Shown here in pieces: positions 1-64,000 of a stretch of 64,000 bases of DNA (position 1 is its first letter; the number at the start of each line of letters is the position of its first letter). Made by a program: the position numbers and the translations under genes. The notes below the pieces were generated by a model that was not told where the DNA came from, did no database searches, and saw only the letters and a list, made by a program, of their open reading frames with translations. Location: contig JAQYUZ010000012.1 in assembly GCA_033819885.1 (NCBI GenBank), positions 124,001 to 188,000 on the forward strand, given 5' to 3'. Origin of the DNA: Microbotryomycetes sp. JL201 (taxonomy: Eukaryota > Basidiomycota > Microbotryomycetes).

Positions 1-293
1 ACGTTTGCGATCCTGTGCTGCTGGCTAACCTGTTCCTGTCCTGTTGTTCTCGTGCCGACCGTTCAAACGATTTTTTTCGCCCTCGCCGTCACCCCCTTCC
101 GCCGTCATCTGGTGTCGTCTCGAACCGCTTGGCCCTCGTTTCAATTCATCAAACGCAATTTCCGTACATTGCCGCTACGTCGCGTGGTGTCGCCCGCCAT
201 CAATCGCCTTTCTTGCCCGGTCGCTCTCAAACTGGCCATCCGTGCATCAAATCGCTTACGTCGCCGTCCACAATCGCCGTCGTCTTCCAACAG
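1..293 (+). promoter_or_regulatory. Upstream region and probable 5' leader of RPS16
   Basis: This stretch precedes the ribosomal protein S16 start codon. It is pyrimidine-rich with many short C/T runs, as is common upstream of fungal ribosomal protein genes. The short open frames here overlap one another in several frames and resemble no family I know. I see no TATA box. A 5' untranslated intron cannot be excluded. The call of promoter plus leader is inference from position. Confidence 0.45.
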
Positions 294-1147
294 ATGTCTA
301 CCACCGTCCAGTCTGTTCAGACTTTCGGCAAGAAGAAGACGGCCACGGCTGTCGCCCTCGCTCGCGTACGTCGACATGTCGACTCTGTCGTCCGCGCCAG
401 ACCAGACAGCTGATTATACCGCTTCACGTGTTGTTTTGATCCGATACAATGCAGGAGGGCAAGGGCCTCATCAAGGTTAACGGTGTTCCTCTCTCGCTCT
501 ACGGCTCGCCCATCCTCCGCCCCAAGCTCTATGGTCAGTCTCATTTGACGTCGGACGTCGTCGATGCGCCTGGCCCGCCTGCGCGTGTTGTCCCGATAAC
601 TGTTCGTACCGGGAAGGACATTAGCAGGGCCGGACAGGGCATCGATGGGCATGCCTCCGCTGGCGAACTGAAGGCGCTGACGCGTGCATTGCCACAATGA
701 TGCAGAGCCCCTTCTCTTGTTGACCTCGTTCACGTCGTCAACCACCGGCCTCGCTTCGCCTCTGTCGCGCATGGATATCCGCTTGCGCGTCTCGGGTGGT
801 GGACACACCTCGCAGGTGTACGCCCTCCGCCAAGCCATCGCCAAGGCTGTTGTCGCCTACGTCGCCAAGTACGAGGATGCTGCCTCGGCTCTGGAGGTCC
901 GCAAGGCATTGGTCTCGTACGACAGGAACTTACTCGTCGCCGACCCGAGGCGCTGCGAGCCCAAGAAGGTGCGGCGACGATCTATTGGCGGAGCTGCGTC
1001 GTCCTGTACTTACAATTCTTTCTTGTCAAATATAGTTCGGTGGTCGCGGTGCCCGCGCTCGCTTCCAGAAGAGTCAGTTGCTGTTCTCGCGTCTCACTGC
1101 TTCACTTTGCCCTGACCAGTCGTTGCTGTCATCCAGGTTACCGATAA
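294..1147 (+). CDS. RPS16: 40S ribosomal protein S16 (uS9)
   Basis: Small-subunit ribosomal protein uS9, which sits in the head of the 40S subunit with its C-terminal tail reaching the P-site tRNA. Five exons join cleanly: 294-365, 455-533, 706-968, 1036-1072 and 1137-1147, giving about 153 residues. The start [20 protein letters not shown], the segment [10 protein letters not shown], the block [18 protein letters not shown], the stretch [13 protein letters not shown] and the ending FQKSYR are all diagnostic. The last exon is only 11 bases and supplies the final Ser-Tyr-Arg and the stop. The protein is about 9 residues longer than usual. The extra residues lie in the loop between EPLLLL and DIRLRV, and no GT-AG intron removes them. 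Identity is certain; exon borders follow from frame and family alignment. Confidence 0.96.
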
Positions 1148-1432
1148 GCTTGTCGCTTGTCGAATTCGTTTGCGACTCTTTTGGAACGAGATTGTGTGTA
1201 CTCTGAGAGGGGCTTGGAGGGGTGGCTTCTCGTCTGGTTGTTGCTGAGACGGACTCCTCAAACTTGTACTCGACTGGAGGGGATGCAATTCAACATTCCT
1301 ACACTCAGAAATATAGCCGGATGACGCGTCCTTGGTCGAGACGATGATGCGCCGTGCTTGTCTTCAAGACTTGATATTGAACGGCTTCCATGGCATTGAC
1401 AGCTCTATAGCTGACTACAACATACGAAGATC

Positions 1433-3099
1433 TAAGGCAAAGACTGTTCGTACTCCCCTGCACACGCATGCGAACCGGTGAAACCGTCAGCTAGCTGCGA
1501 CGATGCGTTTCCTTTTGGGCCAAAGGTTGCGTCACGAATCAAGCCAACTCACAAGCCGCTTTGAGATCCTTTTCGACGACTGATCTGATTTTCTCGTCTG
1601 CGATGGGCAAAGGCTTGCGAGGTGCGCCACCGAGTCCTTTTTGAACGAAGTGCTCGAGCGCATACTTTGTGCCAGGTACGCCCGTCTGTTTTAAATTTTG
1701 TCAGTTTGACGTGTGAAAAGTCAGCGAGCGTGTTTCTGACGAGACGCAATGGAAAGAGTTTCACCTTGATGGTTACCCAATCAGCGTCAGTGCACAAATC
1801 TTGCAACTCTTGTGCTTGACGCAAAAGTTGCACGTTGCCCGTCTCGAGCGCTTCGTTTGAAACGTTCCACAATTTGACGATCGTCTTTGGGATGATGTTG
1901 CCTGCAATAGAGTTTTCGGTTTAGAAATAGCGCAAATACAGCTTGCGATCACGAGCCAGGGTGACAGGGCAACTCGATAAATCACGAAACGGACCTGTTC
2001 CAGTAATGCAGCCTTGGTGACGTGCGACGATCGAAGGCAACAAGTAGTCGACCAAGCCCGACAAGACAAAGAACGGGCTGCCGTGGCGGGCGAGGTATTC
2101 TGGGGTGGACGTGTGTCGGCCAATGCGGTGTCCCTTGCCAATGTTGCCGCACGTGAGCTGTAGAGGGTAAATATGAGCCACGTGACGGCGTTCTGAGCTC
2201 AAAGATCGCTTACCTTGACGCCCATGCAATTAGGATGTTCGCTCAACTCGACAATCAGGTCAGAGTCGAGATCGATGCCGCTTGCAGCACCCGGGAAGTT
2301 ATAGAGCATGACCTGAGTATGTGAAAGGATCAGAACCATGCTCTCTCGTGCCTAGTATGCCGATCCAGAGACAATGCATTCCCGAGACTGACAGGCAGGG
2401 GTGACTTGTCGCACACGTCCAAGAAGAACTCTTTGATCGACTTGCGATCCTTGTTGATCCAGTAGTTGAAGTATCCGGGGTGGATTACAATGGTGTAGTC
2501 TGCGCCTGCTTTTTTCGCCTCATGGCACAGTTTGACCGTCTGATGAGCCGATCCTGTGCCGGTGCCGACAAGCAGCGGGACAGACTCGAAACCGTTCTGG
2601 TCCAACACCTGGCGGGCACTCGTGATCAAGAGAGAGCGCTCCTCGTCCGACAAATGGTTGGCTATCATACCAGGTCCAGCGAGAGTGTCGCGTCAGTCGA
2701 TTGCGAATCTCAGAAGTTGAGGTGACAAATGGCCATGTATGTGCCGCCCATTTCCTACTGTCTCACCTTCTCCGTTTGTGCCATGCACGACGAGGCCCAT
2801 ACCGGCCTTTGCGAGGCGCAGGATCTGAGTCTGCCACGACTTGATGTCGAGCTCTTCGGTCTCTGCAATGAATGGCGCTGCGACAGGGCAGTACCTGGTA
2901 AGAACAGACGTGTCAGTCGGTGAATACATGCACTCTGCCATGCGAAAAATGTTTCCTGTCCTCTCGCCCAGAACAGTCCGGCCCCGCTCGGCTTGGTCTC
3001 TTGCGGGGGAGAACATGGGTGCGCAAGAGATTGCGAGACGTTAGCTGGTGACACTCACACGCCAGCCTTGAACGGTCGAGAGATTGTGGCGGGTGACAT
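1433..3099 (-). CDS. DHDPS-family aldolase (2-keto-3-deoxy-hexonate or 4-hydroxy-2-oxoglutarate aldolase-like)
   Basis: Class I (Schiff-base) aldolase of the dihydrodipicolinate synthase superfamily. Fungal members such as GaaC/LGA1 cleave 2-keto-3-deoxy sugar acids to pyruvate plus an aldehyde. The short first exon begins MSPATISRPFKAGV at 3099. Later exons give a HGTNGE motif (the pyruvate-binding GTTGE type), YNFPG with the catalytic tyrosine, and NCMGVK with the Schiff-base lysine just before an intron. A spliced last exon is preferred: a gtgagt donor after KDLKAA, a CTGAC branch and a tgtgcag acceptor give the ending WEYEQSLP and a stop at 1433-1435. Without that splice the frame would stop at 1539. 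All catalytic residues are present. The true substrate is unknown. Its relevance to the dehydratase and dehydrogenase at 10.9-14.3 kb is inference. Confidence 0.85.
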
Positions 3100-3437
3100 G
3101 CTTGCGATTGAGTGGAAGCAAAAGAGCGAAGGTGGCTCAAGTTCGTGCCGGCCTGCGCTGCCGAAGCTATGGGCACAGGCGGCATAGCGGGCCGCCTCTG
3201 CTCCGGACCTGCACGTGACTCGCCCGTGGACCCGTGTGGTAGTCCAGATGGCTGGCTGACACTCTTCCGCCACATCAGATTGCACAAAGACTGTCTATGC
3301 TTTTGTCAAAGGACGAATACGCATTGCCGCAGATTCCGAAACTCGCGGAATCCGCTTTTAAAGGGGGCGAAGTGTACATACAACATCAGGTATTATATCT
3401 TAGTATCTACGATAACAATGGCCACAGTGCCTCTCTG
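3100..3437. promoter_or_regulatory. Intergenic region upstream of the aldolase and downstream of PAN2
   Basis: About 340 bases between the aldolase start and the PAN2 stop, both on the minus strand. It should hold the aldolase promoter and the PAN2 3' end. There is an AT-rich segment around 3385-3420 and a run of five G within an A/G stretch near 3360. I see no convincing coding sequence or structured RNA. Confidence 0.4.
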
Positions 3438-6400
3438 CTACGTTTGATCTGCTGCTTTCCTATGCACTCTCCTGTGGTTACCTCGACCGCTTGTTGAACG
3501 TTGGTGAGATCCGTCGCCAATACCTCCGCCCGGCAACGGACCAAGAGCACCATTGCCAGGGCCAGGAGGGCGGTGTCTCTGAGCTGAAGTTGCGGGCATC
3601 GCTTGCTGCATCATCATAGGTCGGCCGCCCGCGAAGAACGGAGTGCTTTGCTGATGCGTCGGCTGTTGCTGCACAGGTGGATCCGGCATCGGCACTTTGA
3701 AGTTCTGCACGTCAACGCAGGAGCAGAACCCCCCAAGGAGAGTCAGCCGAGATGACTCTGGCACCGATCACAAAGTTGACGCACAGTTTGTTTGCCCTTT
3801 TGATATACTTCTTCCAACTCTTCCTCCCAGGTACCTTCAGCCTCAAGCCTGTTATATTCCTCGTAGAGCTGCAAGGCTGTGCGCGCGTCCTCAATTGAAT
3901 CATGCGTGTCGGCTTGGATAGCAGAGTCGAGGACTGCCCACGCCAAGAATCGCAAAGACAGTTTTCGTTGTCGATGGGGCAGGTGGTATATGTTGACGGT
4001 GTCGATGATCTGATTCGGGGGCACATAGATGTCTTTTTACGGCAAGTCAGCAAAGCGAGTCGAACATCATCACCTCGCAAAAACAACACACTGATGATGC
4101 GGAAATCCTTGTTGAGACCGTGACCGATGAACACGCATCCGAGGTCGACAAGCATTCTGAGCTTCTTGTACGCAACTTTCAGAGGCACAAGGGTATGTCT
4201 TGAATTATTCGGGTCCAGGTCACCGGCTGCCCTTGGAGGTGTAAGTCGCGCGCCCGAACGACGATAATCAAGAACTCACGTCGGATGCCTGAAAATTCCG
4301 TAAGATAGTCGACAACTGTTTCGCTCGTGTGAATGTAGTCGTCAATGAAAGGGATACCGGTATTCTCGCCTTCCCCCCGCAAAACGGAAACGCGAGCGAG
4401 CGTCATTCGACTCGGCCTAATGACCTTCTTTGTGCCATCCGAGTGGAACTCGGCCTCTTCTTGCTGAAGAGAAACAAACTCGGCATCGATAGGCACGAGC
4501 GTTCCGGGTCTTGGCACTTCGGTGGTTGCCAACGGCTGGTGCTTGACCAGAGTCGGATCGCGTCTCCTAGTTACGAGATCATCAGCAATGCTTCCGAGAT
4601 CGGCTGCCTTAAGCTCACTTTGAAGTCGTGAAGTCGTGGCATAGGATGGACGGGTCGCCCTTGTGCGGCAACGATGAAAAGTCGATAATGTCGCCACTGT
4701 CTTTGCGCTCATAGAATAATACGGCAGGAATCTGCAAGCGGCGAAAGTCAGCCACTTCGAGTGTCTGTGCTAGACATGCATGCGCACCTTCCATGTTCCT
4801 GGGAAGCTCAACGCTTCGTCTTCGCTCACGGGGCGGACGAGGAAATCGTTGAAAAGATGCCACGACGCCTCAGCCGATTCGCCAGAATTGACTGGATTTT
4901 AAACAACGTGAGCAAAGGTGGTCAGAGAATCATGAGAAGAAATACGGACCCTGAGCCAGAGCGACAAGATGTGACGGGTCGTCCTCGGGCTGGATCTGAG
5001 CCACCATTGCGCGAAGTTCGTACACGATGCTGCTAGGTGGGGCTTCTTGATCGCGCTGCAGGCATGTCACGCTGATGCTTGTATCCTGCTTAACGACGGC
5101 AAATCGAGGCGATAGGAATCGTGAGCCGTTCTCGAGTTTGTTGTCGAGCCATGTGTCGAGCTCGTCGGCAGTTCGGACTCCGGCGTTCACAATCAAGACC
5201 GGAGGCATCGGAGCGTCGGTTATGACGCGCCTGACTTTGACAATGGTCGACTGTTGACACGAAGCACATGGCATCCTCGAACTGTTTTCGCGATGGAACG
5301 AGTTGCGCAAGATGCTGGCAAAATCACTTGCCGGCGGAAGCTCATTGGATAGAGCCTGAACCATCAACGTGAGCCCTGGAACCAGCCGCGCCCAACCCGT
5401 GAAAGCTTACCTTTCTGGGATAGATGAGATCGAGCACGCCGAGGCTAGTCTCTCGATTGCTTTGCGCTCCGCAAGATTGACAAACGCTTACTGTGCCTAC
5501 GTCCAACCGCAATAGTTGGGCCAGAGGCGCACGTTCTTCGGCCTTTTTGAAATTTCTGAGCAGTCGAGTTTGGCTCTCCGGCAAATTTGACTCTGTGGTC
5601 ATTTGTTCGAGCAGATAGCGACTGAAAGTTTGGATCAAGGACGCATACGCGACGGAAGCCGAATCGCGGTCGTTGTCCATATCGAGAAGACCAAGTGCAG
5701 CAACTGGATTCCACACAATGTCGTCAGCTCGATATACACGAATAGGGCGCGGAAAGTGTGACTTGCCTTGCGGACTCGCGCCGAACGCTCGCGAGAAGTT
5801 GCTCGCTTGGCAATTCATGCCCTTAGCATCCTGGAGCATCCGAAACAAGAAGCCAGCTTCGCATAGCAAACAGTTCTCTTTGGGGCAGGCAGAGTAGGTA
5901 TGTGCTTGCGCCAGCGTTCGGACGGGCAGGGTGTAGTTAAGCGCCTGCAGGAGCGAGTTGGTGTACGAATTTGTGATATGCGTCTCGAGTCCTGAGAAAG
6001 CTGTCTTGTTGTAGAATCTGGGAGCGGCCATGTCAGCTCTATTCCGCAAAGTAGCTGCAGTGCATGCCCACCCAAAGTCGAAGTCTTCAACGCCGAATCT
6101 GCTGTACTTGATTTCGACTTTGCGGTAATGTTTGGGCATCTTGGATTCTGACGCATCGTCGTCGTCCTGCTCCGTCTGCACGATCTGTAGGGATAATTGG
6201 GTTTCAACGCTAGTGCTGGGGGCGGTTGAAAGGAACGTACAGAGACGACACGGTCTCGCTTCTTCATCATCTCGGCCCGCTCTTTGTCACTACGGAACAT
6301 TGGAGCATCAACGCCGAGCCTGCGCTTGTCGGCTTTGCTGCTTGGCACTTGGTTTCGCCGGCCAGCTGCTCGTGCGAATGCAGGGTATGCCGCGTAGCCT

Positions 6401-7839
6401 ACAAAGTCCACCGTCTTGACCGTCGCCAAAATGGCCGGACTGATGACGGGTTTCCGATGATGCCAAGGCGAAGGCTTGAAATCCATGGATTGTGGCAACA
6501 GGGAAAGTAGCGGCGAGGTGTAGTAGGGCATTCCGATCGAATTGAGAGGCCTGCCGCGTTACATTGTCGGGACTGATCAGTCTAGCCCATCGTTAGCGCA
6601 GTTCAGGCTTACGTATCATCTCTCCAGTCAATTCGTTCCGGAGGCTCGACGGTGTCAGGCAGGTCTACTTCGCCTTCGAAGCGTGAAAACTGTGCATCCG
6701 ACTGCGAAGCCCACAAATGGACACAGCCTTCGGCGTCTGTGAACGCCAGACCTTCTCCCGTTGGTGCGACCGCCATGGCAGTGAAATAAGACGGCGTCTC
6801 GACCTGAAACACACTTCCCTTTCCAACTTCTTTCAGATCAAGCAGCTGAACGCGTCCTTCTGCTGTCGCTACGATGACGTTGCCCGACAACCGCGGATGG
6901 AACCGAACGAGCGCAGGCGGACTCGGGAACGGGATTGGCGACAATGGTCTGAGATAGCGTGCGTCATGCAGTTTAAGATACGGATCTGGTAACGGAAGCC
7001 CTTGCCTGCGAGAACGACGATTCGTGAGCCAAGCAGAAGAACGCAAACTCGAATGAATACGAACCTGAGCGTAAAGCCAACGGTGACGATATAGTTGCCT
7101 TCTGTCTCGAGCTGTGTGATACCACCTGTGTGTGCCAAGACACTCTCTTGAACTGCCATCGCAGGAGAGCGCGTGTCGAGTAGTGCGACGCTGCCCGTGG
7201 TGGTCGAGCCGACGAGGTGGGTTGACCTCCTTAGGTGCGTCAGCGATACAGACAGACTTTGCTACGTCTGGAAGTCAGCTTTGCTTCTGGTCTGTAATCA
7301 TGTATAGAAGCAAACCTTTTTCACGAGTGAACCACGTGCCGTGTTGATGAGATACAAGTCGCTGGCGGGCCCGGTGGCTGCGATCTCGGACGAGCGCGAG
7401 GGTGTGTAGGCGAATGTAGTCAAGGGCTGACCTGCGTCGGCACTGCATGAGAGAATGAAATGAATGTTTGTGCATCCTCTTCCGAGAGCTTCCCGACTGA
7501 CAAGACGTTCCATAACGCAAGTCCTCGCCTCGATGCCATCTTTACGGATCCGCCGCGGGTTTTACCTGCGGCGAGGATGCCGCCGCCGACGCTCAGGAAG
7601 CCATTGTTTTCGGCGATGATCTCTGATGTTGGTCCGTAGTGTGCGCGGTAGCTCGTGTACCTGCCCGAGACGCCTGTCTCTGCGGAGCAGAAGAAGGACG
7701 CGACCGTGCCGTTATCGGCGCCCGTGAGCAGCAGTGGCGATGCTGTATCGAACGAGATGGCCGTCGATTGATGTGGCAGGAACTGGCTCGCGAGCGGACG
7801 CCATTGGCCACCTTGTGGCTCTGCGGCGGCGTACGCCAT
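3438..7839 (-). CDS. PAN2: PAN2, catalytic subunit of the Pan2-Pan3 poly(A) deadenylase
   Basis: Cytoplasmic 3'-5' exonuclease that trims poly(A) tails together with Pan3. The order is an N-terminal WD40 propeller (about 7839-6600, including AVQESVLAHTGGITQLETEG), a linker, a catalytically dead ubiquitin-hydrolase-like domain (about 6500-4900, with SLLQALNYTLPVRTLAQAH), and a DEDD exonuclease. The nuclease acids are visible: DAEFV (Asp and Glu), the Asp in GHGLNKDF, and the Asp with its neighbouring His in HDSIEDA. A Gly/Pro/Gln-rich tail follows and ends at 3438. The gene is split by many introns. I chose the ATG at 7839, which begins MAYAAAEPQGGQWRPL. The open frame extends about 50 codons further upstream, so an earlier ATG is possible. 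Confidence 0.92.
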
Positions 7840-8233
7840 CAAAAGGCCGCGCAAGCCTGCACACGCTGCTGTCAGCCGCGAAACGAGTGCGCGTGTCTCT
7901 TGAAGGCTGACACCGAGGTGTGTGTGCGCGAGTGGACGCCGCAAGATGCCAAAGCGCGAGTGTTGGCTGAATGCGCGCCTTGCCATTCACCTACGACAGA
8001 CATTGCTTACGGCAGCAGACTTGGTCGTTCATCGCAAAGCCCTATAGGTCGCACAAGTCTCCTGTTGCACAACCGGCACCACACCACTGCGCCCAGGCCG
8101 CGCTCGATAAAGTTGCGCCCCACTTGGTTGCAAGCTCGACACCAGCTCAGCACCACCGCAGGGCTCCACTTGACTCGGTGCCGCGCCTGCGCGCTCGTCC
8201 ATACTGCCTCGTCGCTCACCGTAAAGTCCCGGC
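7840..8233. promoter_or_regulatory. Divergent promoter region between PAN2 and the TBC1D5-like gene
   Basis: A 394-base gap between two genes transcribed away from each other, so it must carry both promoters. It is GC-rich with no TATA-like element that I can see. Open frames crossing it on both strands lack conservation cues and are read as chance. Confidence 0.4.
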
Positions 8234-10771
8234 ATGGCCGCCGCCGAGCAAGACGGCTCGGTCGAGCAGCTCGTCCGGCCGAGCGAGGCCCGTGTGCTCG
8301 AGCAGTGGCACAAGACACTTAGCAACCCTTTGCTCAGCTTGTCACACATCAGAGACGCTGCCAAGCAGGGCCGTCTACCTCGCGACGGGCTCAGGTCTCT
8401 TCACTGGAGGGTCCGTGCCAGCCACTCCGCCTGTCCCATCCTCGAGCGCTGACATCCGGGATCATCGTTCTAGTACTTCTTCGGTCTCCTGCCATCTCCT
8501 TCAGTCCAGTCAAGATCTTCCGTGCCGACATACGGCGTCATCTTGAATCACAGCAGAGCAGAGTACTCGAGCTTGCGCGAGCAGTACCTCAGAGCTCCAG
8601 ACGGACATTGGGTCAATGACGGAGCCACCCAGCTCAAAAGCGATATAAATGCCCCAGAAAGACCATCGTCTATAGCTATGAACGTGCAAGTCAACAACCC
8701 GCTCGGTCTGGACGACGCCAACCCGTGGTCGACCTGGTTTCAAGATCTCGAACTCCGCAGAACCATTAGGCAAGACGTGCAGCGAACGTCAGCTGGGAGC
8801 ATTCAATTAGGCTTTCACAGGACAGTGTTGCTGATCTGTATCGTTTTCTGCACAGCTTCCCTGAGCTCGATTACTTTCGCGATCCGGCCACCCAAGACAA
8901 ACTCGTCAACTTGCTTCACATATGTTGCAAGTTGACGCCCGAAATCGGGTACAGGCAAGGGATGCATGAGCTGGTGGCGCCTATACTATGGATCGTCGAC
9001 TTTGATTCGGTCGACTGCGACGCCGATACGCCAGAATCACTGCCTCACCTCGTCTTGTCGCGCCGACATGTTGAACACGATTCGTGGGCCTTATTCTCGG
9101 CGTTGATGAGGTCGGCCAAAGTGTATTACGACTTCACGCCCTCAGTGCCGTTGGCGACGCCTGCGGCGTTAGCTTCAACGACCAACAACACACTCGCCCA
9201 CAACAAGGCCCACACTGGCGGGAGCACACTTGTACAGCCTATCGTAGCGACTGCCATCCGCGTGCACGACAATCTCCTCAAGATTGTCGATTTCGAGCTC
9301 TGGCAGAAACTGGAGGAACTCGCAATCGAGCCGCAGTTGTACGCCATCAGGTGGTTGAGATTACTGTTTACACGCGAGTTCCCTCTCGACGACGCCCTCG
9401 CCTTGTGGGACGGCATCTTTGCAGAAGATTCTACACTGCGACTCGTCGAGTACATCTGTGTCGCCATGTTGCTTCGGATCAGGGACGCAGTCCTGCTGTC
9501 AGACTATTCCGCCGTTCTGCAGCTATTGTTGAGATACCCAGCATTGCCGGACGGCACACACAATGTCTCGTTGCTGCTCGAGCAAGCGATCTACCTTCGA
9601 GACAACACATCCTCCGACGCTGGTCGTCGGTGTAGAAACCAAAACTTTGAGAACGGAGCGATAGCTGGCGTCGAAGTTGTTGCAGAGTTGTCAGGCGATT
9701 CTTTACAACGGCGGCGCTCGACGAGCCATGTGGCGGAACACAAGAAAGCAGAGCCCCCGGTCGGGTTGCTCGGTGAAGGCGGACTCGGCGAGTTGGCGAA
9801 AGGCATGTATGGCAGAGCAGAGGCGCTGGGTATCAACAAGGCATTTTTTGGTACGCTGAATGAGATCAAGGTCAGCGAAGAAGTCTGCTGTAGGCTGAAA
9901 GCTTGACACCTGACAAGTTGCCTCCGTTTCAAAGCGAGGGTACGCGCAAGCGCAAGCTCACAACCATGCTATACGGAGCGACGGCATGTCTCAAATCCCT
10001 TCCCGTTTCCCGTGGGATCCCAAACCATTGCCGGCCGCGAAAGATTATCTAGCAGAAATAGGCAAAATGCGCGCCACAAGCATCGCAATGGCAGACGCCA
10101 TCGACAGGTGCATCACTGTTCTACAGCAGGAAGTTGTCATCGGCAAGCCTCGCAGAACAAGCGTTCAAGCAGACACGGCCAAGACCAGCGAGGAGGCGGG
10201 AGATGGCGCTAGCTCGCCACCGCCAAGCGGCGAGACTTTGATGGCTCTCACGGCATTGTCTCACGTTCGCGACGTCTTGTCTGGCAAGGCGAGAACGTTT
10301 GACGTGAGCGTCCTCTCACCACTGAACCACGCTCTGGAGGATGGCCGGTTCCCTTCTCCTCCCTTGGCAGCGGCTGTCACTTCGGCAGGTCCGTCCTCTT
10401 CGGTTTCGTCTTTCGAGATCAACGGTGCTGGCGGGCAGGAGCCACGGCAGGTACCCACGAGCAGATCTTCGCCTGACCAATCGAGGACGAGCGTCAGTAG
10501 CTCATCGTCAAGCTCGTTACCTCGACCAATGACACCGCCTCTCATTCTGAGTAACCGGCATGGGGACAAGCCCTTGCCCGCATTGACTCGTATTCCATTT
10601 TCGGCCGACCAAAAGGGCTTGCCACGCGTGCCATCGCTGTCGCCGCGGTCGTTGCCGGATCCAAAGGCGCTGCCAACACATGACTCTGCGGTGGTTGAGC
10701 CACTTCAAGCTGTATCTGAAAATCCGCCTGCTCCGAAGGTCCTCAGCGACCCTCTTGGCGTTTCACTGTGA
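8234..10771 (+). CDS. TBC1D5-like Rab GTPase-activating protein
   Basis: TBC-domain RabGAP most like TBC1D5, which acts on Rab7-type GTPases at endosomes and with retromer. Four exons are inferred: 8234-8410, 8474-8787, 8856-9870 and 9935-10771. The joins are phase-consistent and give GLRSLHWR|YFFGLLP and DVQRT|FPELDYF. The TBC1D5-type block YRQGMHELVAPILW and the tract FELWQKLEELAIEPQLYAIR are present, the latter carrying the YxxRW-type motif around the usual Gln finger. The domain has a large Asn/Thr-rich insertion. The last exon is low-complexity Ser/Pro-rich and is probably a disordered tail. The acceptor at 9934 was selected because it is the only one tested that keeps the tail in frame without a stop. 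Confidence 0.85.
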
Positions 10772-10865
10772 AGATTGCATGGTTCGTTTCAAGTTTGATT
10801 CAGCATTGTCGTTCTTTCCTCTGCCTGCAATTGTTCTTGTTGCCATGCTACCACTTTATACAGCT

Positions 10866-12702
10866 CTACCATTCCCTGACTGCGCCGTCCGGTCCACGGA
10901 ATACAGGATTCTTCCAGCTAAAGTCTTTCGATTCTGCAGCCGCTTGACGAACCAGGGTCTCATTGACTTGAATACCCAAACCTGCTCCGGTCAGCAGCGG
11001 AATCGTACCACGATCGACGTCGAACACTTCAGGATTTGACAAGTATGTCAACAAGTCGGCTCCTGACACCCCGTTACACGAAACGACAAAAAGAAAACGT
11101 GGTCAGGACTACGACTGGAAATCCGCCGTGGTTTGGAACTAACCGGTGCCTTTGTTATAGTGCATGCCAATGGACATTTCGTTGATGACAAAGTTTGGAC
11201 TCGAGAATGCGATTTGCAAACAAGCAGCAAACGCGATAGGTCCGAGTGGACAATGGGGAGCAATCGCCACGTCATATGTTCTATCCGAAAAGCCGACAGG
11301 CTCTCTGTTAGTGAGATCAGGGATCAGTGACAATGCTCAGCTAGGTCGCTCACTCTGCCATGTTTGCAATCTTTTTAGTTTCGGATATTCCACCAGAGTG
11401 GGCGATGTCGGGTTGAAGGAGGTCGATGCAGCCGGCTTCCAGGTACGGCCGCACTTGCTCTCTCGTGTACAAACGTTCTCCGAGCTAAAGCAACACCCAG
11501 TGAGCTTTTCACTGGGGAACAACGATTTTCGTCGAGACGTGTAGTTCCGAGCAGCTTACAGCAATCGGGATCGTGGTTTGGGCGTGCAACGTCTTGAGTT
11601 CCGGAACGTGGTCTGGCAAGAGCGGTTCTTCGACGAACAGAGGCATGTATTGCTCCAACCTTCTGACGAGCTGCTTGGCCATCGGCTTGTGCACGCGGCC
11701 ATGAAAGTCTCTGAAAAATTGACCGTCTCAGTCTCAGTGCAAGCCTGAGACGTGTTCAAGCTCAACTTACAGTCCAGCATCGATGCCAATAGACTTGACC
11801 TGTCTCAGTCGCTCGACAGTGTCGTCCAAGGCGCTAGGAGAGTCCAGCCATCCAAGCTGCGGGTCAAAGAGGTGTCAGCGGAGTCATCGGAGTGAACAGG
11901 GGAAAGCTTGACGACACGCACAGACTCGGTCGCGTTCATCTTTACGGCGACAAATCCCTGCTCTTTGCGAGCTTTTGCTTGTTCTAGCACATCCGAAGGG
12001 CGGTCGCCTCCGATCCAGCCGTAAACAAGAGCTCGCTCGCGACTGGACGAGACGGAAATCATTTGAGTCGTAGAGTTGGACGTTGCACTATCGACATTGT
12101 GACTGACACTTTGCCTCCGAGCAGCTCCCAAATGGGCACGTTGTGGCGTTTCCCTTTGATATCCCACAGTGCAATGTCCAAACTACAGGAGGGAAATCAT
12201 GAGTGAGGCACATTTGCAACAGAGAGGCGCAACTGACCCTGACAGAGCGCTCATCAAGACTTCACCGTGGCGATAAAAGCGATGCCGAGTGGCAGTTTGA
12301 TCTGTGCACAAGAGCAAGCAGTCAGTAAGGTTGAAGAGCATGCAGTCGACATGACAATCTTTTTTACAAATGTCTTCTATGTCATTGCTGTTCCAGCCGA
12401 CGAAACGGTCTCGAAGGTCGGCGAGGGCTCCTTCGACGGCTTCTGAGTGACCCTCGAGCGTCGCCTCTGTAATGAACCGGTTCCAACGGTCAGTCTCTGC
12501 GAATACAGCTGTTTGGGATATGTTGCGACTTGCCTCCCCATCCAATGATACCAGAATCAGTTTCTACGCGCACAAAGAGCCATCGCGGTCGAACTCGAAA
12601 CCACTCGAGGGTTTTGATGGCATCAAAGTCGCCGCCCGCCTTCTTGCCTAGCCCCTGTGCGTAATCATCCGTGGTGGACAGCTGTGTGAGTTTCGTGGCC
12701 AT
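10866..12702 (-). CDS. D-galactonate dehydratase-like enzyme (enolase/mandelate racemase superfamily)
   Basis: Predicted sugar-acid dehydratase turning a hexonate, D-galactonate in the DgoD subgroup, into a 2-keto-3-deoxy-hexonate. The start is [17 protein letters not shown] at 12702. Exons give [50 protein letters not shown] and then the metal and acid/base residues: LDFHGRV, FVEEP, LGERLY and APHCPLGP. The ending [14 protein letters not shown] is typical of DgoD. All expected ligands (Asp, Glu, Glu) and the catalytic histidines are present, so it looks functional. It is about 20 residues longer at the N terminus than bacterial DgoD. It is transcribed away from the KduD-like gene across a 319-base gap. 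It could instead act on another hexonate. Confidence 0.88.
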
Positions 12703-13021
12703 CGTAGCTTTGTGCGAGTGAAAGGACGAGGGGAGCAGAGCATCCGGTGTGCCTGCCGAACGGCTCGAGCGGACCGGGCGGGCTGGCGGACCGCCGCCGC
12801 TTCCTGCCGACAGCGCTTTCTCGGACAGATGCAGAGCCTGTTGGGCACGCAAAATTGTGCAAATCAACCCTCGAGCCTTACATTTGACTTGCTGTCCAGC
12901 GGTAAACCCACTGCTTATTTACAAAACTCGGACCCGCGCGGGGTCAGCGGAGACAAAGTCGAGCCGCTTTGATCATCTCTCTCTTGTCCTTCTTCACCGT
13001 TCATCTACATTCACGACCACC
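12703..13021. promoter_or_regulatory. Shared divergent promoter of the galactonate-dehydratase and KduD-like genes
   Basis: This 319-base region lies between the two start codons and has no coding content that I trust. It contains the 7-mer CGGACCG twice, at 12770-12776 and 12787-12793, each a CGG/CCG inverted pair as bound by Zn2Cys6 regulators. A pyrimidine-rich leader runs from about 12975 to the start of the dehydrogenase. Co-regulation of the two genes is inference from the divergent layout and the related enzyme functions. Confidence 0.5.
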
Positions 13022-14327
13022 ATGTCATTTGTAGAGAGTTTGTTTGGCCTGTCTGGCAAGACTGCCTTGTGCACAGGCGCAACTCGGGGCATGTAAGTCT
13101 TGGGGTTCGAGTTCAACTCGGCTAGCATAGCATCATCGTTTCTCATTGTATTCCTTGCATGGATGCAGCGGTCAGACGATGGCCGTCGCCCTCGCCAAGG
13201 CAGGCGCAGATGTTGTTCTCGTTCAGGTAAGCGACGCATCGCATGGCCCTCCGCCTCCGGAGCTTGTCGCTCATCTCTCGCGCGTTCATTGCAGCGGAGC
13301 AAAGAAAATTTGGAGACGTACGATCTCATCAAGCAGCTTGGACGCAAAGTGGACATTGCCGTGTGCGACCTGGCTGATGACAAGGCTGTCAAGGCTTTGA
13401 CAAAGACCATCACCGGACCCAAAGACAAAGGCGGCATGGGCTACGAGATTGACGTGCTCGTCAACTGCGGCGGCATCCAGCGAAGGTCAGCTGTCATTCA
13501 CGCCAGTGTACTTTCAGAGCGATCCAGCTGAACTACGTCACGTTCGCGCAGAACACCCGCCGAAAACTTTCCCGATCAGGATTGGGATGACGTTCTCCAA
13601 GTCAACCTCAATGCCGTATGGGTCCTTGCGCGAGATGTCGGGCGACATATGCTGGCTACACGAGGTGGCATCGCAGGCGAAGAAGCTCCAGCTCAGCAAA
13701 ACCCTCGCGGCAGAGGCAAGATTATCAACATTTCTTCTCTCGTCGCCTTCCAAGGTCAGTCCAGTCTGTCGCAGTTTACTTCAGCCATTTTTACTGACGA
13801 TCTCGTCTTCCAAAGGCGGCTTGACTGTTCCGGCCTATGCCGCAGCGAAACATGGCGTGCAAGGCATCGTAAGTGCGTCTCCACCCCTCGCGCTGCCGCT
13901 ACTGATGGATGCATTTCTGCAGACCAAAGCGCTCTCTAACGAATGGTCGCCAAAGGGCGTCAACGTCAACGCCATCGCCCCGGGCTACATCGCCACCGAT
14001 GTGAGTTTCGGAGTAGCTTGTTCATGGTTTGACAAACCGAATTGACATGACCTTTGCCCTTTGCAGATGTGAGCATAGAATCGTCTCTACAGACTCTGAA
14101 CAAAGTCTGCTTCTCTCGAGACGTCATGCTGACTGTGCGGCATCTGCAGGAATGAGGCTTTGATCGCCAACCCGACTCGATCTCGTCAGATCATGGAGCG
14201 CATTCCCGCTGGACGATGGGGAGCACCGGCGGATTTTGAAGGAGCAGTAGTGTTCCTCGCCAGTGCAGCGAGCGACTACGTGTGCGGCGAATGTCTTGTG
14301 GTCGACGGTGGATGGATGGGTCGATAA
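13022..14327 (+). CDS. KduD-like short-chain dehydrogenase (2-keto-3-deoxy-gluconate/gluconate 5-dehydrogenase type)
   Basis: NAD(P)-dependent oxidoreductase of the SDR superfamily, closest in pattern to KduD and gluconate 5-dehydrogenases. Visible features are the cofactor motif TGATRGIG (assembled across intron 1), INISS with the catalytic Ser, YAAAKHG with the Tyr and Lys, and the ending [13 protein letters not shown]. Exons: 13022-13092, 13169-13226, 13295-13485, 13552-13754, 13816-13868, 13923-14000, 14067-14068 and 14150-14327. The seventh exon is only two bases (AT). It is needed to read GYIATD-M-NEAL, the family's normal sequence. Direct joining of exon 6 to exon 8 puts a TGA at once. 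The gene is divergent from the dehydratase and convergent with the channel gene 89 bases downstream. Its substrate is inferred, not known. Confidence 0.9.
14067..14068 (+). other. Two-nucleotide microexon of the KduD-like gene
   Basis: The dinucleotide AT sits between a ttgcag acceptor and a gtgagc donor. It is flanked by introns 14001-14066 (66 bases) and 14069-14149 (81 bases), both with consensus ends. Inclusion turns GAT | AT | GAATGAG into Asp-Met-Asn-Glu, the family sequence. Skipping gives Asp-Glu-stop. Confidence 0.75.
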
Positions 14328-14416
14328 CGACTTCCGAGGGAGGAGAGGCTCAAGTACAGGGAAATTTTAATGTTGTAAGGAAGGTATGGAAATAGACATT
14401 GAGATATGAAGAACAA

Positions 14417-17160
14417 TTACGTGTCGTCATCGGCTTTGCCGAGGTCTTGCTCGATGGCCCCAGTGAGAGAAGTCAACGGCGGGCGGTCTTCGACTTTGAC
14501 GTCTGATTTCGCCAGCTCAATCAGCAACACACGGAGCTGCGGGGCCTGTCGTCAGTGAAAGACGTCGATCATCTGTCCAATCCAAGGGCTCACAGACTGT
14601 TCAATACTCTCCAAACGAGCTTCAATCGCACTGTTGCCGACACTATTCCCGGCGGATCCAACGTCATTTTGCCCACCTAAAGTCTGTTGGGCTTTCACTG
14701 CCGTATCGGCATTGAAGATTTTGGCCAACGGACTGGCCAAGCTGCCCATCCTCGAATGCTGCCGCTCTGGGATCGGACCTTGAGACTTGCTCCTCACAGG
14801 GGCCTGTCGCCTGCCCGGCGTCAACACATTTGTCACTGAGCTTTTGCCTGACCTGGGAAACATGGGCGGGTTGGCAATGACGCTAGCTGCAGACTGAGGC
14901 TCCACAGGAGTTTGTTCATCTGGTGTAGGCGGATCGTCGATAGATGGAACTTTGAGCGCCTCGGCTGTGACTTGACGATCAAAGACGTGCTGGATTGAAT
15001 CAACTGTGCCTTCGAATGGGATGGTACGAGGAAGAGAGTGCCAGGCGCGTTTTGTCGTCTGCACGATGTCAGACAAGTAAGTCCGTCGATGGCGTGCGCG
15101 TGTCGACAAGGCCAACAATCTGTAAGTATGAGAGAGCTCAGAGAGGGCTGTGCGAATGAAGCTGCAGGGGCGGAAGCTTACAGCAATATCGGAAAGTTGA
15201 GCAATCTGGTCAGGAATACGTGCGTCTTGTGCGTCCACCTGATTTGGTATAGTCAGCAGTTGAGCTCGCATGTCATACAATACAAAGCACAACTTGCCTC
15301 GGGGTGGCCATCGCGCGCACAGGGAGCAGTACGAGAAGCGCTACCAAATTGAGCGGCGGCATGTATGACGACGTTGCATCGCTCTTGACGCGTTCTATCG
15401 TCCTCAATGCCTGTTGATGTAAAATTTCCGTCTCGGCTTGACCTTGAATTGCCGCAAACGTGTTACTTAGCAGAGATATTAGGATAGTGAGCAGCAGGGT
15501 CTGGGACAGCGTCGCGAAAACGACAACTAGAGCAGGACCATATATGTCGCCAAATTGCTGGGCGACGTCGAATGCAAGGAACGACGAGCCGAGCCAAACC
15601 TTGAGGAGGAGCCACGCTGTGCGCGCCCACGACCATGTGCCTCTGCTCAGCAAGACGAAAGTGACGAGAAAGCCGGATGCAGTCAGACTGGCGAGGGCCA
15701 TGAAAATGCTGCCAATACACGACGGTGAGCACCGGAACAGCATACGCAAACGCGTATACGAGAAGTCTCTCAACCTACATATATTCCTTGATCATGGCCT
15801 GGGACAATGAGCGGGTCAGCCGGACCGAGAGCACACTTATAGGCCAACACTCACAGACAGTGCCATGAGCACCACATTGCCTCTGAGCAGCGAGATCGCC
15901 AGTCTAGGAAACAGCAGACAGCCTGCCAAAGCCAGCGTATCGAATGACAGATCCGACATTGCCTCGTCGCCGGTCCACAAGCCGTTCAACCTCATCACAA
16001 AGTATACGAGGAATGCAAGCACAAACAGCGCGTCCATGACATTGTATGCACCCGAAGAGTAAATGGTCAAACCATTCTCTTGCATAGACGCGACTTCGTC
16101 GAGCGCAAAGCCCAAGCTCCATGCAACAAAGAGCGCCTCCCAAATGGTGACGCGAGTCGAGTCGTGTGTGAGTTGGCAGGCCATGAACAAGAACAAGATG
16201 ATGGCAAACGTGCCGAATTCGAGTTTGTTGCGAATACTCGGAACTCGCAGGCGATTGTGGTCGAGGAACGGCTGCGTTCGCCAGTCGTACACCTGGACGA
16301 TCGGACGCACTTTGTAATCGTCTCGAATGAAAGCATGAGCCGACTCGGGAGAGTACAGCACTTCGCCCGTGTGGATGCTTTTGATAATTTGCTGAACAAG
16401 GGGTGAGCGGACGAAGCGCTTTGCTTTGCTAAAGATTGCCAGCTCGAGCGCGTTTGTCTGCTCCTCCTTGCCCCAGTGTATGAGTTTCTCGAGCGCTGCG
16501 TCGTCGACGTCTTCTTCGTCTGCGAAGCAATCGGTTGTCGCGCCATACATTGGGTTGAATGGCGTTGTGAGAATGTGGAGCAGTTCGAGGCTGGCAGGAG
16601 CAGTGCCGTAAGCAGACAAAAGCTTTATCGCGAGCAACTCGCACAGGTCTGCCCGCGAAGTGTTGAGTGCGCTGCAGTGTCGGTGGCGTGTCGGTCAAAG
16701 TGGTCAGCTTACTCGCCTGAGCATGACGCTCCACAGCTGCACGGAGTAGGCCGGCTCACGCAAAAGCTAAATCGTCGTCTGCGACGTCGAGAAAGTGTAC
16801 TCGGCAGACTAGGAGGGCATAGATGAGCGCCGAAGGTGGGCGCTGTCCGCCACGCGAGAGCTTCAACGAGAGCGGCCTGACGACACTGAAATTGATGGTC
16901 GGCTGCCTGAGCTGCTCATACGTCAATGGCGTGTCTAGTATTGCCGTCACTTCACTCCGGATCCTGTTCAGAAGCTGAAAGGTCGGCTCGACGTTGAAGC
17001 CGCTGAACGGCCGCATTGTTGGCTCAAACGCGTCGCTCTCATGTCCAAAGTGTTCGGGATCAGTCAACAGCGGCTGCGATGTCCCGGCTGCAGCGCCCGA
17101 CGCGGCTCCTGACGGCATCATAGTGGGGGCTGCGGAACCCGGTGAAATACTTCGAAGCAT
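14417..17160 (-). CDS. YVC1: Yvc1-like TRP-family calcium channel of the vacuole
   Basis: Fungal TRP-type cation channel, in yeast the vacuolar Ca2+ release channel. The long cytoplasmic N-terminal domain starts MLRSISPGSAAP at 17160 and includes LELLHILTTPFNPMYG. Several hydrophobic segments follow (TFAIILFLFMACQL, VMDALFVLAFLVYFVM, LALAGCLLFPRLAISLL). The pore region then reads WLGSSFLAFDVAQQFG before the last helix with LLLTILISLLSNTFAAI, the usual Yvc1 ending of the membrane part. The C-terminal tail is charged and Ser/Pro-rich. A final exon is inferred after a gtgagc donor: APQLRVLLIELAKSDVKVED leads to a stop at 14417-14419. This replaces the unspliced stop at 14552. Confidence 0.9.
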
Positions 17161-17297
17161 TTAGATGAAGTTAGTTCGATCTCAAACGATGAGTATAAGG
17201 CCATTTATCGAGCAGTCCTCGTACTGCAGCTCAGAAGAGTATTGTCTCGTATGCAAAGTCTGAAAGGGACGATCGCTTTCTATTTCAACACTCGCTC

Positions 17298-18179
17298 ATG
17301 TCCAACATCTGGACTGCCGCCGGCGAGGGCAACTTTGACCGAGTGCGCGAGCTCGTCGAGAGTGGTCTGTCCTAATGCGTTACAGCATGGCCTTGCTTGG
17401 CGGTGGTCCATCGCCGAGCGCCGAACTCGTTGTCTTGCACGGGGCGCTCGTTGCTGATTATTACCATGCGCAACAGGCACTTCACCCGCAGTCCAAGATG
17501 AAAACAGCTACACTGCTTTGCACGCCGCGTCATCGTGGAACCATCCAGAGATCCTGCGGTACCTGGTCAGCGAGCGCGGCGCAGACATCAACACAACAGA
17601 TGACGACGGCGAGACGTGCTTGTTTGTGTGCGAGACGGTAGACATGGCCAGGCTGATTATCGAAGAGCTTCGAGGCGACGCGAGCCACCGCAACAACGAA
17701 GGTTTGACGGTGCGCCCCAAATATCACTGCAATGTTGGCGTGAAATCTCACGAACTTTCGATCAGGCTGCAAACTCATTGGAAGAAGACTACCCCGAGGT
17801 CGCAGCGTACCTGAGGTCAGTCACAGGCGAGCCCGCGCCAGTGGCAACTGTCGACCCAGACGGTCAAGCTTTCGACGAGGAAGCGCAACAGCAGCCGCAG
17901 CAGCGACCAGACTTGGACGCACCTACAGATGAGATCCTGTCGCGCGTGAGGCAAGTCATGCAAGCTTCAGAGCGCGGCGAATTGTCAGAACAAGAGACAG
18001 AGACGAGGCTGAGAGAGATTGTCACTCAAGTTGTCCACGGTCAAGTGGACATTGGTCGCGTCATCGGACAAGCAATGGAAGCGAGGGGGTCTGCGGCAGG
18101 TACAATCAGGCCAAACGGAGACGGAGACGAGCGAGACTCGGTCGCAAAGAGGACGAGGCCAGACGAAGCAGGACGGTAG
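17298..18179 (+). CDS. Small ankyrin-repeat protein, Yar1-like
   Basis: About 237 residues in three exons: 17298-17364, 17477-17709 and 17766-18179. Ankyrin-type repeats are visible: MSNIWTAAGEGNFDRVRELV, then ENSYTALHAASSWNHPEIL and TDDDGETCLFVCETVDMARL, followed by NNEGLT joined to AANSLEEDYPEVAAYLRS. This order and length resemble Yar1, the chaperone of ribosomal protein S3, but I cannot prove orthology. The C-terminal third is acidic and Gln-rich with a predicted helix. Exon 1 reads VESG, and the acceptor at 17476 gives TSPAVQDENSY, restoring repeat spacing. An alternative acceptor at 17491 would remove five residues. Confidence 0.72.
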
Positions 18180-18319
18180 CACTACGTTGTCTTTCTCCTT
18201 CGCAACATACACAGAGCATCATCGGGAGACACTTTTACACACACTTTCATATGACTGCTCGTACCCGCCGAGTCGAATGTATTTACAAAACTAGAGATCA
18301 AACACAAAGCGGATGCCGA

Positions 18320-21300
18320 CTACGAAGATCTGACGCTGTACCGGTGACTGCTCGGCGGCAGACCAAGCGATCCTCTTGAAGACAAGCGCGCTGGCGCGAC
18401 ATTGCTTGTCACTGCCGTCGCAGACGCCGAACTTGATTGTGTTCGGGCACGATTTGTCGATGAAGCGGCAGCGGAAAGCGACGAAGTTGATGCTGACGTG
18501 TTCATGATCGAAATGACTTTACGACGCGGCGTAGAGATTGCGGGCAAAGGCGAGCTCGTATTGGAGCTATTGCCGCCGGACGTTGCGAGCGAGCTGCGAT
18601 TGCTACGGCTAGCTGGCATCGCCGGGCTGATCGGCCTGCCTCGTGCTGCTACGATCCATGGGTCTGCATGCACATGTCAACAACTCCGAGCGCTCGGAAT
18701 CAGCAAGCCAAGTCTTCAACTCACGTCGCAGCGCTGCGTCAGGCTTCATGCGACGCTCTGGATCCCAAATCAGACACTTGGCAATAAAGTCGACAAACAG
18801 GTCGTCGTCTGTTTTGAGGACATGCGCCAAGCTCTTGGTGCCCGGCCGACGCCGTCTGCCCTTTGAATTCACGACCGGACGAGGGGCACCAGTCGAATCT
18901 GATGGGACAAACCGCCTCAGCACATCCTGCACAAGCTCTGACAAGCTCTCCAGCTCACCAAAGAATAGACGCTTGCGCGAGCTGCGATCTATCAAGTATT
19001 TGTCTGGCACGCCCATGACTTCCATAATACATCCGAGTTGTTCCTGCTCGTTCTCGCCAGGGAAGATAGGGTAGCCGGTATACATCTCGGCAATGATGCA
19101 GCCCAAGCTCCACATCTGTACAGAGCGTGAAAACAGCCTTCAGTCGAACCGCCGCACGCGAGTTGTGATCAAGACTGACATCGATGGCCATGTGGTAATT
19201 CATGCCCAGAATGACCTCAGGACTGCGGTAGAAGCGAGACTGAATGTACGTGTACACTGCGACATGGTTTAGTCAATTTCAGGTGAGGCGGGGACGCAGA
19301 CCGCAAACTCACCCTTCTCGTGCTCGAAGCAGCTGCTGCCGAAATCGATTACCTTGATCGCGCTCTTCGCCGGATGTTTCAGCAAGATGTTCTGTGAGAG
19401 TACGATTTCAGCTCCAATAGCGCGCAGTCTGAGCTCGTTTCCGCACCTCTGGCTTGAGGTCACAGTGCACGACGCGGTGATGCCTGAGCAGAGACAGCGA
19501 CCCCAAAATTTGAATTGTAAAACGTCGAATGAGTGTTGTTGAGAAGCCGGCAAAGCTATTAGCCTTGACGAGCTCGTACAAGTTAATACTCAGTAGTTCC
19601 GTCACGATGCACAGATGACCGCGCCAGGTAAAAGAATCGACCATTCGGATCACATAATGCTTCTCTTCAGGATCCTTTGTAGCGCAAAACGTCAGCCAGT
19701 CATCCTCGCATAGACATGGCAACAACCGACTGACCCATTTGACCAGATTCTCTAGGACCTTGATCTCTACAAGCGCCTGGTGATGGAATCGCTTTTTGTT
19801 GCGAATGATCTTGATCGCCACCATTTCTCCCGTCTTGTGATCCCGACACTGAAGCACTTGCCCGAATGACCCTTTGCCGAGGACGTCAACGATTTCATAC
19901 CGATACTGGATGTGGTCATGCGTGATCACCAAGTAGTCGCCGCGGTCGTCATCGTACCCATAGTTGTTCGTCGGGTTGTCAAGCGTATTGCGTTTCTTTT
20001 CAGCTTGGGGACCAACAAAGTATACGGATTCGAACTGCCGAATCTCGTCTTGCTCGTACGGCGTGAGCGAGCGGTTGTAGAGCGCGAGGGCATCTATTGG
20101 CAACTGCAAGTCAGCCAGACATTCAGTCGATCATGAATCTGCTTCGAACACACCTTTGTGATCAAGAGGTGAGGTCGGAGGAATCGGTTCTGGAAACTCA
20201 AACATCTTGTTGATCTTTTCTGGGGATGCGCCCGCCGCGGCCTTGCTCGCCTTTTGACGCTTGACGTACGCATCCATCTCCTCGTCGCCAAGCAACTCGT
20301 CCTCTGTCACGTTCAATTTCGTTCGAGAGCTACCTGTCGACGATCGACCCGAGTCTGATGCCATCGAGCTCAGCGTGGGCGCTGTCGACGACCTCGGCAA
20401 ACGAGTTTGGCCGGCAACTTTGCTCGCAAGATTCTTGACCACTCGAGTAGTGGACGACGAGAGGGAGGATGTCGACGACTGTAGAGCTGACGAGGCCGAA
20501 ACGCGCCGAGATGCAGCTATAGAATCTGGTCCCTTGACAGATATCTTGCGGACCGAGGACACCTCCTTTGGCGGTGGCACTCCGCTGCTTGACAATCGAG
20601 AAGTTGACACAGAGGCGATTTTCGCACTTTTGTGCGTCTTCGACGGAGTCGCACTCTCCTCCGGAGCGAAAGACTTGTGTCGCCTCGATTTGATTGCTGG
20701 AGTCGACGTGCTTGCTGCATCAGCTGATGCGTCCAGTACATCTTTCTTCAACGACGTCGACATTGAAGTTCCAACCAGAGTAGAGCTACGACCGCGAGGG
20801 ATCTGAGACTCTTTCTTGACCGCCAGACTCTTGCTTTGCCGTTCTTCGTTGTCGGCAACGTCTGTGCCGATAGACTCTGTCTCGGACGCGGCATTGGATG
20901 AAGATGACGTCGAGGTTCCCGATGCAAGTAACAGATCTGGCGTGTTACCTTGTTGGCGACTCGACTGCAGCCCTTTGGAACGGATAGGTACAGACGGAGG
21001 CGCGGACGGCGATGCGTCTCTGTAGATCGAGCCTCGCTGAGGTAATAAGCGAGGAATTTTGGTTGGGGTCCGAGACAGCGGAGGTGGCGAAACGGATGAG
21101 CCGGCGACGACGTCTTGACCTTGCAGCGAAATCGTCTTGCTTGAAGGTGAGCCAACAATTGTCGGCAAGCTCGCCTTCGCGGAGGCCTGAAGTCTTGCTA
21201 CACGGTCATGCGCAGCTGCTGGAGTGTTCCCAGCAACATCGGCGAGCGAGTCCATGGAGTCTATCCGCTCGATTGTCTGAGCCGGTAGCGGCGAGACTTG

Positions 21301-24300
21301 CATTGGCGGGAGTTGCGTGGGCCGAATGTTGAGCGTTGCATGGTCATCGTTCGCCCCGACGGTCTGCATAGAGAGTGTCAGCAAGAGCACACCAACTGTT
21401 CTGCACCTGTTGCTGACCTTTCCTCTCCTTCGAGGAGTTCCGGCCACAGTCGAGGCCTTGCCTTGCATGTGGTTTGTCTTGGCACCAAACTCGTCAAAGC
21501 CGCTCCCGTTGTACACGCTGGGTGACTTGGTCGAGTTTGACGACATGGAGCCGGATTTGAGCGAAGGCGAAGACTTTTCTTTCCTTGACGAGCTTGGTCT
21601 GAGGAAACCCAGACCCAGGATAGATTTGCGTCCGCTTCGATCGTCAGATGCCGCATCCTCTGTCGGCTGCACAGGTGTCTGCGTGGCGCCCACATTGGGC
21701 GAGCTATTTTTGCGCGAAAAGAACGGAATGCCTGAAGGAGTGCGGCGAGGATTGAGTAGACTTGAACGAGATCGACCGGGGCTGGTTGCGACGACCGCCG
21801 GCGTGGCCGTAGTTGCTGCCGTTTTTGAAGTGCTCGAGCTGCTCTGGCTTGTTGTCCTCGATCTTGGTTCGCGACCTCTGTCGAGACCGGCTGCCAGGCC
21901 GACAATATCATTAGAAGATGACACCATGCGACGAGCGTCCGACAAATGACCATGAAAAGACGACTTGCGGTCTCGGCCGACGCTAGCTAGCTCTGTGAAC
22001 GACGCGGACTCGGGGAACGCAGGCGTCTTCGGACTTTTAGCCGCCCTGTGGAAGGCGCTCGAGATGCTCCATTTGCGCGGTGCATGCCGAGACGCTTGGG
22101 GAGGGACTTCGGCGCACGTTGACGACAGAGTCGACCCGGCGTCGTAGATTCCCGGCTCGGTGTGAGGATGAGCGAGTTTGGGTGAGGTGTACAGGTTGAG
22201 GCTTGTCGTTGATGCCGCGGTCGGGAGCTGTCGAAACGACTCGAGATCCTTCGGCAAAGGCGGAACAGGAGGAATGTCGGAACCGACGTCGGCGTCGGGA
22301 CCACCACTGTCTTGTCTTTCGAAGCGCGGCTGAGACGCGTCCGCCCAGCTGTGGAGCGAAGAAATGTCGCTTCCGATGCTGCCGCGCCGATTCTTGGTCG
22401 ATGTCGACCTGTTTGTGGTGCTCGTGATTGAACTGGCATATGGCGAATCATGCGAGCCCGTCATTGATGCCGACACTCCGGTCATGACACTCGTAGATGA
22501 GGCAGAACCACGCTTCAATGGCGGCGACCGTACGAAAGATCCACCATCGTTGCCTGAAGAGCTTGGTCTCGAGCCGGCGGGAGGCGCTTTCGGCGACACT
22601 TCGGCAGCAGCCGGGCTCGTTGCAAGCGGTGAGCGAGGTACGTAGCCAGGTGAAGACGGCGACAGTTGTGGAATAGCCGGGCTGCTGCCGGCGCTTGACG
22701 TGCCGCCGACCGACAAAGTGCTCGACTTGAGGCCGTCTCCATGGACTCGCAGCGAGTCTTTTGCTGATACCAGCGACGGCGTCACGACACTGCTTCGACC
22801 TTTCCGCTTCGACTTTGCCTCTTCAGAATCTCGCCTCGGTAGAGCAGGTGGCGTCGACGGGTCACTCGCACGACTGTGGTTGCGAGAGCGCGAGGCGGCT
22901 GGTGGGGCGCTGCCGGTGCTCGACGATACTTTGGACATCCTCGGAGACGACAAGCCATCGAGTTTTCTCAGAGCTTCGGCCGTGCCCTCGTCCACAGCGG
23001 CGGCTGACTCGATGTCGACGTGACTTCCTTCAGCCTCGCGCGAGTGCTTCAAAATGGATGCGGCAATGATGGACGGCGACGATTGGTGAGATTGACGCGC
23101 GTGGCGCATCGAGTCGGCCGATTTACCCGGCGTCGAATGTGCCGATGGCGCGGCCACGTTGGTTGTCGATGGCAATGGCGGCGGCGGCTCCTGACTGAAC
23201 AGGTACGTAGGTGGAGCAGCCGGCGACGGAGGTAAATGGGCAAAAGAGTTTCGACCAGCCGAATGTCGCCGGACTGCCATCGTCTTGCTTGGCAACTTGG
23301 CTTCGATCGAGTTGGAACGTCCAAGGCTGGATCGTCGCGAGCTCGTACTACCCGTTGATGTGCGTCTCTGATGAACCTTGCCCTTCGGCGTTTCGGTTTC
23401 CGCCAGCTTAGCTGTCGCAGCATCATAATCGAAGCCAAGACCCATGACATCCGAGTCATCCGGGGCGGCCCAATCCGCCTGCTGCTTCGTCAGCGTGAAA
23501 CTACGTCTGTTTTGTAGTGCCATAGACTCGAAGGCATCAGCAATTCCAGCAATATCCGAGTCTCCGGCAGTTGCCAATTCGCGGTCGAACGCCACCGAGC
23601 CGGACTCGAACGTGCCATTGTCGTAGCTGGAACCAATGGGAGCCGATTTCGGCGTTTTGGGCGCAGCGACTTCCGGAAATAGCGTCGTCGGATGCATCGC
23701 AAACGTCTGTGAATCCGGCAGAGTCTGAATCGACGGCGACTGGTCCGACAGTTTTCGAGACATCGTCGGCTTGCCACGAAACATGTCAGTATGGCGCATT
23801 ATCAATCACATACTGTGGAATCTTACCATTGGCTCTTGACTAGGTCTGCGTGCAAGAGAAGATCTTCTCGAGCCCTCTTCTAATTCGCTACGCGGTCCCA
23901 CGTCCAGCGGGCTTGTCCACTTGCGCTCGAGCACGCTGCTTGTCCATCTCGGTGTTGCAAGCTCACCCAGACCAACCAAACTCGTTCGATCTAGCACGGG
24001 CGACTCGATCTGAAAGCTGTCCCTTTCGTCTACCACAAACTCTCGGCTGTTTTCTCCACTTGCCTTCTTGGTCTGAAAGTTCCTCGCCGGTATGAAGTGA
24101 TGGTCTGCCGGCGAAGATGAACCGGTCAAATTCGACAAGTTGGCGGACGCTGACGCCGAGAACGGCAGACCCAAGCCAAAGTTGGCGAAAGTTCGAGTGC
24201 CGTATGCTTGCGGCGAGCTGAGATGCGATGCGCTCTGAACATGAGACCCCGGTGGCGAAGAGGACACGTGCGTCGATGAGGATGCTGACGGGCGACCTAA

Positions 24301-25296
24301 TACGAGTGCCGGGCCACTGTCTCGCGGCGAGCTCGCGACAAAATCTTGGGACGACACGCCAAGAGACGCAGAGGGTATGGCAGTGCCGAGATATGCCGAG
24401 GAAAAAGTGTGTAAGCTCGACAGAGTGTCTCGTGCTTCAGTCTTTGACGGGCTCTCGTTCGGGCGGAGTGGTGGCGCTGGCATCTCGTCCCGAGTCAATT
24501 GCGGTGCATCCTGGACGAGCTTCGGACTCCGTTTCAGACCAGGTGCGTCCTGAAATCTGTCAAAATCGAGCTGGAGCGGCGCTGGCGGCCTTTTTCGGGG
24601 CGAAGGCGCGAGCTGAGAAGGCTGCTGGTCGGCGCTCGAGCGCGACGAAGGCGAATCTGCCGCGAACGAGCGCCCGACTGGCCTCGGACTCGTACCAGTT
24701 CGAGCAATCGAGTCTACCAAGCTCGATACGCGCGGCGACGGCGGTGGTTGCTGCCTTGGTGATCCTGATGGTGACGCGTTGTTGACGGACGATAACTTGA
24801 AGCTGCCCATCCTCGGCGAAGCCTGTGCCTGTTGGTGCGCATGCGGACTCGATTGATTGTAGTCTGCAAATACGTCCTGTGTGGACGCCCTCGCGGGGCT
24901 ACTTGGTCCTGACGAGCTTGCGGTCGCGGCGGAGCGACTCTTTGACGCGCCATGGTACACCGGAGACGCCGAAGACAGCTGCACGCGCACTGCATGGCCA
25001 ATTGACGTTCTTGGCTGAGTTGCACTGGCGTCTTGTGAGCTCAAAGTCCGTCGCGCTGCCGTCGTCGTCGCCAATGGCGCTGGCTGCGGCTCGGCGCTGA
25101 CCGACGACGACGACGAGTGACTGATGCCCGCGCGTGGCTGCGGTCGCGACGAGGTGCGCTCTCTCGTGCTGAGCCTGTGCCTCGGTGGCGACGACGACTC
25201 GGCCATGTCTGCGAGCGCGGCCTGCGATCCGTTCGAGTCGACAGCGGGAAGTGGGGGCGAGATGGATGCTGTCAGTGCCTGCACGCGAGTATGCAA
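18320..25296 (-). CDS. Large DYRK-family protein kinase, Pom1-like
   Basis: Serine/threonine kinase of class II DYRK type. Pom1 in fission yeast sets cell polarity and size at the cell tips. The N-terminal 1,700 or so residues (25296 to about 20150) are Ser/Pro/Arg-rich and look disordered. A DYRK homology box follows ([29 protein letters not shown]), then GKGSFGQV, the ATP-site Lys in [37 protein letters not shown] and the activation loop [17 protein letters not shown]. The end of the domain is restored by an intron near 18664-18720 that creates LRHPWI. A Ser-rich tail ends at 18320. One intron (21364-21417) is 54 bases, in frame and stop-free. The start at 25296 ([11 protein letters not shown]) is the first ATG of the frame; later ATGs are possible. 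Confidence 0.88.
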
Positions 25297-25608
25297 GCTC
25301 CGCGCTCACAGAAGAGTATCTTGTCTGCTCAAATTCGTCTAGTGTGACATGTGCGCGTGGCTGTATGACGAAGCGAGATTACCCTGCGCTAAAGGTTGTC
25401 CATCGCCGAAATAATGAGCACGTGCGCCGAGCACATCGTTTCCAGCGCAAGTGTGTTACACGCACAATTTGAGATCAAACACATCTTGAGGCAGTTTCTT
25501 GCCACAATGGCGAAATGAAAAGGAGGTCGCCAGTTCGTGCGCAGTCTGCTGCTCTTGCTTCGCTCGCAACAAGTCGTTAGGTCTTCCTTGCCTGAGAAGG
25601 CGCACAGA
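25297..25608. promoter_or_regulatory. Divergent promoter region between the Pom1-like kinase and OST4
   Basis: A 312-base gap between two outward-facing start codons. I see no TATA box and no credible coding sequence. The OST4 side ends in a purine-rich leader just before its AT split-start exon. Confidence 0.4.
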
Positions 25609-25829
25609 ATGTAAGAAACGCATTCGTTTGCAGTTGTTGATTCACCTCGCGATCGCTGTCGCTGACGCGAGACTTGATCCGTCTGTCCGGCAGGTCGCCC
25701 ATCTCTGACACGACATTGACCGCGCTCGCCAACGGCCTCGGCCTACTCACCGTCGTGCTCATCGTCGCTTTCCAATTCGTCGAAGTCAACGCACGCAGAC
25801 AGGCAGAACAGGTCGACAAGTCGCAGTAG
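25609..25829 (+). CDS. OST4: OST4, small subunit of the oligosaccharyltransferase, with the ATG split by an intron
   Basis: Tiny single-pass ER membrane subunit of oligosaccharyltransferase, which stabilises the Stt3-Ost3 subcomplex during N-glycosylation. The mature frame reads MSPISDTTLTALANGLGLL, then VVLIVAFQFVEVN and a short polar tail ending DKSQ, about 45 residues. ISDxxL plus one hydrophobic helix of this length is the Ost4 pattern. Exon 1 coding sequence is just AT (25609-25610). Intron 25611-25693 begins gtaaga and ends cggcag; exon 2 begins with the G that completes ATG. Unspliced RNA would read ATG followed directly by TAA. Too short for ordinary gene finders. Confidence 0.85.
25611..25693 (+). 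other. Intron interrupting the OST4 start codon
   Basis: An 83-base intron with gtaaga donor, a CTGAC branch-like sequence around 25660-25665 and a cggcag acceptor. It separates the first two bases of the start codon from the third. Retention produces a start codon followed at once by a stop codon. Confidence 0.8.
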
Positions 25830-26057
25830 AAGTACGCCGGCGATTTACCAATATCACATCACATAACGGCTGCTCTGTGTCAGCCCGTCACGTTCGATCT
25901 CGCAAGGGCGCACTTCCATTTCTTGCCCGAGTACCCGAACTCCAAGGTCGACTCTGTCGGAATCATTCTCGCAATTGTTGTAGAACAGGATTTGATAAAC
26001 TGAATGCAACGACAAATCAGGCACAAGATACATATGAACGCTCAACACAACCCCTCC

Positions 26058-27124
26058 TTATCGCGGTCGAGACCATCCTTTGACGGCACTTTCTACTTGG
26101 CCTGTCGACCTCATCCGAGACCCCATCTTGCCGCCTTGTTCCTTTTCCCATTTGTCATCCAATTCGTACTGCCGACACGCTTCTTCCAGCTCTCCACCAG
26201 TTCTGACCATAACGGAGTGTGCACCGACCTCGTCGCCTCTGGCGATGCGGTTCTGTCTAACGAGGTCTGCCTCTCGTTCGCGCGCGTCAAATATTGCGTT
26301 GCAGTAAGCAGCCGCCATCGCATAGTCTGAGCATCTCGTGTGTACTTGAAAACGACGTATAATAAGTCGTCGTCGCTCTTGCTCCGGCGTCAAAAGCGGT
26401 TCGGACGAAGTAGAGTTCACATGTGGTGGTAGAAGCAGGAACGGGAGAGTATGGAGGAGCTGAGGACTAGTCGTCAATGCCGAAGGATGAAGTCTATTAA
26501 TTTGACACAAGTAGCGTGCCTAGTGCGTGATGTCAGCATAGATGGTGCGAGACGAGTCTGCGACTGACATCGACGCGGTATTGTAGACTAAGACCAAGCA
26601 ATGTCTCTTGAGGTTTGATATAGTGCACGCTGAGCTTGTCTCTGCACTTCTCGTCGTGCACGTCGTAAGGCGCGGGCGCATCCGCGAGGTTATGATACGC
26701 TGGTGGTGGCGAAACAGGTCGTGCGCCCTCACTGACGGTGTCCACCTCCTCGCTCGGCTCGTCATCGTCACTCCCAAGGACAAATTCAGACTGCTCTTCG
26801 TCATCGTCGCGCGATGTACGCTTCTCGTTTTGCCTTTGTGACGCCGGGCTCGGCGATGGTCGAGCCCCGAGCACGTCGTGCGCCGACTGGCACAGCACGC
26901 AGCCCTGTGTCGCCTTGTTCAGGTCAGCATTCATAAGTTCTGCATCAAAGATGGTCCTGACTTGCCTGCTCGAGCCATCGCGCATTAGATTGGCAACATG
27001 TGGCGCACAGCCAGTGCGCACCAGCGCAGCGCAACTCGCGAGCCTGCGACAGTAGTTTTTCCTCATACACACTCGGATCCGAGGATGAAGAGATTGTCGA
27101 GCAACACGTGACGCAGAGCCGCAT
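26058..27124 (-). CDS. Cysteine-rich zinc-finger-like plus LysM-domain protein
   Basis: Starts MRLCVTCCSTISSSSDPSV at 27124. The N-terminal part carries paired cysteines (CVTCC, LCATCC, GCVLC) spaced like a zinc-binding treble. A charged Asp/Glu-rich linker follows, then a LysM-like domain: VHYIKPQETLLGLSLQYRVD joined by a splice to ARYLCQINRLH. A charged C-terminal region rich in Arg, Glu and Gln looks helical and ends at 26058. There is no obvious signal peptide, so this is probably an intracellular LysM protein rather than a secreted chitin-binding effector. The first intron, 26905-26965, appears to use a GC-AG pair (CAG|GCAAGT donor). Function not known. Confidence 0.75.
26905..26965 (-). 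other. Probable GC-AG intron in the LysM gene
   Basis: The donor reads CAG|GCAAGT, the textbook GC-type donor. The acceptor ends acacag with a CTGAC-like branch sequence about 20 bases before it. Removal joins WLEQ to GCVLCQS in frame and brings the last cysteine pair into the cysteine-rich region. No GT donor nearby keeps the frame. Confidence 0.6.
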
Positions 27125-27152
27125 GATGGTCAAGGTCAGAAGCGAATCCGCA

Positions 27153-27176
27153 AGAGAGAGAGAGAGAGAGAGAGAG
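27153..27176. repeat. (AG)n / (CT)n dinucleotide microsatellite
   Basis: Twelve AG units on the plus strand. On the minus strand this is a CT tract 29-52 bases upstream of the LysM-protein ATG, so it lies in that gene's leader or core promoter. Confidence 0.9.
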
Positions 27177-27397
27177 GGCGACGTCGCGCAAATGCACTCC
27201 TCTGCAAAGTGTACACGGTCAAGCAATCTGCATGCATAGATGCATCATGAGCATCGTGAAAGTGCGAATCAGACTACGACTCGTAGTTCCGCCCCGCTGC
27301 CGCCGTCACGTGACTTGAAATGTGGCGATTGAAATGCTACATGATAAAAGCTACCGAAGAATGCTACATATGGTTGAACCTCCACAAACTATGCCGT

Positions 27398-29483
27398 TTA
27401 TCGCCTTCGTCCGTCCTGCTGCTCGCTCATGTCGACACGGAACGCCGTCGTTGACGTGTCGTCGTGATACATGACAGAGCGTTCTCGCTCTTCCTGTTGA
27501 GACGTCGCCCCCAAATAAGGCCTCGGTACTCCGGTCTCTGTCATTTGAATTGAAGTTGCGTTCATCACATCGTCCCTGCCACGTCCAACGTTCGAACCTC
27601 CAAGTACAGGGGAATCGTCAAACATTTGTCGGTCAAGCTTTGTAAACCCTCCAGTGTCTCCAAACATGGCCGCATCAATATCGAGACCGGGGTTGCGACG
27701 GTCGCGCGAGTGAGTGCCTGGTTTGCCTCGAATGTATTGCCAAGTAAAGACAATTCCGCGCCAGCCTTCGACGAAAAAGTCGCCTGCAAGAGAAAATGGT
27801 GCATGAGTAATCGCCCACAGGATGCCATGTTCGTTCTGCACGAACCAAAGTTGAGTGCGTGCAGGACCGAACGCCAGACGGATGTGTGTGCGCTCGAAAC
27901 AGGTTTCTGTGCAGCGTACGGCTTCCACGTGAACGCGAATCGGAACACAATTGCAAAGATGACCATCTGCATTGGACAGAACTTGAGTCCCGCCTGATCC
28001 CCGGCGTCAAAACAGGCTCACCTCGCAACAGACGCAAAGACAGTCGAGGCCGTTCGCAATGTTCTCTGTCGTCCAGTACTTGGTCGCCTTGAGCACACCG
28101 TGGTCTGCTAAAACCGAGAACATGAAGCCTTGGTAGAAAACGACTGCGACGATGGCTTTAATGCTCAAGAATTTGGCGAGTGGTCGTTTCCCAGCAAGTA
28201 GTTCCTTTGTAAGCGCGTAGAAAGTAATCAATCCGTACAGAGCAACACTGCGTGTTACAGCAAGAGTCAGTCAACGTCGTAGGACATCATAGACGCGAGC
28301 TTTTGGACTTGCCTGATCGACACAAAATCGATGGCGTCGAGGTACACGGCCGAGAAGTAGATCGAGTACTGTGTGGGGCAATACAATCCGAACGCGTTTG
28401 TGATGATGCCGGCGATTGAAATCAGCGGCCCTGCAAAACAAACAATGTTAGGCGCGATCGCCGAGCAATCCGAAACCAGTCTTACGAATCAACGAGTACT
28501 GCAGCACGCTCCACCTCAAGGCGTGCAGAAAGTAGGGCTTGCTGGCACGGAATCTGATACAGCAGAACGGGACTGAAAGGAGCGAATCAGTTCGTAATCT
28601 CCAGCACTCGTTTTCCGGCAGCAATTATACTGACATGGGATCGCCCTCTTTTCCTTCTCAAGCAGCACCTGGCGTTGAGCTTTGGTCGAATCTCCGATGT
28701 AGTGCAACAAGAGCCATAGAAAAGAAGCGAGCTGTCCGGTACACTTGTCAGTCTCAATCGTGGCCGAAACTTTTCCAAGATACACACCACGAGTGCTTCG
28801 TAGATGACTTCGATGAGCGAAAAGTATGTGTATTCTCTGTAGAATCGGTACCCAAAGAAGCTGATGATGGCATACACAAGCGGCATCAAGACGATTCGCT
28901 GCCGGTGGGAGAAGAGTTAGTACAAAACAGCTTAGTGTTCCGCTTTTGACCGGCTCACAATCATCTGTCTTTGCTCTTTGGGCACATAGTAGTTGCGTGC
29001 GTGCATGAAAACTGTGAACAAGGATATGAAGGTCGTCTGTCCGGAAATTGACGAAAGTCAGCTCTGCAGACATTGTAATCAGGGCTTGGAAATAACAAGC
29101 ATGCTCTGCGCTCTGGTCAGATTGTGTCCGACTTGTCTTGTCACGCAATCCTTTCGGTCTAGCGAGCTCATGATGCTGTTGCGTCTCCGTCCAGCCCAGC
29201 GGACTCGTTCAACTCACCACAGCGGCCGTTAGACCTGCAACGAGCCAGCCAATTTTATGCGGTTCCCAGCTGATTCGATGAACCGAGTGTCAGTCATTTG
29301 GTCGCCCTTGCCCGTGCTTGAGACGGTAGTCACGAACGCGTCGCTCGTGTCCGTGCGCGCTCCAGCCCCTCGCGAGAGCTTTGGTCTGTGCTGATTGAAA
29401 CAGACTTACTTGCCATTCCAGAACGGCTCTGGATCTGCCGCAAAGTCATTGATTGCATCGCAAGTGCGATTCGTCAAGACCAT
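27398..29483 (-). CDS. TMEM184/DUF300-family multi-pass membrane protein (organic solute transporter alpha-like)
   Basis: Seven-helix-type membrane protein of the TMEM184/OST-alpha superfamily. Fungal members sit in vacuolar or endosomal membranes and their substrate is unclear. Exon 1 (29483-29410) encodes MVLTNRTCDAINDFAAD and joins across a 140-base intron to WEPHKIGWLVAGLTAAV, the first helix. Further family blocks are RNYYVPKEQRQ, PLVYAIISFFGYRFYREY, YEALVVCIL, FFWLLLHYIG, FSIKAIVAVVFYQGF-type segment (28150-28200) and the run WTTENIANGLDCLCVCCE. The C-terminal tail is polar with MFGDTGGFTKLD and ends at 27398. N-glycosylation is possible at the luminal N terminus (NRT). Confidence 0.85.
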
Positions 29484-29804
29484 GGCGACGAGTGTTCAAT
29501 TCGAGCCAAGAAGAGGCTTGAGTCCGTTCTGTCGTGCGGGCGATCGACTCGAAACAGGTTCCAAGACGCGAAATTACGCTTCGCTCTTGCTGAGACTGAT
29601 GGACCAGGAACTGTAACGAATGCTCGTTTGTTGCGAGATTCGTTCGCAGGACGCTGGCATCTACTAGAGTTATTTTTAGTGACTCCAGAAGGGGGCGGTG
29701 CCGAAAGGGCTGACCGTGACATGATGACAGCTAGATTTGCAATTAAGTATATGAACTAGGCAAGGAATAGATATTGAGATCACGGATACACAATCAACAA
29801 ACTG
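29484..29804. promoter_or_regulatory. Intergenic region upstream of the TMEM184-like gene
   Basis: About 320 bases between the TMEM184-like start and the stop of the next minus-strand gene. It should hold the TMEM184-like promoter. The plus-strand frame crossing it (29388-29759) has no recognisable features. Confidence 0.35.
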
Positions 29805-30699
29805 TCACGCAGTGGCACCAACTTGCGAAAGCTGAGCTGAGCGCTGGGCCTGTTGCGCAGTACTAGTCAGTGCAAGTTGGCGATCCCCACGAGAAGGCAA
29901 GACTCACGTCGTGCTGCTCCTTGGCAGCCTTGACATGCTCGAGCTCTTGGTGCTTAGCATCGCGAGCGGCGGCCAATTTCTGGCGCTCGGTCTGGCGGTC
30001 GGCAAGCGCTTGCTGTGCTTTGCCAAGGGACTCGGCGGCCATGTTGTGCTTCTTGGTTGCATCAGCCAGCTTGCGCGCGTATTTCTCCTCCTGGGAATCA
30101 CAAAAAAATTGGTGTCAGAAGCGTCCGCGAAAGCCAGTTGGCGTCTACGTCCGGCCGTTCGCACCTTTGCCTTGGCTTTGGTGAGCTTCTTCTCGGCCTT
30201 TTGCTCAGCCTGAATGTACAGAAGTAAGCATCATGCCAGGGCTCAAACCTGGCTATGCACACCAACGCACCTTTGCTGCCTTGAGCTCTGCCTTTGTTTG
30301 CTGCTTCGTCTGTTTCTCGACGGTTGCAACCTTCTTGTCCTCGCGCTTCTCCTCTTTCTTCAAATTTTTGGACAATTTCTTTGCTTCCTTGTCCTGTGCC
30401 GGAGTCGTCGATGGCGCGGCAGGTGTCGAAGCAGCAGCAGGAGTCGTCTCTGCGGTCGTCGCTGCAGGTACGGTCGACGTCGGTCCAGAGGCCACAGCCG
30501 GCGAGGTCTACATAGCACGACAGAAAGCAAGATTCTGACTGTCAGTAAAGCTCGGTCGTTCGAAAGCGAGGCCTTTGTAACGCACTTCGGCAGTGGCGCC
30601 TGCGCCAGGCGTCATTGTTTGGAGACCAGGCTGCGCGTGCGACGGAGTGGTTGCAGGCACAGTAGAGGCGGGTGCTTCGTTCACGGGCAAGGCTGACAT
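29805..30699 (-). CDS. Ala/Lys-rich coiled-coil protein of unknown function
   Basis: Begins MSALPVNEAPASTVPATTPS at 30699. Five or so exons join in phase. First comes an Ala/Thr/Pro-rich region (VASGPTSTVPAATTAETTPA), then a strongly charged Lys/Glu stretch (KKLSKNLKKEEKREDKKV, KQQTKAELKAAK). A coiled coil follows (EEKYARKLADATKKHN, LGKAQQALADRQTERQKLAA, ELEHVKAAKEQHD), ending AQRSAQLSQVGATA with the stop at 29805-29807. No catalytic motif, signal peptide or membrane segment. I do not recognise a family. Abundant Lys and helical heptads suggest a scaffold or nucleic-acid-associated protein, but that is a guess. Divergent from Ras across about 276 bases. Confidence 0.7.
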
Positions 30700-30975
30700 G
30701 TTTGAGAGGCGGGAATGGGAGGGAGAGGAAAAGAGGCGGCAGCCGTTTTCGATCGTGTTTCGTCGACAACGACGTCATCGTTCACTGACACGGAAAAGCA
30801 AGAAAAGCTGGGAGAAACAAAAATGAGAGCCAACATTGATAAGCGCGTCACTTTGAGTAAGAATGGGCACTGCGTCACACTCGTGCATATTGGTCGAGAA
30901 TGTGGGCACTCTAGCCCAGCACTTTTGAATTGAATTTCGAATTGTTCTGCTTGTTAGACTTTAATCTCGTTCAAG

Positions 30976-32380
30976 ATGAGCAAGGTGAGCGAGCTCGGCT
31001 GTAGGCTGGCGTGCAAGGCTGACACTTGGGGACATGCTTCCGGGTGCCAGGCTCAATTCCTGCGCGAGTACAAGTGAGTTTGGGGTACAAGGCGCGAGCG
31101 AGCGCCCGTGCTCACCGGGCCCCGCCTCTCTGTGTGCCAGGCTCGTTGTTGTCGGTGGTGGCGGAGTCGGCAAGAGTGCGATTACAATTGTGTTCAGTCA
31201 GTCGACCTGCTGACGTGCTCGTTGCGTTGCCTGACGCTGACCGGATCTCGCCCGCCTGCCGTTCGTCCCGCCCGCCCACGATTGCTGCATGTGCGCATTC
31301 ACCGGTCCCGGATCAATCGACGACGACGACATCTTTGCGGCACACAGTCCAGAACCATTTCGTGGACGAATATGATCCGACTGTAAGTCGCAACTCGGGC
31401 GCGCGCCGGTGGCTTTGCGTCTTCGATCAACACGCGCGTTGCGTTACAACAAATCACGCTCCTCGTACACTGCTCAGCGAGACGCACAACCCAACCAAAG
31501 TCCATGTCCAAGGTCAATTGCGCTGACACGAGACGCATGTGCTTGCCCAGATCGAAGACTCGTACAGGAAACAATGCGTGATTGACGAGGAAGTGGCCTT
31601 GCTCGACGTGCTCGACACGGCAGGGCAGGAAGAATACTCGTAAGTCGCCTCACGCTACTCCCCTGTTTGGCTTGCTGCAGTGCGCGCAGACGCCAGATTT
31701 GCTATAGTACAGCCCCTCGATCTTAGACTGAGCTTTCTCTGCCTTTGACAGCGCAATGCGGGAGCAATACATGAGAACAGGCGAAGGGTTTCTACTCGTG
31801 TATTCAATCACTTCACGGAACTCGTTCGAGGAAATTTCGACATTTCACCAGCAAATCCTGCGTATGTTCTGCGGGTCCTCACGAGAGCAGTCAGACGCTG
31901 ACCCAAAGTCGACACGCACAATCAGGCGTCAAGGATAAGGACTTCTTTCCCGTGATCCTCGTCGCAAACAAGTGCGATCTCGAATACGAAAGACAGGTAT
32001 CAAGTCAAGGTCAGCACAAGCGATCGAATGTCTGCTTGAACCACACACGCCTGATTTTGACTTTGGTTCATTTGCTCTTGCAGAGGGACGTGATTTGGCA
32101 AAGCAATTTGGCTGCCCGTTTATCGAGACGTCGGCCAAGCAGCGGCTGAATGTCGACGAGGCATTCAGCACGCTCGTCAGGGAGATCAGAAAGTACAACA
32201 AGGTCTGTCACAATTCTTGAGCTCGATTCATACTGTACGGCTGACGAACAATGGGGCATGCACATTCAGGAACAGGCAGCAGGCCGACCGGGAGCACCTT
32301 CGGGCTCGACGCCCGGCCAGTTTTCGACGCATAAGGACCAGGAGCAAGCAGGTTGCTGCGGTGGCTGTGTCATCCTATAA
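30976..32380 (+). CDS. RAS1: Ras GTPase
   Basis: Small GTPase of the Ras subfamily at the plasma membrane, upstream of cAMP or MAPK signalling. Nine exons: 30976-30984, 31051-31073, 31141-31196, 31348-31382, 31551-31639, 31752-31861, 31926-32009, 32084-32212 and 32270-32380. Motifs: P-loop [12 protein letters not shown], effector loop DEYDPT followed by [33 protein letters not shown], and ETSAK. The C terminus is CCGGCVIL. The CaaX box is CVIL with upstream cysteines for palmitoylation. A Leu at the last position usually favours geranylgeranylation. The first exon is only nine bases (Met-Ser-Lys). After the P-loop the usual ALTIQF reads AITIVF. Confidence 0.94.
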
Positions 32381-32693
32381 GTACTCGCTCGATCCTCTTT
32401 CATATCCGCTTCTGGTCTTCTCTTAACCTCGTGTGTTGTGTGACTCGATAAACTCCCGGCCTCGACCAACCCATACCCATCTCGTGCTTAAACATCCGAA
32501 GGCAGCTCTAATTAGAATTTGTACGAGTGTATGCAAAGACTATCTCTGGTGGTCAGCATGGAAATGTAGCTGCATATCGGTGCTGCGGGTCAATGACGTT
32601 GGCAAGGCTCGACTGCTTTTTTTTTTCTCCTGAGCCACGCTCGGGGGCTCTGTTGCCAGATACGACTACATCGACCGGTACCTGCTCGCAGAC
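32381..32693. promoter_or_regulatory. Intergenic region between Ras and phosphofructokinase
   Basis: About 313 bases holding the Ras 3' end and the phosphofructokinase promoter. It includes a nine-T run near 32620 followed by a gttgccag acceptor-like site at 32659. This could be the end of a leader or first-exon intron: an ATG at 32558 with a weak gtagct donor would join in frame to the phosphofructokinase sequence. Confidence 0.4.
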
Positions 32694-35600
32694 ATGCTCA
32701 ACATGCATCTTGGCCGGACCAAGGCGGCTCACGCGCAGAACGTGCCCGGGTCTGCGACCACGCCAGGCCACAGCGCGCCCACGTCGCCCAATGAGAGCGG
32801 CGTGACGTCTCCAAACTTTTCATTTACTCAAGATGGAGGCATGGACAGAACGCCTGACGCTGGCGTGTCTGCTGCCGCCAATGCGCTCGGCCGTCCGAAG
32901 CGGTTGGCCGTCCTGACGTCTGGAGGCGATTGCTCGGGCATGGTACATCCTTTGTCATGTCTGACAGGCGCGATAAGCTGATCAAAGTGTCGTTTCAGAA
33001 CGCAGCTGTTCGAGCAGTCGTCAAGATGGGCATAGCGAGGTAGGTGCATTTTCCTCTGGGCCGAGCTCCATCGATCAACTCCCGAGCGCGCTGCACAAGA
33101 CTGCACGCGTCGAAAGCCTTGTTCGCCCGATCTCGAGCTAGATCAAGCGTCGAGAGTCACTGCTACGTCCACATTCGTCAAGCGGTTCTGGCTACAACGA
33201 CGGCAAAGCGCGAGACTCGACTTGCTGACCTTCTCTCGTTTCATCTTTCCCAGGGGTTGCGAGGTCTATGTCGTTCGCGAAGGTTGGGAAGGTCTCGTCA
33301 GAGGAAATGCCAGGGATGCAGAGCCGAGCGTGATTGCGCCTGGCGCTCCATCGACATCGCAGCCGCTGCCGGAACGCCGCAAGGGCGAATTTGTTGCCAC
33401 GTACGGCGAGGGTGAGCTTCTCAAGGAAGGTGAAGGAGAACAGACGCTCAAGGGCAAATACATCATCCGAGTAAGTCGCAAAGGACCGGAAATGTCACGT
33501 GCGTACGCAATTGACCATTTCATCTGTCCAGGTTGGTTGGGACGACGTGCGCGGCTTTCAGAGTATGGGAGGCACTTTGATCGGAACAGCTCGTTGTGCT
33601 GCCTTCCGCGAGGTCGAAGGTCGCAGAACGGCCGCTTTCCATTTGATCGAGCACGGAATCGATGCGCTCGTCGTCTGTGGCGGTGATGGCAGTCTGACTG
33701 GCGCCGACAGGCTGAGAGCAGAATGGCCGGAGCACGTCGAGGAGCTCGCAAAATCGGGAAAGATTACTGCTGAACAGCGAGAAGCCCACGCGCACCTCAA
33801 TATTGTCGGTCTCGTTGGCAGTATCGACAATGACATGGCTGGCACCGACATGACCATTGGTGAGTATCAAAAGCAGCTCATGCGCAGATCGTGCGCGCTA
33901 ACGTACATGTTTACAGGCGCCACTACCGCCCTGCACCGTATTTGCGAGGCTGTGGACTCTATCTCGTCAACTGCTTCTTCGCACTCGCGGGCTTTCGTCA
34001 TCGAGGTCATGGGTCGCAACTGCGGTTGGCTCGCTCTGATGGCTGCTATCGCCACGGGCGCCGACTACATGTTCATTCCCGAACGTCCACCTACTGCTGA
34101 AGACTGGAAAACGTCAATGTGCACAGTCTTGGGCCGCGTGAGTCCAAGTTGGCGGTCGGTGATCGCGTTCAAAGCTGACGAACTTGTACATTCAATAGCA
34201 TCGAGAAGAAGGCAAGCGCAAGACGATCGTCATTGTTGCCGAAGGCGCACACGACTGCAATTTGAACCCCATCTCGCCGGACGAGATCAAGCAAGTCTTG
34301 ACCGAGCGCCTCGGCCTCGATACACGTGTTACGACGCTTGGTCACACTCAGCGTGGTGGTGCTCCGACCTCATACGATCGCATCTTGGCTACAACTCAAG
34401 GCGTTGAAGCAGTTCAGGCCGTGCTTGAATCGACACCGGACACGCCGTCGCCCGTGATTACGATCCAGGAGAACAAGATCATGCGTCAACCCCTGATGGA
34501 CGCCGTCAAGAAGACACAGGACGTCGCCAAGGCGATCGCCGCCAAGGACTTTGAGCGCGCCTTGAGCCTTCGTGACCCAGAGTTTGAGGACTGTTTACAC
34601 GCCTTCAGGGCGACGACGAGGTTGAACGACACTTATAGGGTGCCTGAGAAGGAGAGAATGCGTATTGGCATTATCCAGTGAGGACTGTCGTTCCGTTTTG
34701 GAAAGATTTCAGCTAAGCGGACACACTCTCTTGTCAGCACTGGAGCTCCTGCTGGAGGTATGAACGCTGCAACGCGAACGGCGGTGCGATACTGGTGAGA
34801 ATACTGGTTCAAACGTTTCCTGAGCGTGTCTGACGCTGATTTTTGTCAATGACAGCTTGTGCCACGGCCATACTCCGTTGGCCATCTACAACGGTTTCGT
34901 GGGCTTGTTGAACGGCAATGTGGCTGAGCTGTCGTGGCTTCGGGTCGACCAGTGGTCGACGCGTGGCGGATCTGAGCTCGGCACGAACCGCACCCTGCCC
35001 GACACCGACATTGCCGGCGTCGCCAAGAAGCTCGAAGAGCACAACATTCAAGGATTGCTCGTCATTGGTGGCTTTGAAGCTATGGCCGCCTTGAATGTGC
35101 TCAAGACGAACAGAAAGCAGTATCCTTCTCTCGATATTCCAATTGTTCATTTGCCCGCGACGATTTCAAACAATGTGCCCATCACAGAGTGGAGCGTTGG
35201 ATCCGATACGTCCGTGAACGTTCTCGTCGAGGCTTGCGACTCTATTAAGCAGAGTGCCAGTGCCAGTCGCAATCGAGTTTTCGTCGTCGAGACGCAAGGT
35301 GCCGGCTGTGGCTACATTGCTATGCTTGGAGCACTGGCGACTGGCGCGAACCTCGTCTACACTCCCGAAACTGGGATGAGTTTGCAAGATCTAGTCGAGG
35401 ACGTCAGATTTTTGCGTAAACGTTACATGCAAGATGTCGCTGGCAAGTCGGAAGGTCGACTTGTGATCCGGTGAGCGCTCATGTATCGTGGCTTCATCTG
35501 AGAAGCTTGAGTAAGCTGACCTATTTAAAAATCGTCTAGGTCGGAGAAGGCTTCCAAGACGTATACGACCGAAGTTTTGACCAACATTCTCGGCGAAGAA

Positions 35601-35954
35601 GGCAAGGACTTGTTTGACGCTCGTTATGTCGCACTCGGTCATACATTGCAAGGTGGCGTTCCTTCTCCTCGAGATCGCACTCGGGCCATCAGATTGTCAA
35701 TCAAATGCATTGATTGGATGGAAAAGCATCACGTTCGTAAACTTGAAGGCAAGCCTTGCTCGGAAGAAGATCAGGATGTGGCTTCGATCGTCGTTCAGGG
35801 CGCTGGTATCAGGTTCGCCTCGGTCGAGGAGATGATTGCCGCAGCAGACTTTAAGAACAGGAGAGGCAAGGTTCAATGGTGGTCGTCAATAAAAGATATC
35901 GTTGATACCATGGCTGGCAGGATCAATCTCGAAAAGGTGAGATCGAAGCTGTGA
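32694..35954 (+). CDS. PFK1: ATP-dependent 6-phosphofructokinase, two-domain eukaryotic type
   Basis: Glycolytic enzyme phosphorylating fructose 6-phosphate to the 1,6-bisphosphate in the cytosol. Two tandem PFK modules are visible. The first has [13 protein letters not shown] joined to [11 protein letters not shown], then [29 protein letters not shown] with the catalytic Asp, and [29 protein letters not shown]. The regulatory second module has [43 protein letters not shown] and [15 protein letters not shown]. The protein ends KVRSKL at 35954. An N-terminal disordered stretch of about 60 residues precedes the first module. I do not see the extra glyoxalase-like N-terminal domain of Saccharomyces subunits. 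The start is uncertain: 32694 is the first ATG of the exon, but an upstream exon beginning at 32558 is possible. Confidence 0.93.
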
Positions 35955-36185
35955 GCGTTTTCAGATAGATCAGGTCGCTAAGCAATGAGGGGCCAATTCT
36001 CACAGAGGAGCGGGTCGATCGCAAAGAGGGCCACATGAGCAGGCGACGGGGCATGTATAAAGTCAGACAGAGCTCGTATACCAATTTTGTTCAAACGGGA
36101 TGTATTGCTGTAATCATCGTTTCATTCTTTCGCTCAAAGACACGGCAAAAGGCGGATGCAATGCAAGGGCAGCGCTGTCTCAGCA

Positions 36186-38822
36186 CTATTCGCTGTCATC
36201 GTCATCGTCATCGTCGTCATCACTGTCTGCTGCCAGAGCCTCCAAGAACGGCTTGGACCCTGACCAAAGCGTTTTACCTTTTTCACCGCCAACGCTCCTC
36301 GCGTCGACGCTCTTGAACCAGTCAAAGATGGAATCGTCCGTCACGACGTCATGTTCGTAGAAAGCCTTGAGCACCCTCAAGAAGAACCTTACGTCGGCGG
36401 GCGAGTTGGATGCCGTCGCTTGTTCGGCGAGCCATGTTTGAGCGACAATGACGCAATGCTTCATTGCTTCCTCTTGTTCACCGGTGACGTTCGAGATTAG
36501 GCCTCCCCACCTCTTGATTACCTTGTCGACATCGACGCCTGAAGGTCCACACCGGGCGAGAATGTACGGCACGACAACTTGGCGAACTTGGTCTAGCGCG
36601 ACGTTGGATGCCATGCGCAACGTCTTGAGCTCAATTGCTGCGTTGTCGACCGTGTGACCTTCCACAAACGAGCGGTCCAAGGATTGAGTGCACTCGAACA
36701 CAAAGTCGGATTGGCTCGTCGTGGCCGACGGCATGAGAGCCTCGAGACCTTGTATCACGGGCTCGTCACCGTCACCACTTGCACCGAATGCAGAGTGAGA
36801 CATTGACGCTGCCGTCGACAACGAAGTCGTTGAGGACGACCTCGACAAGGATGACAACGAAGAGGTCGAAGAATTGAGCGACAGTTTCGACAGGACAGTG
36901 CCTGGAGAAAATTTGTCAGCGTTTGGCGCAAAGTTGTGGCCTAGGGAGGAGCAAAGTCAAACTTGCCTAGCCGGGTGACGTCGAAGTTGCGCGAATCCAG
37001 CTCTTCCTCGTCGCTGTCCACTTCCTCGTCGGCAGCCTCGTCAAGAGGCAGGATGAAACCTTTAGAGCCCGTCGCAACTGCACACAGCATCGAATCAGGA
37101 CGACATGATGCGTCGCAAACACTCTCGACTCACGTTGCGCTTTGCTAGAGTCGATCGTGTCTTCTGACTGCGGCTCCTCGGTTGATATCCGCACGCCGCT
37201 CAGACGTGACCCGTCACCAATGACAGTGTCTGGCGCAATGATACAACCTGCTTCGATTGTGCATCTTGTGCCGATGACGACGCGCTCGCCAATAAGCGAA
37301 TCACGAATACGGCAGTCATCGCCTATACGAGTCCCACTGAAAATATACGACCCCGCGACTTGGGTCGATGATCCGACGGAAACGCCTGAGCCCAGCGTGC
37401 TCCGTTGGATATTGCTGTTGTGTCCGATCTTGACATCCGAGCCAATCAACGAGGTAGACGAGATTGTGCAGGACCTGATGACAGACAGTTAGACGTATAT
37501 TTGACTTGGAAAGTGGCAGACTAGCCTTGAGAGATCGAGATTCTTGCCAAGGTAGACGCGCCCTCTCCTTTGTTCATATCGCAAGCCGTTCTCAGGCATG
37601 CTCTCGTCAGGTGCGAACGGGAAAGCTTTGCGAGACAAGATTGCTTTGCTGTTGTAGTTCGATAAGCAGGGTGCTTGTACTGAGCAGAAACGAGCCGACT
37701 TGCCTGACAGCGTCGTATGAACGCGTGTTGCCAACAACTGCTCCCCAGTCCGCGGCGCGGCTGCTTTGCGAGGAACTGGAAGACGCTTCGCCGATAACGG
37801 TGCAGCAGATTGTCTTCCCAAGTAGGTCAGACGTGAGGATGCCGTTGACAAAGTCGGGATAGAAGAATTGATAGTCGAAATTCTCCGTGAAAAGAGGTGC
37901 GACCTGCGAGCTTTAAGGTCAGGCGGCTTCAGTCCATCAGACGTTCATGTCAAACTCACTTCTACGCTACAGATTGCGACACCTATGCTCTCCAGGTCGG
38001 ACCTTACTCGAACCGTCTTGCCGCCTTCGAGTGCCTCTCGTGGCAGGCGAGCGCGCTTGAGCTTTGGGAAAAGAGACGTCTGTTCGTAATGAAAAAGTTG
38101 TGCGTCGGCTGACATGGTGTGAACCGCGTACGTGGAAGTCGTCCTGCAAGAGCATGGCGTCAGTTCCGACCAGAACGTTGCCTTTCGAGTGCATCTCACC
38201 TCGTCGCGATGGGTGCGACAACACAACTCATCGTCATAGTTGGATCTGCCTTTCTCCGCTCAGTGAATTCGTTGACTTTTTGTTGCAAGTCGATGTTGCC
38301 GACGTAGCCTGCCTGCACGACCAGGTAGTCGGCCGGGGCGAGGATTTGAAGCGAGTCGACTTCTCGCAAGACGTCTCCAGGCGTCGCGGCTCTCGTCGGA
38401 CGCAGTACAATCTTGAGCGGGGATGTTGGTGACGAGAATGATGAAGTTCTGCGCGAAAAAGGGAAAGCCAAGGTCAGGAGCCAGCAAAAGCACGAGGACG
38501 TAAGCGAGCGAGCTTCAACTGACGAGAGCCATGCTCGGACTTGGTCGACGCCGTCTCTGACAAAGACGAAAGCTTGTTCGACGCCGGTCGCGGCGAGGCA
38601 CTCGAGCGTCCAGCTGAGCAAGGGCGAGTCGAGCAGCGGCAGGAGGCACCAAGGCCGCTGTTCGCCGCCAACGGGCGCGTCGTCGTACTCTTCGTCGTCT
38701 GTCCGCTTGCGTCGAACCAACGGTGTCCACCGCGCTTCTTCGCCCCATGCGTCCGCGAGCACGATCGCCTGCAGCGGGTGCTCCGTGTTGGTGTCTTCCT
38801 TGCTCAGGCCACGGCTAGCCAT
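36186..38822 (-). CDS. GCD6: Translation initiation factor eIF2B epsilon subunit
   Basis: Catalytic subunit of the eIF2 guanine-nucleotide exchange factor. The N-terminal nucleotidyltransferase-like domain starts MASRGLSKEDTNTEHPLQAI at 38822 and includes LLPLLDSPLLSWTLECLAA and GVEQAFVFVRDG. Left-handed beta-helix repeats follow, clear at 37449-37150: VKIGHNSNIQ, IGDDCRIRDSLIGERVVIG and DTVIGDGSRLSGV. The C-terminal W2 (eIF5C) domain at about 36860-36250 holds the exchange activity and ends in an acidic run of Asp with a final Ser-Glu. The subunit is longer than yeast Gcd6 in the linker before W2, which is Ser-rich. Divergent from the DMAC1-like gene with 163 bases between starts. Confidence 0.9.
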
Positions 38823-38985
38823 CGTTGTGTGTGCAGCAAGCCTGATGGCTCGTCGAGAGGCGCTGGAGGTGCTGACCGCGGCGAGTGATCGGGTACAAGG
38901 CCGTGGCCGACCGGCTCTGCTTTCGATCGCCGAAGCGCTCTTTTCCTTGGATTTCCTCGCACAGTATTCGTATCAATCTGGCAGC

Positions 38986-39347
38986 ATGTCCAACCTCATA
39001 CCTTCAACGTGTTCGCATGCTCGGAATTCGGTGCCTGCTGCTTCTGACGGCTCTGCAACGCCGAGCTTGGACCGCGCTCAGGCCGCCGCGTACCAAGACT
39101 GCCAGATGTGCAGGCTCACGGGCACTGCAACATTTACTGCAGTCGGTGTCTATGCTCTCGTTCAAGCTCAAATACAGGCCAAGACGCGCCTCGGCAAGAG
39201 CGCAGCGTCGCTCGCAGGACTAGGCAAGGCTCACATGATAGAGATCTGCAGCGCGCGACTCGGACGCTGATGCTATTGCTGACAGGCTTTTTAGCTGCTG
39301 CGGCCGCGCGATGGCATTATGGCCGACCAGAAGCCATGCCAGAATAA
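38986..39347 (+). CDS. DMAC1-like (DUF4536) small mitochondrial membrane protein
   Basis: Predicted small protein of the distal membrane-arm assembly component 1 type, linked in animals to complex I assembly. Exon 1 from 38986 starts MSNLIPSTCSHARNS and includes YQDCQMCRLTGTATFTAVGV, matching the Cys-x-x-Cys plus first helix of the family. A second helix, LMLLLTGFLAAAAARWHYG, lies in another frame and ends at a stop at 39345-39347. A candidate 35-base intron (39207-39241, gtcgct...gatag) joins the two in phase and gives 108 residues. Without it the frame ends at 39270 and lacks the second helix. The donor is weak and the length is below that of other introns here, so the join is tentative; an indel is the alternative. 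Confidence 0.6.
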
Positions 39348-39597
39348 GACAGCATAGCAAAAGAAGGCGGTGGCAAAACAGGACCACATCCTCTGAGCGA
39401 CGCCGATGATAGGACACGACGAATGCTCATGATAAGACCGAGACCGATAAGCGTTTCGCCATGCAGTGCGCGACGGGCTCTCAATACAGGCTTAGGGCCC
39501 AGACTAGAGCCGCGATATTTGAAGGTCGGATCCCCCATAATGGCATTCCGTAGATAATACATCAAAGCGTGATACATATGCCGTGGATAGTAAAATT

Positions 39598-40899
39598 CTA
39601 TGCCTTGAGAGCCTGCTTGAAGTTTGCCCATTCCGATTGAGCCAATCCTAGGTCATCCACGCTCCAGTCCGCATCACCCTCCATCTCTTCTGCCAGCTTG
39701 AGCACTTGGTTCTTCTCTTCCGGATTCAATGCATCAGACTTGCCCTTTGTGGCATCGACGGCATTAACGAAAAATCTCAGCGCCTTTTCCTTCAGTTCAG
39801 GATCGATGGATTCTGTTTCGCCATTAGGCCCTGTTGGAACAGCGGACGCAGGTGAAAGCGCGTCCAGCAGCCCAGAAATGACGCCTGATGACCGCAGTGT
39901 TGACAGCAAGGCAATAACGTCTGTTGCTTGTGAAACGAGCTGTGAGAGCAGGAAAGCAGTCTTGTTCCTCACGACAAGGGAGGGATCTGTGAAATCACGA
40001 AGATGAGCGACACGGCTGCGCCGATTGTTCAATCCGTTTGAAGGCGAGACCCACCCTGCAAACACTTTCTGAGCGTAGACCAACCGTCAAGTTGGTCAAA
40101 TCGTGCGACAGCCAAAGGCGAGTGCTTCAACGTCGAAGATAAGCAGTACATGGCCTTGTTACGTGTGCTGATGGAAGACGTTTCAGAGCTAAGGAGTGAA
40201 TTGACCGTTGGCAATGGGTCGTGTTCCAGAAACTGAGCGAAAATCAGCACAATTTGCAAGGCAAAGGTCCATGCACACGTACGGCTGTGTTTGCTTGTGG
40301 ATTGTTCTTTTGGGCGAGAACGAGAATGGGTCGGTATTGCTGCAGTGGGTACCATACAATGCTTACTCACTTGAACTGCGGTGCCACAGACCCAGCATGC
40401 CCTCATGAGCACGTCGTCGTCGTCGCTAGTGAGATGCTTTGTTATTCTAGGCCACAACCCGAGATTCTTTAGATCTGGTATGCCGCACTCGCGTTAGTTT
40501 CCGCAGTGAGCTCGGGCCGTCTGGCGCTCACCTTTGGCGTTATCGATATCCTCGACGAGCTGCTCTTTGGGATGCTCAGTGATCATTAAAGCTTCAGTTT
40601 CACACTCGGCTGACCATTTCGAGATCGTCCCAGGCTTTGAGCTTGTCTTCGCGCGTGACTTTGCTGCCCTCGTCCGTCACGTTGCCTTGCTGGTCGCGCG
40701 CGACCCACGTGCCATCGATTACTTGCATGCAGTCTCTCATTCTGTCGGCGTCTGTTGTCCCCATGATAGCCCTAAGCACGTCCGTGTTCAAGTCTGGCCT
40801 TCGGCCGGCCTTCATATCTTCGGCAAGCGGGATGAGCGAGCCTGGAGCAGAGTGCTCGATACCCCATCGCAGCAGAGATTGACTTGGATCGTTTGACAT
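39598..40899 (-). CDS. FES1: Fes1, Hsp70 nucleotide-exchange factor (HspBP1 family)
   Basis: Armadillo-type exchange factor that strips ADP from cytosolic Hsp70. The start MSNDPSQSLLRWGIEHSAPG at 40899 is the family's signature N terminus. Other blocks: LVEDIDNAK, LWPRITKHLTSDDDDVLMRA, FLEHDPLPTVNSLL, AMYCLSSTLKHSPLAVARF and VVRNKTAFLLSQLVSQ. The C terminus is helical and ends WANFKQALKA at 39598. Several short introns are needed; all joins fit the family order. Divergent from the single-pass membrane protein gene with about 259 bases between. Confidence 0.93.
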
Positions 40900-41158
40900 G
40901 GTTGTCGGACAGCTCGCTCTCGAGATGCGGCTTCGGATGGAAAAAGAAGGACGAACGCAATCGAACTCGGTCGTCCATCGACGTCACGTGAGCTTCCCCC
41001 AACTACCCGTGCGACTTTCGAGCTGCCAACTCTCGCTTTGGAGTTGCTCAATCGGAATCACTGGCGTCTGTGCTCCTGCTGGTCGACTGTCGTGCTGCAA
41101 GGGCTGCCGACAATTGGGACAGCCTCTTGCGCGCCTCACGCGAGAGCGCAATCACGAC

Positions 41159-41992
41159 ATGTCAGAAACAGGTATTTATGATGCAGCGATGGGATTGAAC
41201 GTGCCGCTGACACCTATTCTTTCTCTGCAGGCCGCCAACCTTCGATCTTTGGCACTGATGACGATCCACGGCGAGACTCTGCACTCAGACCATGGCAATG
41301 GCTGCCGTTGACGTTCATTGTAGTCGCTGCTATCCTCTTTGTGTCACTCAGAAGGTCGCAAGCGCTCGAGATCTACAGAACGACACGAGAAGCGTGAGTC
41401 ATGCCTTGCCAACCATGTCACTGCGTGAGCCTAACATCTCTTGGCTCTGAATAGTATATACAAACGAATACCGTTTCTGCGCAGAAACTCTCGCTACGCC
41501 TCGTTGCCGGCCAACTCGATTCGTGGTGGCGTTCGAGAGACCAGCGATCTCGCAGAGGGCGAAGAGGGTGCATACACAGACTCGGACCTGGATCCTACAT
41601 CACCATCAGCCGGAGACCGCTTTACTAGATCTCCATTCGACGAAGATGAGTTCCCAAGGACGGCATACATCTCGCCAGCCAAACGGCTCGCAGACGCTAG
41701 TGAGAAAGTCAAAGACGGTGTTCAGACGGTCATGAAGACGCTAGGCTGGGATGGCCGAGCACACACGGCGTTCAGGGACGGCAGGGACGATGGCATCGCC
41801 AGGGCTTTCTGGGGCGTGAGGCCGATGCGAAGAGCGGGAATGATCAGGCTCAACGATGAAAGCGGGCCGGAAGATATGCTGAGGCCGAGAACACCCTCTA
41901 ACGGTGACAACACTGAGCGCACGCTGTTCGATGAGGAGGCCGACGAAGCGACTCCTCGCGAGCTGCCGAGCGACTTTCGACTACACTCGTGA
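41159..41992 (+). CDS. Single-pass membrane protein of unknown function
   Basis: Three exons. Exon 1 is only 13 bases (MSET plus one base, 41159-41171). Exon 2 continues GRQPSIFGTDDDPRRDSALR and then one hydrophobic helix, LTFIVVAAILFVSL. The last exon begins IYKRIPFLRRNSRYASLP and stays in frame to 41992. The C-terminal part is acidic with Ser/Pro motifs (TDSDLDPTSPSAGDRF) and a block KDGVQTVMKTLGWDGRAHTA. I recognise no family. The topology suggests a short N-terminal cytosolic or luminal tail, one helix followed by basic residues, and a long polar domain. It resembles a tail-exposed Golgi or ER membrane protein only in layout. Confidence 0.72.
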
Positions 41993-42627
41993 TGGATTGG
42001 CTGTCAAAAAGAAGTTTTTGTTGTACAAGTTTTTTGTGCCCTGCTTCGTACCCTTTCTGCGGATCCTTCGGTTCGGAGTCTCCACCATTTGCCCTTCGCC
42101 CGTTGAAACACTCTGCCCGCCGTCGAATGCCTCTCGGCCGCCCGGCTGCGCTGAGCCCTTTCTAGAAATTGCACCGGCATATTTGATTATGCAACCGCTG
42201 ATCAAAAGCGCAGAGAGCTGCAATCCATTCCATCGGCAGCGGTCCGAGGAGAAAACGAAAGGTCTAACGCCACCAATCGAAAGATGAAGAATAATGACCT
42301 TGTCTGTATGTGACTGCAGTACCACAAATTTGCGCAGATAACCTCGTCATGTAATGAAGTGACAATCTACGTGCTTGGCGCGCTCGCTCGGCCTGGCGGT
42401 GGTTCGGTTCGGCACATCGTTGGTGGGTTGACCCGATGGAAAAAAGGGCGCCCCGCGCCTCCCACCGGGGGCCGCGGGCCAAGGCGTCCAGACATTTATA
42501 AAAGGCTGGGGTTGATCTTTTCTTTCTTCATCCTCCTTTCGGGCTCCTCGCATCGCGACCCCACTCCGCCTCCAGCTCTTGTCCAGCCACTCTTCGCCCG
42601 CGGACGTTGCTTGTATCATCACCTGCG
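41993..42627 (+). promoter_or_regulatory. Upstream region of the MFS transporter gene with TATA box
   Basis: A 635-base region between two plus-strand genes. A clear TATAAAA lies at 42497-42503, about 125 bases before the transporter ATG, followed by a C/T-rich leader (about 42518-42560). This is one of the few obvious TATA boxes in the window and suggests inducible expression. The minus-strand frame across it (42347-43000) is a shadow of the transporter exon. Confidence 0.6.
42497..42503 (+). promoter_or_regulatory. TATA box of the MFS transporter
   Basis: TATAAAA, 125 bases before the ATG at 42628 and followed by a C/T-rich stretch. Position and sequence are as expected for a TATA-driven fungal promoter. 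Confidence 0.65.
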
Positions 42628-44386
42628 ATGACTTCTCTGTACACCTCTGATGACCAGTCATCGAGCTTAAACGAAAAGATTCCCGAGAAGGCGACGCACG
42701 TGCATAGCCTCGAAAAGATTCAAGAAACGCACGTTGAAGGCAATGTCCAGCTTCTCGACGCACAAGGCAAGGTGCGCCTAGTGCCCACGCCAACGTGAGT
42801 GATAGTAGCCGAAAAGGAGGAACAGCGTGTGCTGAATGGCTCCCTTGCTCAGTTCGGATCCGCGCGATCCGCTCAATTGGAGCACGTGGCGAAAAGTCGG
42901 CGTCTACGTCAACGTCGTCTTCTTCTCCACCATGTCGCTGTCTGTGATTGGTGGATTTGGAGCCTTGAGTCCGTTCTTTTTCGGCTTGTACGTGCCGCAA
43001 GGCGTCGACCCGAACAAGGTGGCGCGTTTGATCACTTGGCCATCGCTTCTGACCGGCCTCGGCAATTGGGCTTTCTTGCCGCTGTCGCTGTGCCTTGGTC
43101 GTCGACCCATTTTCTTGATTGCCTCACTGATGCTTGTGGCTTCATCGGCCTGGGCCGCCAAGTCTGGCACTTCGTTCGATAGCCACTTCGCCGCTCGACT
43201 CGTCCAAGGCTTCTCGGCAGGCGCCACCGAGAGTCTGCTGCCGTTGATCATCACCGACATGACGTATGTTCACCAGCGGGCAACAGCTTTCGGTATCTAT
43301 TGGACATTACAAAACGTGTTCACCTCGATTCTCAACACCGCCTCGACCTACGAAGCTCAAAACCTCAGCTGGCAATGGTATTACTGGATCTTTACGATCC
43401 TGTCCGCCATCGGCTTCGTCGGTTCTTTCTTCCTCCTGCCGGAATCCAAATTCGACCGTCCCGCCTTCGCCGTCGACGGCCAGCTCACTCGCGTCGACGA
43501 ATATGGCAACATGGTGGTTTTGTCAGACGAGGAAGCTAAGCAAGCCAGCATTATTGCCGACCAAGAGTCGAAAGGTACTCGAGAGCAAATACCCTTTATT
43601 CAAACGCTCAAGCCATTCTCGAAGCCGGAACGCAACTCGCTCAAGATCATCTTGCGCGCATACGTCGACATGGCGAAGGCGCTGGCGGACCCTGCGATTC
43701 TTTGGGCTCTCGGTGCCTCGGCCGCTGCGTTGGGAACCAACATTGGCATTTCGCTGTCGTTTGGCCACATCTTGGAGGAAGACTATGGCTGGGCGCATGC
43801 CAATACCGGCTTGATCTATCTCGGCTCGATCCCTGCCGGAATTCTTTCTTTCATCGTCTCCGGCTGGCTCGGCGACAAGATCAGCATGTATTTTACGAGG
43901 CGTAACGCGGGAGTTCATTTGCCTGAGCACCGTTTGCCCGCCATGATCTTCCCTTGCATCACCGGTTTCCTCGCCGCACTCATGTACGGTTTGTGCGCCG
44001 AGCATCGCGACAAAGTACACTGGTTCGCAATCGTCTTTGCTTTCGCATGGACGCTGTTCCATTTCGTTTCGGTGCTCATCACCACTACGGCGTACGCGGT
44101 CGAGTCTCGCAGTCACCACGCCGGTGCTGCTCTTGTCATGGGTGTGTTACCCTTTCGTGGTGTCCTTGTGAGATCGAGCGCTGATCTATGATTTTTCGCA
44201 GTTGTCGGAGGCAAAAACTTGATCAGTTTTGGTACGGCTACCGCCATTGTGCCGCTCGCAAACTCTGGTCGCTACGCTTACGGATACAGTATTCTCGCCG
44301 GAAGTATGTTCGGTTGGATCTTGCTTGGCGTGCCATTGTACTTCCTCATGCCCAGGTACCGAGCTTGGCTCGCCAAGCGCAAGTAG
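42628..44386 (+). CDS. MFS transporter, DHA1 family, HOL1-like
   Basis: Twelve-helix major facilitator of the plasma membrane. Fungal HOL1-type members move polyamines, cations or drug-like compounds. Exon 1 begins MTSLYTSDDQSSSLNEKIPE and is joined across a short intron to SDPRDPLNWSTWRKVGVYVN, the hallmark entry into helix 1 of this group. Next come LTGLGNWAFLPLSLCLGRRP (motif A type), RLVQGFSAGATESLLPLII, and a central hydrophilic loop with DEYGNMVVLSDEEAKQAS. The second half includes NIGISLSFGHILEEDYGW and GSIPAGILSFIVSGWLGDK. A last intron near 44142-44202 precedes VVGGKNLISFGTATAI, and the ending is YRAWLAKRK. Substrate unknown. The preceding TATA box and the 5' intron fit regulated expression. 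Confidence 0.9.
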
Positions 44387-45375
44387 ACAGTTATAGGTCG
44401 TAGACTTCAAATAGGTGTAGATTATGCGGATTGTCATTCATTCAAATCTCTGAGCTTATGCCACGACGTTCTACAGTATTCATGCGCCGCAAGTCGCCGA
44501 ATTTGTCTTCAAGCCGGTCGCGCGCCAACCCTGGTGAAGGTCTACACAGCTCTACCCAGCGGTTGAGAAAGCGCGGGCGCTCTAGCCTCCGCAGCTCGAA
44601 GGCGATTGCAGATCTCTTGTTGCGCGCTTCACTTGAGAGCAAAAGGACTTCCGTAGAATGAGTCCCTGTCGTTACGGCAGTGCGGCGGAACTTCCCATGC
44701 AATCCGATCGCCCCTGCTACGACAATCACTCGGCAATGCACACAAGTGGACGGTGGACATGCTAAGTGTGAATCTCCGATTTCATGCGCAAAACAGCTTC
44801 GGCTAAGACAATATACAGTAAAAGGCATGTCAACAGCAATCAAACCATGTGCTGACCCGTAGATTGCGGATAGGCGAGCTGATTACATTAATGATTGACA
44901 GCATGTGCTTGCCGATCGATTTCGATCCCACCTCCCAACTTCGCGAATGCTGCGGCGACAGTCGAAGAGAATTTGGGGTCCCCGGGTCAGCTTGAGCTGG
45001 ACGAGAAGTGTTGTCGAAAGAGACGGACGAGACGAGTCTGGAACGTCAAGGCGTCGCTTTGATTGCCGGCAGTCGCCGCTCGAGGTGCGAGACACCTGCG
45101 AGCCTTGATGTTGTCACGACAACGTGGCTCTCGCGAGGAGTGCAATCTCAAATATGTATGGGACAGCGTTTGACCAGCAACAACATTGCTTAAGCGGGGA
45201 TAGTGCATGCGAAACGAAGCTTGTCTTACAACGAGCATTGAAAATCGTCATTTCCAGTGCTGCGGCCTGAGAGAGGGTCCACACGGCGCTTCGGCCGCAA
45301 TCTTTCGCGACAGCAGCATACCACCTCGACCGCACGCGCCCTTTTGACGACAGTGGGAGTGCGATTGCGCTTGCC
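44387..45375. other. Unassigned 989-base intergenic region
   Basis: The largest gap in the window without a confident gene. It must contain the transporter 3' end and the promoter of the following kinase. Two overlapping antisense frames near 44431-44843 have fairly balanced composition, on the minus strand with ELRRLERPRFLNRWVELCR, but neither has a family signature. A short unrecognised gene or non-coding RNA is possible. I see no repeats or transposon ends. Confidence 0.3.
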
Positions 45376-48300
45376 ATGTCAGAGCACTGGCTGGCGCCGC
45401 CGCCCAGCGCGACTACAGCGTCGCAGCGCTCGGCGCCCACCAACTTCAACACGCACGAGCAAGGCGGCTTGACGCGCTCGTCGCGACAGAGCTCGCTGTC
45501 CCATTTGGTCAGCTACAGCTCGCCTGACCAGTCGCCCCCGGGAGCGCAGCCGATCGCGCTCAGTTCGTCCTCGTCTGGACATCACTCGCCCGCGCCGTCC
45601 GTCTCGCCTGCGTCGAGCCTGTCGTCGGCCAAGAGCCCAAACTCGGGCTTTGTCGTCACATCGCGGCCAAAGCGGTATCAACCGCCGCCGTCGCCCGACG
45701 CGCGCTCGTCGGTGCTGAGCCTCGCTCCAAGCCGAGCGTCACCGCCTGGACTGAACTCGGGCAGCGGCCCACACGCCGTGCACCATGCAGGCGCAAACGC
45801 AGACGCGGGCGACCGAAACAGGTCGATGTCGTCACTGCACACTTCTCAGTCAACAGATTCGCGCATCGGCTCGTCCTCGCCAACGTCACGGCCCGACCGC
45901 AAACCGTCGCACGCGTCGTCACGCTCGTCAGGCCGCGCAGGCTCCGAGCAGTACTCACCTACGGGTGAGCCAAAGACGACCTTGACCCTGTCAAGCTCGA
46001 TCGACTCGCGCGGCCGCCGCATGGTCAACCAGTATGTCCGCCTCAAGACGATCGGCCAAGGCAGCCACGGCAAAGTGTGGCTGTGCGCCGAACCAGCTCT
46101 GCGCGACTCGGACTGGGACAACGATCAAGACCCCGAAGAAGTGCCGGAGGTGGACGACAGGCAATTGACCGCAGAGGAGGCCGAGGCCCGGGCGCGCCGC
46201 AAAGGCAAGCGCGCTCAACAGCGCCTGCAGCGATGGGAGGACGAGATAGAGGCAGGCAACTTTCGCTATTGTGCCATCAAATCAGTCGCCAGGGAGGGTC
46301 CATCGCGGGGCAAAAGCCTTCGTGCAGCTCGTGGGCGCCGAGCTGGTGGCAACGTTAACACGACCGGCATCAGCGCAGACGACAAAATCAAGCGCGAGGT
46401 CGCCATCATGAAAAGGCTCGATCATCCGAACATTGTCAGGCTCAAGGAAGTCATTGACGATGTCAAAAGCAAAAAGGTCTTCATGGGTGAGCTTGGACGG
46501 AGCTCGTTGAGAGGTGGCCCGGTTTCTGATTGCGCTCGTGTACCTAGTGCTCGAATTCATGGCAGGCGGTCAGGTCGTGTGGCAGGACGAGCACAAAAGG
46601 CCAGCGCTGACTGTAGAGCAGGCGAGAAGAACGTTTCGCGACGTCGTCCTGGGTCTTGAATACCGTGAGTCAAGGCGGCAGCAGTCCGGTTCCCAAGCCG
46701 GCTGACATCGGTTGCACAGTGCATTATCATGGCATCATTCATCGAGACATTAAACCTGCCAACCTGCTTTGGACGGAGGATCACAGCGTCGTCAAGATTT
46801 CAGATTTCGGCGTGTCGCACGTGTCAGAGGCTTTGCTTCGTGCGTCACCACTTGACAGCGGCAATTGTACACAAACGGACGACGACAATGCACTGCGCAA
46901 GACGGCGGGCAGCCCCGCTTTCTTTGCGCCCGAACTCTGCCACCCGACAGACTATACGCCGACTCCAAATCAGGGACAGTCTGATTCTGGCAGCACCTAC
47001 TTTCCGCCGGACGCATACAAGTCTTCGTCGTCTTCGACTTCACAGCTGCCGCAGGCGACCATGGCCAACGGCATCGCGCTCACATCGACGACCATCTCGC
47101 CACCTCTGCCTTTGCCGGACGGTTCAAAGCCTCGACCTCGGCCTCAGATTGGACGCGGAATTGATGTTTGGGCTCTCGGTGTGACTCTTTATTGCCTGCT
47201 CTTTGGCGACACGCCATTCATGGCCAACACCGAATTCGAGCTCTACAACGTCATTGCATGTGAGAGCATCCGTGTGCCCGAGCGAATGGGACGCGAGGGT
47301 ACATGGACTGGAGTGCCGACGACGAACGACTGGCCCGGACGCGGAGACGGCGTGGAAGGACGCGAAGTGGTAAACTTGCTCGGTCGTTTGCTTGATAAAG
47401 ATCCGGCGAAGCGCATCACGCTGGCCGAGGTCAAGGTGAGTTGTGCGGGGGCATTATCATGCAGCATATCTGATCAGGCTTCTGCAGCGTCACCCTTGGG
47501 TTTTGCGAAATCTTCAAGATCCGCAAGCTTGGCTGAAAGAAACGGACCCGATCAAGTCACAGAGCGTCGACATCACTGAAGAGGACGTCAAACAAGCCAC
47601 ACAAGCCCGAGGCGCGGTCGACACTCTTCCGCCGATCCGGAACCGACCAGGAATCCGCAAAGCTCTCAACGCCGCGCTCGTCCGGTTCCCTGCTTTTGCG
47701 CGCATCAAGAGTCAGCGTTCTTCAGCGGCCGAAGATGACTCGGCGCGCTCCCGAAGCAAGAGTGCGAGTTCGACGAGCCAGCACGACGTTGAGCCCGGAC
47801 CCCTTCACCTAAGCCGAACACCTACGGACGAGTTGCAGCACTACGGTGCTCCCTTCCGCAAGCGTCCGTCCATAGACCTCGGTGAAAGCTTGCGTCGGAT
47901 CATCTCGACCGAAGGTGGTGCGTCGCCATCGCGCGGCTCGAGCCCGGCGGGAACAATCGGCCGAGGTGGATGGGGCAACTTCAGACAGCGTAACAGCACA
48001 GCCGATTCACAATTGACTTCCCCAGTACTCGTCTCGCCGAGTTCGCCCGTTCCAAATGTGCAAATGCCGATGCTGGCGCGGTCCGTGTCTTCGTCGTCGA
48101 ATAAAGGCCTTGCGCCGCATCTGCTACTTGGCCGCAAGAATTCGGAGCGCTCGGACTGTTCTAATCGCGGATCTTCAGTGCAGTCGTCCGACGGTGAGGC
48201 CGCGGGAAAGCGTGGTCTGTCGCGCATGCTTTCAAAGCTTGGAGGCGGCGAGAGGCGAGGAGCAGGGCGGTTCGCCGATGACGGAAACAGTCCTGGGGCG

Positions 48301-49098
48301 ACATCGGGCAGCGAACGACAAGCATCTGATGAAGACATGAACCAAAGCTCTGTTACAACTGTAGTGCCTCAAGCGCTCGTCGACCACTTTGAAGCGTCAG
48401 CAGGCAAATTTGATTCGTTTGGTAGGGCCGTCAAGCCGCCGCAAGAACCTCGCATACGCGTGCCGTCTGTGGACGACGACGACGACGGCATGATGGACAT
48501 TACCGAATTTGAGTACTCCGAGTCCGATGACGAGGATGACGACGATAGTGACGATTATGACGACTTTCTCAAGTCACCAGTCGACCAAGCGACGGGCAAC
48601 TTTGGATGGAGTTCTGCATTTGGGCATCTCGGCATTCGGGAGCATCCCGATGGCGGTATGCTCGATTATGCGGTTCCCGAAGGTGACGACGAGCTCGAGC
48701 CCAAAACGCAGCGACAGTCTTTCAGCACCCCGGCGCTTGAAGACTCGACCCCGCGACCGTCGAAGCGCGACGACCTGGCGACCAGTCTCGAAGCCGAGCC
48801 GCCCGTCTTGCCGCCACCAGCTGTACCGGATGATTGTCGTTTCCAAGCGACGCTCAGGACCCCCGGCGACAGCAGAAGCAACAAGATCAGCCCCGATGCG
48901 CAAAGCCTAACGCCGACGGTGTCGCCGCGCGATGGTTCGATCCGAGCAGTGTCATCCGATGCTCGGTTCGGTGGTGGACGCCGAGAGACGCACTGTCTTG
49001 ACGACGACGACGATGATGATGCTGGCATCGTGATCGCACCGAGGCGCAGACGGGCGGCGACGGCCAGTGGCGGAGCGCCGCTCGTCCCGAGCACCTGA
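45376..49098 (+). CDS. CaMKK/Ssp1-like protein kinase
   Basis: Serine/threonine kinase resembling calcium/calmodulin kinase kinases and fungal Ssp1/Sak1/Tos3/Elm1 kinases that activate AMPK. It starts MSEHWLAPPPSATTASQR. A Ser/Pro-rich N terminus of about 210 residues precedes NQYVRLKTIGQGSHGKVWL. An Arg/Glu insertion follows and then YCAIKSVARE. Downstream are IKREVAIMKRLDHPNIVRL, EFMAGGQVVWQD, YHGIIHRDIKPANLLW, KISDFGVSHVSE and the activation segment KTAGSPAFFAPELCH, a CaMKK feature. An inserted Ser-rich loop separates it from GRGIDVWALGVTLYCLLFGD. A short intron before RHPWVLRNLQ ends the kinase domain. A tail of about 500 residues has acidic runs (48473-48560) and ends at 49098. Confidence 0.9.
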
Positions 49099-49375
49099 TT
49101 TTCGTGCCGCATTTTGAACCCCCGATTGTGCATAGTTTGTCGCCTTTTCAACCAGCATACACGCTGTTTGTGCATTTTTGTGTTTGTCTTGTTTTCGATA
49201 TCTGTGAGGTACTGTCGTAGAGCGTGTTACGGTTTTTGCTTTTATCTGACGTCCGAGGTTGTTGATTTGCATCAAGCTGTGCATAAGCGTGCGCAAAGTG
49301 ACCATGATCGAACCGGGCGATCGGCCAACAGTCGACGTCGCTTCGCTCTCGCCCGATTCCTGCCCGCAAACAAAG

Positions 49376-52300
49376 ATGGGCTCCAGGCGCAGGCGGATGC
49401 GATGGTTGAGAAACTCTGCATTTGCATGTCTTGCGGTGCATTGCGCCGTCGCGCGGGCGGCTGCTCAGGGTGACTCGGCCCCACTCGCGCCACCGCTCCT
49501 GCGTGCCCTGTCGCCATTCCCCAACACGACGTTCGTCCCATCGCCTAGAAGACATTCTCAAGCTGTCGCTATGGGAGGCCAGACGACCGCATGGCAGGGA
49601 CTGGTCGCTCAGCGGCCGCCGGAATGTCCGCCGTGCTCAAAGTTCAATTGCGTACTGCCGGCATTCCATTGTATCAACACTGGCAAGTTCACTCTGAGTC
49701 CATGTTGCGAGCACTGCTGATTCAGCCTCGGCGCATACAGGCAAATGCAACGATTACAACGGCCAATGCATCTGCCCGCCAGGATTCGGCGGTGAAGACT
49801 GTTCAGATCCACGTCAGTCCGAGACCAGGGCAGGCGGCTTTTCAATGGGTTGGCTAGACTTTTTCAAACTCATCTCCCACAGTGTGCGGCTCGTTGGCGG
49901 ATGGCAACGACCGATACCCACGAGAAGGCGACAAGTGCAAGTGTGACGAGGGTTGGACGGGCTTGAATTGTAACGGTCAGTTTGGCGTGGCTCACGCAGC
50001 TCAAGATCTCCCATTCACAATTCTCGACATTCTCCTTGCAGTGTGTGAAACGGACGAAGCCTGCACGGAACTCGCACTGCGGGACCCAAACACGATGATG
50101 TTGCCGAAAGGCGGCGGCACAAACGGAGACGACAAGGAAGCAGATGCTGCAGTATGCTACAAGCAAGGTTACGCTGTGCGGGAAATGCACCAGATGTGCG
50201 ACGTCACGAGTGAGTGAAAATCGCCGCGCAGATTGGGTGGCGAACTCGACTGAAGCGTCAGCAGATCGCAAAATCCTGGACATGTTGCCTGGACGAGCGC
50301 CCCAAGTTACGTTCAATTGCGACACGTCTTCATCGACCTGCGGTTTCCAATTCTGGATCGGTCGGAATGAGTCATTCTATTGCGGCCTGTCTAATTGCAC
50401 GTCATCGCTCGAGGTTGGATACGACTTCAACACAACCGAGTACAATTGTGAGAAGGTGTCGTGCGCGTGTATTCCCGGCAAGATGCTGTGCGGCGAAGAT
50501 GGTAGCGTCGATATCACAGAGTTTCTCGAGGAAGAGGTCAAGGGCCCGGGCAAATTCACTCAGCGTTCGGGCGAAGACAGCAGATTCGAAGAGCCGGCCA
50601 TGAATTCACTCATCAGCGACATTTTTGGAGACACTTATATCACGATCAATTGCAAGGCGGGCGAGTGCTTGAGAGCGAGCGAGGTGCCAGGCTTTGTGGT
50701 GAGCTTGCAGAATTCGAAACGCTTATCACTGCTGTACTGAATATGCAACCGATTGCGTAGCGGCCTCCCAAGCCCAACAGCAAGACTTGGGTCGTTGTCA
50801 CTGTGGCAATTGCTGCAGCCGTCCTGATCCTGGGCTTGTTCCGTGAGTGCTCCAGCTTGGTGTGCGAGAATTCAAGCTGACAGAGAATGCTCAGTCTTCT
50901 ACTACTTCGGACGATCTGGCACGACAGATTACTCGTTTGGCAACGGACGCATTCAACTCAATGGCGACGACAATGAAACGCCGCATGCGGCTGAAGAACA
51001 TGTCCCGACTGCCCTGCAATTTTCGGATCTAACGTACACATTATCCAACGGCAGGCTCGTGCTAGACTCTGTATCCGGCTCGGTCGAGCCTGGCCAGGTC
51101 ATGGCCGTCATTGGTGCGTCAGGCGCCGGTAAATCAACATTCTTGGACTTGCTCGCGCGCAAGCGCAAGCAAGGCACCGTGTCTGGAGACATTCTCGTCA
51201 ATGGCAACAAGGTTTCCGATGCCGAATACCGCAGAGTTGTCGGATTCGTCGACCAGGAAGACACCCTCATGAGCACCCTCACAGTCTACGAGACCGTCCT
51301 GTATTCGGCGCTGCTGCGCCTGCCTCGGGACATGTCCTATGAAGACAAAAAGATGCGCACGCTCGAGACAATGCACGAGCTTGGCATCCTTGGCATCAGA
51401 GACAGCCGGATAGGCGAAAGCGGTCAGCGATCAATCTCGGGAGGCGAGAAGCGTCGCGTCTCGATTGCTTGTGAACTTGTCACTTCGCCGTCAATCTTGT
51501 TCCTCGACGAACCTACCTCAGGTGCGATTGGCGATGGCACAGAGTTTCGTCCCGTACTAACAAACGAGGAAACAGGTCTGGACTCTTACAATGCGTACAA
51601 CGTGGTAGAATCGCTCGTTGCCCTGGCGCGCAACTACAAACGCACCGTCGTCTTTACGATTCATCAACCACGCTCAAACATCGTAGCTTTGTTCGATAAG
51701 CTCGTCCTGCTTGCGAATGGCAAGCTCGTCTACTCCGGCGAGGCGTCTGCGTGCCAGCAATACTTTGAGAAAATTGGCTACGCCTGTCCTCCGGGTTTCA
51801 ACATTGCAGACTATCTGAGTGAGTGTCCATGGCGCATGCTTTCATCTGTACCTGACTTCTGGAGATAGTCGACTTGACAATGCAGAACGAAAAGTTACCG
51901 GATGCTGAAGACGAGCAGGCACATGCAACGGGAAACGGAAACTCAAAGCGCTCGTCTGGATCAGGTTCAAGTACCCCCGTAGACGTCAAGCTTGCCAAGC
52001 TGGTCCAATCATTCGCGTCGAGCGACGTTGCCGCAGAAAATCGCGAGCGAATCGCCGCGTCCTCGACATCACGTTCCCGCGGCGTCGCCAACAGTCAGCC
52101 AATTGTTTTGCGGTCGTACAAGCGCGCATCGTGGTGGCAGCAGTTCACCATCCTAAGTGGCCGATGCTTCAAGAACTTGTATCGCAATCCGATGCTCATG
52201 TGGTCGCACTATGCCGTTGCCATCATCGTCGCGGGTGAGCTCTTTCGTAACTCCCATAGTCACGTCTTCCTGAGCCCATTTTCTTCACAGTCATTTGCGC

Positions 52301-53079
52301 ATTTCTCTTCCGCAATTTGACCGATGACATCCCCGGATTCCAAAATCGGATGGGCTTTGGTTTCTTCGTCCTGTCGTTGTTTGGCTTCAGCTGCCTGACG
52401 ACGCTCAATGCCTTTTCATCCGAACGGCTCTTGTTCACGAGGGAGCGTGCCAACGGCTACTATTCGCCCGTGACCTACTTTGCCGCCAAGCTCTTATTCG
52501 ACATTGTTCCGCTGCGCGTCATTCCGCCGTTTGTTTTTGTCGCCATCGTGTACGCGCCCATCGGCCTCGTACCGACCGTTGACTCGTTCTGGAGTTTTGT
52601 ATTGGTCCTCGTCATGTTCAATTTGACAGCATCGAGCGTTGTGCTGTTCTTGTCGGTGATCATCAAAGACCTCGGCATTGCCAACCTCGTTGGCAGTCTA
52701 CTCATGCTGTTCAAGTGAGTGTGCACCTGCAGGCATCCGCGAGATGCCGCACAGCGCTGACTCTATTTGCTCATGCAGCTTGCTGTTTGCCGGTCTTTTA
52801 ATCAATCGCGAGAAACTACCGTGGTATTTGCAGTGGCTCGAGACGTACTCGTTCTTCCACGCGGCTTTCGAAGCCTTCCTCGTCAATGAAGTGCGGTACC
52901 TGCAACTCATCGACCACAAATACGGTATCGACATTGAAGTGCCCGCCGCCGCCATTTTGAGCACATTCGGCTTCAAACTCGAATTTGCATTTGACGTCTT
53001 GCTCCTGCTCGGTTGCTTTGTCGGCTTTTCACTGTTGAGCTTTGTGGCCCTGCACTTTTTCGTCAAAGAGCGGCGATGA
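49376..53079 (+). CDS. ADP1: ADP1-like ABC transporter (ABCG half-transporter with EGF-like luminal domain)
   Basis: Fungal ABCG half-transporter of the Adp1 type. A signal peptide ([19 protein letters not shown], then a hydrophobic Ala-rich run) leads to a Cys-rich, EGF-like extracytoplasmic region: PPCSKFNC, then [13 protein letters not shown]-type and [12 protein letters not shown] membrane anchor follows ([17 protein letters not shown]) and then the nucleotide-binding domain: Walker [11 protein letters not shown]-loop [13 protein letters not shown], signature [11 protein letters not shown], Walker [11 protein letters not shown] split from [11 protein letters not shown] by an intron, and H-loop TIHQPRSNI. 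The ABC2-type membrane domain begins [20 protein letters not shown] and ends LHFFVKERR at 53079. Substrate unknown. Confidence 0.92.
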
Positions 53080-53239
53080 GGGCAAAACGGAGCATTTGGC
53101 AGAGCGCGACAAGCTGTGACGTGTCTTTTTATATTGTTTGATCACTGTGACCTGTATTATTAGTTCGCATTCTGAGGTAATATGATGACACGAGCATTCT
53201 CGAGGGCCCTCTATCTGTACACATGAAGCAGCCGACGGT

Positions 53240-55392
53240 ATGCCGGAGCGTGCCCCGGCTTGTCTTGGGCCCCACAAAAAAAATCCCGCGCGCAACTCGG
53301 GCGGGCGTCCTTGGCGCTACGTCCGGTTTCTGGCAGACACCGACTGGTGGTACTACTCGACACGTTTCGGGCGCATCATCTTCTCGCGCGACATGCTGAC
53401 GACGACAGTGTCCGACTATTCGTACGATGCCATTCATCGACAGTTTGGCAACGGAATCCGCTTGCCGGACAATTTCAACTGGCCACGGCACGTGTTTGAT
53501 GCCTGGGCAAGCAAGCAGCCAGACCAGATTGCCCTTCAGTGGGTTTCGAGCGACTTTGCACGACAGTCGACGACAACGTTTGCCCAATTGAGTGATCTCA
53601 GCCACCGCGCTGCGGTCGCTTTCGAACGGCGTGGCATCAAAAAGGGCGACAAGGTCATTATGGTCTTGGGAAGGGTCACAGAGTGGTGGGTGGCACTATT
53701 TGGTTTGATGAGGATCGGTGCTGTTCCTGTACCAGGCACGAGTCTGCTCGTCGGCAAAGGTGAGCAGGCCAATTTCCCACCTTTGGATAACATGCTGCAA
53801 AAGCAGATGCGGTCAAGCTGCGAGATACCCTTTGTTCTGTGCTGACACCCTTGATCCGACGCAGATTTGCTCTATCGAGCCGATAGCTGCGGCGCTATTG
53901 CTTTCATTGGCGACAAGGATTCTTGCCCGAAATTCGAAGAAATCATCAAGCAGACAAAGGTCACGACTGTGTGGCAAGTTCGTACTCACGGTGACTCGCT
54001 CGGTGCTGGCAGACGGGACATTCAGAGAGATTTCCTCGATGTCCCGGAGCATACACAGTACAAAGGCAACTCGGATGCAAAACCAAATGACCTCGCGTTA
54101 TTGTACTACACCAGTGGAACAACAGGAGCGCCGAAGCAGGTACTTTTGGAGCAAGAGTACCTCGTGGGCCACACAATCTCGGGCTTGTGGTACAAGCTCG
54201 CGCCCGGAAAACTCTTTTGCAACATGGCAGACTTGGGTTGGGCGAAAGCAGCATACTCGTGCTTTGGATGCTTCAACCTCGGCGCCTCACTTTTCGTTCA
54301 ATCGCCACCACCGGGCGCTTTTACTCCGGACACGCTTCTAAAGGCCTTGCACAAGTATCCGATCGCATCATTGTGCGCACCTCCGACAATCTATCGTACG
54401 CTGGTCACCAAGCCGGCGCTTGAAATGATTCGCAAAGAACCATTCCAAGCTTTGAACCACTGCGTATCGGCGGGCGAACCTCTCAATGCCAGTGTTATTT
54501 CCGACTTTGCAGAGGCTACAGGCATTACAATCAAGGATGCTTGGGGTCAGACTGAAACTGTGAGTGTTTGCTGTTATAGCATCAGCGGACAAGCTCGGCT
54601 CAAGGCGACAACTCTTCTTTCATTAGGTGATTATGGTCGGCAATTTTGAGGGCGTAAAGGTCAAGCCGGGATCCATGGGCAAAGTGGCACCGTCCTTTGT
54701 CATGGGCGTGCTTGATGCCGAAGGTAGGGAGCTACCGGACGGTCAAGAAGGTCAGCTGGCTGTAAGGACAGACGTAGGAGGCGGTAGCAGGTGGATCTTC
54801 AAGGGCAAGTCCGCTCACAATGAAGATCGTTGCACCACCAGAAAGCTAACGCAGAGCGCGACTCGGCGCAGGTTACGTCAAAGAGGGCAAGATTGACACT
54901 CGACGGATTACCGTCGACGGCAAACAGTGGTACTGCACCGGAGACCGAGGTACGCGCGATTTGGACGGTTATTTCACATTCAAGTCGCGAGACGACGATG
55001 TTATTACGTCTTCTGGGTACCGCATTGGCCCGTTCGAAGTCGAGAGCGCTCTCAAGCTTCACCCAGCCGTGCTCGAGAGCGCAGCCGTCGGATCGCCTGA
55101 CTTGCAAAGGCTCGAGATTGTCAAAGCGTTCATTAAATTGACGCCAGAGTACGCACAAAAGTACAAGGGCAAGAAGAAATCAGAACTCGACGCCCTCGCG
55201 GCAGAGATCCAGGCACATTTCCGCAAAGTCACGGCGCCGTACAAGGTGCCGCGCGAGATAGAGTTCCGTGATACTTTACCAACGACTGTTAGCGGTAAGC
55301 TTCAGCGTAATTTATTGCGAGCGGAAGAGCAGGAGAAAAAAAAGGACGTTCTGGAGCAGATTCGTCGTGGTGGCGGAAAGGCCAAACTGTAG
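53240..55392 (+). CDS. Acyl-CoA synthetase, medium-chain (ACSM) type, with PTS1-like C terminus
   Basis: AMP-forming acyl-CoA ligase of the ANL superfamily that activates a fatty or aromatic acid to its CoA thioester. The open frame starts MPERAPACLGPHKKNPARNS; MLTTTVSDYSYDAIHRQF at 53393 is an alternative start. Core motifs: YYTSGTTGAPKQV (P-loop), then WYKLAPGKLFCNMADLGWA, SAGEPLNASVISDF, DAWGQTET, WYCTGDRG and SSGYRIGPFEVESAL with the hinge region. The catalytic Lys lies in TTVSGKLQRNLLR. The last three residues are Ala-Lys-Leu, a good type-1 peroxisomal targeting signal. Animal ACSM enzymes are mitochondrial, so this suggests peroxisomal use here. Confidence 0.9.
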
Positions 55393-55765
55393 ACACCTTC
55401 TGTAATGAAACTAGATGCAGCGGTATTATGTTGCTGGTGGCGGTCTAAAACGCACGCGTACGATTCGGATCTCAGTGATCTCAAATGTTGCCTACTGAGT
55501 TCCCAGACTGATCAACTCTTGATGGCAGCCCAAAATCAAAACACATAGGTAATGATCGGTCGTCATTGCGTCATCAACGTTGCTTCTGAAACAAGTGTGA
55601 GGATCGTAGGAGACTAAGAAGCGGTGGAGAATACGCTTCGCCAAGGGAAGACGGAGTACATGAATACACACAGCAAAACCTTGCGTTCTTCCGTCAGAAT
55701 CTGCACCTCTTTTGCTCTCTAACAACTCGCAAAATGTAACGACTGTCGACCGTTTTCAATGGCGC
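55393..55765. promoter_or_regulatory. Convergent intergenic region between the acyl-CoA ligase and Def1
   Basis: About 370 bases between two converging stop codons, holding both 3' untranslated regions. It is relatively AT-rich, as expected for terminators. No coding features recognised. Confidence 0.4.
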
Positions 55766-56191
55766 TTAGTAGAATGCGCCGAACGAGGACCTGTCGAGAT
55801 CCTTCTGGTCACGCGTATCGCGAGTTTGTTGCTGGCCGTATTGGCCGTACGCTTGAGCTTGCGCGCCAGACTGCGCTCCGTAGCCGCCTTGGTTAGCCAC
55901 GGCCTGCTGACGGTAGCCTTGTCCAACTTGTCCGGGTTGTGCACCCTGAGGGGCAAAGTTGCGCGAGCCGTACTGCTGTTGCTGATAGTATGGAGAAGCG
56001 TTGTATTGCTGTTGCAGTGCTTGGAAGTTTGGCGGGACCTGTTGATAGCCTTGGCCATATCTGCAAGAGCTGACGATTAACCTTGGCTCGCAAGGAGGCC
56101 CAGTCACGGCTGCTCACCCGCCATAGTAACCGTAGCCTTGAGGGTAGCCATAGTGCATCATGTAAGGGTGCTGCTGCTGCTGACCGGGCAT

Positions 56192-56227
<36 letters not shown>

Positions 56228-58494
56228 CTGCTGCCCAGGCGCTTGAGAGTTGGCTGGCGCAGGCGTGTGCGAGGCCGACGACGTAGGATCGTCTGTGCGT
56301 GACGCGGTTGCCGGCGCTTGACCGAATGCGCCGCTTTGGCCGTACTGGTCGTAGAAGCCCTGTACATCATGCTTCTCTCAGCAACAGGACTTTGACAGCG
56401 GGAACACGTCGACTGACCATGTTGCGCAGAGCGTCTTGGCCGTACAAGGCCGAGTAATCGCTTTGAGTAGAGCCGAATGGACCGGGCTGGCCGGGAGCTT
56501 GCTGAGGTGCGGAGCCAAAAGCACCGTAAGCCTGCGCAGTCTGGGCAGGCGCTGGCGAATGCGAAACAGCGCCAGGGTGCTGGTAGTATGGCGACGACAC
56601 AGAGTCAGGCTTGAAACCTGGGAACGCTGCGGCGTTACTGTTCTCGTCGACCTGCTGCTGCTGTTGCTGAGGTTGCGCCTGCTGCTGGAACTGGCTGTAA
56701 GGAGACGCCGTCGTGTTGGAGTAGCGCGAAAATGCGTTGTTCGCCTGGGGGTAGGCTTGTGCGGGTGCTTGGCCAAATGCCGACTGGCTCGCTGGATCGT
56801 ACTGCTGGTGCTGAGGTTGTTGCGAGAAGCCAGTTTGCTCTGGAGCGCGCGGAGCCTCTTGCGGAGCGGCAGCGTCTTGCTTGAACGAGGTCTGCGAGTC
56901 GTATAGACTGAGGCTGCCGAATTGAACATCAACCGGACGATCGCCACCGCTTGCGCCAGGCATGACGACAGCCTCGCGCTTGGGAGGGAAGCCTGGAGGA
57001 CCAGCCGGCTTGTCATGTGCAGTGATTTGCTCCTGTGTTGCTGGCGCGGCATTCGTACTTTGGCTCTGAGAGACAGCGGCGGCGTTCGAGGAGACTTCGA
57101 TGGGACCGGCGGCGTTAATGTCATTCGGTGGCATGTGCGCCTTGGCCTCTGAAGCAGCCTGTTGGGCGAACGGTGCCTCGGTCTCCTTGGTGGCAGAGAC
57201 GACATCAGCCCAACCTTCGCCCGGAGCCAGTGGCGCTGGCGAGGGCTGAGAGCCCCATGGATCAGACGCAGCAGGTGGGCCCCAGGCGCCAGTAGCCTTT
57301 GACTGGTGCTCAGAGGGAGCTGTGGCGTTTGTGGACGAAGGCAGGTTGATCACAGGGGCGGCAGCATGCTCAGTAGAGGGAGCAGCGGCCTGTTCTTCCG
57401 CTGCTGCGGCCGGGACGGCGACTGTAGCCGGAGCAGGCTTTGTTTCCTCCTTGGATGCGGGCGGCGCAGGCGCTGGCTTGGGCGGCGAAGGTGGTCTGCG
57501 CTTACCGACAGTTAGTTCCGGTGGACCCACTTGCGAGTGCAATTTACGACTGACCTCGCGATTTGTGCCCAAGATCTGGTAGCTCCAGGAGCGATTGTCT
57601 TGCTTGCCGCCTTTGGCTTTTGCTCAGTAGACGCTCCCCAAGTGTCTGCGGGAGCTGTGGCGGCGGCGGCGATCTCTTCTGCCGCGCCATTCGTCTGTGA
57701 CGCTTCCGCCGTTGGGTCTGAGCCCCAGCCTGCATCAGCTGCTGGTGCCGAGCCCGATCCAGCTTCAGTCGGAGCCGGAGCAGCAGCATCTGTTGTAGCG
57801 GGCGTGGTGCCCCATCCACTTTCGGTTGACTCTGGCTGAGCATCGACGAATGATGCCGGCGTAGCACTTGACGTGGCCCCGTTCGTGTATCCCGAGCGCT
57901 GAGTGCCGTTTGACGCTGCACCACCCCGTCCACCTCGACCGCCACGCGCACCGCCTCGGCCGCCTCGTCCTGCCTCTGTTTCGTGATCGTGTGAGCTGTG
58001 CGCACGAGTCTCGTTGTGGATCTATCAGCTCACCGTAGCCACCGCGACCGCGTCCGGCGAATCCACCCCGTGCTGGCGCATTGTTTGACGGAGCCGAGTG
58101 GTTTGAGGACGCAGCTGGCTTTGGCGTCTTTTTCTTGGTGACGGCGCCCCACTGTTGCGCGTGGCCTGTGTGCAATCACGATGGACATATGCGTCAGCAG
58201 ATGAATCTGTCGTCAGCAGCGAGCTGAGCGTGGCGGCGGCTGCGACGCACCTTGAGAAATGCGCAAGATGGCCAGCTCGGCGTCGCCGTTTGCCTCTTGG
58301 ATCGCGTTCAGCAAGTCCTCGTCTGTCCAGTCGGGGAACAGCTCCTTTGCTTGCGACAGCTGCTTCGAGTAGCGTTGCCGGGCCTGCTTGGTCGAGTCGT
58401 CGAGCGACGACGCACCCGTGTCGCGCGCACTCGGCGGCTGCTGCTGGCCGGCAGCGCCGCCTCGGCCACGTCCACGACCTCGAAAGTTGGACAT
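55766..58494 (-). CDS. DEF1: Def1-like RNA polymerase II degradation factor with CUE domain and poly-Q
   Basis: Ubiquitin-binding adaptor that promotes degradation of stalled RNA polymerase II. The start MSNFRGRGRGRGGAAGQQQP is at 58494. A CUE-type fold follows: KELFPDWTDEDLLNAIQEAN with DAELAILRISQG, joined across an intron to HAQQWGAVTKKK, the diagnostic Def1 segment. A Gly/Arg repeat (RGGFAGRGRGGYG) and a long Ala/Pro/Gln-rich region follow, with GAWGPPAASDPWG and VDVQFGSLSLYD. The C-terminal half is Gln/Tyr/Gly-rich and prion-like, including a poly-Gln stretch coded at 56170-56234, and ends DLDRSSFGAFY at 55766. VQFGSL also occurs in UBAP2-type proteins, so the UBAP2/Lingerer relation is an alternative label. 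Confidence 0.85.
56170..56234 (-). repeat. CAG/CTG trinucleotide tract coding for poly-glutamine in the Def1-like gene
   Basis: An interrupted CTG run on the plus strand (CAG, with some CAA, on the coding strand). It encodes a Gln run broken by Met-Pro-Gly. Pure enough to be length-variable between strains. Confidence 0.9.
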
Positions 58495-58743
58495 GGATAC
58501 GACTGGCTGGGTGGGAGTTGTGCTAGGGAAGGGGGTTTGGGCGGCCGCGCGGTGGTGCCGCACGCGACTTGCGTGAATCCAATCTCCCCGTTCGGGCTGG
58601 GTTCAGGGCGGGCCCGCTCGGGTCGAAAGCGCTCCGCTCGTCAGCCGCGCCAGCTCACGGGGGCAGCAGATCACGTGCCAGGGACGCGAACCTGCAAATC
58701 GAATCGACAGACGCTCATTGGCACCTGCCGAGCTCGAAGCTGC

Positions 58744-61237
58744 ATGTCTCATGCCTTCGCTGGCGGCTTTGGCCTTGGCGGGCACACGGCTGGCCCAGGC
58801 ACAGGCTTTGGCCTGAAGCTGCACGTGCCTGCTCGGCCAGGCGAACCAGACTTTGGGCAGGACGTAAAGGTGAGGTGGTGCGGCTTGTTATCGCGCAGCG
58901 CTCGAGGTGGAGCGCCGCACTTTCTCGCTTTGGCTTTTCGAAACCAAACGCGCATAGTCTCAAGTTCACTTGCTATGGGCGCAGACGACATTGAGCTGAT
59001 TCGATCGGCATCCCTGTCAACGACTTTAGCCACATGCGTCCTCCTTTCAGTCAGGCGCGAGTGCCGAGGCACCAGACGAGGTTCGACACAAGGCGCTCGT
59101 GATCCTGAACAAGTTGGCCAACGCGAGGGACAATGCCAAGTTAGTTCTCAGCTACTTTGACGATGTAACGATCGAGCTCGGCACTGAACTCGGACACTTC
59201 GCCCCAGCCCTGACCGTTTGCTCGCCACCGAGTTCATGTACCTCCCTTCGGCAGAGGCATATCCACAGTACTATGCGGTCATTGGAAACAAAGCGATCGC
59301 GCTTGACAATGTCAGATCAAAGATCAACAATTGTACGTCACCACCGTTCTCGTCGAAACATTGGCACAAAGAACCTCTTGACGCGGCTCTTCTGTCGGCG
59401 CAGACCAGTATTCTACGCTCGCGCAAGCAAAAGCTGATTTTGCACAGATCTTCGACAACGCCAAAGCTTTCAATATGAAAGGATCGCAAATATATCTGGA
59501 TGCTAGAAAGCTCAAGGTCCGGGAATTGCCTCTAACGCAGTCTATTGACGCTATGCTGACGGATTGAGACCATCCGTGCAGAAATTGCTGCGATCGACGT
59601 ACTCTGAGTTGACCGGTCTCGCGGATGCTCCAGAACCTGCCGAAGAGCCAGAACCGAAAGTCGAGGTGCTGCAGCCTGTTCAGCACAGCTACCAAGCTCC
59701 GCAAATCCCAGCTCAAACAGGACCCATCACGCTCGACACGACCCAAGTTCTGCTTCCCGATAACATTCCAGGCACGACGTACGCAACCCGTGGTCCGACG
59801 ATCAAGCCTTGGCTCAATCGCAAGATTGCAGAAATTTTGGCATTAGCAGACAAGCAGTGAGGCCGAGCTCGTCAAGTCTGTATGAAAGAGAATACTCTGA
59901 CAAGAAAAATTCCAGAACCGGCCGGTTTCTTGCCAGTCAATTTCAAATCCTGCCGCCGAAGACAGAATGGCCTGAGTACTATCGGGTCGTCAACAGACCG
60001 ATTTCATTTGACCAGATTCAGGTGGGTGTCTGTATGTACCGGTGAAAGACTGCTTGAGATCCTGATTGAAGCGTTGGCCATCAGACTCGGAACCACAGGC
60101 GCAAATACGAGACTGTTCAGGCTTTCGTAGATGATGTCAACCTGCTTTTACAGAACGCTTTGACGTTTCACCCGGAAAACTCACAGCCCTGGCGCGACGC
60201 AAAACTCTTGCAGGTCCGTAGAAACACAAAGTCTGATGACCTGGTTTGTCCCTAATTTGTTTCGGTTGCAGTTGCACTTTGCCGAGGTTATGAAGGAGAA
60301 GCCCCCGGACTTCCTGCCACCACGCAAGTATAATACAACGAAGCGCCGTCTTGGCCTTGATACCGAGGCGAGCCAGCAGGAAGGTGATGCGCGCGGGGCA
60401 AAGCGACCGCGCCGCGATGACAGCGAGAGTGTCATGCCCGAAGATGCGAGTGAGGCAGGAGGCCACAGCGACGGCAGCGAGTCGGACTCGGACTCTGACA
60501 ATGACGAGGCGGATTCTTACGGTCCGACGCAAAACGGAGATGCCTTCGTGCCAAACAATCTCGACGGGAGCACCCCGTTTGTCGGCTCGGCCAATGGCAC
60601 TCCTGCGGTTGGCAGTCCTCTCTCGGGTCTGCCTGATCTGCCTGTACTGCCTGATCTCCCTTCGTCGGGCCCGTCGTTTTTGCATCCCGACTTGTTTGGC
60701 TACTCTGGCTCGCCGCCGGCGTTTTCGCCCATGCCAAATGGTTCACCGGCACCCTCAGTCCCATATGTAGACGTGAGCAAACCCCAGCTGATTGCCAAGA
60801 GCAATAACAGATTACCTTGTGAGATGGCTCTGCTGGCGTTGCCATCCTTTCAGCTGACGTGGACTGTCTCAGTGGTTCCCCGTCTGTTCGTTTCTACGGC
60901 ACCGCAGTTACCTCGTCAGACTGTCTTGGACAACAAGTTCATTCGTCAGCACTCTGTCGCCGTACCCCTGCGTACAGAGCGCGTCAACATCGCCATCGAG
61001 CCTGCGCCAGCGTACATGCAACAAGCAGCCGGGCCTTCTGCAGTCAACGGCCACTCGCATTCGCTCAATATCGCGACCGTCACGAGGCCAAATACCGTCA
61101 CGCTGACAAACGACAAGAATGTGTACTCGTTCACTCCAAAGATCGGCTTGACCGTCGTCGAGTTCATTGTCAAACCGCAAGCATCAGTCCAAGACTCTGA
61201 CGCCGACGTGTACCGGTGTTTCGTGCAGAGAGGCTAG
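58744..61237 (+). CDS. RSC4: Rsc4-like double-bromodomain chromatin-remodelling subunit
   Basis: Predicted subunit of an RSC/SWI-SNF-type remodeller that reads acetyl-lysine. Bromodomain 1: VILNKLANARDNA, LATEFMYLPSAEAYPQYYAV, then ADFAQIFDNAKAFNMKGSQI with its Asn. A linker follows (KLLRSTYSELTGLADAPEPA). Bromodomain 2: GRFLASQFQILPPKTEWPEY, then RVVNRPISFDQIQ joined to TRNHRRKYETVQAFVDDVN and ALTFHPENSQPW. A Ser/Asp-rich region and a beta-rich C-terminal domain (FTPKIGLTVVEFIVKP) end at 61237. Many introns are needed. The start is uncertain: the exon from 58744 (MSHAFAGGFGLGGHTAGPGT) joins in phase to the bromodomain part, but I have no family support for it. The segment at 60773-60853 may be a stop-free intron. 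Confidence 0.78.
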
Positions 61238-61584
61238 CATACGCAGATCCAGCTTGCTTCAGCTTGGCGTCATCATTTCAGAGCACGAATGATCTAGTAC
61301 AAAAGATGATTTTGTTGTATTATCAAATTCGGACGAGTCTCCATTGACAGGCGTCGCTTGCGGAAGCGAGGCGGCGAAGCCAGCAGATGCATCAAAAACG
61401 CTATCTCTGCTACTGACGAGATACGGCGCCCCACGAGCGATATCGAGCGCACTGTCGCCGGCATTGAGAATGCGAATCGCTGTGTCGTAACGCTCAACGT
61501 GTCGTCAACAATAATGTTTCTCATTATACTGGCGGACTTGATTTCACTGCAGGACTGGACCTGCCAGTACATCGCATTGCAAAT
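61238..61584. promoter_or_regulatory. Convergent intergenic region between Rsc4-like gene and Pfa4
   Basis: About 347 bases between converging stop codons. AT-rich near 61290-61330, consistent with termination. The plus-strand frame across it into Pfa4 (61358-61852) is antisense to Pfa4 and not credible. Confidence 0.4.
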
Positions 61585-63385
61585 CTATTCGTCGGAAGAG
61601 TGTTCGCTTGCAGATGAAGATTCTGGTACGTACGTTCTATATCTTCTGCCGTTGATGGTCGATTCTTCCTCGCCTTCCTCCTTCCACTCATCGCCGCGAA
61701 GCCAATCTGGGTACTTTCGATGTTCGACATGGTATTCATTGACCTCGTATCTCGAGAAATCTGGCTTGATCTCGTACCCCTCGCTTCCTCTTCGAACTCT
61801 CACTCCTGGTCGACACGAAGCTTTGGAGTTGCCCTCGGACTGTAATGAGTAAAGTTGCCTGAGCGACTCGAGAGGCACATCATCGTCGTCAATCACGTCG
61901 CTACCCCAAACTCTGTCGTATTCTGAATCAAAATCGGGGTGGAACGGTGCTACGTTGGCTGGCCGTGGCCGTCGTCGACTCCGAAGCTCGCCGCCAGTCT
62001 CCCTTGATCCCGTCGCACTCAGCAGCTCTGGATTCAGGTCAGATCCGTAAGTGAACGGTTTCGATTCCTCGAGTTCGCGCTTTTCCAAAGGTCTATGGCG
62101 TTGGTCCGGTGGCGGCCAGTCGTACTGTGCTAGCGGATCTGCAAGCAATATAGGGAATCAGTGTCGTTGGACAGCAATGTGTGACTGTTGTGACATACCA
62201 ACACCGACCCCGACGGGGTAGTGCAACCCAGTGCCACACGGTCGCTTTCCAGGCCAGCACCACCAGAGGGGGTTCGGACCCAAAACTGACTGAACGTTTG
62301 CCCAATAGCCGAGGTGATACGGATATTTGAACTGAGGGTGTCTGGTCAGTACTTTTGCGCTAAGTAGAGCCACGTCCTGCACTGACTTCGAGCATTTTGC
62401 CTTGGCGTCTCAACGTGGCAACTTTGTCCTTTTCCCAGCCTTCTATTGTCGTCGTGTTGAACAGCAGACACCAGTAGTGGTACAGCGTCAGACATCCCAC
62501 AGCAATCAGCACCGGGACGCAGGTGACGTAATTGAGCACGAGCATGACCATCTGTGTAGTTGTTGGATACCGCTGTTGAAGAAGCGTCAATACCCTGGCC
62601 GTTGTGCAGCATATCTAGTCCGCACCGAGAAAGCAAGCGAACCGAAAGCTCGAACGGTGATCATCCCAAGGTGATACGAGCATGCGATGTCGACCATAGT
62701 CAAGAACCTGATGAAGTGCCCGTAGTTGCCGTGCCCAACGCAATTGTTGACCCAAGGACCTGCAAAGTGCATACAGTTTAGCAAGTCTGCGGCACAGTGA
62801 CACGAAGACAGACTGACAGTGGTGATCCATCTTGAGAGTGCATGCCCCGCATTTGCGACAATGATGTGCTCGAGGCGGCTTGAAGGCTGCAATGTAACAA
62901 TATCAAATCAGGCTGAGTTTGATGACCTGCGACGAGCGAACTTTCCCTTGCACGTCCGACAGTATCTTGGATTACCGGTCAGCTTTTTTACTTCAACGCC
63001 GTCCTTTTCGAGATCTTGTTTGTTTGGCTCCTGCCCAAAAGCGGCCTCGTTAGCTTTCACTTTTTCGTGTAAAAAGGAGGCCCGTGCGTCCACATCAGCT
63101 GCGACTGACCCATCCTGCTGGCACCCGGCCCGGATCCGTCACAATACACAACGCATAGTTGTAGTAAACGAGTGCCAGCAAGGCATTGAATGGCACGAGG
63201 ACGCGCAGCAACTCTCGCGAGAGGCGGTGCTCAAAGCTCGGCCAGACGACCCACACTTGTGACGTGAATCCGATGAAAGAGATGAGCGAAAGAGTAGCAC
63301 CGACCCTGAATGCTTGCGCCAGTCAGCTTGGTGATCCGTGTATTGCCTCAGAAGCTCACCAAAGGCGGCCGGCCCAGCGGCTCAT
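61585..63385 (-). CDS. PFA4: Pfa4-like DHHC protein S-palmitoyltransferase
   Basis: ER palmitoyltransferase; yeast Pfa4 acylates chitin synthase Chs3. Exon 1 is MSRWAGRL (63385 to about 63360) and joins to [20 protein letters not shown], the first helix. The second helix ([17 protein letters not shown]) follows. The Cys-rich catalytic core has [12 protein letters not shown]-type sequence near 62950 and then [20 protein letters not shown] with the active-site Cys. Two more helices follow ([20 protein letters not shown]). The Pfa4-specific block [20 protein letters not shown] precedes a long polar tail with Arg/Pro and Asp/Glu runs ending at 61585. The tail contains no obvious membrane segment and is much longer than in yeast. 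Confidence 0.92.
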
Positions 63386-63515
63386 ATGCGGAGAGTCAGA
63401 AGAACCGTGAGCGGGATCATACAGGATACCCCACAAACACAGGTCAAGGATTGCAAAACAAAAGTATCGACAACACTGAAAAGAAACGCCAAACTTCCGA
63501 ACGAAAGAACACTAA

Positions 63516-64000
63516 TCAGGGCAATCGCTGCTCCGGTGGCCTGTACGGGACACAGAGCTTCTCAAAGATATCCTTCTCTGTCTTGCAGTCTTCCCTCACA
63601 CCCTCCGTCACCTTTTTCCCGTTCCGGTCTCGCATGACATCCTTGTAGAGTCCGCGTTGGTTCAAGCGGTATCCAAAGTGGCGAGCCTTGAGCCGCATGG
63701 ACCTGTTGAAGTAATCGTTGCCAGTGAAATAGATCAGAGCAGCCGGTAGCTCGTCGTATGGCACTCCGAGTATGTCAAGCCGGCGCATCTTTCCGCCTTT
63801 TGGCAAGGAACAAAGAGCGTTGACCCTACCAACCGGACGCTCCTATCAGCTGGATCTGCAACGGCACTTGGAACTGCTCACTTGGCGTCCAATTCGCTCA
63901 AGTCGTCTGAAGCGGTCAGAACATGCCTCGCTACTCCTGCTCTTTGCAGTGAGGTCCACAGCCTGCCTATCATACCTTGTCGGGACACAAAAGTCAATGA
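63516..64000 (-). CDS. Family X DNA polymerase (pol lambda/beta-like), C-terminal part, cut by the window edge
   Basis: Only the 3' end is present; the gene continues beyond 64000. Visible sequence includes GRLWTSLQRAGVARHVLTAS and, after a short intron near 63825-63890, GKMRRLDILGVPYDELPAAL. It continues IYFTGNDYFNRSMRLKARHF, GYRLNQRGLYKDV and the closing FEKLCVPYRPPEQR. This is the palm/thumb end of pol X enzymes acting in base-excision repair and end joining: FTGS/N-type motif, RxxAxxxG and the final PPEQR. RLDIL contains one catalytic Asp of the palm. The N-terminal BRCT and lyase domains, if present, lie outside the window. Confidence 0.9.

Follow-up and report, generated by a model that had tools for sequence, protein, structure and literature searches.

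Exons of only a few nucleotides are known but rare. Single-nucleotide exons have been established in plants, in APC11 of Arabidopsis (PMC4674806) and in APC11 and VPS55 (PMC8831610), and exons of 2–5 bp are stated to be known from Arabidopsis, Drosophila and human (PMC12940212). For APC11, the available text favours intron definition with ordered removal, and cites a 9-nt exon of potato whose downstream intron is removed first (PMC4674806). In the Fusarium gene CYP621A, a 1-nt exon was described within a conserved motif; its neighbours are out of phase, the joint intervening length is 139 nt against a median intron of 56 nt in F. graminearum, and all listed transcripts but one are wrong at the exon (PMC12940212). 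The shortest of the microexons in the P450 genes of the basidiomycete Phanerochaete chrysosporium is given as 6 bp (PMC1184071), and CYP5141A1 contains one of 8 nt (PMC12940212). A glucose-regulated microexon of 20 nt occurs in Xlr2 of Trichoderma virens (PMC11121469). Stwintrons, in which one intron is nested in another, are complex fungal introns that are removed by consecutive reactions (PMC5639578).

The gene described here, which encodes a KduD-like dehydrogenase in Microbotryomycetes sp. JL201, very probably contains a well-supported ultra-small exon of two nucleotides, AT. Like the exon of APC11, this exon would be frame-essential and misannotated (PMC4674806, PMC8831610). With CYP621A it would share a fungal host, a conserved motif, out-of-phase neighbours and a joint intervening length of over twice the median intron (PMC12940212). 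The plant exons are of 1 nt and were confirmed by RNA-seq and RT-PCR (PMC4674806, PMC8831610), and the 1-nt Fusarium exon is documented in the available text by DNA from 20 orthologues (24 genes are also given) and by 18 RNA reads (PMC12940212), whereas the JL201 exon is proposed from sequence alone. The microexons of P. chrysosporium P450 genes and CYP5141A1 are likewise basidiomycete, tiny and located in enzyme genes, but they belong to the P450 family and are at least three times longer (PMC1184071, PMC12940212); that of Xlr2 is also fungal but ten times longer (PMC11121469). Stwintrons resemble the locus in having a complex intervening sequence and two-step removal (PMC5639578), whereas in JL201 the splice signals are uninterrupted and two exonic bases would remain. 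Among the matches listed from the open-access literature, as far as their available text goes, no earlier 2-nt exon was found in basidiomycetes, the shortest exon from that group being 6 bp. If transcripts confirm it, a 2-nt exon will have been located in a basidiomycete metabolic gene, with the whole puzzle contained within about 150 nt. The locus would then be a compact natural test of whether a spliceosome can process an acceptor that is only two bases from the next donor, and of the order in which it does so.

The gene lies in a window of 64,000 nucleotides (positions 124001–188000 of contig C4), the whole stretch of DNA that was analysed from the 17.15-Mb genome of JL201. Its eight predicted exons, all on the forward strand, join into 834 nt encoding 277 aa without an internal stop. 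Exon 1 (13022..13092) begins with the ATG start and is followed by exons 2 (13169..13226), 3 (13295..13485), 4 (13552..13754), 5 (13816..13868) and 6 (13923..14000). Intron A (14001..14066; 66 nt, GTGAGT...TTTGCAG) separates exon 6 from the putative AT exon at 14067..14068, which would supply bases 1–2 of the Met219 codon, and intron B (14069..14149; 81 nt, GTGAGC...TCTGCAG) leads to the last exon (14150..14327), which ends in TAA. By motif alone, the likely branch points are TTGAC at 14042..14046 in intron A, with the A at 14045, and CTGAC at 14129..14133 in intron B, with the A at 14132. The protein is termed 'KduD-like' because its 298.9 bits against the top-scoring and nearest curated family, KduD (NCBIfam TIGR01832), fall below the cut-off of 338.85. 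Among solved structures, its best relatives are 4hp8 and 4z9y, both named 2-deoxy-D-gluconate 3-dehydrogenase. A close paralogue was not found in the JL201 genome, where the next-best scoring match shares 32% identity across residues 6–274 and shorter, weak pieces reach up to 41% identity; with none close, the use of a paralogue as a control for gene structure was dropped.

Exon 6 closes in phase 0 with GCC ACC GAT at 14000, just before gtgagt, and the last exon opens with G AAT GAG GCT at 14150, directly after ctgcag. Both borders, given in the preliminary description, were seen directly and were recovered when the gene was rebuilt by script. The two exons are offset by two bases. If they are joined straight to each other, with 14001–14149 removed, the reading becomes ATDE-stop, the stop that had been claimed, and the product is cut to 219 aa. 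A canonical acceptor and a canonical donor flank AT in ttgcag-AT-gtgagc, and inclusion of the two bases gives ATD-M-NEAL and keeps the frame to the C terminus of the 277-aa protein, so that omission breaks the frame and inclusion restores the conserved protein. The residue order thus restored had been called normal for the group, and Met stands at this position in 116 of 120 homologues (the best 120 of at least 8,000 scored); the others are P0001 (gap), P0003 (V), P0092 (I) and P0101 (L). AT would therefore be essential in the sense of being essential to the reading frame. Its placing 'exactly halfway' was too precise, as it lies near the midpoint with unequal flanks of 66 and 81 nt. That no other acceptor within 14001–14149 gives an open frame holds for a single step from donor 14001; acceptors 14156, 14189 and 14198, just beyond, are open, and so is a junction between a weaker donor, 14027, and 14149. 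An exon of two bases is indeed near the smallest possible, although 'smallest possible' itself overstated the case, since 1-nt exons have been published.

The competing gene models were scored against a profile of 118 homologues, that is, the best 120 of at least 8,000 scored candidates minus P0001 (JL201) and P0003 (from the sister species JL221), with the query also left out. The 140 models comprised 138 that are open and in frame, the 2-nt exon among them, together with skipping of AT and full retention. Sixty-two had a single intron of at least 31 nt, with a GT or GC donor in exon 6 or beyond and an AG no later than 14299, and 76, including the 2-nt exon, had two (GT donors, introns of at least 40 nt, sites up to 14199). 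The 2-nt-exon model ranked first with 476.1 bits. Second place was shared at 467.1 bits by a model with the weak donor 14013 and by one with a 12-nt exon (14093–14104) and the acceptor AATGAG. The summed splice scores of the 2-nt-exon model (20.8 + 18.7) were also the highest among the 14 best listed, the nearest being those of the 12-nt-exon model (20.5 + 17.3). The best one-intron rivals were 14013–14156 (463.4 bits), 14016–14156 with a GC donor (462.8 bits) and 14027–14149 (460.3 bits), followed by 14001–14156 (459.6 bits) and the public model, 14001–14189 (424.2 bits); skipping of AT scored 341.4 bits.

Two of these one-intron models start from the good donor at 14001. A single 156-nt intron, 14001–14156, with the weak acceptor AATGAG at its end, keeps the frame open and would yield a 274-aa protein without Met-Asn-Glu. 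It falls 16.5 bits short of the 2-nt-exon model, however, and 119 of the 120 listed homologues are ungapped at this place; it would also leave ttgcag-AT-gtgagc to chance. The public annotation, with a 189-nt intron (14001–14189) and a 263-aa protein, matches the deposited P0001 but scores 52 bits worse than the 2-nt-exon model. The 14 aligned positions after exon 6 that it drops are filled in 119 of the 120 listed homologues, the exception being P0001 of JL201 itself, and the DNA it would excise encodes the missing residues in the right frame.

Splice signals were compared with several intron sets from JL201. From 264 kb of the genome, the dehydrogenase gene excluded, 189 ab initio introns were retained after filtering; by construction, this set contained GTNNGY donors, YAG acceptors and a CTRAY branch motif at lengths of 45–100 nt. 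GTGAGT and GTCAGT were its joint most frequent donors (21 each), and GTGAGC occurred 11 times. Its median length was 63 nt, with 50–93 nt spanning the 5–95% range, so that 66 and 81 nt are unremarkable lengths. A decoy branch motif yielded 80 candidates where the real one yielded 228, so that about a third of such candidates would be expected with the decoy. Filtering training introns by codon score proved too weak, and EM and open-frame sets were used instead. In a self-trained and noisy EM set of 906 introns, with region 13900–14200 excluded as donor, intron A stood at the 98.8th percentile as a whole (donor 88th, acceptor 96th, branch TTGAC 88th) and intron B at the 88th (donor 85th, acceptor 55th, branch CTGAC 66th). 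In an earlier EM set, for which a CTRAY branch was required and the dehydrogenase gene was not excluded, intron B was at the 85th percentile (branch motif 83rd) and intron A only at the 40th (branch motif 2nd), because TTGAC, the best branch motif that it offers, does not fit CTRAY. Introns 1 and 2 of the same gene stood at 2% and 1% in that earlier set. In both EM models, donor and acceptor are better in intron A than in intron B; the better branch motif belongs to intron B by the CTRAY set and to intron A by the EM set.

The rivals fared unevenly in the same sets. A single 149-nt intron, 14001–14149, reached the 89.5th percentile in the EM set and the 92nd in the CTRAY set; all sets were limited to about 100–119 nt, so that these figures say nothing on how rare introns of 149 nt are. 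Splice scores by themselves leave the 149-nt intron standing, and only the reading frame excludes it. In the noisy EM set, intron 14001–14156 came to the 70th percentile, but its GAG acceptor lay at the 10th, compared with the 55th for ctgcag seven bases upstream, and ranked at the bottom in the CTRAY set. Intron 14001–14189 came to the 71st, with its acceptor at the 19th. In the CTRAY set these two rivals sank to the 2nd and 5th percentiles respectively. The 189-nt intron is moreover three times the median of the filtered set, itself limited to 100 nt. Taken with the homologue scores, the 156-nt intron is very unlikely, and the publicly annotated 189-nt intron is hardly credible.

The chance of meeting such an arrangement was gauged by shuffling the 149-nt stretch 20,000 times with its dinucleotide counts preserved and its first 6 and last 25 nt fixed. 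The pattern YAG-NN-GTNNGY, flanked on both sides by introns of at least 45 nt, the first of which holds a branch-like motif, was present in 98 of the 20,000 shuffles. A 2-nt pair with a strong GTVAGY donor arose in 16 of the 20,000 and AT with a strong donor in three, while any frame-restoring size (2, 5 or 8 nt) was met in 315, and in 82 with a strong donor.

Public protein models depart from the family at this very codon. P0001 (hypothetical protein OIV83_002554 [Microbotryomycetes sp. JL201]) lacks exactly 14 residues of the 277-aa protein and is otherwise identical to it; intron 14001–14189, with its acceptor at 14189, yields precisely that loss. P0003 comes from JL221; both JL201 and JL221 are unclassified Microbotryomycetes (Basidiomycota). 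At the same codon, it reads ATD-VSQPCLS-NEAL. The JL221 model seems to read through a natural donor, since Val-Ser after Asp fits GAT GTG AGT, and its last exon seems to begin with the same G, as the Ser before Asn can be TC-G. The stretch is consistent with read-through of a natural donor for want of an in-frame joining. Both models thus leave the family at the Met219 codon, each in a different manner, and, judging from the JL221 protein model alone, the AT exon may be conserved in that species. After the junction, four of 58 residues differ between JL201 and JL221, compared with 19 of 191 before it, which indicates that both species have conserved the last exon in this frame. As a failure of annotation, the site costs one species 14 conserved residues and apparently gives the other a false stretch; frame conflicts at over-long introns may offer a handle for finding more such exons. 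The start of P0003, too, is placed 27 residues late, and its initial Met is one that exon 2 of the JL201 gene encodes.

The JL221 comparison bears on two further readings, in which the gene or its sequence is damaged. By an assembly or sequencing error, or by a true 2-bp deletion, AT could be missing from a reference in which one 149-nt intron originally ended as ...ctgcag before ATGAATGAG; the reference letters concerned are ctgcagGAATGAG. The end signals of a single 149-nt intron are good, and the frame would be broken in the same way if two bases were lost. Against this, the JL221 model departs at the same codon and, by its protein letters, appears to resume at the same G of the last exon, and the placing of AT between acceptor and donor would be a coincidence. 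Departure at one codon in both species argues against an assembly error, and an error or deletion is very improbable. A pseudogene, in which exon 6 is joined directly to the last exon and a truncated 219-aa protein results, would agree with the high joint score of donor 14001 and acceptor 14149. The rest of the gene is open, however, the last exon differs between JL201 and JL221 no more than the remainder does, and no close paralogue is there as a substitute (best other match 32% identical, residues 6–274). Conserved flanks thus argue against a pseudogene, which is even less probable than an error or deletion. On the present sequence evidence, then, sequencing error and pseudogene both appear unlikely.

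Under the 2-nt-exon reading, the Met219 codon would be split by a second intron that begins 2 nt after the first, giving two canonical GT-AG introns of ordinary length. Short fungal introns are usually recognised across the intron (intron definition), and introns A and B would each be recognised in this way. The factors on acceptor A and donor B, two bases apart, would overlap, so that the introns are probably removed in turn. That exon definition would be inapplicable to AT had been proposed before, with sequential intron definition as one of two alternatives to it; both this point and sequential splicing are soundly inferred. Either order of removal would leave GAT-AT-G, whereas skipping of AT would bring a stop two codons on and the 219-aa truncated product. 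With the signals intact in either order, the arrangement would be neither a stwintron nor recursive splicing through a zero-nucleotide exon. The latter would have the acceptor AG and the following donor GT side by side; it was rejected here, as two bases remain and are needed. A stwintron in place of two introns around an exon would have a precedent in the fungal introns removed by consecutive reactions (PMC5639578, available text). Removal of an outer intron 14001–14149 would, however, produce GAT-GAATGAG, out of frame whatever the inner intron, and no splice element is interrupted, both introns having whole donors, acceptors and branch-like motifs; a stwintron is thus extremely unlikely.

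The two introns of the 2-nt-exon model may differ in age. In P0080 of Mycena indigotica, 17 extra residues stand right before the Met, and in P0107 of Roridomyces roridus the protein resumes exactly at the Met; these odd models point to an older phase-0 intron before the Met codon in that group. P0080 and P0107 also suggest further misannotation at the Met codon. Judging from these two Mycena-group protein models, intron A may lie at the older phase-0 position, and intron B may be a later gain in the JL201/JL221 lineage. P0002, P0004, P0005, P0013 and P0015, which we take to be Microbotryomycetes proteins, have a normal Met at this codon. It could be imagined that the 2-nt exon acts as a splicing checkpoint, at which active enzyme would come from strictly ordered removal alone and a short protein from skipping, the order or rate of splicing thereby tuning the enzyme level, and that ultra-small exons recur, and are missed, in Microbotryomycetes through new introns landing beside old ones, but this is a speculation with little likelihood.

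An origin of intron B as an introner was rejected, as it has no near-identical copies in the genome: a search matching intron B alone found no second copy in JL201. Its origin as a tandem duplicate of intron A was likewise dismissed, the likeness of the two being no greater than that of random intron pairs. Among 4,000 such pairs, the score was equalled or exceeded by 70% when whole introns were compared, by 35% for the 3' ends and by 34% for the bases after the acceptors. In the predicted fold of 14060–14150, TGCAGATG at the 2-nt exon is complementary to, and paired with, CATCTGCA at acceptor B. Unusual RNA stability was not found in the 2-nt exon region (z −0.59; 52 of 200 shuffles equalled or surpassed its stability). 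A homology-free scan for exons of 1–6 nt covered 264 kb on both strands, with a branch pattern that was widened after the AT site had been seen, and returned three sites including the AT exon, against 1, 0, 2 and 1 with four decoy donors. As this is the decoy level, the 264 kb hold no clear excess and no claim of wider abundance is made. The other two candidates, of 1 nt and 3 nt, lie at L038:1622–1769 (+) and on the reverse strand of L025 at 157–353 (reverse-complement coordinates); both were set aside as unconvincing on translation and at the decoy level.

Eight of the 38 listed open frames in the window were compared with Pfam. Matches were obtained for a UCH_1 (ubiquitin hydrolase domain) frame at 5345–6286 (−), a RabGAP-TBC domain frame at 8770–9903 (+) and a TRPY1/YVC1-like calcium channel frame at 15840–16694 (−); a Pfam match was not found for the remaining five of the eight. 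No Pfam match was found for a 1,224-codon stretch within 20131–25305 (−). In that region, this stretch and one of 499 codons abut in the same frame, with one stop between them.
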